Positions 1-64,000 of a stretch of DNA of 64,000 nucleotides are shown here, in pieces (position 1 is the stretch's first letter; the number at the start of each line of letters is the position of its first letter). The translations under genes were made by a program, and so were the position numbers. Where the stretch lies: the NCBI GenBank assembly GCA_964017185.1, contig OZ024870.1, forward strand, positions 26,249,621 to 26,313,620, written 5' to 3'. The DNA comes from Rugalucina vietnamica (Eukaryota > Mollusca > Bivalvia > Lucinida > Lucinidae). Below the pieces are notes generated by a model, which was given only the letters and a program-made list of their open reading frames with translations, searched no databases and was not told the DNA's origin.

Positions 1-3000
1 CAGAACCGCGGAGCCCATTATGGCATGGCAAGCAGCTTCCAGAGTGAGAGCTATTGCCAGCATCTCCAGCATGTTGATGTGGAGACGGGATTGGTCTCTG
101 GTCCAAACACCATGATACAACAGACCCTCCGGTTCCACGTGAGATCCCCAGCCTGCCGTGCTGGCGTCCGTGAAGATCGTGTGAGAGACCGGGGCTACTT
201 TCAGGGGCACACCTTGGATCCGTTCTTGTTTCCACCAACTGAGGTGATATAATACATCCGGAGTGACTGGGATCAGTTGGTCCAATGGATGTATATGAGG
301 TCTCTATAGTGACAACAGGTACGTTTGTAATGGTCTGAGATGGAGTCTGCCCAAAACAACGTGATCTGCTGCCGCATTGAGTTGTCCCAAAAGAGACAGG
401 AAAGTCCTGGCTGATACGAATGTCTCCTGAGAAAAGACCAGAATGGCTTGGAGTATTTTTTGAATTCTGTCCTGAGGAACTCTGACAAGGTTGAGATTGG
501 TCAAGAATTCCATCCCTATGAATGTGAAAGTCTGTGTTGGAACGAGCTCTGACTTCTCGTAGTTGATAATCAAGCCTAGAGAAGTTATCAAAGACATTAG
601 ATAATGTCTGTGTTCCAAGAGAGTTCGACGACATTGGTTTCTGGCTAACCAGTCGTCGAGATAGGGATGCAGAATGATCGCTCTTTTCCTGAGAAATGTA
701 GCAATTACATTCATGAGGTAGGTAAAGACGAAAGGGCTGGTCGAAAGCCCGAATGCTAAAGCCTTGAACTGGAAGATCTGACCGTTCAGAGAGAAGCGAA
801 GGAACTTGTGTGACTGCTTGTGAATCGGGACATGCAGATACGCATCGGTAAGGTCCAATGAAAATGCCCAATCGTTCGGATAAATGGCATTCCTTACTTT
901 CCTTTGAGCTTCCATCCGGAAGTTCTGAACGCAGACGTACTTGTTTAGTGGAGACAGATCGATTATGAGTCGGGACTTTCCGTTCTTTTTCGGAACGATG
1001 AAAATCCGAGAATAAAACCCGGGACTTACCGGGTCGATTTTCTCCACTGCACCCTTCAAAAGGAGATTGGCGACCTCTTCTTCCAGACGAGAGTCCTTCG
1101 ACTGGTTGAAGAAAATTGGGACCTCTGACATGGGAGGGGGTTCTGAGAAAGGAATCAGATACCCTCTCCGGATGATAGAGAGGACCCATGGGTCGTCTGT
1201 AATGCTTTGCCAGTTGTGGACAAAGTGGGCCAATCTTCCTCCTACCGGAACTTGGGGTAGAGGAAGGGGCAGTGGAGAGACATCTTCAGTGTTTCTTAGG
1301 GGCAGAGGCCCCTCCACGAGAGGGGGCACCTCTGCCTCTGTAGCTGGAGCCTCTGAAAGAACTGCCTCTACGGCCACCGCGGCCAGATTGAGGGGGTATT
1401 TTGCTAACCTCAGTAGTCGAGGACTCTGTCTTCTGAGGAGCAGGCTTCTTTTTAGGAGGCTGAGCGCTACGCTTGCCTGAAACATTAGCAGACTGCTGTG
1501 ATTTAGGTTGTTGGGACACAGCGTTGTCAACTAATTTGTCCCTATTAGCTTGAACATTACGCTTATAAATCTCATCAACTTCCCCGCCAAAAAGTTTAGA
1601 GGAAGTGATGGGAACGTTCCTAAGACTTTGTTTGGATTCATCCGTTAAGGACTTAGATGCAGAATGGATGGCCGCGTCACGACGGGCCTGCTGCAGACCA
1701 ACAGCCATAAGAGAGGCAACTCCAATGGAATCTCTAATGGCCACGGATAAAGAGTCCAAAGTCCGCTCCAAAAGCTTGGGATCCAACTCCTTCTGGTGTA
1801 AAGATTTGTAAGCCGCAAAGGACAGGATATCGGCATGAGAAAGCGTACGTAATATATCCCGTGAGTATTTCTCATAAGATTCAAGGGACTTCACTGGGAA
1901 ACTGCAGGAACCCTTGAGCGAGAGATCTAAGCGACTGGCATCCCTGTCAAGCTGAGCAGGTTCTGCTGTCGGGAAAAACTCACAATGAGCTTTGTAAAAT
2001 TTGAGACCGGCCACTGACAAAACATCTTTGTCGCCCGGGCACCAGTTATCGACAGGAGGAGTCTTAGAGAGATTCTTTGCAATGCGCTCAATCGTGGTCT
2101 TGACCACCGATGACTGAGGCAAGGAAATGGATTTCCTTGGAGCTCTCTCTTGATCCATCTGAATACTTGACCTAGGTCGACAATCAGAAGGATCACGCTC
2201 CGGTTCTCTTGGGAACTTGTCTTCTGGCAGAAGTTAGAGAATTTCCTCAACCAAGGATGAAAATTTAATGGCTTCAGAATCCGCTAATTCATCCTTGAGA
2301 GGTTGCCGAGACTGACGAGAAACATCACGCTCGCTTTGAGAGTCAGAGTGATCATTGAAATCGTTCTCATCTGAACGGATTTCAACGCTTAACTCAGGAG
2401 AGTGTCTGTCCCGATGTTGTGACAATTCTCTCCGAGTATGAGAGACTCGCGAGACACGCTATTCCTCAACTGAATGAGCCGAAGAGGATGAGGAAGATCT
2501 AGATGAAGAAGGTGAAGGTGTACGAGGACGTTTCCTTGTATTCTTCTTCTTATAATCTTTACGTCCACTTCTGTGGGACTTATGTCGCAGTTTACTCTTC
2601 TTCTTCTTTCGTCTCTCACGAGAAGAAGATGAAGAGGATAAAGAGGATGAATAAGAGGAGTAGGAAGAGCCACGTTTCCTCTTATGACTAACTTTCTTGA
2701 CATGGTGTCTATCACGACGGGAGAGTCTCCCATGATCCCGAGAGCGGGATTTAGAGCGTGACCTGCACCTATCACGTGAACGTGAGCGAGATCTCTGATG
2801 ACGTCGGGATGATTGATTCGAAACCCGATCATGAGCCGATCTCGAAAAGAAGGCGGTCTCTCACGGCGTTGTCTTAGAGCAGATGCCGGAGAGAGCTCAC
2901 CATGATTAGCATGGCGAAGAGGAATCAAAGGCGTGTGACGCCTATCCTCTGAACTGATATGTCTAGAGTTTTGGTTGTTTGGAAGCCTGGGACCAAACTC

Positions 3001-4150
3001 TACATCAGTAGAATGATCAAAACGATCTTTTGACCTAGGACTATGAACGGCATCCGATATCCGGTGTCCGGTTAGGCCTATGGTCAGAGTCAGACAACAG
3101 TACTAGAGTGTCCTTTTTGTGACCTGGATCTCTAGACAAAGTCTGGTGAACATTGTCCGGTGTCCGGCGTCCGGATGTCCGGTTGTCCGGTGTTCACTTG
3201 TTCAGTAGGAAGTTGAATTCCATGACCAGCGTCCGGTTGTCCGGCGTCCGGATGTCCGGTGATCAGGGCTGAACAGTGTCAGAGGGTCCCTGTCCGGTGT
3301 CCGGTGTCCAGTCCGGTGTCCTCTGAACAGAGCTGATGTGATCCAGGTGTTCTCGGGACCCTACCGGACTCGGTACGAAACCGAGCCTTAGTAGCCGGAA
3401 GGACGTCGACAGTCAAGGGATCCTTCACCAGTTTCCCAGTGTTGTCTCCCCGGGACAAGTCCCGACTGTCTAACTTACCTGCCGAGTGCCGAGAATGGCG
3501 CTCGGTAGGAGACTTTGAGCGCAAGGCATATCGCAATGAAGATGACCTCTTGCTCGAGCGTCCCCTTGAAGGCGACGACTCACCAAACGGCGGGTCGTAT
3601 GCCTCCGTAGCGGAGGAGCCGACCTGAGAGTCCGAAGTCACAAGGACTTGAGACTGGGTTCTCTTGACAAAAGATGACGATTGATTAGACCTCTTAGTCT
3701 TCTTTGACTTCGCCATCTTGTAACGGTAGGATCTTTTCTTCAAAACCAAAGACCAAACCGAAGACGACCAGGAAGAACAGAACTCACAAGGTTTGTCCCT
3801 GGAACATAAAGCACAAGATAAACAGTCAGGATGATTGTCAAAAGCCGCCTTGAGATGACCGCAGTCACCGCGGATCTGCGGCATCCGAAAAAGGCGCGAA
3901 GAGAACCCCGCGAAAAAAACAAAGAAAAAATACGAAATAACAATTATTTCACGATAATAAGTAGTAAATACAAACGCAATTACGATAGTAATTGAAAGAG
4001 TAGCACAGAAATTAAAAGGGAATGAGACAAATCGTAAAAAATTTTCTTCAGAGAAGAAACGATGTAGACTCCATTCCTTTCAATTTAATTCTGACACGAA
4101 AATCTTGTGCACTTCCGGTTTCCGGTGACTATTGACACAGACACCATATA
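1..4150 (-). mobile_element. DIRS-type retroelement, partial and broken
   Basis: Fossil of a DIRS-type (tyrosine-recombinase class) retroelement that runs off the left edge. In element order I see a Cys/His-rich gag-like part (about 3280-3890), an Arg/Ser-rich gag-like stretch (about 2240-2930), a second gag-like part with a Gly/Arg-rich tail (about 1290-2160), reverse transcriptase (about 300-1290, with LDLTDAYLHVPI and the YLDDW box) and RNase H (about 1-300, with TDAS, GWG and HINMLE). The RT and RNase H motifs are typical of DIRS. The recombinase that normally follows would lie left of the window. The copy looks broken in about three places. RT motifs remain well preserved, so it is probably not very old. 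The right boundary is an estimate; no terminal repeat was identified. Confidence 0.85.
3057..3325. repeat. imperfect GTCCGG short-period repeats
   Basis: Many copies of GTCCGG(T/C) with variable spacers, denser from about 3150, lie inside the gag-like part of the DIRS element. It is local low-complexity expansion. Confidence 0.7.
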
Positions 4151-4255
4151 GGTTCTGGTCATCTCGCCCCAAAACTGGTAAGGGTGTCCAAATTTTGAAA
4201 GGGTAGCATAGGTATATAGCTATAAGATAAGTATATGGTAAGGAAGCGCTCATTA

Positions 4256-5050
4256 AAACATATGTTAGCCAGTTGAGATCTTGGTTTAATTTTATTCTTA
4301 TCCATTTTTAATAATCGCTAATACATTTTCGCTGTACTTATAGAAATGGTAAATTCGCCGTCCTAGTAAAAATGGTTTTAGTGATGAATCAGTGGAAATG
4401 GTCTCCTTCCCGCCTAGTATCTTTGGGTTGAGGTTTTGGCTTTATTGTAGCAACATTTTGTAATACATGTGTTAGCCAGTTGAGATCTTGGTTTAGTTTT
4501 ATTCTAATCCATTTTTAATAACTGCTAATACATTTTCGCTGTACTGATAGAAATGGTAATTTCGCTGTCCTAGTAAATATGGTTTTATTAATGAAAATGA
4601 TAATCTCTGTATTTCTGGTGTCTTTGGTTAGGATTTTAACTTAATTACATCAAAAGTTTTTGTCACATGTGTTCGCCAGTTGAACACTATGTTTGTTCTT
4701 ATTTAATTTTCTTTCTTTATGAAATCGAGGATGTCCCCGGGAAAAAAACATCCGTGAAAAATAGTTTTTGGCATTGTCCCCAGTAAAAACGATAATCAGT
4801 GTCCCAGGCAAAGTGGTTCATCTTAATTATACTTTTGTTTATTGTGCCTACCTCTCTGTCATGCTTGTTGCCTTTCATTTTGTTTAAAACTTAGCTGGAT
4901 GGCTACCTTGTTGGGAAAGAGCTAGTCAATCTGCTTGTGTGTGTTGTCAGAAAAATGTTGTGTTGTGTTTTATGTATTTTCTTTCCCACCTGGTGTCTAT
5001 GTTGGGACTTTAAATTTAATTGCATTGATTCCTGATCCCTCTATTCTTAC
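4256..5050. repeat. about 205-bp degenerate tandem repeat
   Basis: The phrase TTAGCCAGTTGAGATCTTGG recurs at about 4263 and 4468, with a decayed third start near 4670. Each is followed by the same AT-rich body ending in a TTTGG(G/T)T(T/A)GG-like stretch. A fourth, very worn unit may reach about 5050. No coding potential was seen. Confidence 0.7.
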
Positions 5051-5185
5051 TTAATGATTTTCCAGTATTCTTTTAGAATTCAAGGATGGATTGTCAAGTT
5101 GACCCAGAACTGTTGAAAGATTAGTATCATATTGGAACATCATTAAGAGTATTAAGTAACATCATACTATAATTTGAGCAACGTT

Positions 5186-6495
5186 TGTCTGTTTGTTTGT
5201 TTGTCTGTTTGTTTGTTCCCCTACTCCTCCCAGGTCCTTGGGCCGATCTTCACCAAACTTGGAGGGAAAGTGGAGGGGGGCCCCGGATATTAGCTTGAGG
5301 GGTTCATTTTTTGAAAGGTCAAGGTCATCGAGGTCAGAGATCAAATTTATGTTTTTTTTTCTGTTTGTTCCCCTACTTCTACCAGGTCCTTGGGCCGATC
5401 TTCACCAAACTTGGTGGGAAGGTTGAGGGCGGCCCCAGATATTAGCTCGAGGGGTTCATTTTTATTAAAGGTCAAGGTCATCGAGGTCAAATGTCAAATT
5501 TCTGTATCTCGGCAGTCCTTGGTCCGATTTGCATGAAACTTGGCGTGTGTATACAGGTTCATCCTTGATTAAGATTTATGGGTCCAATTGGGTCAAAGGT
5601 CATCGAGGTCAAAGGTCAAATTTATGTTTGTTTTTTCTGTTGGTCATGTTTTTTTTCTGTTTGTTCCCCTACTTCTCCCAGGTCCTTAGGCCGATCTTCA
5701 CCAAACTTGGTGGGAAGGTTGAGGGCGGCCCCGGATGTTAGCTCGAGGGGTTCATTTTTAAAGGTCAAGGTCATCGAGGTCAAAGGTCAAATTTCTGTAT
5801 CTCGGCAGTCCTTGGTCCGATTTGCATGAAACTTGGTGAGTGTATACAGGTTGATCACTGATTAAGATTTATGGGTCCAATTGGGTCAAAGGTCATCGAG
5901 GTCAAAGGTCAAATTTCTGTTTGTTTTATTTCTTTTTGTTCCTCCCAGGTCCTTGGGCCGATCTTCACCAAACTTGGTGGGAAGGTTGAGGGCGGCCCCG
6001 GATATTAGCTCGAGGGGTTCATTTTTCAAAGGTCAATGTCATTGAGGTCAAAGGTCAAATTTCTGTATCTCGGCAGTCCTTCGATTTACATGAAACTTGG
6101 TGAGTGTATACAGGTTGATCCCTGATTAAGATTTATGGGTCCAATTGGGTCAAAGGTCATCAAGGTCAAAGGTCAAATTTATGTGGTTTTTTTTTTCTGT
6201 TTGTCCCTCCCAGGTCCTTGAGCCGATCTTCACCAAACTTGGAGGTAAGGTGGAGGGTGGCCCCGGATATTAGCTCGAGGGGTTCATTTTTAAAGGTCAA
6301 TGTCATCGAGGTCAAAGATCAAATTTCTGTATCTCGGCAGTCCTTCGTCCGATTTGGATGAAACTTGGTGAGTGTATACAGGTTGATCCCTGATTAAGAT
6401 TTATGGGTCCAATTGGGTCAAAGGTCATCGAGGTCAAAGGTCAAATTTATGTTGTTTTTTTTTTGTTTGTTCCCCTACTTCTCCCAGGTCCTTCT
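5186..6495 (+). repeat. about 280-bp tandem repeat rich in AGGTCA half-sites
   Basis: About five units. Each contains CCAGGTCCTTGGGCCGATCT, a block with GGTTCATTTTTAAAGGTCAA, a CTCGGCAGTCCTTGGTCCGA block and a second AGGTCA block. Starts of the CCAGGTCCTT phrase lie near 5231, 5384, 5679, 5946, 6211 and 6486. The last unit is cut off just before a MITE. By eye I count about 27 exact AGGTCA half-sites on the plus strand. The array lies directly 3' of the NR1J-like gene. It may be an ordinary dispersed molluscan repeat. Confidence 0.9.
5762..5789 (+). promoter_or_regulatory. AGGTCA cluster in DR0-DR3-DR1 spacing
   Basis: Four exact AGGTCA half-sites occur at 5762-5767, 5768-5773, 5777-5782 and 5784-5789, with spacers of 0, 3 and 1 bases. 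DR3 is the classic VDR/NR1I response-element spacing, and DR1 suits RXR/HNF4-type dimers (known for those families). Similar three-site blocks recur at about 5597, 5892, 6155 and 6424. Binding is inference. Confidence 0.35.
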
Positions 6496-6516
6496 CGACG
6501 GGTAAAATTTACTAGT

Positions 6517-6732
6517 TACAAAAACTTGCCTATACAATATACAGTGATTTTTAAAGTTGTAAAAATGAAATTTTTCAGTTGAAAATTTTTGGCGAGGCGG
6601 TTCTAACTAGTACCCACAATCTATGTTTTGGAGCAAAAATAAGAAAAATAGGTATACACTTGCAAACCCCAGTTTTACTATATAAAAGTGGGGTTTAAGG
6701 GGGTGTTCAATGCATGGACGTGTTTTCCTGAT
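6517..6732. mobile_element. MITE family M1, copy 1
   Basis: Foldback element whose ends read like ACAAAAACTTGCC and, on the opposite strand, AGGAAAACACGTCC. It carries the family core GGCGGTTCTAAC and the phrase ACCCACAATCTATGTTTTG. It abuts the truncated end of the AGGTCA repeat array. Confidence 0.7.
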
Positions 6733-6821
6733 GGAAGTATTGAGAAAATTTGGGGAAATTGCTGCCCTGAACCATAGCAAAATTCACATGTAATAAAACA
6801 AAACAATTTAGCTTCAACTCT

Positions 6822-7795
6822 TCACCAAATTTCTTTTGCAAAAGCAGACAATTTATCCTGGAGACCGTCCGTTATGCCTTGTCTCAGGTTTTTCAATTCA
6901 CGCAAACTATTCAGTTTTTGCAGTATTAATGTGAAGTATTCTTTTCCTTTCCCATATGAATAGTAAGCTTCCAAGTAATGCTTCAAGAGAATAAGATATC
7001 TATTCTGAATATTAGAAAGATGTCTACGCTGAACCAGATTGTCCCAAAACGGACTGAACACTAAAACTACCGAAAACATTGCCATCACACAAGGGTCTTT
7101 GAATAATGCATTTTGCATACTCATAACCAAATTAATCAGAATCTCGGTGCTGTCTTTGTGCAGCATAAATGCATTTTTAAGATCTTCCAACCTCACCTTA
7201 ATGTCATTCACGATGAAACAGTTTTCTTCTTTATCAAAATTATACGCCAACAGAAGAACCATGCAACACTGAATGCTTCCTTTCAGGCAATTCACTTTTA
7301 CTTCCATATCTAATTGACTAAAATCCTCCACGCTTTTTATGAGATTAATAACCTTTTTTGCATAACCAGATGCAAAAGTATTGTAAAAATCTTGCATTTC
7401 TACCATGGAGCTTGGCACTTCTGCTGCAAACGAAGCTTTTAGTGCTGAATTAAATCTCTTTCCCAAAAGGTCTATGAGTGACTTTTCTTCATCAGTCAAT
7501 GTTCGATTGTTCTTAGGTCTACCAACTTTCATCGAAGACTGCTCTACATGATGATGGTAAAGCTTCCTACTGCTGCCAGCTTCATTTTGTGAACAGTGTG
7601 GCCAACTTTTGGATTGAAACCATGACACTCCTTTATCAGGTTCCCTTATGTTGTCAACAGGAACGTCACTTTTTACTTTGTTCTCATTTCCCACTGTTTC
7701 TATGGAATTTCCCTTAGCTACCAATCCTTGTTGAGCCACTGTCTTGTGTTGTTTCTTTACAGCTTTGTCCCGAGGCCTGATCCTGTGTCCATGCT
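6822..7795 (-). CDS. NR1J: NR1J-like receptor, ligand-binding-domain exon 2 (distal)
   Basis: Terminal coding exon for the hinge and a whole nuclear-receptor ligand-binding domain (323 residues, no internal intron). The 3' splice site is a T-rich tract ending TTGCAG at 7796. The exon enters in phase 1, so the G left over from the DBD exon plus AG gives GAG, and the frame is then open to the stop. LBD signatures include KSVEDF, FKDP, NRYLILLKHYLE and KEYF. The C-terminal LSAFAKEIW fits an AF-2 helix. It is about 40 percent identical by eye to the proximal LBD exon at 10521-11500 over 150 core residues. It lies 2.7 kb 3' of that exon's stop. No separate DBD exon was found between the two, so it is either an alternative last exon or the remnant of a tandem paralogue. 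No clear AATAAA follows the stop. Confidence 0.85.
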
Positions 7796-8266
7796 CTGCA
7801 ACAAAACAATGAGAAATTTCCAGGGAGGGCTACCAGGGTTCAAACTAGACAACAACTTTAGACCCCTCTCCCCCACCCACCCCAAAAATTTGGGAGAAGT
7901 TTCAGGTTTGCCTATATATTCTTTGCATTTTCTCTTCTCCCTCAGCTGAAAATAAGTTTGTTCGCCCTGTAGGCTATTCCTTGGCTACAATCAAAGACTA
8001 TCTGCCAGCACCCAATGGAAAAATAGTGAGTAAATTTCTATAGCATGCAAAGAAAACTCCCACTGGTAGCTGAAAATTTATCATTGATTTGTTTCATTAC
8101 CAGAGCAAGTCTTAATTGTCACAGCACCATTTTCAGTAATTGGGGAAAATGTTTCAAACAACATAACTAGAACTGTAGACATGCTTTTTTTTTTTTTGGT
8201 TTAACAGATTTCACTTTATCACAGTAAAAGCAATCAAATGGCTGTTGACCTACATGTACATGTAAA
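7796..8266. other. intronic or intergenic DNA, nothing recognised
   Basis: Only the pyrimidine tract of the distal LBD acceptor and AT-rich sequence were seen here. Confidence 0.5.
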
Positions 8267-8489
8267 TGAGCCTCAACGCGAGAAAACCAGTCTTCGGGAT
8301 TTTCTACCGGGTGCGACTCAAATCGGCCTGTACAGGCACAGAAGCAGGCTAGAGGCTTGAATTTTGGCTAAAGGTAGATGAGGAATTGTACTATCTGAGT
8401 AGCGAAAACAAAGGCGCTGATCAGCTGTGCAGTTACTGCCTTTGTTTTGAATGTTTTCGCATAATACAGTTTTCTCGTGATGCGGCTCA
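8267..8489. mobile_element. MITE family M2, diverged copy
   Basis: Both ends (TGAGCCTCAACGCGAG and GTGATGCGGCTCA) and the CAAAGGCGCTGATCAGC core are present, but one arm of the core hairpin is shortened. Confidence 0.75.
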
Positions 8490-8911
8490 AATGATTTTGA
8501 AGAAGCAATTAACATTTTATCCATCAAATCTTAAAGGAAGTTTTATGTTTTGACACTTTAATAGTTAAACTGATTAAAATTTTCTGTTTTAATAAAGAAT
8601 CATAGGGATAATCATGCAAGTCTACCTTTGAAAACCATCTAAAATCAGTTGTTTGAAAGTTAAGAAAGTCAAAGTCATACAAAGTCAATCATTTCTACAT
8701 TGCATTACTGACTACAACTTGAAAACAATATACATGTACAAAAGTGCAGCATCACATAAACAGACACGTGGTCAACTACAGTGACTGCAATAGATCTACT
8801 CCTATCTATCACAAGGGCTTCAAGAAACAACAATATCAGTAAAATTTCTACTTTGTATCTTTCAAAGATTTCATCTTTTTCTATCTAATAAACAGGTCAA
8901 CCTCATTTTAA

Positions 8912-9142
8912 TGCACCAGTCATTTGTATCCCCGGCCACCCTAGGGCCGGGGATAGTGTGGACTCAGCGGGGCTAAAGTGCCATGTTTTAATGATGAGTC
9001 CCGGCAGTTGCCGGGGATGTGCTGGGGTTTTAATTTCCCGCCATTAAAACCGGGACTCATCATTAAAACATGGCACTTTAGCCCCGCTGAGTCCACACTA
9101 TCCCCGGCCCTAGGGTGGCCGGGGATACAAATGACTGGTGCA
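8912..9142. mobile_element. MITE family M3, perfect 93-bp hairpin flanked by TTAA
   Basis: Arms 8912-9004 and 9050-9142 are exact reverse complements (93 bp each) around a 45-base loop. Ends read TGCACCAGTCATTTGTA. TTAA is present on both sides (8908-8911 and 9143-9146), which would fit a TTAA target duplication. The flanks also mirror each other (CCTCATTTTAA and TTAAAATGAGG), so part of that match may be extended palindrome. Confidence 0.85.
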
Positions 9143-9299
9143 TTAAAATGAGGTTACATATCAATTGTATTTTTAACATTTCATTACTTTTATGGTCCTT
9201 ATCTAATTTGCAAATGTACCTGTACTTTTACACACAAAAATTCAAGCCCCTCTCTAATATTTCAGTTTCATCAGAGCAACTCCCAGCTGTAGTTCCATA

Positions 9300-9594
9300 T
9301 TATGGTTATCCTCCAGGGAGCCGGAGCTTTCTGCAGGGATTTTACCACAAATCTGGCCCCGCAGTGCCGGGCTTTTAGCCGGGCTTTTAGCCGGGCTTTA
9401 AAAATTAGAAAGTTTAAAGCCCCACTATTCCCCGGCCGTAGGGGAGCCGGGGATACAAATGACTGGTGCATAATGCTATCTTTGATGTCCATGGAAACAG
9501 ACTGTGTTATCAGTGAAACTATGTAATAATGAGGTTATTTAAAATAGCCATACAGCAAAATAATCATTTTGGGAGCAATGACATGGCCATGTTA
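9300..9594. mobile_element. MITE remnants (M3 half-copy plus Tigger-like piece)
   Basis: From about 9300 to 9470 there is a worn M3 copy with a good right end (ACAAATGACTGGTGCA) and three direct GGGCTTTTAGCC repeats near 9369. From about 9473 to 9590 the sequence matches the inverted interior of the Tigger-like MITE at 22467-22658. Confidence 0.65.
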
Positions 9595-9833
9595 TGAGCC
9601 GCCCAGTGGGAAGACCAACAATCTGCCTAGGCGAAAACAAAGGCGCAGATCAGCTTCGCAGTAACTGCGAAGCTGATCGGCGCCTTTGTTTTCGCTTCTC
9701 AGATAGTACAGTTCCTCTTCTACTTAAATTCAAAATTTCAAGATTCTAGCTCTTTTCTGTGACTATACAGGTCGGTTTATGTCAGATCTGGTTGGAAACC
9801 ACATTGTTGGTTTGCTCTTATATTGAAGGCTCC
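9595..9833. mobile_element. MITE family M2 copy
   Basis: Starts TGAGCCGCCCAGTGGG. The core hairpin (GCGAAAACAAAGGCGC and its complement) is almost intact, and the right end is worn. Confidence 0.8.
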
Positions 9834-10184
9834 ACCGTAGTGAGGGGCTTTATAATGAGGCTAAACTGTAACTACAGGTAGTGCTTATGGAACACAAGGC
9901 TCTTTGACAATTGTTGACAAGAAAAACCAACATTCATCGTTTTCAGAAAATATCTAAAACTTTTGATAAAAAATTTTAACCGGCTAAGCCAAAAAACAAA
10001 ATCTCAATGCTTGCTAACTTTACCTTTGAGAGTTTCCCGAACACCTTGCTCACTAATATTTAGAAGAGGTATAATTTGTCAGGAGAAAAATTTCATCTTT
10101 TTTTATGCTATATAATATTCCATTAAAGAATCCTTAATGGCACAAAACAGTTACATGCAAGTTGGGAGGGTTACAGCTATTTTC
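9834..10184. other. no recognised feature
   Basis: AT-rich sequence between two repeats on the 3' side of the proximal LBD exon. It has no convincing reading frame or repeat. Confidence 0.5.
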
Positions 10185-10361
10185 CTAGGGCTTGGTCAAC
10201 AATTTTTAGTCATGTCGAGACATAGTCACCGCATCATGGCTATCAATCAGTACTGTTGGAAGTTAATGTGTCTTGCTCAAGCAGCACCACCAGTTGGGAT
10301 CGAACCAAAGACCACTTGATTCGTAGTCTGATGCTCTACAACCAAGCCATCATTCTCCCCT
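10185..10361 (-). mobile_element. tRNA-derived SINE
   Basis: Read on the minus strand, a tRNA-like head begins near 10361 with an A-box-like TGGCTTGGTTGTAGAGC and a B box GGTTCGATCCC (10296-10306). It is followed by a body with GAGCAAGACACATTAACTTC and ATGACTAAAAATTGTTGACC. Similar bodies occur at 13961 and 52701. Confidence 0.7.
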
Positions 10362-10520
10362 GTCTTCTTGACTGAGACAAGGTTTCATATGGGGAGAGGT
10401 AAATGGTCATTTCCTTTCTTATGTATTGTACAAATTAAATCAGCAAAACCTGAGTATATATTATAACAAATAACTTTTTTTTGTCTCAACTAAGCTTCAC
10501 AAAAGTACACAGTACTTTTG

Positions 10521-11500
10521 TTAGCAGATATTTTCAAAATTATATACTTCTTTTGTAAGAGGATCAACTTTCTGCGGATCTGTATCAACCAGAACCTCAG
10601 TCCAGGCAACTGACAATTCTCTTAACTCCCTAGCTCTCTTTAGAACAGTAGCAAAGTAGTCTTTGCAAGTACTGTAAGAATATTTGCACTCCAGATAGTG
10701 TTTAAGCAAAATCATATATTTGTCCTGAAGGCTGGACATCAGTTCATGTTGCAGAAGCTCAGGCCCATCTGGGCTAAATAAAAGAATTAGATGAAACAAT
10801 GCATGTAGCAATGGATCTTTAAACCAATCAGCCTGCATACTAAAACAAATATTGATAAACATTTCAGCAACATTCTTATGCGAACTGAAAGCTTTCATAA
10901 ACATGTCTACTGGTACATACATCCCTTGAATGAAAAATGATTTTCTGGAGACGTCGAGTCTGTATGCTCCTAACAACGTTAATGCCATCCGTACCGAAGA
11001 CTTTATACTCAGAAGTTGAGCTTCCTTAGATAACAACTTGAAATCTTCCACCGACTTCACGTAAGTCACCAGTTTTTTGGCCCATATCATAGAGGTATTT
11101 AGAAAATCTTTCACTTCATCCAATGATTCTGAAAAACCAGGAACTACCATTTCTGTTGCACTGACATATTTTGTTTCTAAATCATGTAAAAAACTTTTCT
11201 CCTTTTCAGACAGCCGTCTAAACTGGGAGGGACTCTCGCGTGAACTGCACCCTTCTGTACTGTACTCCCAATCCTCAGACGGTGGCCACCCCAGCTCCCG
11301 AGAGTCAGTCCAATTATACAAACTATCACAACTGGCAACAATAACCACGGTATCGGGAGAAGACTGGTCGGCGTCACCAGATGAAACAATATTACATTTG
11401 TCCATCTGGCCCATGTCCGAGGGTTCAGGTTGGCTTCCACATGTCTCAGTCCTACGTTTGCGGCTACCAGGTCGTTTTCTCATTTGCAGTCTTGATGCGT
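10521..11500 (-). CDS. NR1J: NR1J-like receptor, ligand-binding-domain exon 1 (proximal)
   Basis: Terminal coding exon with a basic hinge (RLQMRKRPGSRKRR) and a complete LBD, 325 residues to the stop, in one uninterrupted exon. The 3' splice site is CTTACTTGCAG, cutting at 11501. The first two bases AC join the G at the end of the DBD exon to make GAC in frame. LBD signatures include KSVEDF, WFKDP, the LFSP turn, DKYMILLKHYLECKY and ELREL. The last residues PLTKEVYNF fit the AF-2 activation helix. Joined to the DBD exons this gives a receptor of about 503 residues, a normal size. The family acts as a ligand-regulated transcription factor in the nucleus; NR1J members are xenobiotic or sterol sensors (family knowledge). 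Only a weak AATATA-type signal was seen downstream. Confidence 0.9.
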
Positions 11501-11902
11501 CTGCAAGTAAGAAGTACACTTGATTACAAAAGTGAAGGCGCTTTGTTGATGTTCTTAAGTTTATTCAGAGATGCTCAAAAATCAAAAAGTCCATTCTTAC
11601 TGTGATTAAAGTATCATTTCTTTAAAATTTGATCACTTAATCAAAAAGATAAAAACTATGAGATTTGCATGAGTAGACGTAATGTTTCATTAAGTTCACA
11701 CTTGCAAAGATACATTTTTGTTCCCAGAAAACAAGCAGAGATGATTTCAGCATGTTTTAGCATAGGTTTGTATAAACCGCAAAAGAAACTCAAGTCTAAA
11801 ACAAACTAAATACATTTACAATTTTACACCATGTTTGCAAGCCAAGTAACTTTGAAGTAAAAGATGCATTATTTTTTCAAAAAGTATATCTTGAAAGCCT
11901 CA
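11501..11902. other. intron, nothing recognised
   Basis: Start of the 6.3-kb gap between the proximal LBD exon and the second DBD exon. AT-rich and unstructured. Confidence 0.5.
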
Positions 11903-12188
11903 TGCACCAGTCATTTGTAAGCCATGTCCTCCCACCTATGGGGAAGGGCACCTATGGGGAAGGGCAGAGATTATGACTTTTCAGTTTTCAGTGCCCTGCT
12001 AAAAGCCCCAACCCCAAGGGACAAATATGCTCTTTGCCCTGACCTTTGTAATAGAAAATCTCCCTGCGACATTTTCCCTGCATTGGGGCCCTTAATTTGG
12101 GGGGACAATCAAAAAGTAATTGCCCAGCAATTTAGCCCAGCTATCCCCCACCTTTCCCTGTAGGTGAGGGGGCAGTGGTTACAAATGA
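11903..12188. mobile_element. MITE family M3 copy, right end truncated
   Basis: Starts TGCACCAGTCATTTGTAAGC and contains a repeated CCTATGGGGAAGGGCA. The right end GGTTACAAATGA runs into the next M3 copy. Confidence 0.75.
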
Positions 12189-12503
12189 TGCACCAGTTAT
12201 TTGTAACCACTGATCTCCCCCCCCCCCACACACACACACACCTACGGGGAAGGGTGGAGGATAGCCAAGCTAAAGTGCGGGGCAATTACTTTTCAAGTGT
12301 CCCCGCAGTGCAGGGGAAATGACGGGGTTTTGACATTAGGATCCTTACCCCAGGGAGATATTCTATTGCGAAGCGCGAGCAAAGCTTTGACCACCAGTTT
12401 GCCCCCCTGGGGTGGGGCTCATAGCAGTGCACTGAAAGCTGAAAGTCATAATCCCCGCCATTTGCCGTAGGTGGGGGCACAGTGGTTACAAATGACTGGT
12501 GCA
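12189..12503. mobile_element. MITE family M3 copy, tandem with the previous one
   Basis: Ends TGCACCAGTTATTTGTAACC and GGTTACAAATGACTGGTGCA are inverted. A C-run and CA repeat (12217-12241) lie near the left end. Confidence 0.75.
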
Positions 12504-13960
12504 TGACTGGTGGATAGGAACTCTGAAAACTGTTCTCACTGATTTACAAAATAATTTTTCAAAATTATTTTTCCTATATAGCTGTTTTCTACTTTTTCAT
12601 CTCAATTTCAGCCCTAAGTGTGCCTCAGATTAATAACAATTAAGTTTGACCTTCACTTTATGTAAAAACCTGTACTTCTATACAAGCATGGTGCACAAGA
12701 ACAACAAAACAAGAACAGAGCATTACAACACATTGATCAGTATAGAAATTATCTATTAAGGATATTTTTGTTTGTTTTGATTAAATGCATTATATCCATG
12801 GTCGACAGTTTAGGTCATGTTAGGTAGTCAGTTATCCTTAACCAACAGTTCCTAGGCAAGCCTCCCCGAGGCAGATCACCTTGTAGCATTTCATTCATGA
12901 CTGTCACTGACAAAAAAGATCTTGAATCTGCAGTGGCAGCAGAAATGTTTTCATGACCAAATCTTCATGATACTATTAGATGCTGGTATGGGATGTGAAA
13001 TTTTATGACTGTTTGAGAAAGTGTCTTCATAGGTGTCTTTTCCCTGTTTGGTATTCTTTTAGTATTCACATGACATGTCCGTGTCAGTTGTCAATGTCAT
13101 TATGATTTTCATAAACATGTACAAAGCCGGTAATTATCAATACTAGGACATGAAATGTAGGTCACATTGACAAACACACCATTTATTCAAACTACAATAT
13201 AGCAATTTTATTGAGATTGACTATGAGAGTGACTTCAATAGCTTTTTTTTCCAAAATATGACACAGGTTTACATGTAGTAACTTTAATTCGTATCAAAAT
13301 ATACAAAATGTGGCTATCAGAATCTCCTTGTCAAGTTATAAGACAAAGTGCAAAACTTATCCCACCTTTTATCCATAAAACATAGCTTTGAATGAATTTA
13401 TAAAATCATGTAAATTTTGGCAGAATTTCTTAAACACAATGGTGAAAAGTTGAGCATGTGACTTCAATTTTACACAGAGAGGTTCTATATAAATTTAGCA
13501 TTGATAGGCAAGCTGTGGCTAAGAAGATCAGAATGAAACAATGGACGCTGGATATCGGATGATGTGTATATTACAATCACACCTTATTAGCTTAAGCCCA
13601 GAGACGGTCTTGATGTTTGACTGTGTCTGCCAGTCTCTTCGATCTACTGCTTCAAGGGCTCAGGACGACTGGTGAGCTTTTGCAAATCTGTTTTATTTTA
13701 TGAAAGAGCAACTACCCTTCTTAAACGAGGAAAGGAGGAAATAGTTTCAAGACTAAATCTTCAGAACAAGATAGGTTGGCTGATTCAGTAAGGGTTTGTC
13801 ATCCCATCAGTTTATAATTTCAAGTCTCTAGCTTCTTACAGTGGGCACATAAAGAACAGCTATCAAACAGTCATACCATGTCTCCTTACTACTCGGTAGG
13901 CAGCTATCTCACCTAAAATTTATGGCCGTTAAATACTCAGTTCATCACAGATTTTGTTCG
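12504..13960. other. intron, nothing recognised
   Basis: About 1.45 kb of AT-rich intron. I looked for a further LBD exon on the minus strand (the KHYLE-type helix) and did not find one. Confidence 0.5.
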
Positions 13961-14143
13961 TTTGATTGAGGTTTAACATCCCAGTCAACAATTTTTTAGT
14001 CATGTCGGGACGCAGCCACCATTTCCTGGGTATTTACCAGTACTCTGGGGAGTTAATGTGCCTTGCTCAGACACAAAACGGTGCCGCTCACCGAACTCTT
14101 GATTTAGAGTCAGATGCTCTACAACTACGCTATCACGCTCCCT
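13961..14143 (-). mobile_element. tRNA-derived SINE
   Basis: Minus-strand head with TAGCGTAGTTGTAGAGC and a decayed B box, then a body resembling the SINE at 10185 (GTCCCGACATGACTAAAAAA and GTTGACTGGGATG), ending in TTAAACCTCAATC. Confidence 0.65.
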
Positions 14144-14239
14144 GGTTCATAACGTGCTTCAGCAATTTATGGTAAACAACAGGAAAAAGCTTGGTTGACA
14201 GCACAGGTAGTATCAGTTGGGTGCATATCAAACTATAGA

Positions 14240-14487
14240 CTGGGGTCAGTTGTTCAAACTTTGTTAGCTTAACATCATCGTTAAGACCTCAACTTGTTAA
14301 GTAAAAGCCGACAACATAAGCAAATACACTGTTATTTTATGTTGATAAAATGTGAGAATTCTTTGTAATGCAAAGGATTCTCACATTTTTTCAACAAAAA
14401 AAATAACAGTGTATTTGTAATATTTCCATTTGAAATTTTAACAAATTGTGACCTAACATTATCAATAATTTTGAACAACTGGTCCCT
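14240..14487. mobile_element. foldback MITE in the receptor intron
   Basis: Ends GGGGTCAGTTGTTCAAA and TTTGAACAACTGGTCCC are inverted. Inner arms CAAATACACTGTTATTTT and AAATAACAGTGTATTTG pair again around GAATTCTTTGTAATGCAAAGGATTC. Confidence 0.75.
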
Positions 14488-14610
14488 GATAAGCAATATG
14501 AAGATAGTGTGTGCCTATTGATAAGTCAGCTACAAAACAATCTGATCACCTACTGGTAAACGTTAAACATATAGAATACAGAAAACCAGAGGACCAATGG
14601 TTCTGAGAGC

Positions 14611-15437
14611 GCTCACCTGAGATTTGGTCTTTGAAAATGTTGTTGAATTCTGATTGGGCATGATTTTCATATCTGATTGGGCATGATTTTCATACATGAA
14701 TTCAATAGCATTGAACAGATGACGGATGTCAGAAAATGCCTATACCATAAGCTATACACCTGGAGAAAAAAAAACAGCTACTTAACAGCAAGCAGTGAAA
14801 AATCACAGAATGTGCTGTGCAGTACATGTACCCCAGCTGGAATTGCTATACATAAACTAACAATTATATCATTCTGTGAAAAAGTATACTTTCAAACCAC
14901 ATACATGAGCAATACACTACTACTAGATGGCATTTGGGTGCACAATTTAATTTTCAATCTGCTACATATTACAGATGTAGTGGAAATGCTAATTTATGCA
15001 GCTCACAAAACAGAGAAGATAATCACCTCAGCTGGCCAAGTTGCTAGTTGTCATCTAAAACTTTCCATAATTTGTTTCAAACAGAATGGTCAAACAAAAA
15101 CGAGATAGACAGACAGAAAGACAACCCTAAATGCTCACCTGAAATCTAGTATCTATATACTCTTTCCTACAATGACGTTGTGCATTGCCCTGCAGCAGCC
15201 TAATGCATGCAATGTTTTAGACCTATAGGCTCTCTGGTTCTTGAGAAGGTTTTGATATTTATAACCCTGGCAGATCTGGACAATTTATACAATCTTTCAT
15301 TCTCCATTCCTAAGGATCCTCCGCATAAAGTTTGGCTATGATTGGCCAAGAACATTTGAACATTGTGAACGAGCATGACAACTTCTGAGCATAGGTATAC
15401 TAAAAAGTCATCTTTTGCGCCTAGTCTCAGGTGAGCT
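14611..15437. mobile_element. non-autonomous element with 12-bp inverted ends
   Basis: Perfect 12-bp ends GCTCACCTGAGA and TCTCAGGTGAGC enclose 827 bp. A 143-codon open frame inside has no recognisable domain and is probably incidental. Confidence 0.5.
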
Positions 15438-16026
15438 ACTATATAACTACAGAAACACAAGGAGAATATATAAAGAAGGTTTGTCAGAAACAGTTTGTGG
15501 ACACCCTAGCTACAGAAAAAGTAACACGCTTTTGTAGAACTTGTTTTGTATTAAAAGAAGCAGCAATGTTTTATAAACATGTTTTAGAAATATGGTTCAA
15601 TATGAGATGCTTGATATGACCAGTTTTCCACTATGTAATAGGGCTGCACAGGGCAATAAATATGATGATTTTCAAATTCAATTCTGTTTTTGTTCGGGAA
15701 ACTGTGCTTATATACTTAGGCATGCTACAATGTTCATATCTTTTAAACCTGAAATCATTAACATAGAAAATGTCATTTTCTGACATGTCGAGCATTCACA
15801 GCCCTCTAGTTTTGAATTCTGTTAATAAAAGTTCACAAGCAGTCTGATAAATCTGTTTAAAAAGATCTGACAAAAGATACCAACAGAAAATCATAAAATT
15901 ATGCGCATCATTATTGAAATCACATTCTAACATGATCAAAGTGCTACAAGGAGCAACAGGAAGGCTGTCAGCTAATGTTTCCAAGTGGCATAGACAGATT
16001 TCAAATGCTCACAATTCTGAGCACCT
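15438..16026. other. intron, nothing recognised
   Basis: AT-rich, without inverted repeats or coding signatures that I can support. Confidence 0.45.
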
Positions 16027-16265
16027 GGGCCCGAGGTTATAAAACTTTTTTTCATGCTCAACTCAACTCAGCAAGAAATTTAAACTGCTCATACATGACA
16101 AAATAGCACATATAAATTGAAATTTCAGGTTTAAATCGCCAAATCTTGTAATTTATCCTGCTAATAAATGTTAAAATGCCAAACAATTGTTTAACATTTA
16201 TGAGCAGGATAAATTTTAGTCTCAGCTAAGATGAGCATGAAAAAAGTTTTATAACCTCGGACCCT
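16027..16265. mobile_element. palindromic MITE
   Basis: Arms GAGGTTATAAAACTTTTTT and AAAAAAGTTTTATAACCTC close the element. An inner pair TTTATCCTGCTAATAAATGT and ACATTTATGAGCAGGATAAA folds back again. Confidence 0.8.
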
Positions 16266-17000
16266 GGGATGATAAAAGAGCAGAATGACATCAATACAAA
16301 TGCTAACCACGAGGACTTTGTTTTACATGTTGACATGTTCAACAGGTGGTCAGACAATTTGCCGAGCTTTGGTACTGATCTGCATTTGACAGGCCTTGTG
16401 TAGATATCCAAGAATCTTAAGTGGAAAAGCTCTTAAAGCATCAGATTAACTTGAAATAATGTGTTAATGGCATAAAAACGTCAAGTAATGTCAAGTGACA
16501 TTGACCCTGCTAGAGTAGCAGGGGCCCTGCGCCCAGTCAGGATGCTGTAGAAGATCAAGTTTTGTTCGGACATTCATAAAATTTCATATATTTGCACATG
16601 AAATATTTTGAGCGAAAGCCCATTAAATTTTTCTTGCATTTCCTTTCTTGCTGAAAATGTTAAAGGTGTCCATGAACTTTTCTGACAAACCTCCCGCAGC
16701 TGATTTATCTTTTATTATTGCATAAATATTTGTGTCACACGATATCAACAGGCGTATATTAATGAAGACAAGAGCCGTATATTAATCAGGCAATTCTTGT
16801 GCACACGCACTGTTAATACATAGCTTTTATTCATGCTCTGTAACGGGCATTATGTAAAAAACATGCTATCAATGAGAACGGAAGTAGGCTAAAAACAGAC
16901 ATAAGAATGAAAGCTTTTATTTGTATGAAAATGTGATGAAGCTTTGAAATATAGAGTGCCATTATTTCTTTTGTTTTTGCAAAATTTATGCAATAATAGC
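16266..17000. other. intron, nothing recognised
   Basis: No repeat or exon was found here. Confidence 0.45.
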
Positions 17001-17143
17001 GATCAAACATGATTTTGTCATTCATTAACAATCGCTAGGTCCCTCGGGTGTTGTTGAAAACCTTGGGCTGTGCTGCGCCCTCAGTTTTCAACCCTTCCCT
17101 CAGGACCAAGCGAATGTTAATGAATAGAAAAACATGTTTGATC
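17001..17143. mobile_element. palindromic MITE, 143 bp
   Basis: Ends GATCAAACATG and CATGTTTGATC, inner arms TTCATTAACAATCGC and GCGAATGTTAATGAA, and a centre with GTTGAAAACC and GGGCTGTGCTGCGCCC. Confidence 0.75.
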
Positions 17144-17804
17144 CTGATAGTATTTTACATAAGGCCAAATCAAATGTGTGATGTCCAGGATTAAAGCTCA
17201 GAAATATTAGGGAATGTTGGGATTTTATTTTTTCTTTTAATAAGCCAATTAACATCTAGCCAAACCGTTTTGGGGACATTAAACCCAATTCATTTATCTT
17301 TTTGTTATGGCCTTATCCCTTTACAATAATTATCTTAAAGCTGCCTATACAAAATAAATGCAAGCCAAATCAATTCTAAATCTTGTCCAAACATTTTTTT
17401 TTTCAAATTCAGTATAGGGCTGAACCACACATTTTTTTTTTATTTGGCCTAAGCATACAGCAGAATTTCTCTTGGCAAGGCATAATCAAGGGATAATTTT
17501 AATCATAGTTTTTAAAAGGGCATAAAGGTGAATTATGTGATACTAATGAGCACTCATTGCAGTTTCCATGGAAAACCATAAATGCAACTAAAATCCTGTT
17601 CTTAGACTTTTAATGAGCCTGATGACCCTTGACTAAATCTGATGATTGTTATTACTTTGAGTATGCTGTTGATATGCACAAGTTAAAAAAACCTTTTGTA
17701 TGGGTATCACACTTTTTATACAGGTAGGAGAAATCATAAAATTATCCCTAAATTAGCATCAAACACATCGTCCTGTTATAAAACAGTAACAGTTTTACAC
17801 CTAC
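17144..17804. other. intron, nothing recognised
   Basis: AT-rich intron just 3' of the second DBD exon. It starts with the GTAGGTG donor. Confidence 0.45.
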
Positions 17805-17922
17805 CTAGGATCATTTCTTTCTTCATGCCCATACTGAAGCATTTTTTCAGTCGACAATGTGGACAGAACCGACGTGTTCTAACGTCCACAATACAATTTC
17901 CTTGGAACATACAGTTAGGTGT
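17805..17922 (-). CDS. NR1J: NR1J-like receptor, exon for second zinc finger
   Basis: A 118-nt exon between TTTTTCAG and GTAGGTG. It encodes 39 residues plus one base: the second zinc finger with the canonical C-x5-C-x9-C-x2-C spacing (CMFQGNC then RFCPHC), the RRFC and RLKKCF core, and the GMKKEMIL extension typical of the NR1 T/A box. Entry is phase 0 from the first finger exon; exit is phase 1. That phase fits the first bases of both LBD exons, at 11500 and 7795. The six residues between RRNAL and the first Cys match the usual linker length, which confirms the splice. Confidence 0.93.
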
Positions 17923-18010
17923 CTGAAAAACAAAAGCATCATACATGCTCAATGCAGAAAATATAACTTAACTTCTCCAATGGGAATGTATCTGAGTAAG
18001 ATTGGTTTGT

Positions 18011-18229
18011 CATCACGTGCATACATGTGATACATCTGGGAAGCCAAATAGGGAGATTTGCCTTTCCAAATAGGGAGAATGATTAAACAAAACAGGAAAT
18101 TCTTGATTTTTGGTAGGGAGATCTGAAATTCCAAATAGGGAGATGTATAAAATATATAGGGAAATTCTGAAATTCTAAATAGGGAGATTTGCTCCAAAAT
18201 AGGGAGATATCACATGTATGATCACGTGA
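18011..18229. mobile_element. palindromic MITE with AAATAGGGAGA repeats
   Basis: Ends ATCACGTGCATACATGTGA and TCACATGTATGATCACGTG are inverted. The interior carries about seven imperfect (A)AATAGGGAGA repeats. It lies in the intron between the two DBD exons. Confidence 0.7.
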
Positions 18230-18719
18230 GGGCCTCCATTTGTATATATGTATATGCTAAATGCATTTACCCTCTTTAAATAAAGTCTTTACTGACTGAC
18301 TGACTGACTTACTTATCACGCAATAGGAAACATACCTTTACACTCAATATAGGGAAGATAAGCAGGCTTCAACTAAATGTAGGTCCATCTTGTAATGCAG
18401 GGTTTGTTGGTTCCATGTTTGTGTATTTGTGATTAAAACAATGTACCGTATATTAAAGCGATTTAAAATAAAACTTTCCTTGCCTCAGGCAAAATACTTT
18501 CGCACACTTTTCCTTGTCGAATTTAAATTTAAGCTATATGCAGTATTATGCTCATCCTTCCACAAAAATATAAACTGTTCACAACAACATGTCTAGGCAA
18601 AGTACTAGCAGTTATCAATTGCTTGAAGCATTATCCATTATCGATTTGTTGACACCAGACACCATTACCACTGACCCACCCCCTTATTACCCTTTGAGCT
18701 GATGTAAAATTGTACAAAC

Positions 18720-19133
18720 CTGTTGTTTGAGTGCATTTCTTCTGAAGAATGCTTTACATGATTCACAAGTCATTGCGTTGAAGTTATATCCCAGTGCCTT
18801 ATCACCACACACTCGACACACTTTCTTGTCCTTGCCATGTATCTTACGCTTTGTATGAAATACACCCGCATCTCCAGAATGGTCTCCTTCTAAAGAAGAG
18901 TCCATAGACTGGTTCCCTGTTAATGAGCTGGTGCCACCGGAAATGTCCTGGAATGAAATGCCGGCGGCGACCTGGTCGGCGCTCATGTCCGAGAATGAGG
19001 TACTCGTGGTTACACTGTCATTATTTGGCTCTAATCCTGTGGCACTTGTATCCCCTGGTGCTTCCGAGCTTTTATTACTGGCGTCCTCCAGCATAGAGCT
19101 GCTTGTAGAAATATTACTGTTGCTGTCATCCAT
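18720..19133 (-). CDS. NR1J: NR1J-like receptor, first coding exon
   Basis: Start codon at 19133 (M-D-D-S-N), 138 codons, donor CAG/GTTTGT after 18720 in phase 0. The first ~100 residues are a Ser/Thr/Asp-rich A/B region. Next comes the first zinc finger: CRVCGDKALGYNFNAMTC, then the P-box CESCKA in ESCKAFFRRNALK. ESCKA rather than EGCKG at the P-box is the hallmark of the NR1J group (HR96, DAF-12, NHR-8). The gene reads toward lower coordinates: this exon, then 17805-17922, then either LBD exon. The predicted product is a nuclear receptor of about 500 residues that probably pairs with RXR, by family analogy. Confidence is high for the family. The orthologue name within NR1J is not certain. 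Confidence 0.93.
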
Positions 19134-19179
19134 CACGTATTTATTGGAAAACGTCTTGTCACCAATATCTACAGCTCAT
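19134..19179 (-). other. 5' untranslated part of the first coding exon
   Basis: A good 3' splice site (CTTGCTGTGACTTTCAG) ends at 19180, so at least one upstream noncoding exon probably exists. The leader starts with a short upstream open frame of six codons beginning at its first ATG. Confidence 0.6.
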
Positions 19180-19325
19180 CTGAAAGTCACAGCAAGAAGT
19201 AAACTGTTAAAATGACATTGAGACTTGACACAAGAAAACAGTTCATACTGCAATCAGGTCCTAGCTTCAGGAACCATTTTAATAGTGTTCTGAATTCCTA
19301 AAATATAGACGGTTTAGGTATAAGA

Positions 19326-19548
19326 TGAGCCATAATGCGAGAAAACCGGTCTTCAGGGTTTCCGACACGGTCAAACACAAACCGGCCTGTGCAGCCAGAG
19401 AAGATGGCTAGAAGATTGAAATTTCAGATTTAAGAAGAGGAGGAATTGTACTAGCCATGTAGCGAAAACAAAGGCGCTGATCAGCTTCGCAGTACTGCGC
19501 CTTTGCTTTCACATAGGCAAAAATCTGGTTTTCTCATGGCGCAGCTCT
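19326..19548. mobile_element. MITE family M2 copy
   Basis: Worn ends (TGAGCCATAATGCGAG and CTCATGGCGCAGCTC). The core hairpin is shortened on one side. It lies 150 bp upstream of the receptor's 5' exon. Confidence 0.75.
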
Positions 19549-19581
19549 GAACAGATCATCATCAGATTCTAATCTACCATA

Positions 19582-19810
19582 TGAGCTGCCTCGTGGGAAA
19601 ACCAACAATGTGGTTTTCGAACAGGTCCGACACAAACCGGCCTGCACAAGCACAGAAGAGAGCTAGAAGCATGAAATTTCGTATTAAGGAAGTAGAGGAA
19701 TTGTACTATCCGAGTAGCGAAAACAAAGGCGCTGATCAGCTTCGCGGTTACCGCAAAGCTGATCTGCGTCTTTGTTTTCGCCTATGCAGATTGTTGGTTT
19801 TTCCATGTTT
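19582..19810. mobile_element. MITE family M2 copy, one end lost
   Basis: Good left end TGAGCTGCCTCGTGGGAAAA and an intact core hairpin. The right end stops after TGTTGGTTTTTCC. Confidence 0.75.
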
Positions 19811-19970
19811 TTCCTACCTTGGGACTGAATATGTTAAGGCATGTCTGAGCATTTCAATAATTGATAATATAAGTATGTGCTGTCATTCAAAATGAATTAT
19901 ACATGTAGATTTCAGCTTCCATCAACAATAATCATAGTCTCATGGTCATGCATTTATCATTGTTATATAT

Positions 19971-19971
19971 G

Positions 19972-20011
<40 letters not shown>

Positions 20012-20035
20012 AAAAAAAAAAAAAAAAAAAAAAAA
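19971..20035. repeat. A-rich microsatellite
   Basis: Long A run interrupted by a single TG and closed by GGAAAAAG. It could be the tail of a decayed retroposon, but no body was recognised. Confidence 0.8.
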
Positions 20036-21430
20036 GGAAAAAGAAATTTGTATGTATCTTCCATCAGTCATCACACATTTTCATTTTAAGGTGTTCATAG
20101 TTAATGTTTGGGTGCTTGAATACATTGTATGCATGGCAAATATCAACAATTTATTGTTTAGTATTTCTCAATATAAGTCTAGTCAAAAGGTTTTTCACAG
20201 GTTTTTATATAAGCATGCTACAAGCATTGATCTGTGATAAAGAGCAAATATTGTGATGTTCATCTCCTTGTGATGTTTGTTGTTTTCTGCATTCTAACTT
20301 TAAATCAATTGTGATAAAGACTACTTCCTACCTTGGGACTGAATATGTTAAGGTACATTTAAGTTTGAGTCAACACCAGTGTTCAGTGTTTATACAAGGA
20401 GCATTCGGAATTGAACTCTGCATAGTGAGCTGCAAATGGGTGTCTTAGTTAGTAGGCTGATACAATTACAAGTGGTTACTGTGAATTGTTTGACAATTTC
20501 AGATTAAAGGGGCTCTGGTTAAATAACATTCGAAGAGTGGCATTGATTGGAAAATAGACTTTACTTCTATCTCAACAAGACATTAGCGCACCACCTACGC
20601 AGGATTACTTGTGTGACAGTTATACTTAGAGAAAATACAGAGAGTCACTTCACCGAGAGAACACTACGGCCAATTAGGGCTTAGCTACAACCAACCAACC
20701 ATGAGGCGGCTCAAATGGACACTAACCAGACTTGCTGTCGTTTTATGTGTTGGAAGGTATTAGCTGGATATTAAGTTGTCGTTTTGTCTAAAATTAAGTC
20801 CCATGCGAACACAATGCTTTGCCCATGAGTATTTTTTATTTCAAGTCAATATTGGTGGCAGAGTCTGCTATTGGAATATGAACATTCAGTGTATCTTTTT
20901 ATTGTTTATGGTAGTCGCTGAAACTGCTGTCATTGTTATAAAATTATGGTTTACTACCATTCAATACATTTCAGATCATATGGAGTGCAGACAGTTAATA
21001 TCCTACACTCATTTTTTCTGGATGTGGAGTCCTACATAAAGCAGCACCAATTCTTGCTTTGTAAATGCAATATACCAGATCAGGAGTTAATCCTGAAATT
21101 ATTCATTTCAACACAAGAACATACTCCTTGTGTTAAAACCCATGAGAATGCAATTTAAATTTTCTCAAGTTTACTTGTACACCAGAGTATCTTTGCACAC
21201 TGCAGCAAATTTGCATGTGTAAATTTGGTACATGCGAAATGGACTTTAGAGGGCTATTTCTTGCTTAAATTTAATACTTGGGTTCTGATACCACCATGCT
21301 TGGCAAATCAGAACTACACTCTAATGTTGTTTTTAAAAATTAAAACTATTGCAAATAATTAAACCCATATTACCTGTTTGAACATTTAAAATCCATACTT
21401 TGACTGATTATCTACTAAACTGATGTCATA
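20036..21430. other. intergenic DNA, nothing recognised
   Basis: About 1.4 kb. The phrase CCTACCTTGGGACTGAATAT occurs twice (about 19815 and 20329), suggesting a worn dispersed repeat. No supported gene. Confidence 0.45.
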
Positions 21431-21666
21431 TGAGCAGCATCGTGAGAAAACCAGAGTTTTGCCTGTGCGAAAACAAAGGCGCTGATCAGCTTCGCAGTAA
21501 CTGCGATGCTGATCAGCGCTTTTGCTTTCAATACACGGGTAGTACAATCTCTCATCTTCTTAAATCCGAAATTTCAAGCCCTAGCCTGCTTCAGTGACTG
21601 TACAGGTCAGTTTGTGTCAGACCTGGTCGGAAACCCCGAAGACCGGTTTCCTCGCCTCGCGGCTCA
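21431..21666. mobile_element. MITE family M2 copy
   Basis: Ends TGAGCAGCATCGTGAG and CTCGCGGCTCA with the core hairpin present. The flanks read TCATA and ATAAA. Confidence 0.8.
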
Positions 21667-22175
21667 ATAAATGTGTTTTCAGTACTTCCTACAGTAACTA
21701 AGCAACAACAATATTGCAAACATTGATGCGAGACTTTAAGCCAAATGGAAGACCAATGGTCAGATAAAGGCTCATCTGATCTGGACATTTTTAGTTGAAA
21801 CAAAGCTAATAGTGATCCCTGCCCTGGAACATGGCCACCTATGGACCCCAGGGGCATGGTTGGCAGGATTTATAATGGGGACCTTGAAACAGTATTACAA
21901 ACTAAAAATATGAAAACTCTGAGGCTCATGCTTATAGAAAAGAACATATTTTTAGGTTTTTGGTTTAAACAATATTTATTTTGAATCAAAATAACATATC
22001 AATTTACATTACATAACAAATAAAGTGCCAGGATTGGAAAACAAGTCATATGGCTTATAAACATCCTCTCCTGTTTTTCCTATTATAGTAAGAATATGGA
22101 AGCTAATGACCTGTGGAGGAGCCATTTTGGACCCTAAATGCATGATTTATAGGATTTATCTAGGGCAACACACTT
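21667..22175. other. dispersed repeat debris
   Basis: Contains GGGGCATGGTTGGCAGGATT at about 21849. Relatives lie near 22758 (GGGGCATGATTGGCAGGATT) and 23231 (GGCATGATTGGCAG). The phrase may be the outer part of a longer element around family M1. Confidence 0.4.
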
Positions 22176-22450
22176 CAGGAAAACATGTCCATGTAATGTA
22201 TACCCCCTTGAACCCCACTTTTATATAGCAAAGATGGGGTATGCAGGGGTATACCTATTTTTCTTATTTTTGCTCCAAAACATAGATTGTGGGTACTCGT
22301 TAGAACCGCCTCGCCGAGGCGGTTCTAACGTGTACCCACAATCTATGTTTTGAGCAAAAATAAGAAAAATATCAAACTTTTTCAGCCGAAAAATTACAAT
22401 TTTTAAAGCTAAAAAAATCTATGTTTATTGCATGGGCAAGTTTTCGTAAT
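22176..22450. mobile_element. MITE family M1, best copy
   Basis: Ends CAGGAAAACATGTCCATG and CATGGGCAAGTTTTCGTAA are inverted and imperfect. A near-perfect central palindrome made of GTTAGAACCGCCTCG and CGAGGCGGTTCTAAC lies at 22301-22331. Around it, GGTATACCTATTTTTCTTAT and ATAAGAAAAATA, and AACATAGATTGTGGGTA and TACCCACAATCTATGTT, pair again. Confidence 0.85.
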
Positions 22451-22466
22451 GTAACACTGCTACATA

Positions 22467-22658
22467 CAGATCAACCTCATTATAATGCGCCTCACTATAG
22501 TGCAGTTTTCAACTTTTCAATATAATACGGTCATGTCATGGCTCCCAAAATGATAAGCTTGCCATATGACCATTGTAAATAGCCTCAACATAGTTTCACT
22601 TATAACACTGTCTGTTTCCATGGACACCAAAGATAGCATTCTAATGAGGTTGACCTGT
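22467..22658. mobile_element. Tigger/pogo-like MITE with TA target site
   Basis: Ends CAGATCAACCTCATTATAAT and GCATTCTAATGAGGTTGACC are inverted, with TA on each side. Such CAG...CAACCTC...TTATAATG ends recall pogo/Tigger elements of the Tc1/mariner superfamily. There is no transposase. Confidence 0.65.
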
Positions 22659-23278
22659 ATTGAATATACAAGTTTTAGACATTGTGGTTTCAGAGAATTT
22701 TTGTTCATGATTTTACTTATTATAAGCCTATGGCAAATAGCGTGGCCTGTATGGATCCCAGGGGCATGATTGGCAGGATTTATAAAGAACATTAATACAC
22801 ACAAAGTATAAAGCTCTGGGCCAAGTGGTTTCAAAGAAAGAGATAAATCCCGGCATCGGATGGGAACGGGACAGATTTTTCTCCATGAACCCCTCTGAAG
22901 ACCCACCCGCATTACGAAACATGGTTTCTGATGGTGCTTCCGTTTAATGCGACATAGCTTTGAATTGAATTGAGTAGGTAAACATGCAGATATTTTTCAT
23001 TTAAATTAATGGGCTATGATGATCGTTTAAAATGAGGCAAGTCTTGTGAATTTTGTATGTCTAGTTTTTGAGCTAGGTGACAAAACGTTAACATTGTCAC
23101 CTATGGAAAACCTAATGGTGAAATGCAACCACGTGAATATACGGGGGCTATTAAATGATGCCACCCCATGGGTGGAGCCATCTTGTAGCTAATGATGCCA
23201 CCCTATGGGTGGGGCCATCTTAGACCAACTGGCATGATTGGCAGTATTTATGTAGAGCACTACATAACATTGCTTCAT
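22659..23278. other. dispersed repeat debris
   Basis: Two ATGATGCCACCC(C/T)ATGGGTGG phrases lie at 23155 and 23193, with the GGCATGATTGGCAG phrase beside them. No gene. Confidence 0.45.
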
Positions 23279-23536
23279 TACGAAAACATGCACATGAAAT
23301 ACGGAGATTTTAATAGTTGTAAAAAAATGAAAAAATTCAGTATAAAAACGTTGACATTGCTCAAAACATAGATTTTGGGTACACTTTAGAACCGCCTCAG
23401 CGAGGGGGTTCTAATGATTGAGTATCCACAATCTATGTTTTGCAGCAAAAATAAGAAAAATAGGTATACCCCTGCATGCCCTAGTTTTGCTGTGGGGTAT
23501 AAGGGCGTATACATTTCACGGACATGTTTTCCTTCT
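23279..23536. mobile_element. MITE family M1 copy
   Basis: Ends CGAAAACATGCACATG and CACGGACATGTTTTCC, with the core AGAACCGCCTCAGCGAGG. Confidence 0.75.
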
Positions 23537-24615
23537 GACAATTCCTATACTTTACTAGTGAGGCACTGGAGAAAACAGGCATGGTACTTGAGAACCAGAG
23601 AACCGGGTCAGTAGAAATACCGCAATGCACCGAAACACCAAAACGCACCTGTATTTACTAGAACACACCATAAATAATAGGTTATCAAACACATTGAGTA
23701 TATTATTAATAATTTGTAACAATTTTAGGGGATTATGAGATGCAATATTCATTAAACTTTAGATACATTTTACTTAGATCTTTCTTTAAACATTGCCTAA
23801 ATTGCAACATTTGTTGTGCATTCCTGTGAATCTTTGGACTTGAATTTCGTTCCAAATGGGTGATTCTTTACAGGTGTACAGCTGTACAGTAGGGTGTCTG
23901 GATGTTTCAGTATTAGCTTCAAAGGTAGTGTTTAATTTATTATCAATATGTTTTCTCTAATTTGTTAAAAAAAAAAAAAAAAAAAAAAATGACTGTGCAT
24001 AATACTGTTCATTGGTTAAATTAGCAATACACACAATTGTCGCTAAGTTTTCTTTTGCCGCGACTCAAATGAAAGGTATTTCACACCTTTTAATGTTTAA
24101 TGTTTGAGGGATGGATTCACAGCTTAAAACAACAAAGTGTCAAAACTGTTAACTGAGTTGACTCAGTTTGCAAACGTGTCAAACCACTGGGCATCAATAG
24201 ATTAAATATCCTTGCTTATTGCCAGATGAGCAAGATTTAAACTTTACAACTTTTGCCTATGAGTATTTATTCAAGCAAACAAGATAAAAGTTTTAGAAAA
24301 TGCATGTAAGTCACTGCATTCAAATATGCATATCAATAAATTATATTGCCAACATCAATGTGCATCAGAAACAATGTAAATGGTGCATTCCGGTAAATAC
24401 AGGTGATTTTTGGTGTTTCGGTGCATTCCAGTTTTTCTATGGACCGCAGAGGACCAAAGATCATGAAAATGCCCACCTAATTTGGAAGCTAATACACTAT
24501 GTGGTCAATTTATGTATTGATAAAAATTTGTAATGTATCACAAGAATTGAAGGTATATTCTATGAACTGCTATACATTTAGGGTATAAGAATAAAGAAAA
24601 CGATCAAACGTATCC
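23537..24615. other. intergenic DNA, nothing recognised
   Basis: Contains an A run (23969-23989) but no supported gene or repeat. CGGTGCATTCC-like phrases near 24390 are unexplained. Confidence 0.45.
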
Positions 24616-24770
24616 GAGGCGGATCCAGGATTTCAGAAGAGGTGGGTTCAAATGAAGAAAAGGGGGTTCGTTTGCCTTATTTCACACAAAATCTTTTGAA
24701 ATTCCTTATGAAAATGAAACAATTTGAGTTCAGATAGGGGTTCAAGTGCCCCCTCTAAATGTGCCACTGG
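24616..24770. mobile_element. small hAT-like TIR remnant
   Basis: Left GAGGCGGATCCAGGATTT and right CCCTCTAAATGTGCCACTGG are imperfect inverted ends of a common CAGTGGCGGAT-type terminus. G-rich runs flank the interior. Confidence 0.45.
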
Positions 24771-25336
24771 TAGCCTCAATTTCAAAACGCGGTTGGACCC
24801 TGTACAGAATTAAAATTATAAAAGAGCATAACCTTATTGAAAAGAAAATACTTGTCTAGTTCTGGAAACAAAACATCATTTACCAGTTTACTGGCCCATT
24901 TCTCTAATGAACTATTGTCGGTGGCGTATTTAAGTAGAAAGTAATGAATTGTTCTACATATTTGTCACCAAAATGGCTTAAACCTTAACTGGAACATAGA
25001 TATTATAAAAGATCTGGGTCCAGTGCAAACAGGTTATTCATTACCTCCCTTGTTCAAGGACACGGCGACACACAATTAGTCCGTTAAATCAAGCAATACA
25101 TTCGTTTACAGTAATATACATTCAACAGTTTATATAAAAAGTATCTGCGGGAAAAAATACCACCTTGGAAATAAAGACACGAGAACACACAACCAAGATA
25201 TCACCATTTAAATTCATTTTTCCTCCCCCGTTGACCGACATCCAGCTCGTAAACAGCAACGTCAATTAGTGCACCTTCAATTGAAGAGTAGCTATAATTA
25301 TACTGCTCAAAATTTGTCAGCATCACACAAAAGCAA
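24771..25336. other. intergenic DNA, nothing recognised
   Basis: AT-rich sequence up to the truncated 5' end of the LINE. Confidence 0.45.
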
Positions 25337-27352
25337 AACTGAAAAGTTCTGGAAAAATATATTCTGCAGACTGCATTTGCCGAAATAGAGAGAAAACAGA
25401 ATCCACTTCAGAAGGGATTTACAAAGGGAACATCTGCCACAACGGCTGCTCTAATGTTCACAGAAGCCCTAGCGGAAGCCAAGGATACTAAGACCACCTT
25501 GTATGCTGCCTGTATAGATGCATCAAAGGCCTTTGATGTTGTCTGGCATCACTCAATGCTGCGCAAACTTTTCAGTATGGGCCTTACACCTGCCAGTTGG
25601 AACATCTTGAAGGATAGTTATACAGGGATGTCTTCAGTGGTGAACTGGGGAGGTGAGCTGTCGAAACCATTTGTTGAGCAGCAAGGTGTCCGCCAAGGTG
25701 GTATCATCTCACCCTCAGCTTACAAGATGTTCTTGAACCCGCTGTTGGATCTCTATTCTTCTAACAGTCTTGGACTGCAGATTTGGAATGTGTACTTAGG
25801 ATCGCCTGCCTGTGCTGATGATCTTCTATTTTTGGCCAAAACAGCAACTGAGTTACAGGAAATGATTTTCGTTCAAGAGTTCTATGCTAATGCTGAGCGT
25901 TATGATGTTAGTGATACAAAGACAAAAGTGTTTATAGCAAATAGTGTTGTTTCAAATGAGACTTGGAATGAGAACAGTACATTTGTCTTGAATGGACGAA
26001 AAGTGGAAGTAGTGGAAGAGTGTGTACATCTAGGTATAACAAGAGACTCAAAATCTAGGTCTGGACATGCTAAAACGATAGACGAACGCATTCAGTCTGC
26101 CCGGAGGTGTGCCTACTCTCTCATGGGTGCGGGTCTTCATGGGCAAAATGGGGTTAATCCTTTGGTTTCTTTCACAATGTGGAATGTATTTATATTGCCT
26201 TGTTTGCTGTATGGTCTGGACGTGTTAACTCTGGTTAAGTCTGATATCGCAAAGATTACTCAGTTTCAAAAAAAGTTTCTTAAACAGATAATGCACCTTC
26301 CGGATAGAACTGCAGACGCAGCGGTCTATATGTTGTCGGGTCAAATTCCAGTTGAGGGGGAAATTCATAAACGTACCTTAGGTGCTTTGGGGGGGGGGGA
26401 TTTTAAGGAGTGATTCCGTTGAAAGGCGCTTGGCCGAAAGACAAATACATGTCAAGGATGGAAAGTCGAAAAGTTGGTTTGTTTATGTAAACAAGGTTTT
26501 GGAGCAGTATGGGCTTCCAAGCACGGTGGATCTGCTTGATGCTGGTTATGCCAAAGCACAGTGGAAAAGTCTTTATGAGCAGCCTGTTAATGAGTATTGG
26601 TCAGACAAAATTTTGGAAGAGGCTATGGGAAAAACTTCCATGAGATTTATGAATGTTCAGAATTATCCCATCGGATTGGCTCATCTGGTCTGGCGTGATG
26701 CTGGTTATGATATCATGTCGGTCCAGAGGGCTGGTTGGAAGGCCAGGTTAATGTCTGGTACTTATATGCTACAGGCCACACGTGCGAGGTTTAATCAGTT
26801 TGAGGTGGATCCAACGTGCTTGTTATGTTTCAAAGAACCAGAAAATATTGAGCATTTCTTGCTTAGATGTGAGTCACTAAACAAAATAAGACAACCATTT
26901 CTGGATAAGATCTATAAGTTAATTCAGAATTCATTGGGTGTGGCAAAGCTGAATGACTTTAAAATTAATGATACAGAGTTCACTGCTATTCTCCTGGACT
27001 GTACAGTGCTGATTGATCCTAATAGTGTGCTACTCCTGGAAGCATTCCTGCATGAGATGGAGACACTCTCCAGAGGACTCTGCTATGCTCTTCATATGAA
27101 ACGCACTTCCTTACTCAGCCAGTCAAACTGAACTGTTACGAACTTGTATATACAAGTGTACATAAGTTGAAGTTAGTTGCATGTTTATCGTGGTGTATGG
27201 GAAAACACTTGATAGCAAGAACAATATAAGAGCTTGAAATTGGTGGGGTGCAAGTATTAAGCCTCAAAGTATTAAATCTGAGAAATTCACACGCATCAAC
27301 GTGGTTCTCCTGGAAGAGGAGGGATCTACTAACAACAACAACAACAACAACT
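25337..27352 (+). mobile_element. 5'-truncated LINE with RT and C-terminal domain
   Basis: The reading frame begins inside the RT finger region (KVLEK, then LQKGFTKGTSATTAA). It continues through ASKAFDVVWH, EQQGVRQGGIISP, the polymerase box in CADDLLFL, and HLGITR with LLYGLDVLTL. At a run of nine to ten G (26390-26399) the frame shifts. The downstream frame (26382-27131) carries the thumb and C-terminal zinc-knuckle-like part, C-x2-C-x7-H-x4-C (CLLC to HFLLRC), and ends at 27131. The 3' end carries an (ACA)n tail near 27330-27350. No endonuclease domain remains. Apart from the G-run frameshift the copy looks clean, so it is fairly young or the run is a sequencing artefact. Confidence 0.88.
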
Positions 27353-27373
27353 GCGATCTTTCCTTCTGAGGGC

Positions 27374-27499
<126 letters not shown>

Positions 27500-27695
27500 G
27501 TAGGAATAGCTGTTGAAGTTTGTATATCTTTGATATGAAAATATTATTTCCAAGCTTTGGCATCCTATCCATAGGATCCAGTTATTCCATGTATATAGAC
27601 GAGTGTGCTTGCACAACGAAAAATAGTAACCTATCAGACGGGTTATGCAGGGAAATCGCCTCTAAAGCTGAGCTATGATAACTCCTTTTTTAAGG

Positions 27696-27783
27696 AGCGT
27701 AGTAGCGCAGTCGGTAGAGGGGATGGCCCTGTATAGCTAGGCGCCGAAGCCGAAGTCTGCGGGTTCGAAACCTACCTTCGCCA
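27696..27783 (+). ncRNA. tRNA-like unit 1 of the 350-bp array
   Basis: The 88-nt segment has A box TAGCGCAGTCGG (27703-27714) and B box GGTTCGAAACC (27762-27772), the internal promoter of Pol III type 2 genes. A 7-bp acceptor stem (AGCGTAG with CTTCGCC) pairs at five of seven positions, and the T stem at about four of five. The D stem pairs only half, and the anticodon arm does not fold well. A CTGTATA stretch could be a decayed Tyr (GTA) loop. It is therefore a tRNA-derived sequence, probably not a working tRNA. Transcription is plausible and unproven. Confidence 0.6.
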
Positions 27784-28045
27784 ATTTAGTACATCTTTAT
27801 TTCTCTACTTTATAATTTTTCCGATGTACTTGTATCAGAAATGATCTTGGTAGGAATAGCTGTTGAAGTTTGTATATCTTTGATATGAAAATATTATTTC
27901 CAAGCTTTGGCATCCTATCCATAGGATCCAGTTATTCCATGTATATAGACGAGTGTGCTTGCACAACGAAAAATAGTAACCTATCAGACGGGTTATGCAG
28001 GGAAATCGCCTCTAAAGCTGAGCTATGATAACTCCTTTTTTAAGG

Positions 28046-28133
28046 AGCGTAGTAGCGCAGTCGGTAGAGGGGATGGCCCTGTATAGCTAGGCGCCGAAGC
28101 CGAAGTCTGCGGGTTCGAAACCTACCTTCGCCA
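28046..28133 (+). ncRNA. tRNA-like unit 2
   Basis: Same sequence as unit 1, shifted by exactly 350 bp. Confidence 0.6.
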
Positions 28134-28395
28134 ATTTAGTACATCTTTATTTCTCTACTTTATAATTTTTCCGATGTACTTGTATCAGAAATGATCTTGG
28201 TAGGAATAGCTGTTGAAGTTTGTATATCTTTGATATGAAAATATTATTTCCAAGCTTTGGCATCCTATCCATAGGATCCAGTTATTCCATGTATATAGAC
28301 GAGTGTGCTTGCACAACGAAAAATAGTAACCTATCAGACGGGTTATGCAGGGAAATCGCCTCTAAAGCTGAGCTATGATAACTCCTTTTTTAAGG

Positions 28396-28483
28396 AGCGT
28401 AGTAGCGCAGTCGGTAGAGGGGATGGCCCTGTATAGCTAGGCGCCGAAGCCGAAGTCTGCGGGTTCGAAACCTACCTTCGCCA
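28396..28483 (+). ncRNA. tRNA-like unit 3
   Basis: Same sequence as unit 1, two periods downstream. Confidence 0.6.
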
Positions 28484-28745
28484 ATTTAGTACATCTTTAT
28501 TTCTCTACTTTATAATTTTTCCGATGTACTTGTATCAGAAATGATCTTGGTAGGAATAGCTGTTGAAGTTTGTATATCTTTGATATGAAAATATTATTTC
28601 CAAGCTTTGGCATCCTATCCATAGGATCCAGTTATTCCATGTATATAGACGAGTGTGCTTGCACAACGAAAAATAGTAACCTATCAGACGGGTTATGCAG
28701 GGAAATCGCCTCTAAAGCTGAGCTATGATAACTCCTTTTTTAAGG

Positions 28746-28833
28746 AGCGTAGTAGCGCAGTCGGTAGAGGGGATGGCCCTGTATAGCTAGGCGCCGAAGC
28801 CGAAGTCTGCGGGTTCGAAACCTACCTTCGCCA
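28746..28833 (+). ncRNA. tRNA-like unit 4
   Basis: Same sequence as unit 1, three periods downstream. Confidence 0.6.
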
Positions 28834-29095
28834 ATTTAGTACATCTTTATTTCTCTACTTTATAATTTTTCCGATGTACTTGTATCAGAAATGATCTTGG
28901 TAGGAATAGCTGTTGAAGTTTGTATATCTTTGATATGAAAATATTATTTCCAAGCTTTGGCATCCTATCCATAGGATCCAGTTATTCCATGTATATAGAC
29001 GAGTGTGCTTGCACAACGAAAAATAGTAACCTATCAGACGGGTTATGCAGGGAAATCGCCTCTAAAGCTGAGCTATGATAACTCCTTTTTTAAGG

Positions 29096-29183
29096 AGCGT
29101 AGTAGCGCAGTCGGTAGAGGGGATGGCCCTGTATAGCTAGGCGCCGAAGCCGAAGTCTGCGGGTTCGAAACCTACCTTCGCCA
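29096..29183 (+). ncRNA. tRNA-like unit 5
   Basis: Same sequence as unit 1. Its TTTTT run is lost because the unit is cut by the (TA)n tract. Confidence 0.58.
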
Positions 29184-29206
29184 ATTTAGTACATCTTTAT
29201 TTCTCT

Positions 29207-29210
<4 letters not shown>

Positions 29211-29281
<71 letters not shown>
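29211..29281. repeat. (TA)n microsatellite, about 70 bp
   Basis: Right edge of the 350-bp array. It joins a partial unit within its own TATA. Confidence 0.98.
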
Positions 29282-29286
<5 letters not shown>

Positions 29287-29589
29287 GGCCTTGCGCAACT
29301 CAGAATTCATGAAAGGGGCACTATGTTTCCTACGTTTTTTCAGCTGCTCATCATAGACTGTCATGCACCCAATAGACATCATTGGAAAAGCTCAGGACCT
29401 TTTCCACAGTGTTTACTTTGAATATGAAGAAAATTGTCCCCATGATCGACTGCTCTCTCTCAATTACGCGTTTTGTCACATAAAGCGCTTGATAAAAACT
29501 AGTGAACCCGTCTATGTTGACTAGACAGTTCACCGCAAACAATTTAATTTATCCATTGTTGACACTCCCTGTCAAAAAGCGGTAAATAT
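29282..29589. other. no recognised feature
   Basis: Short spacer between the array and the second LINE. No reading frame that I can identify. Confidence 0.4.
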
Positions 29590-30960
29590 CTAGCAAGCTG
29601 GCATTGACCCCGGAAGAACTTCAAATCATGATTTATGAAGCTCTCAACTATTCAAAGAAAAATAGATATCAAATTCATCCAACGAAATCTAACGTGGTTG
29701 ACATATCCATATATAAACTTAATGAAGATCTAAAGTGGCTCCTTGGTGAAAATCCAATACGTCTCTCTGAAAGAGCTATACATCTCGGAATAACAAGAGC
29801 TGGGAAAGGGAAATCAGTTTTTACTGTTAACGACAGAATAAGTTTAGCAAGAAGAACTTCATATTCTCTCATGAACACCGGACTACATGGTACCAACGGC
29901 CTAAGCCCTGAGGCTTCCTACATCATCTATAGAGCATATGTGTTACCGCGTCTTCTTTATGGACTTGAGGTACTTAGTCTCACTCAGGGTCAGTTGGACT
30001 TACTATCCAGATATCATATACAAGCTTTACGTAATATACAGTCATTACCACAACGTACAGCCAGCGCTGCAGTGTATATGCTCCTAGGGGCTCTCCCTTT
30101 GGAAGCAGAGCTTCATAAGAGACGTTTGAGTCTACTAAACAGTGTTATAACCAGTGACAACGAGTGTCTTAGCGGCTTAATTCAAAGACAACTGGCATGT
30201 GCATTCAACATCCAAACTAGTTTCTTTTACATTGTGAGTGACATCCTAAAGATGTATGGATTGCCATCTCTAACCCAGCTTGTGTGTAAAGAATATAGTA
30301 AACTTCAATGGAAACATATATATGTAAAAGCAGTGAATAAATTTTGGCTTAAGAGATTCATTAGTGAAATAAAAACCAAATCAACCCTGAAATATCTCCC
30401 AGTTGAAAATCTGAGGATCGGTTCAGCACTTCTAGTGTGGCGCAGTCTAGATCTCACGGTCGCGGACGTGAGAAAGGGAATCACCAAAGCAAGGATCCTG
30501 ACAGGAACCTACCTACTGCAGACAAACAGACACAAATTCAGCGGTGGAACAGTGGACCCAGTGTGCCGTCATTGTCGACTTGAAGATGAAGACCTGCTAC
30601 ATGTTCTGACCCGATGCCAAGCTTATTTCGACATCAGAAGCCGTACCATAAAAGCTCTAAAAGACATTATTGTTAGAAAAACAAACCTTCATACTTGGTC
30701 CAGTTATGCCAAAGACTGGACAACTATCCTAAAGACATTAATGTGTGCGGAAGTGCTTGTCAAGGCGTTACCTGCTGTTCGGGGTTCAGAAGACGAGATT
30801 GAACGCATATCTAGAGACTGTTTCCATAAAATTCACATAAGAAAACTCCAATTAGACAATCTTGATGGTTCGGAAAAAATGGTTGTCCACAGAGGCTAAC
30901 TCCATTGTATATAGAGTTGTAGATAGTTTGAGTTCCAAAGACATTTGTTAGTAACTACTT
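29590..30960 (+). mobile_element. 5'-truncated LINE, same family as 25337-27352
   Basis: One open frame to the stop at 30899 covers the region after the polymerase box: QIMIYEALNYSKKN and HPTKSNVV, then HLGITR, LLYGLEVLSL, the QRTASAAVYMLLGALPLEAE block, and the knuckle C-x2-C-x8-H-x4-C (CRHC to HVLTRC). The HLGITR, LLYGL and AAVYML blocks match the first LINE, but the two copies are clearly diverged, so they are not a duplication of each other. No frame break after the truncation point. Confidence 0.85.
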
Positions 30961-31467
30961 TACTCTTGCCAACGCAAGAGGTGCTTCTGCTAAGAAGGAA
31001 AATACATACGAAAGGAAAGGCAAGCAGTCTCGATATCATAGCGCATCTAAGTTAAGATCGTAGATACCCTGGTGAGGGGTACAGAAAATATAGGAACTCT
31101 ATACGGCTGACTTTTAGTCCATCACATCGGACCCATGGGTCTCTTTCCGGTAGTGTGGCTGCAAGTCAAAATTCAGAACTCTGTCACAAATTGACTGCAC
31201 TGCCAAATGGTTTTCTACACTGTGACATATCGACATATTTGATCGTAATCGTGTTCTCGTGTTCTCTTTAGAATTAGCTTTGATTCTGTAACATCAGAAA
31301 TTTTAGTCAATGCCTTGAGTGACAGATACACACACTGGTCAAGCGTTCATAACAAGAAACGATATTTATACGAAACTGAAACGTATGGGAATCGAAATTA
31401 ATGACAAACCAGAGAATCAACAACACTGAAATCTAGAGCAAAATGTATCAACCTGCTGCTGACCTTT
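30961..31467. other. no recognised feature
   Basis: Sequence between two LINE pieces, perhaps partly LINE 3' tail. Confidence 0.4.
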
Positions 31468-31728
31468 TCATTGGTTTCTTTTTAAAGAAGCCAACTTGTT
31501 TATGTCATCAAACACCTGGGGCACATGCCAGGGAATCCGCTGGAGATCCTGCAAGAACACATCCCCATCAAAGCCTTGAAAACTTCTATATTCAAATTTT
31601 GAGTTTTTGAATGGCAGAAAGTTTCCTTTAAGAACTGTGAAAATCATGTTGTGCCAGTCACTCAAATCGGTGTCACATTGACCGGTTTTCATAAAGTTTT
31701 GATTTTTGTTTGTTAGGATTACATCCAC
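31468..31728 (-). pseudogene. LINE endonuclease-domain fragment
   Basis: The frame VDVILTNKNQNF, then GQCDTDLSDWHNMIFTVLK, then KFEYRSFQGFD matches the C-terminal part of a LINE AP-endonuclease (the LSDHH motif here reads LSDWH). RT is missing. A strand-opposite orphan relative to the LINEs on its left. Confidence 0.7.
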
Positions 31729-32152
31729 CAGAGAGGGTTTTGCAGTTGGGTCCTTTACAAGATTTTATTTTTATTTTTTATTTTATTTTTTACAAGATTT
31801 AAACCTACCCTGAGTACAGGAGTGCTCCTACATATAGGATGCTTATACGAATCAGAAGAAGAAGACCAATGACCAGATGACTAACAGTGGGTTTTACTGG
31901 TTACCTAGACTGATTACAGTCGTAGATGTTGAAATATATTCCCAAAGTACACCAACCCTTATTTTATTTTATGCTAGTATGCCATACCATACTTTACACT
32001 AAGCTGACTCAAACATAGTCAAAGAAGCAAAATGGTCAAGAAGAATAGAGAACATATTTGAGTGAAGTGGTGTATCATGAATGTAATTCAAAGATGAAAT
32101 AGAACAAAAATCTCATCAGACTTTATAAGTCTACTGGTTACCTAGCTGGATT
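31729..32152. other. T-rich tract and MITE M6 remnant
   Basis: TTTTATTTTT-type repeats at 31760-31795. ACTGGTTACCTAG phrases at 31897 and 32133, and GGTGGAAACCAGCAAT at 32172, match the M6 element at 35860-36050. Confidence 0.45.
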
Positions 32153-32194
32153 TCAAAATTGATTGTTTGTAAGGTGGAAACCAGCAATGTAGAT

Positions 32195-32385
32195 ACCATT
32201 CAAGCTTACCTCCCGGTCCCTTACTTTCAGAAGAGGTATGTATGCGTGTAAATCTAGTTCATGAAAACGTGGTTCACCCGTGACGATTTTTGTCGGAGTT
32301 TGCAGTAGGACACTTTGGCACAAGGAGCGCAACGTGACATGTAGCGCTTTAGCCTTGTCGTCCAAGTCTCCCTTAGAATATTCAG
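32195..32385 (-). CDS. orphan exon candidate, function unknown
   Basis: Minus-strand open frame with SDSLDDVTEYSKGDLDDKA, ALHVTLRSLCQ and ELDLHAYIPLLKVRDRE. It ends exactly at a consensus donor, GGGAG/GTAAGC, near 32210. Composition looks protein-like, with no repeat match. I recognise no family. No in-frame ATG or strong acceptor was found upstream; a stop interrupts the frame about 30 bases before the acidic stretch. No partner exon was found. It may be a real exon of a gene extending either way, a relic, or chance. Confidence 0.3.
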
Positions 32386-32479
32386 TAACGTCATCCAATG
32401 AGTCAGATTCCTCACTAATGGGTCACGTTATGTTTCTGTTACTCGCAAATATATTAGTCACTGTACAGGCCACATTCTG

Positions 32480-32575
32480 TTTTGTTTGAATTCTTTATAA
32501 ACCCATGACCCGTTGAAACTCAAGCATAATGATCTGACGTTGACGTCATTGGCGGAGCATGGAGGTATATAATTG
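32480..32575 (-). promoter_or_regulatory. possible promoter: CCAAT, CRE, TATA-like
   Basis: On the minus strand GCCAATGACGTCAACGTCA joins a CCAAT box and a full CRE. GGGTTTATAAAG lies about 45 bases further on, upstream of the orphan exon candidate. Suggestive only. Confidence 0.25.
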
Positions 32576-32859
32576 TTTCACAATAATTTTTGTTGATATT
32601 GATAAGAGAACCTAATTCACCGCGCGCACGCATACGCAAGACCAGTTTCCTTTACCAAGCGGGCTTGCTGCAATGCAATATTACGCAACTTAATGGCCAC
32701 TTCACAAGTATCTGATAAGATTTTACAATTAGGTGATCAATAGTCGGCAATGCACATAGTTCGTTTGAAATGGGTTCTGATGTGGCTCCTTCTGATTTTA
32801 CCTCCATGGGAGGAGGATGGCGGCGTATGTTGTTCTACGTACAGCATGAAAACACAATC

Positions 32860-33030
32860 TTTAAAAGAAAAAAAGGTACAAGTAGGCAATGATCAGGAAA
32901 AGGCGAGAAAAAAATTCCCACTTTAAAAACCGAGGTGGGAAAAAACTAAATTGATATTTAAATTAGGCTCTAATTTGAGTGAGCAGATTTTTCCCAATAG
33001 GCTGTCACTCAGTTACCCGAACTTAACTAA
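32860..33030 (-). repeat. dispersed repeat, pair of 63270-63460
   Basis: AGGTACAAGTAGGCAATGAT, AAAACCGAGGTGGGAAAAAA and AATAGGCTGTCACTCAGTTA are the reverse complement, with changes, of sequence near 63270-63450. Family unknown. Confidence 0.6.
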
Positions 33031-33356
33031 AACTATGTAAACTACATAAGGTTCAAACAGCACAAAAATTCGACTCCAAAATATAAAACAAATAGAATCA
33101 CAACAGAAGTATCGCCTTGGAACTATCAGTAATATCAAAAGCCTATTCATCTGCTTTTGGTAATATAAAATTACGGGGCGGGGGTGGGTGCGGTGGGGGG
33201 CTTAAACCGGTTTTACAGGGCCCTAACCTCCAGTGGTTCACAATATTTAGTTAGGTGTTTGGTTGTGGTGAATCTCTAACTAGTCAATGAATCATCAAGG
33301 ACAAACAAATAAACCATGATCACCACCATGAAGAATCAAAACGAGGACTCACAGAC

Positions 33357-34710
33357 TCAGTAAGCTGCTCGACGATGGAGATCCCTGGGCGCCGAATAAC
33401 TTGCAAATCTGGAGCAATCGAAAAACACAAGTTGAACTCTGGTGGGCCAAGCAACAGACAAGAATCTCCAGCCCCAACCAACTAAAATGAATAGCTTCAA
33501 GTCGGGGCCATCATAGAGCCTGACGCCCGACCCACTAGCGTGCAATTAGAGAAGGCAGCATAGTTATCCATGATTGGATTAAAAACTAAGCATGCAGATG
33601 GTCGCATAACATTTAAGTTATACCCTATACGTCTGTAACGTGTAATGATTTTTCTGAACTGAAAAGAAAACTCATTCCTTCCTATAAATTTCTTGAATTT
33701 GTAAAAGTTCCGAAAGGCCATCACGTGAAAGCGTCTCTAGCCCAACATTAAATTTGGAAACTCAATTCATAGTGTCTGCGATAAAATTTAGAGTTTGTCG
33801 AAGTTTATGATACCTGTAGCCCTGCTGAAGAAGTCTGGCTGTTAAATATTTTATTCTAATGATTGCAGACTCTAGCAAACCTAATAAGTTGCGAAATGTA
33901 TAACCATAAGAAGCACGGCCAGGAACGTCACCATCCAAAGACGGAAAATTTACTATATCGAAATCAAAGTCATCGCGTTTATCATAAATTTTAGAGGAAA
34001 CAAATCCATTTGCAATAGAAAGATGTAAATCTAAAAATGGGGCTTCGGTATCTGTGGTGTTGGCTTTATTCACTTGTAGTTCAGGTGGATAAATTTGATT
34101 CACCATGGCTTTAAAATAAGGATTGTCAATGTTAAAAAGGTCATCGAGGTAACTAGAGGTCGAATTAAAAGCCTCGATAACATCAGCTTGATTGTTATGG
34201 TTAAGAGAATCCATGTAATCTCTTTCGAATCAGTATAAAAATGAACCAGCTACGAGAGCGGCGCAATTTGCACCCATCGGAATTCCAACAATTTGTCTGT
34301 ATGAATTGGTTCCGAATCTAATATAAATATTATCAAGGAGATAGGATAAGGCGTCGCATACATTCTGACATGACCAAAAGTGTATATCGACTTTGGTCAG
34401 AGGAAGTGAAAGAAGCTTTTCTGTCATTACAGGCCAAATAAAGTGAATCATAGTTCTTTAATGCTCTTTTGAAGGTCCGCTCTATCAAATCGAGTAGTTT
34501 TTTTGCAGATTATGTGGCCGCTGAATGTGGTATACAGCGTAGAAAAATCGTATGTGGACAACCTCGTCGCATGGAACCCTCTACTCTTCAACTTACTGAG
34601 CACCTCGCAAAATTTTTTAGTGATCAAAACTGAAACCAATCCTGCTTCAAGACACAATAGAATGCAGTAAACTTGAAAATTAGGCGCTGATTCACATTCA
34701 CGGCACATAT
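33357..34710 (-). mobile_element. Penelope-like or related RT element, broken
   Basis: Minus-strand RT fossil. Parts in element order: YDFSTLYT (about 34550), HFWSCQNVCDAL and IVGIPMGANCAALVAG (about 34240-34390), SSYLDDLFNIDNPYF (about 34140), and EAPFLDLHLSI, SKIYDKRDDFDFDIVNFP and GYRYHKLR further on. The YLDD box and the GIPMG motif suggest a Penelope-like RT, but I am not sure of the class. It looks broken in several places and is moderately old. No nuclease domain was identified. Confidence 0.65.
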
Positions 34711-35472
34711 ATTCTGTAGAAGTAATGAAAAAAATGTTCGTAGTAATTTAAATCTTGTGCAGTATATACGAACGTATCGATTTATCATTTATAGTGCAAA
34801 TGTCGTTTTAGTAGGACATTTAGGACAATGTACTGGTGTATACAGTACAAGTATTTTACCTGAGCCGAAGTTTCAAATTTCGACTGTATCGCCATACAAA
34901 ATTGGATCCGAGCCGCAGCGCACACCTAGGCTAAGTCGAAAGAAGTTGAACACTGGGTGCTACAAATAAAGATTTTTCTGACTTTTGTAACGGCCTTTCA
35001 TTGATACTTTGATTGTACTTTTCATCATAGGTTAAGACTTTTTTTCTGAATGGTCCATTTTTTCTGATAATGCCAGTAAGGAAATTCTGATTTTAACTGA
35101 AAAAATAATATTTTAAAAACAATTTTAACTTTTTTGGGGGGTATACATGTACTATATAGAATATAGAATACCTCGCCTATAGAAGCCAATGGTCAAAACG
35201 TATTATATTGTGCAACAATTTCACTGGGCGAATAAGCGTGACGTTACTTTGCGCCGTTTTGACGTCATTTTGATTAAATTATGACGTCAGCTATCCAATA
35301 AGTCACGTTACCTTGACGTTAGACGGTGTAACATCGTTTCAACGCTTTAAAAACGTTACAAACATATGTAAACATTTAACGTTTGGCGGGATTTCTTCAG
35401 CTCAATTGTGGAAAAGTTAAAGAAACTGAAGGTTTAAAATGATTTTATTCCGTTTATTGCATGTTAGAATCA
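34711..35472. other. no supported feature
   Basis: Contains TTTGACGTCATTTTG (35259) and ATGACGTCAGC (35281), CRE-like but without a gene beside them. Confidence 0.4.
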
Positions 35473-35653
35473 AAATATATCAGCTCTAGTGCGTGAAATG
35501 TTGAGTAACAATTCACGGTTTGTCGGTCAGTTGTACGCAGATAAATCACTTGTCTACTGCGCGCTCGTGATTTGATCTGATCTGCTTTACAACTGACCTC
35601 CAAACAGTGAATTATCACTCAACAATTCACTGCCGGGTAGAGCTGATATATTT
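35473..35653. mobile_element. palindromic MITE, 181 bp
   Basis: Ends AAATATATCAGCTCTA and AGAGCTGATATATTT. Inner arms GTCAGTTGTA and TACAACTGAC, and TTGAGTAACAATTCAC and its near complement, pair again. Confidence 0.75.
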
Positions 35654-35859
35654 CTTAAGTCAAAATACCGAACTGGTGCAGTCATCGACCCAGTGAACTG
35701 TCAGGTCCTGGAATGCCTACTCCCAAAATGTGTACCACCACAAAAAATGTCTTTTCCTAAAATGTCTATTCCCATAATGCCCATTTTGCCAAAATGTCTA
35801 CCCCGATCGGTCGTAATATTTCAAAATAGGTGTGCACCTGCATATTCACCAAATCCACA

Positions 35860-36050
35860 TTAATTTGCTGGTTCCCAGTTTTCCAATAATCAATATTGGA
35901 AATCCAGGTAACCAGTAAAACCCCCTCAGTTAGCCATTGGTCAAAATTGGACACACCTCCAAATATTGACCAATCACTGACTGAGGGGGTTTTACTGGTT
36001 ACCTGGTTTTCCAATATTGATTATTCGTAAGCTGGAAACCAGCAATTAAT
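35860..36050. mobile_element. MITE family M6, full copy
   Basis: Ends TTAATTTGCTGGTTCCCAG and GCTGGAAACCAGCAATTAA. Inner arms GGTAACCAGTAAAACCCCCT and AGGGGGTTTTACTGGTTACC are exact complements. Confidence 0.85.
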
Positions 36051-36369
36051 GTAGATATGGTCAATTAAAGAGCTCGCCTCTAGTTTTGAAGCATGGATGA
36101 ACCTGTAAGTTAATAGGTCCCACAATAGTCTATCAGTCCACCGTTATTTAGAGACTGACCGCTATTTTGAGGTGAACCCCATAGATGCAGTTGCATCCCT
36201 ATTTTAGATTTTGCCTCTAAAGATGCTCCCATAAAATTGGAGTCACCGCTATATGGCCGAGCCAAGAAAATGCATTGTTTCCTAGAAGTTATACCACATT
36301 AAAGTTACAGTGCTGGAGCCAATGTGAGGGGACCAATTATACCTTGCTCATAAATATCCAGCATCAGAC

Positions 36370-37310
36370 TTGTCATGCGATATCGCTGCACACCAGAAAA
36401 TTGAACGACACCATTAAGTGGTGGAATGTTTGTTTGATCAGACTGGAGCATCCTATATGTCCACTCCTATTCTTACATGTCTTATGCCACATCAGCGACA
36501 TGACAAATGCCGTGAAGTCCACAGTCCGTCTTTTTGCTGATGACCGCCTACTGTATTGTCCCACAAACAGCATGAAAGGCAATCTCACACTCTAACAGGA
36601 CCTGCAGCAACTTGAGATCTGGGTGAGCAAGCGGGGTTATTGAAATTCAGTGCTGAGGATAGCTACATTATGAGCATCAACAGCAGGTCCTCCCACTTCT
36701 ACCAGCTGGGTAAGCACATACAATAGCAAGTTCCGGAAAACCCAAATTAGGTATCACAATATCCGAAGATCTCAAGTGGACTCCCGATATCATCAAATCT
36801 TAAGAGCATATTCGACCTTAGGCTTCTTCAGAAGGAACTTAATGCACTGGACCGAAAATTGTAGAAAACCTTTATTACGAAAACTTGCCCATGCAAGAGA
36901 TTTTTGAGCTGCAAAATTGAAAATTTTTCAACTGAAAAATTTTGATATTTTACTTATTGTTTCACAAAACATAGATCGTGGGTCTAAGAGACCAAGGCTG
37001 TGTGACGCGTAGGCTCAAATACCTGGACATCCCACTTCTGCAGGACAGAAGGACATCAGATTGGCATTCATCTTTAAGGTGGTCGGGGGGCAGATGCCAG
37101 CCAGTTTGACATGACATGACTATTTGACTCCAATTCGTAATAAACGCCAGATCAAAACAAAACAATACACTGACAGTGTTACCCAGAATATTATTGACAA
37201 TCAATCCACCAATACAGAGCCGCTCTGAACTATTCCGGTATTTATTTTTCCAACGGACTGTCGCAGATTGGAACCAGTGTTGTTTGTGCAAAGACAGTAA
37301 ATAGCTACAG
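36370..37310 (+). mobile_element. worn LINE, RT to C-terminus
   Basis: Plus-strand remnants: LLFLHVLCHISDM, then VKSTVRLFADDRLLY (the ADD box, about 36510-36550), the TLGF(L/F)RRNL region near 36815, and a C-terminal part with YLDIPLLQDRRTSD (about 37020-37060) and TPIRNKRQIKTKQYTDSV (about 37130). It has several stops and frameshifts and is interrupted by an M1 fragment, so it is old. Confidence 0.7.
36876..36983. mobile_element. MITE family M1, half-copy in a LINE
   Basis: Starts ACGAAAACTTGCCCATGCAA and runs through AACTGAAAAATTTTG to AACATAGATCGTGGGT, then stops at the family centre. Only one arm is present. Confidence 0.65.
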
Positions 37311-38089
37311 GAAAGCTGTCTCTCACTGGGACTAATTCTCGTCCCAGCTCGCTCTCCCTCTCCATTTGCGTATATGCTGATAGGCCCTGAGTATTCTGAT
37401 CTGTATAAGCTTCCTCTATATAGGATCACCCCTGTATTCAAGGTAGGTATTTGTCGACAGTCATAGACTGTGTCTTTGGGACGTTCCTAGGGAAAAACAC
37501 TTGTCGATACATCAGATTAGGTAATATCTCTCGGCGGGCCACCATCTTCAAAACTTCGAAGAAGTGGTGGTTTCTTATGGTTAAGTCTGCGGCACAGGTT
37601 TCTGGATAGTTTTTCAACTTCAAACATGGTATGAATGTCCGTGAACAGATTGGAGAACTTGCCGCAGTCAATTATTAACTAGCCAATACTTTCCTTTGTG
37701 GTGAAAACATTTTTTAACCATACATTTGACCCCCACTTGATTTTACATAGTCTATGAGTACTTTGTATTCGACTCCTCTCACCTCAACCAGCAAGCATAC
37801 AGAAAATGTCTTCCTCTTGTTGTTTACACAGTGTACAGAATCCTCACGGTAGTGCCTAAATCTGTGTATATTCGAATGCAGGAGACACGTTCCCTACATT
37901 ATTCTGGCAAACTATCGCCTTTCTGACATCGATGATGGAGATGTCCTACTTTGCGAACCCTCTCTACGCTATATTACACATACGTGATCATGTTCCATAT
38001 CACATTCGGAATGGGTTCTCAGTCATTTCGCCCCATGGAGATTATAAACATCATCTGAGATGTACGAGTTTAGGAGTTGTCCCTGCAAC
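37311..38089. other. no supported feature
   Basis: No repeat or coding signature that I can name. Confidence 0.4.
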
Positions 38090-38762
38090 GTTTTTATCCA
38101 ACTGAACAGTTTGCTGGTGACACGCCAAATGACACTACTTCACCGGGGGGGGGGGGGTGTCGGATTGGGGAGAAGAAATGAGTCCCTAGAACGCACGAGC
38201 GAAGCGAACTTGGACACACAATCATCTGACATTTCAGCAATGAAAACAGAGAGTCAAGGAGGTCATTCCATAGTCTGGTACCCGACTCCTTCATTATCAT
38301 TCTCGGAGGCGTCAAGAACGGTTTCCGGTTTGACGACGGGAACCAGGCTAGTCATTCCAGTCCCTGATAGTCTGGGGAAAGAAGCTACATTTATGACGAT
38401 TTATAGACTATACTAGCAGATGGTAGCTGAAATTGAAATACCATTGAGCGATTATTTCTACAACGCCTAGTCATGGGGATAAGGTCATCTGTAGGTATTC
38501 TGGACTTTGTATAGCAATATAAGTCAATTATCCGTCCTCTTTTTATTGAGAGATTCCCATTTGAGTTGTTCAAGAATGCCAGTCATACTTCCTTCCTCGA
38601 AAGTATAATTCCTAGTTACAAATCTAGCGGCACGATTCTGTACCTTCTCCAATTTCTCCTGGGGGCCTTTAGTATGAGGATCCCAAACAGAACTTCCATA
38701 TTCCAGGACTGGGCGCACCAGTCCTTTATAAGCTGCTTCTTTAATATTTGTGGGCAAGAAAA
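38090..38762 (-). mobile_element. LINE 3' end, 5'-truncated
   Basis: Minus-strand LINE C-terminus: EAAYKGLVRPVLEYGSSVWD and EKVQNRAARFVTRNY at 38600-38740, then RIPTDDLIPMTRRCRN and FQLPSASI. The 3' UTR has GGTGACACGCCAAATGACA on the opposite strand and a C run near 38143-38157. It lies head to head with the plus-strand copy at 38765. Confidence 0.75.
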
Positions 38763-38764
38763 TA

Positions 38765-39772
38765 AGTTTCTCCTTATATTGCTATACAAAGGTCTGAAGG
38801 GTAAAGCCAGAATACCTACAGATGACCTTATCCCAAAGACTAGGCGTTGTAGAAATCACACTGGTCAACCATTACGCTGATTTTGTGGGTTTTACGCAAG
38901 TTTGACGGTGCCTAAAACTTAGAAGCGGTTCTATTTCGTCTATATTTGCATGTATACTCTATGGAAAAGCATGCCATATGCTAAAGGGGCTGTAGAAATA
39001 TGTATACTTTGTGAATATGCCCTGTTGCAGTCGATTTATGTATGCATTGAAGAATATATTCAATTACCGATCAAGGAGGTAGATGATTAAAACAAAACGA
39101 CTTACTCTTTATGTCGGTACTCGAAATCATCCCTAAATGCTTACATCAATCACCAGGTGAATGTCGTATTCTTAAAACTAACATAAATCTATAGTCCCTT
39201 TGACATGCTGTATGCTGGTCGCCGCCATTTTTTGTCTCCAGTAAATCAGCGTAAATACTCGCAAATCGTCGTAAACACCGCAAATCGACGTATAGGTTGA
39301 CCAGTGTGAGACATAGTCACTCCAAGGCATTTCAGCTTCCATCTGCTAGTATAGAGGCCTATAAATGTAGTTTCTTTCCCCAGACTATCAGGGACTGGAA
39401 TGACCTCCCTGATTCTCTGTTTTCTACTGCATTGTCGCTGACAGGTAGCGCTTCACGCACTGACCTGTCGCAGTTGGCCAATGGGATCTGGGAAATTCAT
39501 GCGGGATGCCCCAGCTTTCTTCGTGTGTCGTATGTAGCCAAAATCGGCTATATCCCACAATTCAAAGCGTCAAATGCGAGAGATCAAGATGAGGTATCGT
39601 CTGATCTCGCGAGAATGTTTTCTACTGCTGAAATGTCAGATGATTGTGTGTCCAAGTTCGCTTCACTCGTGCGTTCAAGGGACTAATTCCCCCCCCCCCC
39701 CCCCCACCATCCGAACCCCCTGGTGAAATAATGTTATTTGGCGTGTCACCAGTAAACTATTCAGATTCAGAT
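38765..39772 (+). mobile_element. LINE 3' end split by a TIR element
   Basis: Plus-strand copy of the same LINE family: ARIPTDDLIPKTRRCRNH before the insertion and SFFPQTIRDWNDLPDSLFS after it. It is followed by a C run (39691-39705), GGTGAAATAATGTTATTTGG and the tail ATTCAGATTCAGATACC. Confidence 0.75.
38867..39308. mobile_element. 442-bp TIR element inside a LINE
   Basis: Perfect ends CACACTGGTCAACC and GGTTGACCAGTGTG. The inner ATTACGCTGATTT pairs with AAATCAGCGTAAAT. LINE coding sequence resumes on the other side. Confidence 0.75.
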
Positions 39773-40574
39773 ACCATCACTAAACAATTTGCTTTTAAGA
39801 AGTTCATGTGGAGGGGTGTCGAAAGCTTTTTCAAATCCAAAATAAAAGTGTCAACCTGACTCTTTTTGTCCAATATTTTTGCCCAATCATTTATTACTAT
39901 AATCAGCTGAGGTTCACAACTATGCCGTTTCCTGAATGCATGCTGTTTGTCCGACAAAAGATTATATTGGTCAAGATGACCCATGATATTTGAGCAGACA
40001 ATATGTTCTAGAAGTTTGCAAGGAATACAAGTCAAAGAAACTGGGCGGTAATTACAAGCAATGGACCTGTCACCTTTCTTGAAAAGTGGACAAATATTAG
40101 CAAGCGACCATTCCTTGGGGATTTCACCCGTATTGATTGATTGCTGGAAGAGATGTGCAAATACAGGTCCTAATTCTTTTGATAATTCTTTTAGGACCCT
40201 AGGATGGAGCTCATCAGGTCCTAAGGCATTAGAAGGGTTCAGACCTTTAAGGAGTTTTGTTACTCCTTCCTTTCTAACAACAATTCCATCCATGAATGGG
40301 GCCGACCTATCCAGAAGTGGGACTTGGTTGTGTACCGTTTTGGTGAATACATCTGTGAACTGACCATTAAATTCTCCTGTTTTGTCGAAATCTGATTGAG
40401 TAATACCACTTCCATTTTTCTTTTTCAAAGGAGGAATGCCTTGGGTATCTTTCCTCTCATTATTGATATACCTATAAAAATCCCTGGGACTAGGGACTAA
40501 TTTCTCTCCCATCCGAACCCCCGGGTCCGAACCCCCTGGTGAAATAATGTCATTTGGCGTATCACCAGTAAACT
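39773..40574 (-). mobile_element. LINE with inverted 5' part (twin-priming structure)
   Basis: From about 40500 down to 39773 the minus strand encodes an RT finger and palm segment (SPRDFYRYINNE, then NALGPDELHPRVLKEL, CPLFKKGD, NYRPVSLT, and DKQHAFRKRHSC). The frame shifts once near the KAFD motif. From about 40484 to 40574 the plus strand shows the 3' UTR of the same family (GGTGAAATAATGTCATTTGG). An inverted upstream piece joined to a direct 3' end is what twin priming leaves. Confidence 0.7.
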
Positions 40575-41249
40575 CCAGGGGGGGTACTCTCACTTTTTAT
40601 GGATACATAGGCGAGGCCCCAGCTTCTACCCCCAAACCCCCAAAATTACTGAGATTTACTGACCACCCCAAAATATTACCAGTCCTATCAGGCATACCCC
40701 AAAAATACGTGAACTTTTAGCTTACCCCAAAAAATTATTCATCTTTTTATGCCTATTGATGAAATTTTATCACATCCATATGATCTAAGCTGTTGGTGGG
40801 ACGTTAAATCCCAAATCAACCAACCAACAGAACACGTCACAATACAGTTAGTATATGTAGGAACTATCTATCTCTCTATATACTGCCATACGCCCTCGCG
40901 GACATTGGATAATTTATTCTCAAAGTGTAAGTCTTATGATGGCTGTGATTCCATTTGGTTTGCAATCCAAACACTATTGCTTCACTCAAAAATTCTTATC
41001 TTTATAGAAATAAATAAAAAGGATTTCCCAAGAAATGTGCAAAACCCAAAAAAAATTACTTAGAATTATAGATGACACCAAAAAATAATTCAGAAAAGGC
41101 ATGACCCCCAAAAAATATCCATAAAAAGCTCACTACCCTAAAAAATAACTAGTTTTTCTGAAAACCCCAAAAATATGGAAATTCAAAATTTTGACCCCAA
41201 AAAAGTCAGCCTCGCCTATGTATACAGAAAATTTCAGAGTACCCTGGGC
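40575..41249. mobile_element. hAT-like non-autonomous element with 8-bp target duplication
   Basis: Ends CCAGGGGGGGTACTCT and AGAGTACCCTGG continue into inverted inner arms around ATACATAGGCGAGGC. AGTAAACT on the left and AGTAAACC on the right flank it, an 8-bp duplication with one change. It sits in the 3' tail of the twin-primed LINE, whose ATTCAGATTCAG tail resumes at 41259. The interior is rich in CCCCAAAAA. A SINE tail (GTGGGACGTTAAATCCCAAA at 40796) is embedded. Confidence 0.8.
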
Positions 41250-41279
41250 AGTAAACCATTCAGATTCAGATCAACGTTT

Positions 41280-41512
41280 TCCAATACTGTATCCTCGAGG
41301 GTTTAGGAGGCCTCAATTTTCTAGACCCAACTCTGTCTTACAGGGCTAACCAGGATATCACGTCCTGTAGGAGGCTCTGTCTGAAGGCGTGATCGATCGC
41401 GTAAATTTATACAGGCGTGACATAAACTGTTACGAAACGACCCGTTACCACCGGAAACTCTACTTATCATATGATAATTTACTTCCGGTTCCTGAAAAGT
41501 AAATAAAACAAA
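41280..41512 (+). promoter_or_regulatory. 5' flank of the V-ATPase e gene
   Basis: Leads into the first ATG. ACTTCCGGT and CTTCCGG-type ETS-like motifs lie near 41457 and 41481. No TATA box. Promoter status is inferred from position. Confidence 0.35.
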
Positions 41513-41622
41513 ATGTCACGAGCTGAAACGGCTTTCGCTATTGTAACGGCCTTTTGGGGTGCGATTGGAATAATTTGTCCAATCTTTGTTCAATTTTTTA
41601 TGTTCAGATCTCCGAACAAAGG
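41513..41622 (+). CDS. ATP6V0E: V-type proton ATPase V0 subunit e, exon 1
   Basis: Subunit e is a small two-helix membrane protein of the V0 sector, needed for assembly of the proton pump of endosomes, lysosomes and secretory vesicles (family knowledge). Exon 1 starts M-S-R-A-E-T and encodes the first transmembrane helix (FAIVTAFWGAIGII and on) and FRSPNKG, matching the FWG and GPN(R/K)G positions of animal subunit e. The donor is GG/GTGAGT, phase 2. With exons at 45006, 45570 and 46065 the product is 97 residues, a little longer than the usual 80 or so because of a longer polar tail. All four splice junctions keep the frame. Confidence 0.93.
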
Positions 41623-41923
41623 GTGAGTTTTCACAACAAAACCCGAGGAACCTTAGCCCTCTCCCCCACCAGCTTGTCAGTTTGTGAATTTGTATTTCTA
41701 GAAAAAGAACTGATCGATTTCGTATTCACTACATTCTATCAGTCAGTTTGGAGACTCATATACGTAGCAGTTGTTTACGATCTCCATGTGCAATTTGACA
41801 TAGACATTCCGAATGTAAACAGCCTCATGTCCAGCCTTAAAACTATAGACAGGTACAATATTATTGTTTACATTATTTGACCTTGACCTCGATGACGTAG
41901 TGTGCGTTGCATTGTGGTTAAAA
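41623..41923. other. intron 1, first part
   Basis: Nothing recognised apart from the donor. An open frame over it is incidental. Confidence 0.5.
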
Positions 41924-43333
41924 CTTTCACTTCCGGGTGGCAAAAACATTTCCGGTTCAATGTTGTTTACATACATTACTGAGTTTAAATTAAAGTAAAA
42001 TGTGTGCTGCCATCCCAATCAGGGAACAACGATGACATTTAAATACAAGATTACAAATAATTTTTTGCCTTTGGCTCTTTTATAAAGAATTTAATTTCTC
42101 ACACCTTGGGCAAACGATGTTGGATCCGCGCGCGAACGAAAATATGTATTACACTGTACTTAGATATGACTTATAATTAAATAACAATTTGCGCCATTAT
42201 GCGGCCATGTCTGCAATCAGACTAAGAAATTCATTCATAATGGAAAAATAAATAAGTAAAAAAAAAATAAATAAATAAAAATAGGTAATAAACAATTAAA
42301 TAAATAATTAGTTCTTGTTCCTTTTTCCGGCCTTGTTTGTACCGAGCCTTACATCAATAAAAGTGCGTTTTTCTTAGCGCTTTTTATGAAGAATTTTTGC
42401 TCCTTTTTCTCCATCTTTTTCATTCTTAAGAATATATTAATTAATTAATTATATTTGAATAATCAAATTGAAATATAACTAAGTCCAGTTTAAATAATAA
42501 CTATTCAAAGGCTATACACATATTGATGATCATAATCAATTTGAAAGAAACGCGGTTTCAGCTACTGAAGACAGTTTTATGACACCTCAAATTACGATGC
42601 CCATAATTATGATAGTCGGCTTCTTTAATTATTATTTATTACACCCTCTTCAAAGAAATGACACATTCTTGGAGTACTATATGAATGAAAGGGATTAACG
42701 AGTCCCCGGGGCAGCCGGCGTGTGTGTTCAGTCGGTCGAAATGTCATAACAGGTGTTGATATCGCATGGATTAGATCTATGATTCCAGTGTCGTAAATAA
42801 AAATGGATACACTTCAAAAAGTTATTATAACTTGTGGATAAATTATATTTATTCCACGGACTGAAAAAAGTGTTAGTGTTTTTATTATTTCACCGCATGC
42901 AAGACGTAATTAAATCGTGTGCTCTTGAGAGAGAGAGAGAGAGAGCACCCAATTTCTAACGGCTTGTTTTTTTTTTTTTTTTTTTTTTTTTCATAAAACT
43001 CGTTTTTCATAAAACTTAAACTTGCTTCAAACACGGCTCAAACACGGAAATTATTCAATGTTGATATCTGATTTCTACCGTATAACAAAAACAAACTTTT
43101 GATTGACTGAGATGCAAACCTTTTTAATCCCGCACGGGAAGTAAACGCTAAATACTTATAATACTAAACTAGAAACACACATCAATTAATGCGCTAAAAT
43201 ATTTGGAAATGTAATTTGTTATGAACAAGTAATATTTTGACATTATTTTACATTTGTAATACATCAAAACATTACAATTCATTACACATTCATTGAACTG
43301 GGGTCGCTTTTTTGCCACCCGGAAGTGGAAAGA
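41924..43333. mobile_element. 1.4-kb TIR element in intron 1
   Basis: ACTTCCGGGTGGCAAAAA at the left and TTTTTTGCCACCCGGAAGT at the right are inverted. Next inward, TTCAATG and CATTGAA also pair. The interior is very AT-rich, with a GA repeat (42927-42945) and a T run (42969-42992), and no transposase. Confidence 0.55.
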
Positions 43334-43663
43334 AGTCACGTGAAAGTCACCTGACTTACCTGGATAATATAGACCACGTGGGTTGTGACGTATTGTTTGT
43401 ATCTGTGTATATGGCGAAATTTAAGTAAACCGTTTTTACTCGTCATTTTGAATAGACATGAGGCTCATACAAAATCTTGTACCATGTTGAAAAAAGCCTT
43501 TGTCAAATGTCAAAAGTCAGACTCCATGCAAGTCATTCCCATAGACCTGTGTGAAGTAGTATGACTAAACACCAATGGGAACATCCTGTCTACATAGATC
43601 TGTAGAAGAGGTTTGTTACTGTTGAGATTGCTTGGTTTGATAACAATCTTCCTTTTTTTTTTA

Positions 43664-43800
43664 CTGTTTACCGAGTCGATCAATTTCTGACCATTACCTC
43701 AGGAGCTGTGGAAATGGGACTTGCTCAAGGCCACAACGAAAGGCGCCCCAGCTGAGGATTGAGCCTTACACCAAGAAGTTTTCTGCCCTCTTACATTATT
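43664..43800 (-). mobile_element. worn SINE remnant
   Basis: GGACTTGCTCAAGGCCACAA followed by a region rich in tRNA-head-like words resembles the SINE bodies at 10185 and 52701. No intact A or B box. Confidence 0.35.
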
Positions 43801-43817
43801 ATACACAATAAAGCTAG

Positions 43818-44568
43818 TATCTCAATGGCATGCAAATTCCTCGCAACTGTTTTGCAAATTTAATCGCAGATCTTTCGCACAATCTTTGTGCGAGTGTTGC
43901 TAGAATTTTCATGTGTTGCAAACTAGTCGCGAAGGTTTTAAATGTTTATAAGTTTTATATGAATTTTTTTTTCCAAAATATGTCACAAGACTGTCGTTTG
44001 GCGACAGTCGTACAACATTCATGCTAGTGTCGCAAACCTGTTGCCGCAAAATTTTGGCGAAATTACAATGCAACAATTTCGCGACACTTGTATGAATGTT
44101 GTATGACAGTTGCGTGACAGGCTTGAGAAAACATGCAAACAACTCATGACAATCTTGCGAGAAAATAAAACTAAGGGACATTTGTATGATTGTCATGTGA
44201 CACTCTCATTAATGTCTCGCGACTGTCGTACGAATGAAAATGAAACTAAAGCTACGTCGTGAGACACACTCACAAACATCTCGCAACATTTGTATGGTTG
44301 TCATGAGACACTCTCATCAATTTCTCGCTACTGTCATACGAATGAAAATGAAACTAAAGCTACATTCGAGGGAAAGTTGTGAGACACTCTTACGAACATC
44401 TCGTACGACAGTTGCGAAATACATTTTCAAAATTAGACAGAAATTTGCGAATTTGTCGCATAAATGTCCATTCAACGAGACTGCAACGTAAAAGTTGTGT
44501 TTATATCGTTAATCTTTGTCGCAAAATAGTCGCGAACTTGTCTCTAGTTGTCGCATTCCAGTGAGATA
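43818..44568. mobile_element. 751-bp TIR element in intron 1
   Basis: Ends TATCTCAATGGCATGC and GCATTCCAGTGAGATA are inverted with two mismatches. The interior repeats CGACAGT, TCGCGAC and GTCGCAAA words in both orientations. GAATGAAAATGAAACTAAAG recurs at 44232 and 44341, a 109-bp internal duplication. Confidence 0.65.
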
Positions 44569-44768
44569 GGGGCTTGAGTTACATTCAGGTGTCTCAGTTT
44601 GGGGGTGCATGCTCACTGGACCAATTCAGTTCCTGAATGAATTTTAGAAAACTTAGGTATAGTAGTAGTACATGTAGTAGAAAGTGGGCTTTTAACGTCT
44701 TCCCGATTCCAAGATTCTACCTAAAGGACTATAATCATCAGTTTTCTGAACAGAGATTTGATATGTAA

Positions 44769-44978
44769 TGGAGCCCTGTCATGAGAAAACTAATGTTGTG
44801 CATTTGCAAAAACAAAGGCACAGTAACTGCGAAGCTGATCAGTGCCCTTTTTTGGGGGGCTACAGTGATAGTACAGTTCTTCTACTTTCAAAAGCCACTA
44901 GCCATCTGTGCTTGTGCAGCTGGTTTATGTTGGACCTGATCGGAAACCACAGTGTTGGTTTTCTCATGAAGGGGCTCA
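44769..44978. mobile_element. MITE family M2 copy beside exon 2
   Basis: Its right end (TCATGAAGGGGCTCA) stops 27 bases before the exon 2 start, leaving only a short pyrimidine tract. One core arm is reduced. Confidence 0.75.
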
Positions 44979-45005
44979 ATTGTATTTTCCTACTGTCTAT
45001 TTCAG

Positions 45006-45053
45006 AATTGTACAGATTATGCTTGTTATGACAGCTGCTTGCTGCTATTTATT
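45006..45053 (+). CDS. ATP6V0E: V-ATPase subunit e, exon 2
   Basis: A 48-nt exon between CTATTTCAG and GTAAGTTT, encoding G-IVQIMLVMTAACCYL, the start of the second transmembrane helix. The CCYLF motif completed by exon 3 is conserved in animal subunit e. Confidence 0.93.
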
Positions 45054-45092
45054 GTAAGTTTATTTCGTTTACATTGCACAAGTTTATGTATT

Positions 45093-45328
45093 TGACCCGC
45101 CTCATGGGAAAACCAACAATCAGCATAGGCGAAAACAAAGGCGCAGATCAGCTTCGCGGTAACCGCGAAGCTGATCAGCGCCTTTGTTTTCGCTACTCGG
45201 ATAGAACAATTCCTCTTCTACTTAAATCCGAAATTTCAAGCTTCTAGCTCTTTTCTGTTACTGCACAGACCGGTTTGTATCGGACCTGTTCGGAAACCAC
45301 ATTGTTGGTTTTCCCACGAGGTGGCTCA
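45093..45328. mobile_element. MITE family M2, near-perfect hairpin copy
   Basis: The core arms at about 45130-45192 pair over some 32 bp with one mismatch. Ends TGACCCGCCTCATGGG and CCCACGAGGTGGCTCA. Lies in intron 2. Confidence 0.9.
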
Positions 45329-45569
45329 TTTAACTGTGTCCTTTTCATCTGTAAAATTTAAGTTGAAATAATCTGAAACACTACAGAAATCCATGTTATG
45401 ATTCATGTGAATGATTTTAGTATAAAAGTGGCACACACACACACACACACAACTTATGCATGCACCGCATGTGCCTAAAGTTCTTCATTTGGATTTCTTT
45501 TCTTAACTGCGGTTAAGTTATGCATTACGACAGTGGCCATTTGAAATCTAATTTTACATTATTTTTCAG

Positions 45570-45684
45570 CTGGCTCTGTGCATTTTTATTCCAATTAAAT
45601 CCACTCCTGGGTCCCCAACTTGAGAGTAATTTAATACGAGTAATGCAAGCGGAATGGGATGACATCAATCCTGAACATGTACCT
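45570..45684 (+). CDS. ATP6V0E: V-ATPase subunit e, exon 3
   Basis: Between TTTTTCAG and GTAAGT. Encodes the end of helix 2 and the family signature QLNPLLGPQL, followed by a polar tail (ESNLIRVMQAEWDDINPE). Leaves in phase 0. A (CA)n repeat lies 120 bp upstream. Confidence 0.94.
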
Positions 45685-46064
45685 GTAAGTACTCCAATTT
45701 TCTCGGATAAATTTATGTACTCTACAAAATGTAGTCGTTTAAACAAAACTGATCTCAGGTTTTCATTTGTACTTCATTAAGAAGGATAAAAATAGCTGTA
45801 ATTTTGCAACATCTACATACATGTATTAGGCTATTAGCAAGAAAGAAGAAATCTCTTAAAAGTTGAAAAGGCAAAGCTTTGCTTTCCTGTGATAGCTCTT
45901 ACTTTCTTTATGAACTGAAATTTAGTTGCTCTGTATGAGAAGCTTATTATTTTAAGCAATTCCATATGTGACTCATATATCTGACCTCTGTGACAAGCTG
46001 GCTGCTTGCCAATCCATCATCTTATACATTTTGATAAATAGATAAATTTCTATGTTCATTTCAG

Positions 46065-46085
46065 ACAAATCCACACCAAGAATGA
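46065..46085 (+). CDS. ATP6V0E: V-ATPase subunit e, exon 4 (last six codons)
   Basis: After TTCATTTCAG the frame reads T-N-P-H-Q-E and stop. Too short to detect alone; supported by the phase-0 junction and the polyadenylation signal that follows. Confidence 0.8.
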   Translation, partial: TNPHQE

Positions 46086-46174
46086 AGTTTGGCTGGCTCA
46101 TATACCATAGTTATATTGCAACATTCCTCATGTGTATGTAATAACAGATCAGTAGCTGGTGCCACAGTCATCAG

Positions 46175-46180
46175 AATAAA
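46175..46180 (+). terminator. polyadenylation signal AATAAA of the V-ATPase e gene
   Basis: Lies 90 bases after the stop codon in exon 4. Confidence 0.7.
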
Positions 46181-46421
46181 CAGTTTTAGCTAAAACAATG
46201 TTAAGGCATGTGTAGGTAGATGTACTTAAGCTCACCTGACCTGCTAGCTCACAAGGTGACCTTATATAGCCATGATCTTGCGTCAAGTGTCTATAAACCT
46301 AGATCTCCAAAACCTTGTGGCTATCATTAGGAGCCTTCATGGAAAGGGGAAAACCCTTTTGACATTTCTTTTCAGTAGCCAGTGGCCAATTTACAGCATT
46401 TGTAGCGATTTCTTTTTTATT

Positions 46422-46652
46422 TGAGCTGCCGCATAAGAAAAAAAAAAACAACATGCATAGGCAAAAACAAAGGCTCAGATCAGCAGTGCAGTAACTGCAC
46501 AGCTGATCAGCGCCTTTGTTTTCGCCCCACAGATAGTACAATGTCTCTGCTTTCTAAATCTGAAATTTCAAGCTTTTAGCCTGCTTCTGTGCAGCCTGGT
46601 TTGTGTTTGACCTGTCAGGAAACTTAGATTGTTAGTTTTCTCATTTGATGAT
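46422..46652. mobile_element. MITE family M2 copy, worn right end
   Basis: Starts TGAGCTGCCGCATAAG. The core hairpin has CAGTGCAGTAACTGCAC in its centre. Confidence 0.75.
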
Positions 46653-46752
46653 GCTATAGTGGATATCAGGTGTGCATTTAGAGGACCATTGGTTCAGTAG
46701 GAACATATTGATAATGTTTCTGTCAGTTCTTCATAGAACCGGCTAGTTTTCA

Positions 46753-46908
46753 CCAATTTTGCATTATCTGCTGGTTCCCAGCTAAAATGAGCTTGGAAGT
46801 AATCAATATTGGAAATACAGGTAACCCAATCCACCCTGGCTGGTTTGGGTTACCTGCATTTCCAAAATGATTTTGTGTAAGCAGGGAACCAGCAGATAAT
46901 GCAAAAGT
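46753..46908. mobile_element. MITE family M6 copy, 156 bp
   Basis: TTTTGCATTATCTGCTGGTT at the left pairs exactly with AACCAGCAGATAATGCAAAA at the right. Inner arms GGTAACCCAA and TTGGGTTACC. Confidence 0.85.
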
Positions 46909-47054
46909 GGTGTATGGGTGCTTGTTTTAGGTGGTTCTTATAAGCTTTATACACCTGTGTTTAGAAATAGGTAAAATTATAATTCAAGAAATTTAGTAAA
47001 TACAATGTATGTACCTTTGAGTGTTGTTAGTAGCTGGGGCAGTAGATGCTGCCT

Positions 47055-47145
47055 ATCTCTATCTCTATATGATTCTAAACCCTCTTTCGAGTATTATTAG
47101 AATTTTGCGTGTTTGCGCATGGTGTGTTAGTAAGAAAGTTAAAAT
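47055..47145 (-). mobile_element. LINE 3' tail, outer piece
   Basis: On the minus strand it reads CTTACTAACACACC and ends in ATAGAGATAGAGATAGG, a LINE-like simple tail. The CTTACTAACACCTAACACTC phrase of the LINE piece at 50422-50779 matches it, so the two probably were one tail. Confidence 0.4.
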
Positions 47146-50100
47146 AGTCAATGTCGAATGGGCCAAAAAAGTCGTCCCGTGGGAATTTCATGACGATTTA
47201 TGACGACCTACCTTAAATCAAACTTTGGGGCATATGCAACAATTTAAACCAGTTCGTCGCCCTGAGACCCGCGTATGGGCTGAACTATGACGTCATCAAA
47301 ATGGCGACCAGCGCACTCAAAATACGCAGTTTGAACAACCATTTTCATACTATGCTTGATAGATAAAATTTGATTTCCAGCTTCTCGCTGTTTTAAATTG
47401 ATGGATTTTGCCAATTATATTGATAAAAACTATTTTAGCACAAAATATCTCTCACAAGGAGCAAAGCACTGACAATATGAGCCACGTCACGAAAAAATCT
47501 GCATACAAAGTGCTAAACCATGCATAGTACACTAGTAGCTAATTTGACCTACCTTGCATCCCCTAAGACAATTTTTCACGGGTGCCAAATCATTTATTGG
47601 GACCCTAGAAAAGCCAATAATTTTTGTCCCCAAAGATAAACTCTATTGCACTATGAAAAAATGCACGGTTTCCATGGCAACCGTTCACGTGATTCTTGAG
47701 GATGGGGGTATACATACAAAATTGACCATATCTCCACTGTTACTTATCCTAAACTATTGCACACGGTCTCATTTTAAAGCTTAGACATAACCTTTTTATT
47801 CTTATGGTAAATAATACAAATTATCTAATTAGCATATTCATTAATTTTCATGAAAACATGAGAATGGCAGAAAAATCTTTAAAAATGAGCCCTTTAGGGC
47901 ATTATTATACCATCCTGTACTACAATTTATGGATCATTTGTTTTAAGAATTAAGAGTATTAACAAAATCTTTTGAATTTAGAAAGAAAAAAAAACAATAC
48001 GGAAATAAAAAGGGGCATACGTAGAAAACCGCACGCATCTTGGCTACTGAAAGGCCTAGGGGGCTATTATTGTTAATGAATGATTGTTAGGACAATGTTC
48101 TGTAACCATATAATCAGATATATAAAGTAAAAAAAATAAAACTGAGATCCTTTAAGAGCTGTTAAAATATGTATGAGAAAGTATTTGGGTCATGCCGCGG
48201 TTTCGGCTACTCAAGCTTCAGCTATTTTTGTTGTATGTATATTAATGAGATCTTAATGAATAAGAGCACAATCAATGAAAAATGATGGAATCCACCAACA
48301 AAATCGCTTTTATATGTCTCAGTGACCAATAGCCGAAGAAAACTCAAAATTAGATCAATTTATTACTAGGACAATGATTTATTGTCATGTGCTCAGATAA
48401 ATCATGCTTTCTGGCAAGCAAGATTTAGTAAATTTTTGTGAAGCACATCCTTCAATTTTCTGTTATTTTCACAATTTTTCGAAACTTTATGTAACGTTCA
48501 GAAAATTTAATAACGTGGTTAAGCTATCGGACTTCATGGCAGTAGTGCATTCTCTTATCATTCTATTGGTACCATTTTCAGCACTCTTTGTATATTGGCA
48601 GCTGAGATACGAACGATTTTGTTTGGTGTACCCGTTCATTTTTCGTTGAGTTTTCTCTTATTTATAAAGATCTCAGTGATATCAATACAACAAAAATGCA
48701 TGCAGCTGATTACATGGTTACGAAACATTGTCCTACTAATCATCTGATGCCAATTACAGTTCTCTAGGTCTTTCAGTAGCCAAGATACATGCGTTTTTCT
48801 ACGTTTACCCCCTTAACTGTTCCGCATTTTTTTATCTAAATTCAAAAGATTTTGTTGATATTCTTGAAACTAAAAACTCATAAATTGTGGTACAGGATGG
48901 TATAATATTGCCCTAAACTCCCTTTGGTGCCCTATTCAGCACTATAGGACTTTTGATTGCCGAGAGTCATTTTGTAGGTTTACCCAATTATTTTTCTTTT
49001 CTCTAAAACTTCTTTCGTTTTCATTAAAATTCATGAAATTGAAAATCAGATTATTCTTATATCATACTTCAGGACCACAGTGCCCTAGCATTCATTTGAT
49101 ACCTCTTTCAGCCTCCTGAGTTGATAAACAGCTCTGATACAAACGATTTCATACGTATACCCCCTATGTTTTCAGCATTCTTCTCCATTTATTATGTTGA
49201 TTTTTATTAATTCTCACGAATTCAATGATTTAGATATAAGGTTAACTTGTTAAGAACATACATCACTATCAGACCAATTATAGTATTCTAGAGCATTCTA
49301 CTGGTGGGATATAAGTATTTTTAAGTACAGCCTATTCTTTAGAATCGCATGAGGAGTGGTGTGGAACTATGTAATTTTACATCATGTTAATGTTTTTTCA
49401 TTGCTGAGGAAAATATTTCACTGCATTAAGGTCCCTCTAACAACATTTACAGCCTTGAGCCTTTGTCCAAGGGATATAAGATAGGTCTCATAACATATGC
49501 AATACCTTGCATTAATTGATATAGGTTTTCCCTCGTTTTTCCTCACTTTTTGGCACTTTTTATTAACATTCATGAATATGCAAAAGAGATAATTTTCATA
49601 TTGGACCAGGTCATCAATAGATTTGTCATATGATATTACCGGTTCAAAAGCAAAGCATCACAATGACAGTTTGGACCTGAAAATTGTTCATTTATGGGTT
49701 TTAAAGGCGTTTTTGCCATTTTTCATTAAAATAAATGAATATGCAAATAAGATAATTTGCATAATTTACCATCGGGTGAAAGGACTATGTCCATGCTTTA
49801 AGATGAGACCACGTTCAGTAGTCCAGGATAAGTAACAGTGAAGATATGATCAATTATGTACGTATATCTCCATGCTTTAGAATCACGATAACGGTTGCCA
49901 TGGAAACCATGCAATTTTTCATAGTGTTATTGACTTTATATTTGAGGACAAAATTTTTTTACATTTCTGTGGTTCCAATAAATGATTTGGCACCCATGAA
50001 AAATTGTCCTGGGGTGCAAAGGTATATCAAATTTAGCTCACGTGTTACCTAGGTTGTGGGCGTTTCTAGAAGATTAAAACGTATGTCCAACGTATGTGCG

Positions 50101-50421
50101 AACGGACGCATCACCGGATAAAGCCATATCCTTTGACCAATCGACTTAATTCATCTGTCGTGTGTATAATCAAATGCATGTTACACATTTTCTTTGCAAA
50201 ATAGGTAATAATGCAATGTTTTCAACTGATTAAGATGGAAATACGAATGATTCATATATAGGCAAATAGCCGCCATATTGATGACGCCATAGATCGACTC
50301 TCACGCGGATGTAAGTGCGACGAACAGGTTTAATGTTATACATATACCCCATAGATAAGTTTTATATAGGTCGTCATAAATCGTCAAAAAAATCGCACGA
50401 GATTCCCATTCGACATGGACT
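47146..50421. mobile_element. 3.3-kb long-inverted-repeat element
   Basis: Ends AGTCAATGTCGAATGGG and CCCATTCGACATGGACT are inverted. The arms keep pairing for at least 600-900 bp each with many changes: GACGATTTATGACGACCTA with its complement near 50373, GACGTCATCAAAATGGCG with CGCCATATTGATGACG, and GGTTTCCATGGCAACCGT (47669) with GGTTGCCATGGAAACCATG (about 49894). Inside, a second palindrome centred near 48405 (CATCCTGTACTACAATTTATG against CATAAATTGTGGTACAGGATG) and about 190-bp degenerate tandem units (about 48590-49230) are nested. No transposase or other gene was found. Class unknown. Confidence 0.75.
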
Positions 50422-50779
50422 AAAAAGTGAAGAGGAGATAAAAAGTGTGAGAGCGAGTTTAGGATAAAAGATGAGTGTTAGGTGTTAGTAAGATAGAGTT
50501 TAAAAGCAGATTAAAAACAGTATTTCCTTATGGGTGTATGTGATTGATCTTACTGACTCCTGCTTTGAAGGAGTCAAGATCAGAAACAAGGACAAGATCA
50601 GCTGGTAACTTGTTCCACAGAACAACAGTCATAGGGAAAAATGAGTATTGGTAATAACGGGTAGATGTATGAATTTGCCTGTACGAAAGAGAGTGCGTGT
50701 GACGGGTGTACACTTCCAGATGCACAAAATATGACGGGAGCGGTATGGCAACAAGCCCATATACGATTTTATAAAACAT
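50422..50779 (-). mobile_element. LINE C-terminal fragment
   Basis: The minus-strand frame with MFYKIVYGLVAIPLP, RQIHTSTRYYQYSFFP and TVVLWNKLPADL is a typical LINE C-terminus. It ends at 50528 and continues into a 3' UTR interrupted by the 3.3-kb element. Confidence 0.8.
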
Positions 50780-50828
50780 TGTAAGGCGCGCGTCAATACG
50801 AATATTTGTGATTACTGGTAGTTAATAT

Positions 50829-50912
50829 ATGAGCAGTGACACAAGAAAACTGGTCTTTGCGTTTCCCACCAGGTCAGACACAAACCCGGCTGTAGTCACA
50901 GAAGGCAAGAGG
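50829..50912. mobile_element. MITE family M2, one-sided fragment
   Basis: Only the end segment is present (ATGAGCAGTGACACAAGAAA to ACAAACCCGGCTGTAGTC). The core hairpin is missing. Confidence 0.6.
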
Positions 50913-50959
50913 TGTTGCCCTATCCTTGATGGAAGACCAAGGCAATCTGTTTATCTGTT

Positions 50960-51886
50960 TTTAGCTCGCCTGTACGAAAGTACAGGAAGAGCTATTGCAG
51001 TCACCACGGCGTCGGCGTTAGCGTCGGCGTTGCTCAAAATCAAGTTTTTGGTTAAAGATTTTATGACTCTATATCTCTTGAAGTTGTGGATGGATCAAGT
51101 TGATACTTTGCATGTTGGTAGATATTGGTCTGAAGTTTTGTGCTGTACCATCATGACCCACCTGGGTGACCTTGAGGTCAAGGTCACGGACTTAGAAATT
51201 TTGTGTTTAAGTTTTTGGTTAAAGTTTTTATAAGTCTATATCTCTTGAAGTTGTGGATGGATCAAGTTGATACTTTGCATGTTGGTAGATATTGGTCTGA
51301 AGTTTTGTGCAGTACCATCATGACCCACCTGGGTGGCCTTGAGGTCAAGGTTACGGACTTAGAAATTTTGTGTTAAAGTTTTTGGTTAAAGTTTTTATAA
51401 GTCTATATCTCTTGGATATGTAGATGGATCAAGTTGATACTTTGCATGTTGGTAGATATAGGTCTGAATTTTTATGCTGTACCATCATGACCCATCTGGG
51501 TGACCTTGAACTCTGGGTGACCTTGAGTTCAAGGTCACAGACTTTAACATTTTATGTTAAAGCTTTTGCTTAAAGTGTTTTGAACTGTATATTGCTGGAA
51601 CAGATGGATGGATCTAGTTGATACTTTGCTGTTAGATATTATTCTTAAGTTTTATGTTGTAGCATCTTGACTCACCTGTGGTCAAGGTCGCAGGCTTAGA
51701 AATTTTATTTATATCAAGTGTATGTAGATGGATCAAATTGAACTTAGCATGTTGGTAGTTTTATGCTGTACCATCACGGCCCACCTGGGTGACATTGAGG
51801 TCAATGTCTTCGGTCATAGATTTTAATAGATTTAGTGGCAAAGCACAAGTCAGGCGAGCTACGCTGTCCTGCGACAGCTCTTATTG
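50960..51886. mobile_element. TIR element with 167-bp tandem repeats
   Basis: Opens TTAGCTCGCCTGTACGAAAG with AGGAAGAGCTATTGCAG and closes with GGCGAGCTACGCTGTCCTGC and CAGCTCTTATTG, so the ends are inverted. Inside, ATATCTCTTG recurs at 51071, 51238 and 51405, a 167-bp period, with a worn fourth unit. Units carry TGACCTTGAGGTCAAGGTCA or close variants. Confidence 0.8.
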
Positions 51887-52009
51887 TATATGCAGAATTC
51901 CGGTTTTCTCATGACGGAGCTTTTATAAGTTTGTCATCTATAATTCATCAGTTTGTGATACACTTCTCCATCATAACTTCCAAGTTGTGTGTATATTGAG
52001 AACTACTAA

Positions 52010-52237
52010 TGAGCCTTTTCATGAAAATCTGGGTTTCCGAACAGGTCTGACACAAACCAGGCTGTACAGCCACAGAAGCAGGCTAGATGCTTGAACTTTT
52101 AGATATTAGTAGACAAAGAATATACTATCTGTGTGTTGAAAAACAAAGGCGCTGATCAGCTTCGTGGTTACCACGAAGCTGGTCTGAACCTTTGTTTTCA
52201 CATATGCAGATTGTTGGTTTTCTCATGCCGCAGCTCA
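52010..52237. mobile_element. MITE family M2 copy
   Basis: Left TGAGCCTTTTCATGAAAATC, right TCTCATGCCGCAGCTCA. The core hairpin is long but has several mismatches. Confidence 0.75.
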
Positions 52238-52346
52238 ATAGTCAATCATCAAACTTTTCATGCTGCTGGAAATTGTTGCTACACAAGTAAGTGATGAAAC
52301 AATTTATCTGACCTAAGTTTCCGGCTTACATCAAGCTGGATATTAA

Positions 52347-52580
52347 TGTGCCGTCTCACGCGAAAACCAACAATCTGCCTAGGCGAAAACAACGGCACAG
52401 ATCAGCTTAATTTACTGCGAAGCTGATTAGCGCCGTTGTTTTCGCTACTCGGATAGTACAGTTCCTCTTCTACTTAAATCCGAAATTTCAAGCTTCTAGC
52501 TCTTTTCTGTGGCTGTACAGGTCGGTTTGTGTTGGACCTGGTCGGAAACCACATTGTTGGTTTTCTCACGAGGCAGCTCA
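52347..52580. mobile_element. MITE family M2 copy
   Basis: Left end changed (TGTGCCGTCTCACGCG), right end good (CACGAGGCAGCTCA). Core arms read AAACAACGGC on one side and GCCGTTGTTT on the other, a matched pair of changes. Confidence 0.8.
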
Positions 52581-52700
52581 AAAATGAGTGATGCAAAGAA
52601 ATCCCGATTTCCAGTCATTTTCGACTCACATGGGAAAAAATGTTAAATATTGTTTGTAATGTGTAATATGCAATTGACAATAAATTGTCTCCATTGATTT

Positions 52701-52872
52701 TGGTATACAACCTCCCAGTCAACAGCTGTTCAGTCATATCAGAGCCACGGCTTCCTGGATTACAAGGATCATAAAGTGACTTGCTTGAGGACACTACACA
52801 GCAGGGGGTAGGTATTGAGTCCAGGATCCCTCCGGAGTCCTTTACTGTACCACATGGCTACTGTGCTCCCCT
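52701..52872 (-). mobile_element. SINE, worn head
   Basis: Minus strand opens AGGGGAGCACAGTAGCCATG with a decayed head, then a body whose plus-strand form has GTGACTTGCTTGAGGACACT and CCTCCCAGTCAACAGCTGTT, shared with the SINEs at 10185 and 13961. Confidence 0.55.
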
Positions 52873-53672
52873 ATCTCTAGTTATTGTATTTTAATGATGT
52901 TTCATGTTCAAGTAGTATTGTTTTAGAATGTAAATATGTGGAATAATATATTAAAAGATCATTCAAATTCTCTTTTCTGGTTTGTCTCATTCTTTTGTCC
53001 AAAATGTTGATTTAAGAAACATGAAAATATGATGTTAGCTTTTAACTATGGACATAAAGCGGTAAAACAAACAAGTGAAAAAAAAGACTGATGAGCTTAT
53101 TCCAGCAAAGAATTCATTATCAGTTATCACAGATGTTTTATGACAACTTGTCTGGGGAAAGATCTTTCTTGTCAAAATAAAATAGATTTGTCAAAAGATA
53201 ATATCAGATTTAAAAGATACTGTCGAACAAGTTACATTCTGTCAAGGGTAACATGACAATAAAACTAAAAGCTTAGTATTCAGTATAGTAGAATTCAGTC
53301 TGTATCTTGGTGGCAATTGATTTTTACAGATAAACGAAAGTCTTTAATGTAACTTTGCTGGCATTGTTGATTTTGTCAGTGCTTTACAATCACAACAGCT
53401 AAGGTCATGTCAAGACAGTTATCCTACCCACGCTGTTCTATGCCTTCCAGAGGCAGGTTACCAGTACTTAGTGTACTTTCTTCACCACTGACAGACAAAT
53501 GCTCTTCTTCAATCGGAAAAGAATGGACGAAGAAATATTTTCATGAACAAATCTACATGAAAGAAAAGTGCGGGAGTGAAGATCGATCATAGGATCGCTT
53601 CATTACGTATCTGACAGACTGATCAAGTTAGTGTACCCAGTCTGTACTTCTTTTATAAACCTGACCTACATA
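52873..53672. other. no supported feature
   Basis: AAATATTTTCATGAAC at 53535 resembles words at 12944 and 55529, hinting at a dispersed repeat. No gene. Confidence 0.4.
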
Positions 53673-53909
53673 TGAGCCGCCACATGGGAAAACCAACAAT
53701 CTGCATAGGCGAAAACAAAGGCGCAGATCAGCTTCGCAGTAACTGCGAAGCTGATCAGCGCCTTTGTTTTCGCTACACGGATAGTACAATTTCTCATCTC
53801 CATAAAACCAAAATTTCAAGCTTCTAGCCTGCTTCTGTGACTGTACAGGTTGGTTTGTGTCAGACCTGGTCGGAAACCCCGAAGACCGGTTTTCTCGCGT
53901 TGTGGCTCA
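53673..53909. mobile_element. MITE family M2 copy with TA flanks
   Basis: Left flank CATA before TGAGCC, right flank TATG after GGCTCA, consistent with a TA duplication. Core hairpin near-perfect. Confidence 0.88.
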
Positions 53910-54578
53910 TATGAATGTATGGGTTCATAGTTCAAGTTAAAATCAACAAGCGGTCAAGAGGCTCAGAAAAAAACTACAATGATTGTTTCTCGGAATCTTT
54001 AATATTACTCAAAGTACTAATAGCTGTGCATCACTACATCAACTACTACATGTATATATTAATATTTTCTCTCTAATCATCTTTAACAGAGCATTATACA
54101 TGTCTACGAGATATACCCTACAAAAATGTTGACCAAAATTGTTGCCTTTTTATGTTATTAAAACGTATGTTGTTGTTTAGAAATTTATGTATGCCATATA
54201 AATTTTGATGAGTTCTAAACTGTAATCCAAACTGTAATGAAACTGTCAGAGGAGTCATCATTCAAAGTTGCAAAATTTACAAAAATACCCACTGGATCTA
54301 AAAAGAAGGAGTACCATTAAGTTCTGATTACTAATTAGGCACTTCATACTTTGTTTCAATCTCATCTGATTCTAAAAATTTTGATGCTGCTTTAAAAATT
54401 AAATGCGGATAGTTTCATTTGTGATCATAGGATTTCATTTGACAATACATCAGTCATCTAATCTACATTTAATGATTTCTGTAAAAATATTGGGGGTAGG
54501 GACGAAGTGTTGTTGGACAAAAGCTTGGAATGGATATTGCTGATCCTCAGAATTGCTCAGAGTGGAGAGGTTGTCTTA
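53910..54578. other. no supported feature
   Basis: AT-rich intergenic sequence. Confidence 0.45.
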
Positions 54579-55345
54579 AGTCCAATTCGCATGCGCAAAA
54601 AATACACGCGTGTAAATATACTCCGGTGTGTATTTATACTCCGGTGTGCAAATCAACCTGAGAGTAAATTTAAATTGCGTTCGCATGGGTTTTATCGCCA
54701 GGAGTATTTTTGTAGGTAAATTTATCATTTCTGGATTAAAACCTGTTCATTTAAGTTTTCTGTATTTGCAAAACAAGAAGAGGCTGCTTCAAGGTGTTCA
54801 TGTAGACTTTGGCAGCAGACGGGAATCATGTAATGGTCAGGCATAACCTTAGCAGTTATACAGTTCCCTTTTTTCATCCTTTTACAAGGAATTAGTATTA
54901 CTGTTAAAATGCCCCAAGAATCCTAACCAAGAATGATGAAGAAATAGTGTGGCTGTTTGCACTCCATATGATCTAAAATGTTATAAATGGCACTAAACTC
55001 TTATTTAGCAACAATGTCCACAGTTTCAGCAACTGTCATTATAATCAGTTAGGAACAAAAAATGTGAAAATTCGTTATCAAAAAGCAGAATATTGACTTG
55101 AAATAAAAATACTCATGGGTAAATTTTACTTTGCGTTCGCATGGGATAATATAATAGTAAATTTACATGTGTGTATTTGTAAAAATAAAATTTGCATCTG
55201 GTCAGACCCAGGAGTAAATTTACCCATATGTAAATATACTCCGGTGTGTATTTGCGTTCGCATGCGCCATTTACTTACCCCGAGTAAAATTTGCATACCG
55301 GAGTATATTTACACGTGTGTATTTTTGGCGCATGCGAATTGGACT
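54579..55345. mobile_element. Harbinger-like MITE, 767 bp, TTA duplication
   Basis: Ends AGTCCAATTCGCATGCGC and GCGCATGCGAATTGGACT are exact complements, and pairing continues through AAATACACGCGTGTAAATAT. TTA lies on both sides (54576-54578 and 55346-55348), the 3-bp target of PIF/Harbinger elements. ATACTCCGGTGTG and TGCGTTCGCATG words repeat inside both arms. No transposase. Confidence 0.85.
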
Positions 55346-55407
55346 TTAGGAGACTTGTCAAACAAGTCCAACCCTCAGTAGAGGACAATGGACTATAAAG
55401 GGGATAT

Positions 55408-55431
55408 ATGATGATGATGATGATGATGATA
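55408..55431. repeat. (GAT)n microsatellite
   Basis: About eight ATG/GAT trinucleotide units. Confidence 0.9.
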
Positions 55432-55614
55432 AGGGCTTTATTTTATTCTAACATCTTTCAGACATTCAGTGCACTTCTTTTTTGAATCAATAGAAGCGGA
55501 AAAGTGACCAAAAAATATTTTCATGACCATTAAAGAAATGTGCAAAATGTTACAAATAGTTGCAGGTCTATTACAAATCTGACACACTGTCGATCGAGCT
55601 TAAACACCCATCAT

Positions 55615-55858
55615 CAGGAAAACATGTCTGTGAAATGTATAATACTGGAGTATGCAGGGGTATAACGATTTTTCTTATTTTTGCTCCAAAACACAGATTG
55701 TGGGTACTTGTTAGAACCGCCTTGCAGCCAGGCGGTTCTAACGTGTACCCACTATGTTTTGAGCAAAAATAAGAAAAAATATCAAAATTTGTACACTGAA
55801 AATGAAATTTTTACAACCAAACAATTCTCTGTATATTGCATGGGCAAGTTTTCGTAAT
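55615..55858. mobile_element. MITE family M1 copy
   Basis: Ends CAGGAAAACATGTCTGTG and GCATGGGCAAGTTTTCGTAA. The centre GTTAGAACCGCC and GGCGGTTCTAAC encloses TTGCAGCCA. Confidence 0.8.
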
Positions 55859-55968
55859 TGAAGATGGCAAAGAATGTGCTGAAAACAATATGCTGAACAC
55901 ATTTGTTTGTCTCAGATCCTAAACTTCAAACAACCTACTGTAAACCAACTTTTTTTCCGCGGCTATCT

Positions 55969-57012
55969 ACACTGAAAAAAAGTTATAAGAGGCCACCTCA
56001 TATTTTTTCTTCTAGTTCAGAAAGTAAAATACGATCAATTAAAATTCATGATCATATGGATAAACCAATGTCTAACAGTGGCTCTGTGAGTTTCTGCATT
56101 CCAAAATGCGTGATACTTCTCACACAGACGAAGCATGTGTAAAGGTACCCTATTTCAAAAAGTCACACTTTATTAACATCAAATTAAATGTCATATTATG
56201 ACGTTGTGTTTTTACATTTTAATTTATTTGAAAGTGCTACTGACTGCCATGATGCAAGATAAAATTAAGTCAAAAGTGTTGCTGCAATAAGAATCTTCGT
56301 TTCTGTTTTGTACATGCAAGTTGACAACAACCTGAATAACAGGAATTCAGCTTTTGTATGCAATTTGCATACCAACTTTGTTCATCTCCAGTTGCGTTAT
56401 TATCAGCAGCACGGCATTGAAATTTTCAGCGATTATTTAGGTCAAATACAAGACTCTGATAAACTTTGAAAATAAAAAAAATCGTCCACAAATTTTTTTA
56501 TTTTGTTCGTTAAAAATTGGCATTGAAACCGGAAGTGTGCGGCAGCCTTGACCTGTTGGTCCTCGAAAATGGTCTAAAACAGTTCAGTCGAGTTATATCC
56601 CTCATTTCCAGGCCTCATCAAGTGAATTTAACAGGGGTCAACATGTTTAAGAGGCACATTTATGAATTTTCCAAAACATCTCAAAATTGGCGATTTTTAA
56701 AAATGCATAAAAATTCTACCAGTAAAGAAAATTCGAATGTTTGATGTTTTTCCGAGCCGTAACAACCCCTTTGATGACACCCGTTCCTAATTTCAATTAA
56801 TGGTGTGCTGTATCCAATTTTTTATTTAAAACCATTGATTTTTGCATTTTTACTCCAAAAACGCCTTTAGTAAAAGAAAATTATTTCTTAACACTTCGGA
56901 ACTTTACTTACTTGAAAGACACGTCCTTTGGCAAAAAATCGTGCAATTTTGAACATGGCTTAGAAACAAAAAATGAGTTCGAAAAGTGGCCTCTTATAAC
57001 TTTTTTTCAGTG
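55969..57012. mobile_element. mariner-like non-autonomous element, 1044 bp, TA duplication
   Basis: Ends CACTGAAAAAAAGTTATAAG and CTTATAACTTTTTTTCAGTG are exact complements flanked by TA on each side (55967-55968 and 57013-57014). GAGGCCAC and GTGGCCTC extend the match. No DDE transposase frame remains inside. Confidence 0.85.
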
Positions 57013-57691
57013 TATTTTCGCGTGTTTAGCAACCAGGACATTTTCGCAGCTATTTATTTTTGCAGATTTAAAACATTACTAATATATGTAATTTTGCTAC
57101 TTGTCATGCTCTGGCCCATTTGGTGTGTACAATCTTGATTATTGATTGGATTTGGCTGCCTCAAAGGAAGGAGATGGGGTCATCAATGCGTAGGCCCTCT
57201 TGTGACTCAGAAATGGATATTTCATAATTTAATAAAGAGATTCACGTCATAGACAATTAAAATTAAGTTCTATGGAACCCATAAAGAATTATTGCTAATA
57301 GATGCCTCGTAGCAACAGTCACATGTTGGTGAATGAACATACAATTATCTTTCAACAATACAGTTTCTAACAAAATTCTTAATTAATGTTAAAACTTGAA
57401 AGCAATAAATTCTCTAATGTAAAACAAAATCAATGTTCATTGCATCTTGTGTATTAAAAAATAATTAAACTAAAATCAATGCCTTTCGAGAACACATATC
57501 AGGCAAAAATATAATACAATATAGAACTATTTGAATATCTGTTTAAAAGATTGGTCATTTTTAGATCAAAAAAATTTAAATGAAAATACCAGTAGGCAAA
57601 TGTGAGCAAAATAAAACAATTTGTGTTTTTGTGTAAGGCATTTTAAAAAGTCTCATCAGCTGCATGGGATCTTGGTTTAAACGCAGGTATA
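57013..57691. other. no supported feature
   Basis: AT-rich. The words flanking the mariner insertion (TTTTCCGCGGCTATC and ATTTTCGCGTG) suggest it landed in an older repeat. Confidence 0.45.
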
Positions 57692-57927
57692 TGAGCCGCC
57701 TCGTGGGAAAACCAACAATCTGCATAGGCGAAAACAAAGACGCAGATCAGCTTCGCGGTAACCGCGAAGCTGATCAGCGCCTTTGTTTTCGCTACTCGGA
57801 TAGTACAATTCCTCCTCTACTTAACTCCAAAATTTCAAGCTTCTGGCCTGCTTCTGTGCTTGTACAGCCCGGTTTGTGTCGGACCTGTTCGGAAACCACA
57901 TTGTTGGTTTTCCCACGAGGCGGCTCA
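57692..57927. mobile_element. MITE family M2, reference copy
   Basis: Best full copy of the commonest repeat here (236 bp). Terminal inverted repeats of about 28 bp begin TGAGCCGCCTCGTGGGAAAA and end with the exact complement. An internal hairpin runs from GCGAAAACAAAGACGC through GCTTCGCGGTAACCGCGAAG to GCGCCTTTGTTTTCGC. An asymmetric stretch follows (ACTCCAAAATTTCAAGCTTC). Flanks ...TA and TA... suggest a TA target, as in Tc1/mariner-type MITEs, although the superfamily is not proven. Neither this nor any other copy codes for a transposase. Confidence 0.92.
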
Positions 57928-57975
57928 TATATGTATCTGAAATTTACTTTCAACTCCTCTAAAGGTTGTAAATGG

Positions 57976-58128
57976 CTTGAAATCTGTAAAATATTTGGGA
58001 GTTACACTTGAAATCTGTAAAATATTTGGGAGTTACACTTGAAATCTGTAAAATATTTGGGAGTAACAATTAAAATCTGTAAAATATTTGGGAGTAACAA
58101 TTGAAATCTGTAAAATATTGGGAGTTCA
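57976..58128. repeat. 31-bp tandem repeat, five units
   Basis: CTTGAAATCTGTAAAATATT repeats at 57976, 58007, 58038 and on. The last unit runs into an inverted half (GGGAGTTCACTCCCAATATT). Confidence 0.9.
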
Positions 58129-58765
58129 CTCCCAATATTTTTTCCAAGCGTTTATTTCACCTTTTAAGGGTTTTGGTTTGTTGAAATGAAACTTCAGATA
58201 CTTGTAGTTTAAAGTGTGATCCTATAGATAGAAGAAGCCAAGAAAAGAAATCATAACCCCATTTACTTAAATCATAGCCCTATTTACTTAACTACTTTAC
58301 CATTGATGCTATATATTTTGTTATGCATCTGTGCTGTCAAATAGTAATATGAGTATATGACCACGAAAGGAAATACAGTATGATGTGGCAGACTATGAAC
58401 CTATATTTGATTTTGAGGTCGGAGGACCAATCAAAGTTCTCTAGCTATATCAACGTTTAATAATCTCAAGAACAAGGACTTACTCTTTGGAAACCAGCCT
58501 TTTGCATTTCATACACAGTACGAAAAAAAAATATGCTAAAATGCTATTCTTTTTGCATTCAGACAGACCTAATATAAAAATGTGTCACAAAAATTTTGAA
58601 TCCAGAATAAAATGTAATATTTTGGGATTTACTGAACTTGAAAGGTCAAGATCCTTTTTGGAAATAAAAGTTTTTATTTGATAACCAATTCTCAAATTCT
58701 TTATGGCCCAAATAGTATTAAAATTTATACAATGTCTGGAATGCACAATGACAAAAATTGACCTT
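58129..58765. other. 3' flank of the CaaX-protein gene
   Basis: No other feature was recognised. Confidence 0.45.
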
Positions 58766-58771
58766 TTTATT
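58766..58771 (-). terminator. polyadenylation signal AATAAA
   Basis: Minus-strand AATAAA 125 bases after the stop codon at 58896. A second lies near 58674. Confidence 0.6.
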
Positions 58772-58895
58772 AAATCGAACAAGTGAAATGCAGAATTTTT
58801 TTTCCAAAAGATGGCATTAGAAGAGTAAGGTCTCGTCAATTTTGAGACATACCATTACCATCCATTATACCCTTTTGTACATACTAAAAGAACAA

Positions 58896-60237
58896 CTACA
58901 AGATAATACATCGACTACTCCTACTATCAGTGTTAATAGTGTCATTGAGAAAGCTATTGTCAGTATCCCTTGCTTTCCAGTTTTCTTGCTGAATTTCCCT
59001 CCTTTCAGAGATCTCTGCTAGTTTCCTGGGTGAAACTCTCTTAGCCATTTTCATGAGTCTTGGTGTTGAGATGTCGTGTCCTGTGAGCCTTGCAATCTTG
59101 GACGGTCTCTGATCAACGGCCTCTTCTCCTTTTCTCTTCCCCTGCCTCTCTTCTTCATGGACCGATTTCAGTACCGAGATCATCTCTATAGGACTCAGCT
59201 GTAACTTACTAGTCTTAAGCTTTTCTTTTGATTCTGGTATTTCATTTTCCACGTCTAGTTTATCCGCTTTTTGAACAGTTTTTTTCTTTGAGCTTTGCAC
59301 TGTTTTCTCTACTTTCCGCACCTTTGACCCAACAGGTGTTGAATCATCATCCGACTCATTCCTCTGTCGTTTGACTGCTGGAGTTTTTCTTGTCGGCATC
59401 CTTTTCGGTGTTGCCTTTGCTGACTTCACTTTCGGTGTACTCATGGTAATTTTCCTTTGTCGTGGTTTAATTGATGAGACAGGCTTGGCAGAGAAAACAA
59501 TCAGATCATTGTTTCTGTCTAAGGTTTCTTTTGGTGTTCCATAGAATGACTTATTGGTGATTTCTTCAACATTTGCTGGTGTTGAGGTAAGTTTAGCTTT
59601 TATTGCTGACTTTGTGCTTTCCTTTGCATCTGGTGAATCAACATTTTTCTTGCCAGTCTTTCTCGTTGATCTAGAAGATTTCTGTTTTGTTTGAACATTT
59701 ACTGGTGTTTTAAAGTCAGATGATTTTACATTAGTGCTCTTTGGTGTCTTTCTAGCAGATTTTGTTGCCTTTGGAGATTGAGATTTTTCATCCAGGATTG
59801 TCTTCAGGTTAACAGGAGTCTTAGCAGTTTTCAAGGGACTTATTCTCAAAACTGGAGATCTTTTCTTCTGTATCTGAGGTGAAGGAGATGTCTTGATAAC
59901 CTTTCTGGCTGCTGGTTTTGGTTTTTTATCATCCACCGACTTTGAAACTACAGCCACTTCTTCTATGATGGTCTTCACTGGCTCAACTGGTTTAACAGGA
60001 GTCCTAAAAACTTTGGAGAACTCTGTGTCTATGTTAGTCCCTCTCATATATATGGAGGACCGTCTTGTCCTCGAAGAAACCGGTAGATTCCGCGGAGACA
60101 GAAGATTCTGTCCTCCTTTCTGGTACACGGACGATCTCCTCGACCTTGTTTTGGCTCCTGGGGGAGACTTCAGTGCTGCTGGCATTTTGAACCTTGCAAT
60201 ATCAGCTCTTGCTGCTTTAGACTGGTAAACAGAAGAT
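58896..60237 (-). CDS. basic Ser/Thr-Pro-rich protein with C-terminal CaaX box, last exon
   Basis: Last coding exon of a protein I cannot name. It starts after AATGTTTCAG and joins the upstream exon (61333-61443) in frame. The 446 residues are Lys/Arg- and Ser/Thr-rich, mostly disordered, with many SP/TP sites each near basic residues (KTPVN, STPKVK, RKTPAVK) and NLS-like clusters (KKRSP, VKRQR). This is the composition of mitotic chromatin or spindle proteins such as Ki-67 or NuSAP, without a domain to prove it. A TRRSS(V/I)Y motif occurs three times across the two exons. The C-terminus is C-I-I-L and stop, a CaaX box whose final Leu predicts geranylgeranylation. A short helical, charged block (PIEMISVLKSVHEEERQGKR) lies about 110 residues before the end. 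The 5' part of the gene is outside the window or unrecognised. Confidence 0.8.
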
Positions 60238-60693
60238 CTGAAACATTGAAAGAAACAAAATTGCTTAGCAATTTTACTCTACATCAGTTGTAAAATCCAG
60301 CTAATGCAACGGCAGAGATATACTGGTGGTCTTGAAATTCTTTGAACTTGGGAGTTTAAATACCATGATAAGTGACAACTGTTTTTAACAATACCACCTC
60401 ACACCAAATTAAAAGTCCAGCTTCTTAATAAATTTAAAAGTTATCATACAAGTTTGAAAATAAATAGTCAAACTCTAAACTGGTATGCAAATTAATAAGT
60501 TAGATTCAGATTTCAAAATGATGAGAGGTTTGAATAAGTTTCCTTGAACACTCAGTATCACTGTGTACATTCATGATTTTGATGTACTTATTGTGAAAAT
60601 TATGAACAGATATCGGAAAACAAGTATCCATCACAGACTCACAGTGACAGAAATTAGGATTTTTCCTCACTAGCCTGAACCCTTTTATCTTTA

Positions 60694-60998
60694 TGCACTA
60701 GTCATTTGTAACCACGCCCCCCCCCCCAGCTCCGGGGAATAGCCGGGACTTTGACTTTTGGTCCAGCAAATCCCCGCTAAAAGCCTGACCCTGCGGGGAC
60801 TGCTCGTTGGTAAAACCATTGCCGTTTTCCCCCGCAGCCTGCTATTTTTCATTTCACTGCCCTTTTTGTCTATATAAAGCAAACCCCAGGTATTTCCTCC
60901 ACACTGCCGTGGCAAAACTTTGGTCAAAGCACCGCTCATTTCCACGGCTATCCCCCGGAGGTGGGGGGGAGGGGCCATGGTTACAAATGATTAGTGCA
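60694..60998. mobile_element. MITE family M3 copy in the last intron
   Basis: Ends TGCACTAGTCATTTGTAACC and GGTTACAAATGATTAGTGCA are inverted. TTAA follows on the right; the left flank reads TTTA, so one side has changed. Confidence 0.75.
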
Positions 60999-61332
60999 TT
61001 AATCATTTGCCAAAATTTTCAACTAGCCAGACCTATATAGGTAATGGGTTTTACTGAGAAAAACTACTACTTAGCCCGACAACCCTTTGGCTAGTGTCGG
61101 GCTAGAGCTAATTTTGATCACTGCAGTGACATGCATTTTTTTAGTGTAAACACTGTGGCAGCTAAAGTGAATTGGAGGGTAGTTTTAAATGCTGCAAATA
61201 ATATATTCAAAGACTTGAAAAGCTTTTTCCAACATGTTTTTATTCTAGTTTGACAATTTGATTTGGTGCAATTTCTTTTGACACACATCATGACACATGG
61301 CTGTTACAGTGTATTATATAAGTTCACTGTAC

Positions 61333-61443
61333 CTTCTAGTTGTTCTTCTGACTGGTGATGGGGACTTTGGCGAGAAGATTTTGTCCTTGCCGGAGATCCA
61401 TCCTGGAGATATTGTAGTCGCCTTCCTTGCCACAACAGAGGAC
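61333..61443 (-). CDS. basic CaaX protein, penultimate exon
   Basis: A 111-nt exon between TTGTTTTAG and GTACAG. It encodes SSVVARKATTISPG, then GKDKIFSPKSPSPVRRTTR. The phase (one base in, two bases out) joins the next exon to read RRTTRRSSVYQSKAAR, recreating the repeated motif, which strongly supports the splice. An M2 MITE ends 38 bases upstream of its acceptor. Confidence 0.75.
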
Positions 61444-61481
61444 CTAAAACAATCTTGTAATTATTACACCAGATCTTATAC

Positions 61482-61713
61482 TGAGCCGCCGCGTGAGACA
61501 ACCAACAATTGGGTTCCAACCAGGTCCGACACAAACCAGTCTGTACAGTCACAGAAGCAAGCTAGAAGCTTGAAATTTCTGATTTAAGAAGGGGGATTGT
61601 ACTATCCGTGTAGCGAAAACAAAGGCGCTGATCAGCTTCGCGGTTACCACCACGCTGATCTGCGCCTTTGTTTTCACACAAGTATTTTGTTGTTTTTCTT
61701 ATGCAGTGGCTCA
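61482..61713. mobile_element. MITE family M2 copy beside a splice acceptor
   Basis: Left TGAGCCGCCGCGTGAG, right TATGCAGTGGCTCA. The core is altered in one arm (GGTTACCACCACGCTG). Next to the foldback element at 61722. Confidence 0.8.
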
Positions 61714-61721
61714 TATGAATC

Positions 61722-63119
<1,398 letters not shown>

Positions 63120-63269
63120 CCGCTCATATACTTTGCCAGTAACTTTGTGTTACTGATCGTTCCAAGACAATACTTCTGTGGTGGTTCTTTTTGTTTTATG
63201 TCTTGGTGTTCTACATGTACATATTTTTGTGCTGTTGGCACCTTATGTATGTTTGCATATTTTTAGTTA

Positions 63270-63460
63270 AGTTAAAGTAACTGAGTGGCCACCTATTGGG
63301 AAAATAGCTGCTCATTCGGCTTACGAAATGTTTTCATGGTATAAGTACCTGATTGTTAGTTTGGTTTTTTCCCCACCTCGGTTTTTGGAGTGGGAATCTT
63401 TTTCTGATTGCGCCTTTTCTTGATCTTTGCCTACTTGTACCTTTTTTCAAAATTTGATAG
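63270..63460 (+). repeat. dispersed repeat, pair of 32860-33030
   Basis: TAACTGAGTGGCCACCTATT, CCCCACCTCGGTTTTTGGAG and TTTGCCTACTTGTACCTTTT mirror the earlier copy. Confidence 0.6.
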
Positions 63461-64000
63461 GATCATTACCACAAACAACATAAAAATCTCATTCAAAAAA
63501 TATTTTGAAAACATACAATTTTTGCTTTTGCCCATATAGAAACTTCAGCTTGGATAAAAAAAAAAAAAATAAAAAAAAAAAAAAATAATAATAATAATAA
63601 TAATTATCATGATCACTGGTCCACAGGTGAGACAGGCCCACTGTCTTGGTTAATTCTTTTAATACACCAATCTTTTACTTAAATTTTGAAAAAAAAAGGT
63701 AGCAGTTCTTAGTGGACCTTTAATATGGTTATTGGTAAAATTCCACGTACATTTCCTTAATGTACATGATCTTGTCCCCAATTATTACCACAAAAAGGAC
63801 ACAAATATATATAAATGATCAAAACAAGTTATATATGCAACTTACATATCCAGTTACAAAATTCCAGATCAACATAAAACAGCAGGAAATATACCTTGTA
63901 GAAACATACTGTTGTATAACAGCTGGGTGTGATTGACACCTATACCTCATAAATAACATCTCAATTACCCAGCTGTCAAACAATGTTTTGAGTAGCCAAT
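63461..64000. other. intergenic DNA with A-rich and (TAA)n runs
   Basis: A-rich and ATA repeats at about 63557-63604. The rest is unassigned. TAACAGCTGGGTGTGATTGA and CTCAATTACCCAGCTGTCAA near the right edge form an imperfect inverted pair. Confidence 0.5.

Follow-up and report, generated by a model that had tools for sequence, protein, structure and literature searches.

By the usual count a nuclear-receptor gene has one DNA-binding domain (DBD) and one ligand-binding domain (LBD), and the duplication of whole genes is generally taken as the source of new ligand specificities. In bivalves the pertinent receptors are those of the NR1J group. The mussel Mytilus galloprovincialis has four paralogs, NR1J1 alpha, beta, gamma and delta, for each of which there is a separate primer pair; gill cDNA was the template for the delta product, and mussel NR1J1 LBDs have already been assayed as Gal4 fusions (PMC11204112). 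The motif ESCKAFFR is described as unique to the NR1J group (PMC4070562, PMC4388693), and in oyster a lone DBD, CgNHR40, groups with NR1J alpha (PMC4070562).

The locus considered here, from Rugalucina vietnamica, has one DBD and then seven LBD exons on the same strand, spanning 77.7 kb from exon 1 to LBD7. The preferred reading, to which we give a probability of roughly 0.7, is that this would be an NR1J gene in which two DBD exons are followed by seven alternative last exons, spliced one at a time. The window, i.e. the whole stretch of 64,000 nucleotides that was analysed, is C2:26249621-26313620 in a 1.09-Gb assembly (window base 1 = C2:26249621). DNA was read without gap over C2:26129621-26323620, 194 kb around the array with 0 N, the segments C2:26323621-26324999 and 26365000-26371999 being left out. 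Further LBD exons were sought by tblastn in stretches flanking the window, and the number of copies refers to the stretches read around it, LBDs elsewhere in the genome being outside the count. An Rfam scan of the window gave 0 matches.

The DBD exons and their bivalve counterparts

Exon 1 (18720..19133, minus strand, 414 nt) contains the start codon, the N-terminal region, the first zinc finger and the P-box ESCKAFFR, and ends in phase 0 at a GT donor. Exon 2 (17805..17922, minus strand, 118 nt) holds the second zinc finger, with a PF00105 match at C2:26267438-26267539, and ends with GMKKEMIL and the first base (G) of the following codon, also at a GT donor. The sequence-only reading had DBD exons at these positions that end one base into a codon, and both donors and phase bear it out. 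On the joined protein Pfam zf-C4 matches residues 105-173 (E 1.9e-22), so that this is a C4 DBD with two fingers. It is proposed that the exon 2 donor serves as the common donor for the LBD array. Exon-1 frames are conserved in other genomes, and the named relatives among the matches listed (120 of 296), Dreissena polymorpha, Plakobranchus ocellatus and Lottia gigantea, are all molluscs.

Membership of the NR1J group, previously suggested by the P-box, is supported since exon 1 has ESCKAFFR and the best mussel counterpart is NR1J1 delta, the comparison with named mussel NR1J1 members being one of primer ends only (PMC11204112). The delta forward primer corresponds to MRKEMIL plus G, where exon 2 has MKKEMIL plus G (18/22 nt), and the gamma forward primer is nearly as good at 16/22 nt. 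The delta reverse primer corresponds to EILNLS-stop; LBD7 ends in EILNLK-stop and matches it at 14/23 nt, whereas the remaining six exons match at 6 to 12. A neighbouring NR1J-like gene at C2:26.36 Mb has a DBD end that matches the beta forward primer (MRKEYIL), and for the alpha reverse primer (EVFNLQK-stop) the match is to the end of a gene at C2:66.03 Mb. Because the mussel delta product came from gill cDNA, an exon 2-like DBD end would there be joined to an LBD7-like end, if the match, which is short and of primers only, is right. The neighbouring gene has DBD exons at C2:26378086 and 26361139 and an LBD exon match at C2:26360102-26359311, with no LBD exon beyond that one in the stretches read.

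Seven LBD exons

Two of the LBD exons lie within the window on the minus strand, LBD1 (10521..11500, 980 nt, stop codon TAA) and LBD2 (6822..7795, 974 nt, TGA), each with an AG acceptor, a hinge and a complete LBD, and each a predicted alternative last exon. Acceptors, completing bases and open frames are as had been read from the letters alone: each acceptor supplies the 2 bases missing from the exon 2 codon, and the DBD exons joined to LBD1 and LBD2 give 503 and 501 residues, respectively. The other five, found by tblastn on the same strand and 3' of LBD2, outside the window, are LBD3 (C2:26237198-26236156), LBD4 (C2:26214891-26213810), LBD5 (C2:26210759-26209774), LBD6 (C2:26199929-26198944) and LBD7 (C2:26191993-26191023). 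All seven LBD exons have lengths between 971 and 1082 nt that are 2 mod 3, with a frame that stays open until the stop, and the distance between the exon 2 donor and their acceptors ranges from 6.3 to 75.4 kb. At C2:26234866-26234711 there is an LBD3-like piece, which was kept out of the count because it matches the last 52 residues only; beyond LBD7, between 26191022 and 26129621, there is no further LBD. Shuffling of the LBD2 exon left the frame open in 0/2000 trials, which rules out a chance open frame.

LBD1 and LBD2 match solved nuclear-receptor LBDs in sequence and in predicted fold, with the nuclear-receptor LBD fold and its AF-2 found, so that both do hold the full LBD earlier ascribed to them. 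With Pfam Hormone_recep, LBD2 (E 1.3e-5) is above the curated cut-off and LBD1 (E 0.01) below it; of the others run (LBD3, 4, 5 and 7; cut-off 23.5 bits), LBD3 is just under at 22.3 and LBD4, LBD5 and LBD7 score 31.7, 30.8 and 49.2. The helix-3 Lys and AF-2 Glu of the coactivator charge clamp are kept in 7/7, such that all seven LBDs could recruit coactivators. Identity between LBD1 and LBD2 is 31% over 333 columns, lower than the 40 percent or so first estimated, and pairwise identities among LBD1 to LBD5 are 26 to 44%. The common phase is retained at that degree of divergence. It is partly inherited from duplication. At 19 positions lining the VDR pocket, mapped by an alignment that is least sure at 233-237, LBD1 and LBD2 have 4 residues in common; they likely bind different ligands.

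Acceptors, hinge and entry into the LBD exons

For each LBD exon (7/7), the best acceptor from -150 to +90 nt around the exon start is the DBD-compatible one. Scored simply by pyrimidine tract, the LBD acceptors are in the top 0.5 to 7% of 4369 same-strand AGs from exon 2 to LBD7, and their mean score was equalled by 0/20000 random sets of seven AGs; the rank among 670 AGs is 6th for the LBD2 acceptor and 45th for that of LBD1. The organization found is one donor and several complete same-phase last exons, with no other 5' coding exon between. The first residue of every LBD exon is Asp or Glu, and the stretch that follows is net-basic, with a charge of +2 to +6 per 25 residues. In this, the opening resembles a DBD extension.

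The least improbable alternative, though still an unlikely one, is that the LBD exons are DBD-less NR0-like genes. Each would then have a separate promoter and a first exon that is short or non-coding, and the products would be co-regulators or dimerisation partners that do not bind DNA. An oyster receptor with an LBD and without a DBD has been reported (PMC4070562, in the parts available), and 5/7 exons (LBD1, 3, 5, 6 and 7) have a Met in frame among their first 10 codons, which makes LBD-only products possible for those five. However, the first Met is residue 89 in LBD2 and residue 160 in LBD4, and the strong same-phase acceptor and basic opening present in 7/7 would be needless for an LBD-only protein. 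Translation probably enters the LBD2 exon from upstream because of its late first Met, and the LBD2 hinge upstream of that Met is conserved with respect to two related proteins, P0002 (0/2000 shuffles) and P0003 (13/2000), which also argues against free-standing LBD genes. Hinge conservation was undetected with P0004 (703/2000) and P0005 (144/2000), and similarity between the LBD1 and LBD2 hinges is no better than that of shuffles (334/2000).

With a choice among alternative last exons, each of the seven would supply a complete hinge and LBD and a separate stop codon. The exon 2 donor would be joined to a single acceptor out of seven, and as many as seven receptors that share one DBD and differ in their ligand pockets could come from one gene. 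From this arrangement we infer that the DBD is spliced to each of the LBDs, that the choice is regulated and that the ligands differ. Counting against an array is that neither AATAAA nor ATTAAA is present within 1 kb 3' of LBD1 or LBD3.

Conservation and history of the array

Database proteins matching LBD2 at E up to 1e-3 number 6, including the window's own, and those matching LBD1 number 8, one of them 99% identical. They look like exon-level frames, not whole receptors. Homologs of both exons occur on contigs of identical length, 2,051,006 bases in one case (LBD2 65%, LBD1 79%) and 786,768 bases in another (LBD2 58%, LBD1 72%). Among the matches listed (120 of 296) an exon 1 homolog, P0016 (82%), is present once on the 2,051,006-base contig, and there is none on the 786,768-base contig. 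Linkage of the exons in related genomes, which the sequence-only reading had put forward as a check, is therefore seen in two for the LBD1 and LBD2 orthologs, with exon 1 included in one. P0006 (94% to LBD4) and P0007 (99% to LBD1) are together on a separate 627,953-base contig, which makes the linkage independent of a single assembly. P0006 had been considered as an outlying receptor, a status rejected given its relationship to the array's LBD4. In four LBD1 homologs the frame extends upstream of the exon start, and all four (P0009, P0010, P0011 and P0014) show Ala-Asp at the junction. Ala-Asp there fits the same acceptor and phase.

LBD5 and LBD6 are 77% identical, with dN 0.128 and dS 0.321, and that dN/dS of ~0.4, together with the conservation of LBD1 and LBD2, rules out pseudogenes. 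The same values weigh on a second alternative, more doubtful still, in which the DBD is joined to just one or two of the LBDs (LBD1, LBD7), the rest being rarely used, decaying or trans-spliced. Outside support exists only for exon 2 with an LBD7-like end, and LBD1, the nearest, is the exon whose homologs elsewhere are best conserved, both as such restricted use would have it; seven open frames and seven intact acceptors are not, nor is the conservation of LBD2 as protein elsewhere or the constraint on LBD5 and LBD6.

For the array of seven last exons, a history can be sketched from a 20-LBD tree with the neighbouring NR1J-like gene as root, for which the program flags long branches. LBD7 is the first to branch (98/95), LBD5 and LBD6 are sisters that LBD4 joins at 85/83, LBD2 and LBD3 share one clade with P0002 to P0005, and LBD1 belongs to another with P0008 to P0014. 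Because of the long branches the deep order is unsure. LBD5 and LBD6 are the newest copies in an array that has clearly expanded by tandem duplication. The original partner of the DBD is probably LBD7, the most distant exon, and LBD1 to LBD6 may be inside one former intron since the mussel delta primers fit the DBD end and LBD7 best; the six would have arisen via exon duplication in the intron preceding LBD7.

A single DBD and its implications

A second DBD between the LBD exons, already noted as missing, is ruled out: there is none in the window, tblastn over the 194 kb finds nothing beyond exons 1 and 2 at E under 1, and among 75 genome-wide PF00105 matches just exons 1 and 2 fall between LBD7 and exon 1. 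With a single DBD, the array is not of the type with two tandem DBDs. Other frames of at least 130 codons from exon 1 to LBD7 number 14, of which 13 were run against Pfam, 3 as parts, leaving out the frame antisense to LBD1; a reverse transcriptase accounts for one, another shows integrase-like matches that stay under the cut-offs, and the remaining frames scanned have no family match. It is very improbable that seven complete receptor genes once stood here and that their DBD exons were deleted or are absent from the assembly, as despite the clear growth by tandem duplication the 194 kb have no N and no DBD trace (E under 1) beyond exons 1 and 2, the LBD1 and LBD4 relatives (P0007, P0006) co-occur on the separate 627,953-base contig, and a related genome has one exon 1 among the matches listed, with LBD1 and LBD2 on the same contig.

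Alternative last-exon choice best fits the anatomy, the conservation and the absence of another DBD; the sequence-only reading had proposed as much with two last exons and is partly supported, those two being the first of seven. Against it is the lack of any full-length DBD-LBD receptor among the 6 and 8 database proteins for LBD2 and LBD1, respectively. We lean towards a ligand sensor swapped by splicing, one DBD with its response-element set being combined with any of seven LBDs, and the array having grown in a single intron. By analogy with mussel NR1J1, the receptors would be expected to sense xenobiotics or compounds from the diet. If true, the choice of last exon could allow a filter feeder to turn a single detoxification or hormone programme towards other chemicals. 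The array would also be relevant to how bivalves sense toxins. Multiplication of LBD exons alone would uncouple ligand range from DNA targets, the array would illustrate diversification of a chemical sensor without rewiring of target genes, and receptor counts based on DBDs would miss many LBDs.

Comparison with known systems

Among the matches listed, a literature search of open-licence PMC papers led to no recognised description of a nuclear-receptor gene with several alternative LBDs. In Drosophila lola and mod(mdg4), common 5' exons are spliced to one of many last exons, each with a full domain, and the likeness is in the shared 5' exons and the choice of full-domain last exons; there, however, BTB is constant and DNA-binding variable, whereas here DNA-binding is constant and ligand-binding variable. 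Vertebrate UGT1A, which handles foreign chemicals, similarly has an array of substrate-binding exons and a constant partner in a single gene, but its variable exons are first exons with their own promoters and it encodes an enzyme, not a receptor. A nuclear receptor with a single DBD and alternative 3' ends is known in THRA, whose alpha1 and alpha2 forms differ in ligand binding, though just the end of its one LBD changes, without a second complete LBD.

Among bivalve NR1J receptors, mussel NR1J1 has delta primers that fit exon 2 and LBD7, but comprises four paralogs, and a DBD shared by several LBDs goes unmentioned in the available sections of that paper (PMC11204112). Oyster NR1J alpha, beta and delta are alike in having ESCKAFFR and in being several members in one bivalve, and differ in that the available text mentions no LBD-exon array (PMC4070562). 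In the vertebrate TGFBR2, ACVR1 and BMPR2 genes, ligand-binding exons are also duplicated within the gene and some splice variants use one copy, but the receptors are of another class and mostly have both copies in one protein (PMC13187141, available portion). The 2DBD nuclear receptors likewise have a non-standard number of domains, and with two DBDs and one LBD per protein are the converse of the array here (PMC6844482; PMC4070562).

Repeat elements and variation among the LBD exons

Two repeat elements lie between LBD exons of the proposed array gene, whose seven such exons (LBD1 to LBD7) lie 3′ of a single DBD. Between LBD1 and LBD2, an inverted repeat whose perfectly matching 106-nt arms are set 45 nt apart (window 8899-9155) has related pieces close by, and is perhaps a recent insertion of the MITE type. 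The interval from LBD2 to LBD3 contains, on the strand of the array gene, a retroelement (window 304-4079, extending to C2:26247711 of the host assembly) that we take to be DIRS-like, with one reverse-transcriptase frame and another frame giving weak integrase matches. Further on, 3′ of LBD3, a piece at C2:26234866-26234711 with a 79% match to the final 52 residues of that exon is probably a broken exon copy.

In the LBD4 hinge, near C2:26214781-26214500, a VESKSN-type repeat differs between this assembly and P0006, a related database protein on a separate 627,953-base contig, possibly reflecting allelic repeat variation. The hinges of LBD5 and LBD6 (after C2:26210759 and 26199929) both contain CKVCSKKSGMF ... 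GC, a conserved stretch rich in Cys and Lys/Arg that comparison by eye did not find in the other five LBD exons.

Other NR1J-like genes on C2

A second NR1J-like gene (C2:26378238-26359251), on the array gene's strand and starting some 93 kb upstream of its exon 1, has its own DBD and one LBD exon. A third is at C2:66019081-66032569. With regard to the Mytilus galloprovincialis NR1J1 primers, as given in PMC11204112, the DBD end of the second gene, MRKEYIL, fits the beta forward primer, and the C-terminal EVFNLQK-stop of the third is identical to the residues derived from the alpha reverse primer.
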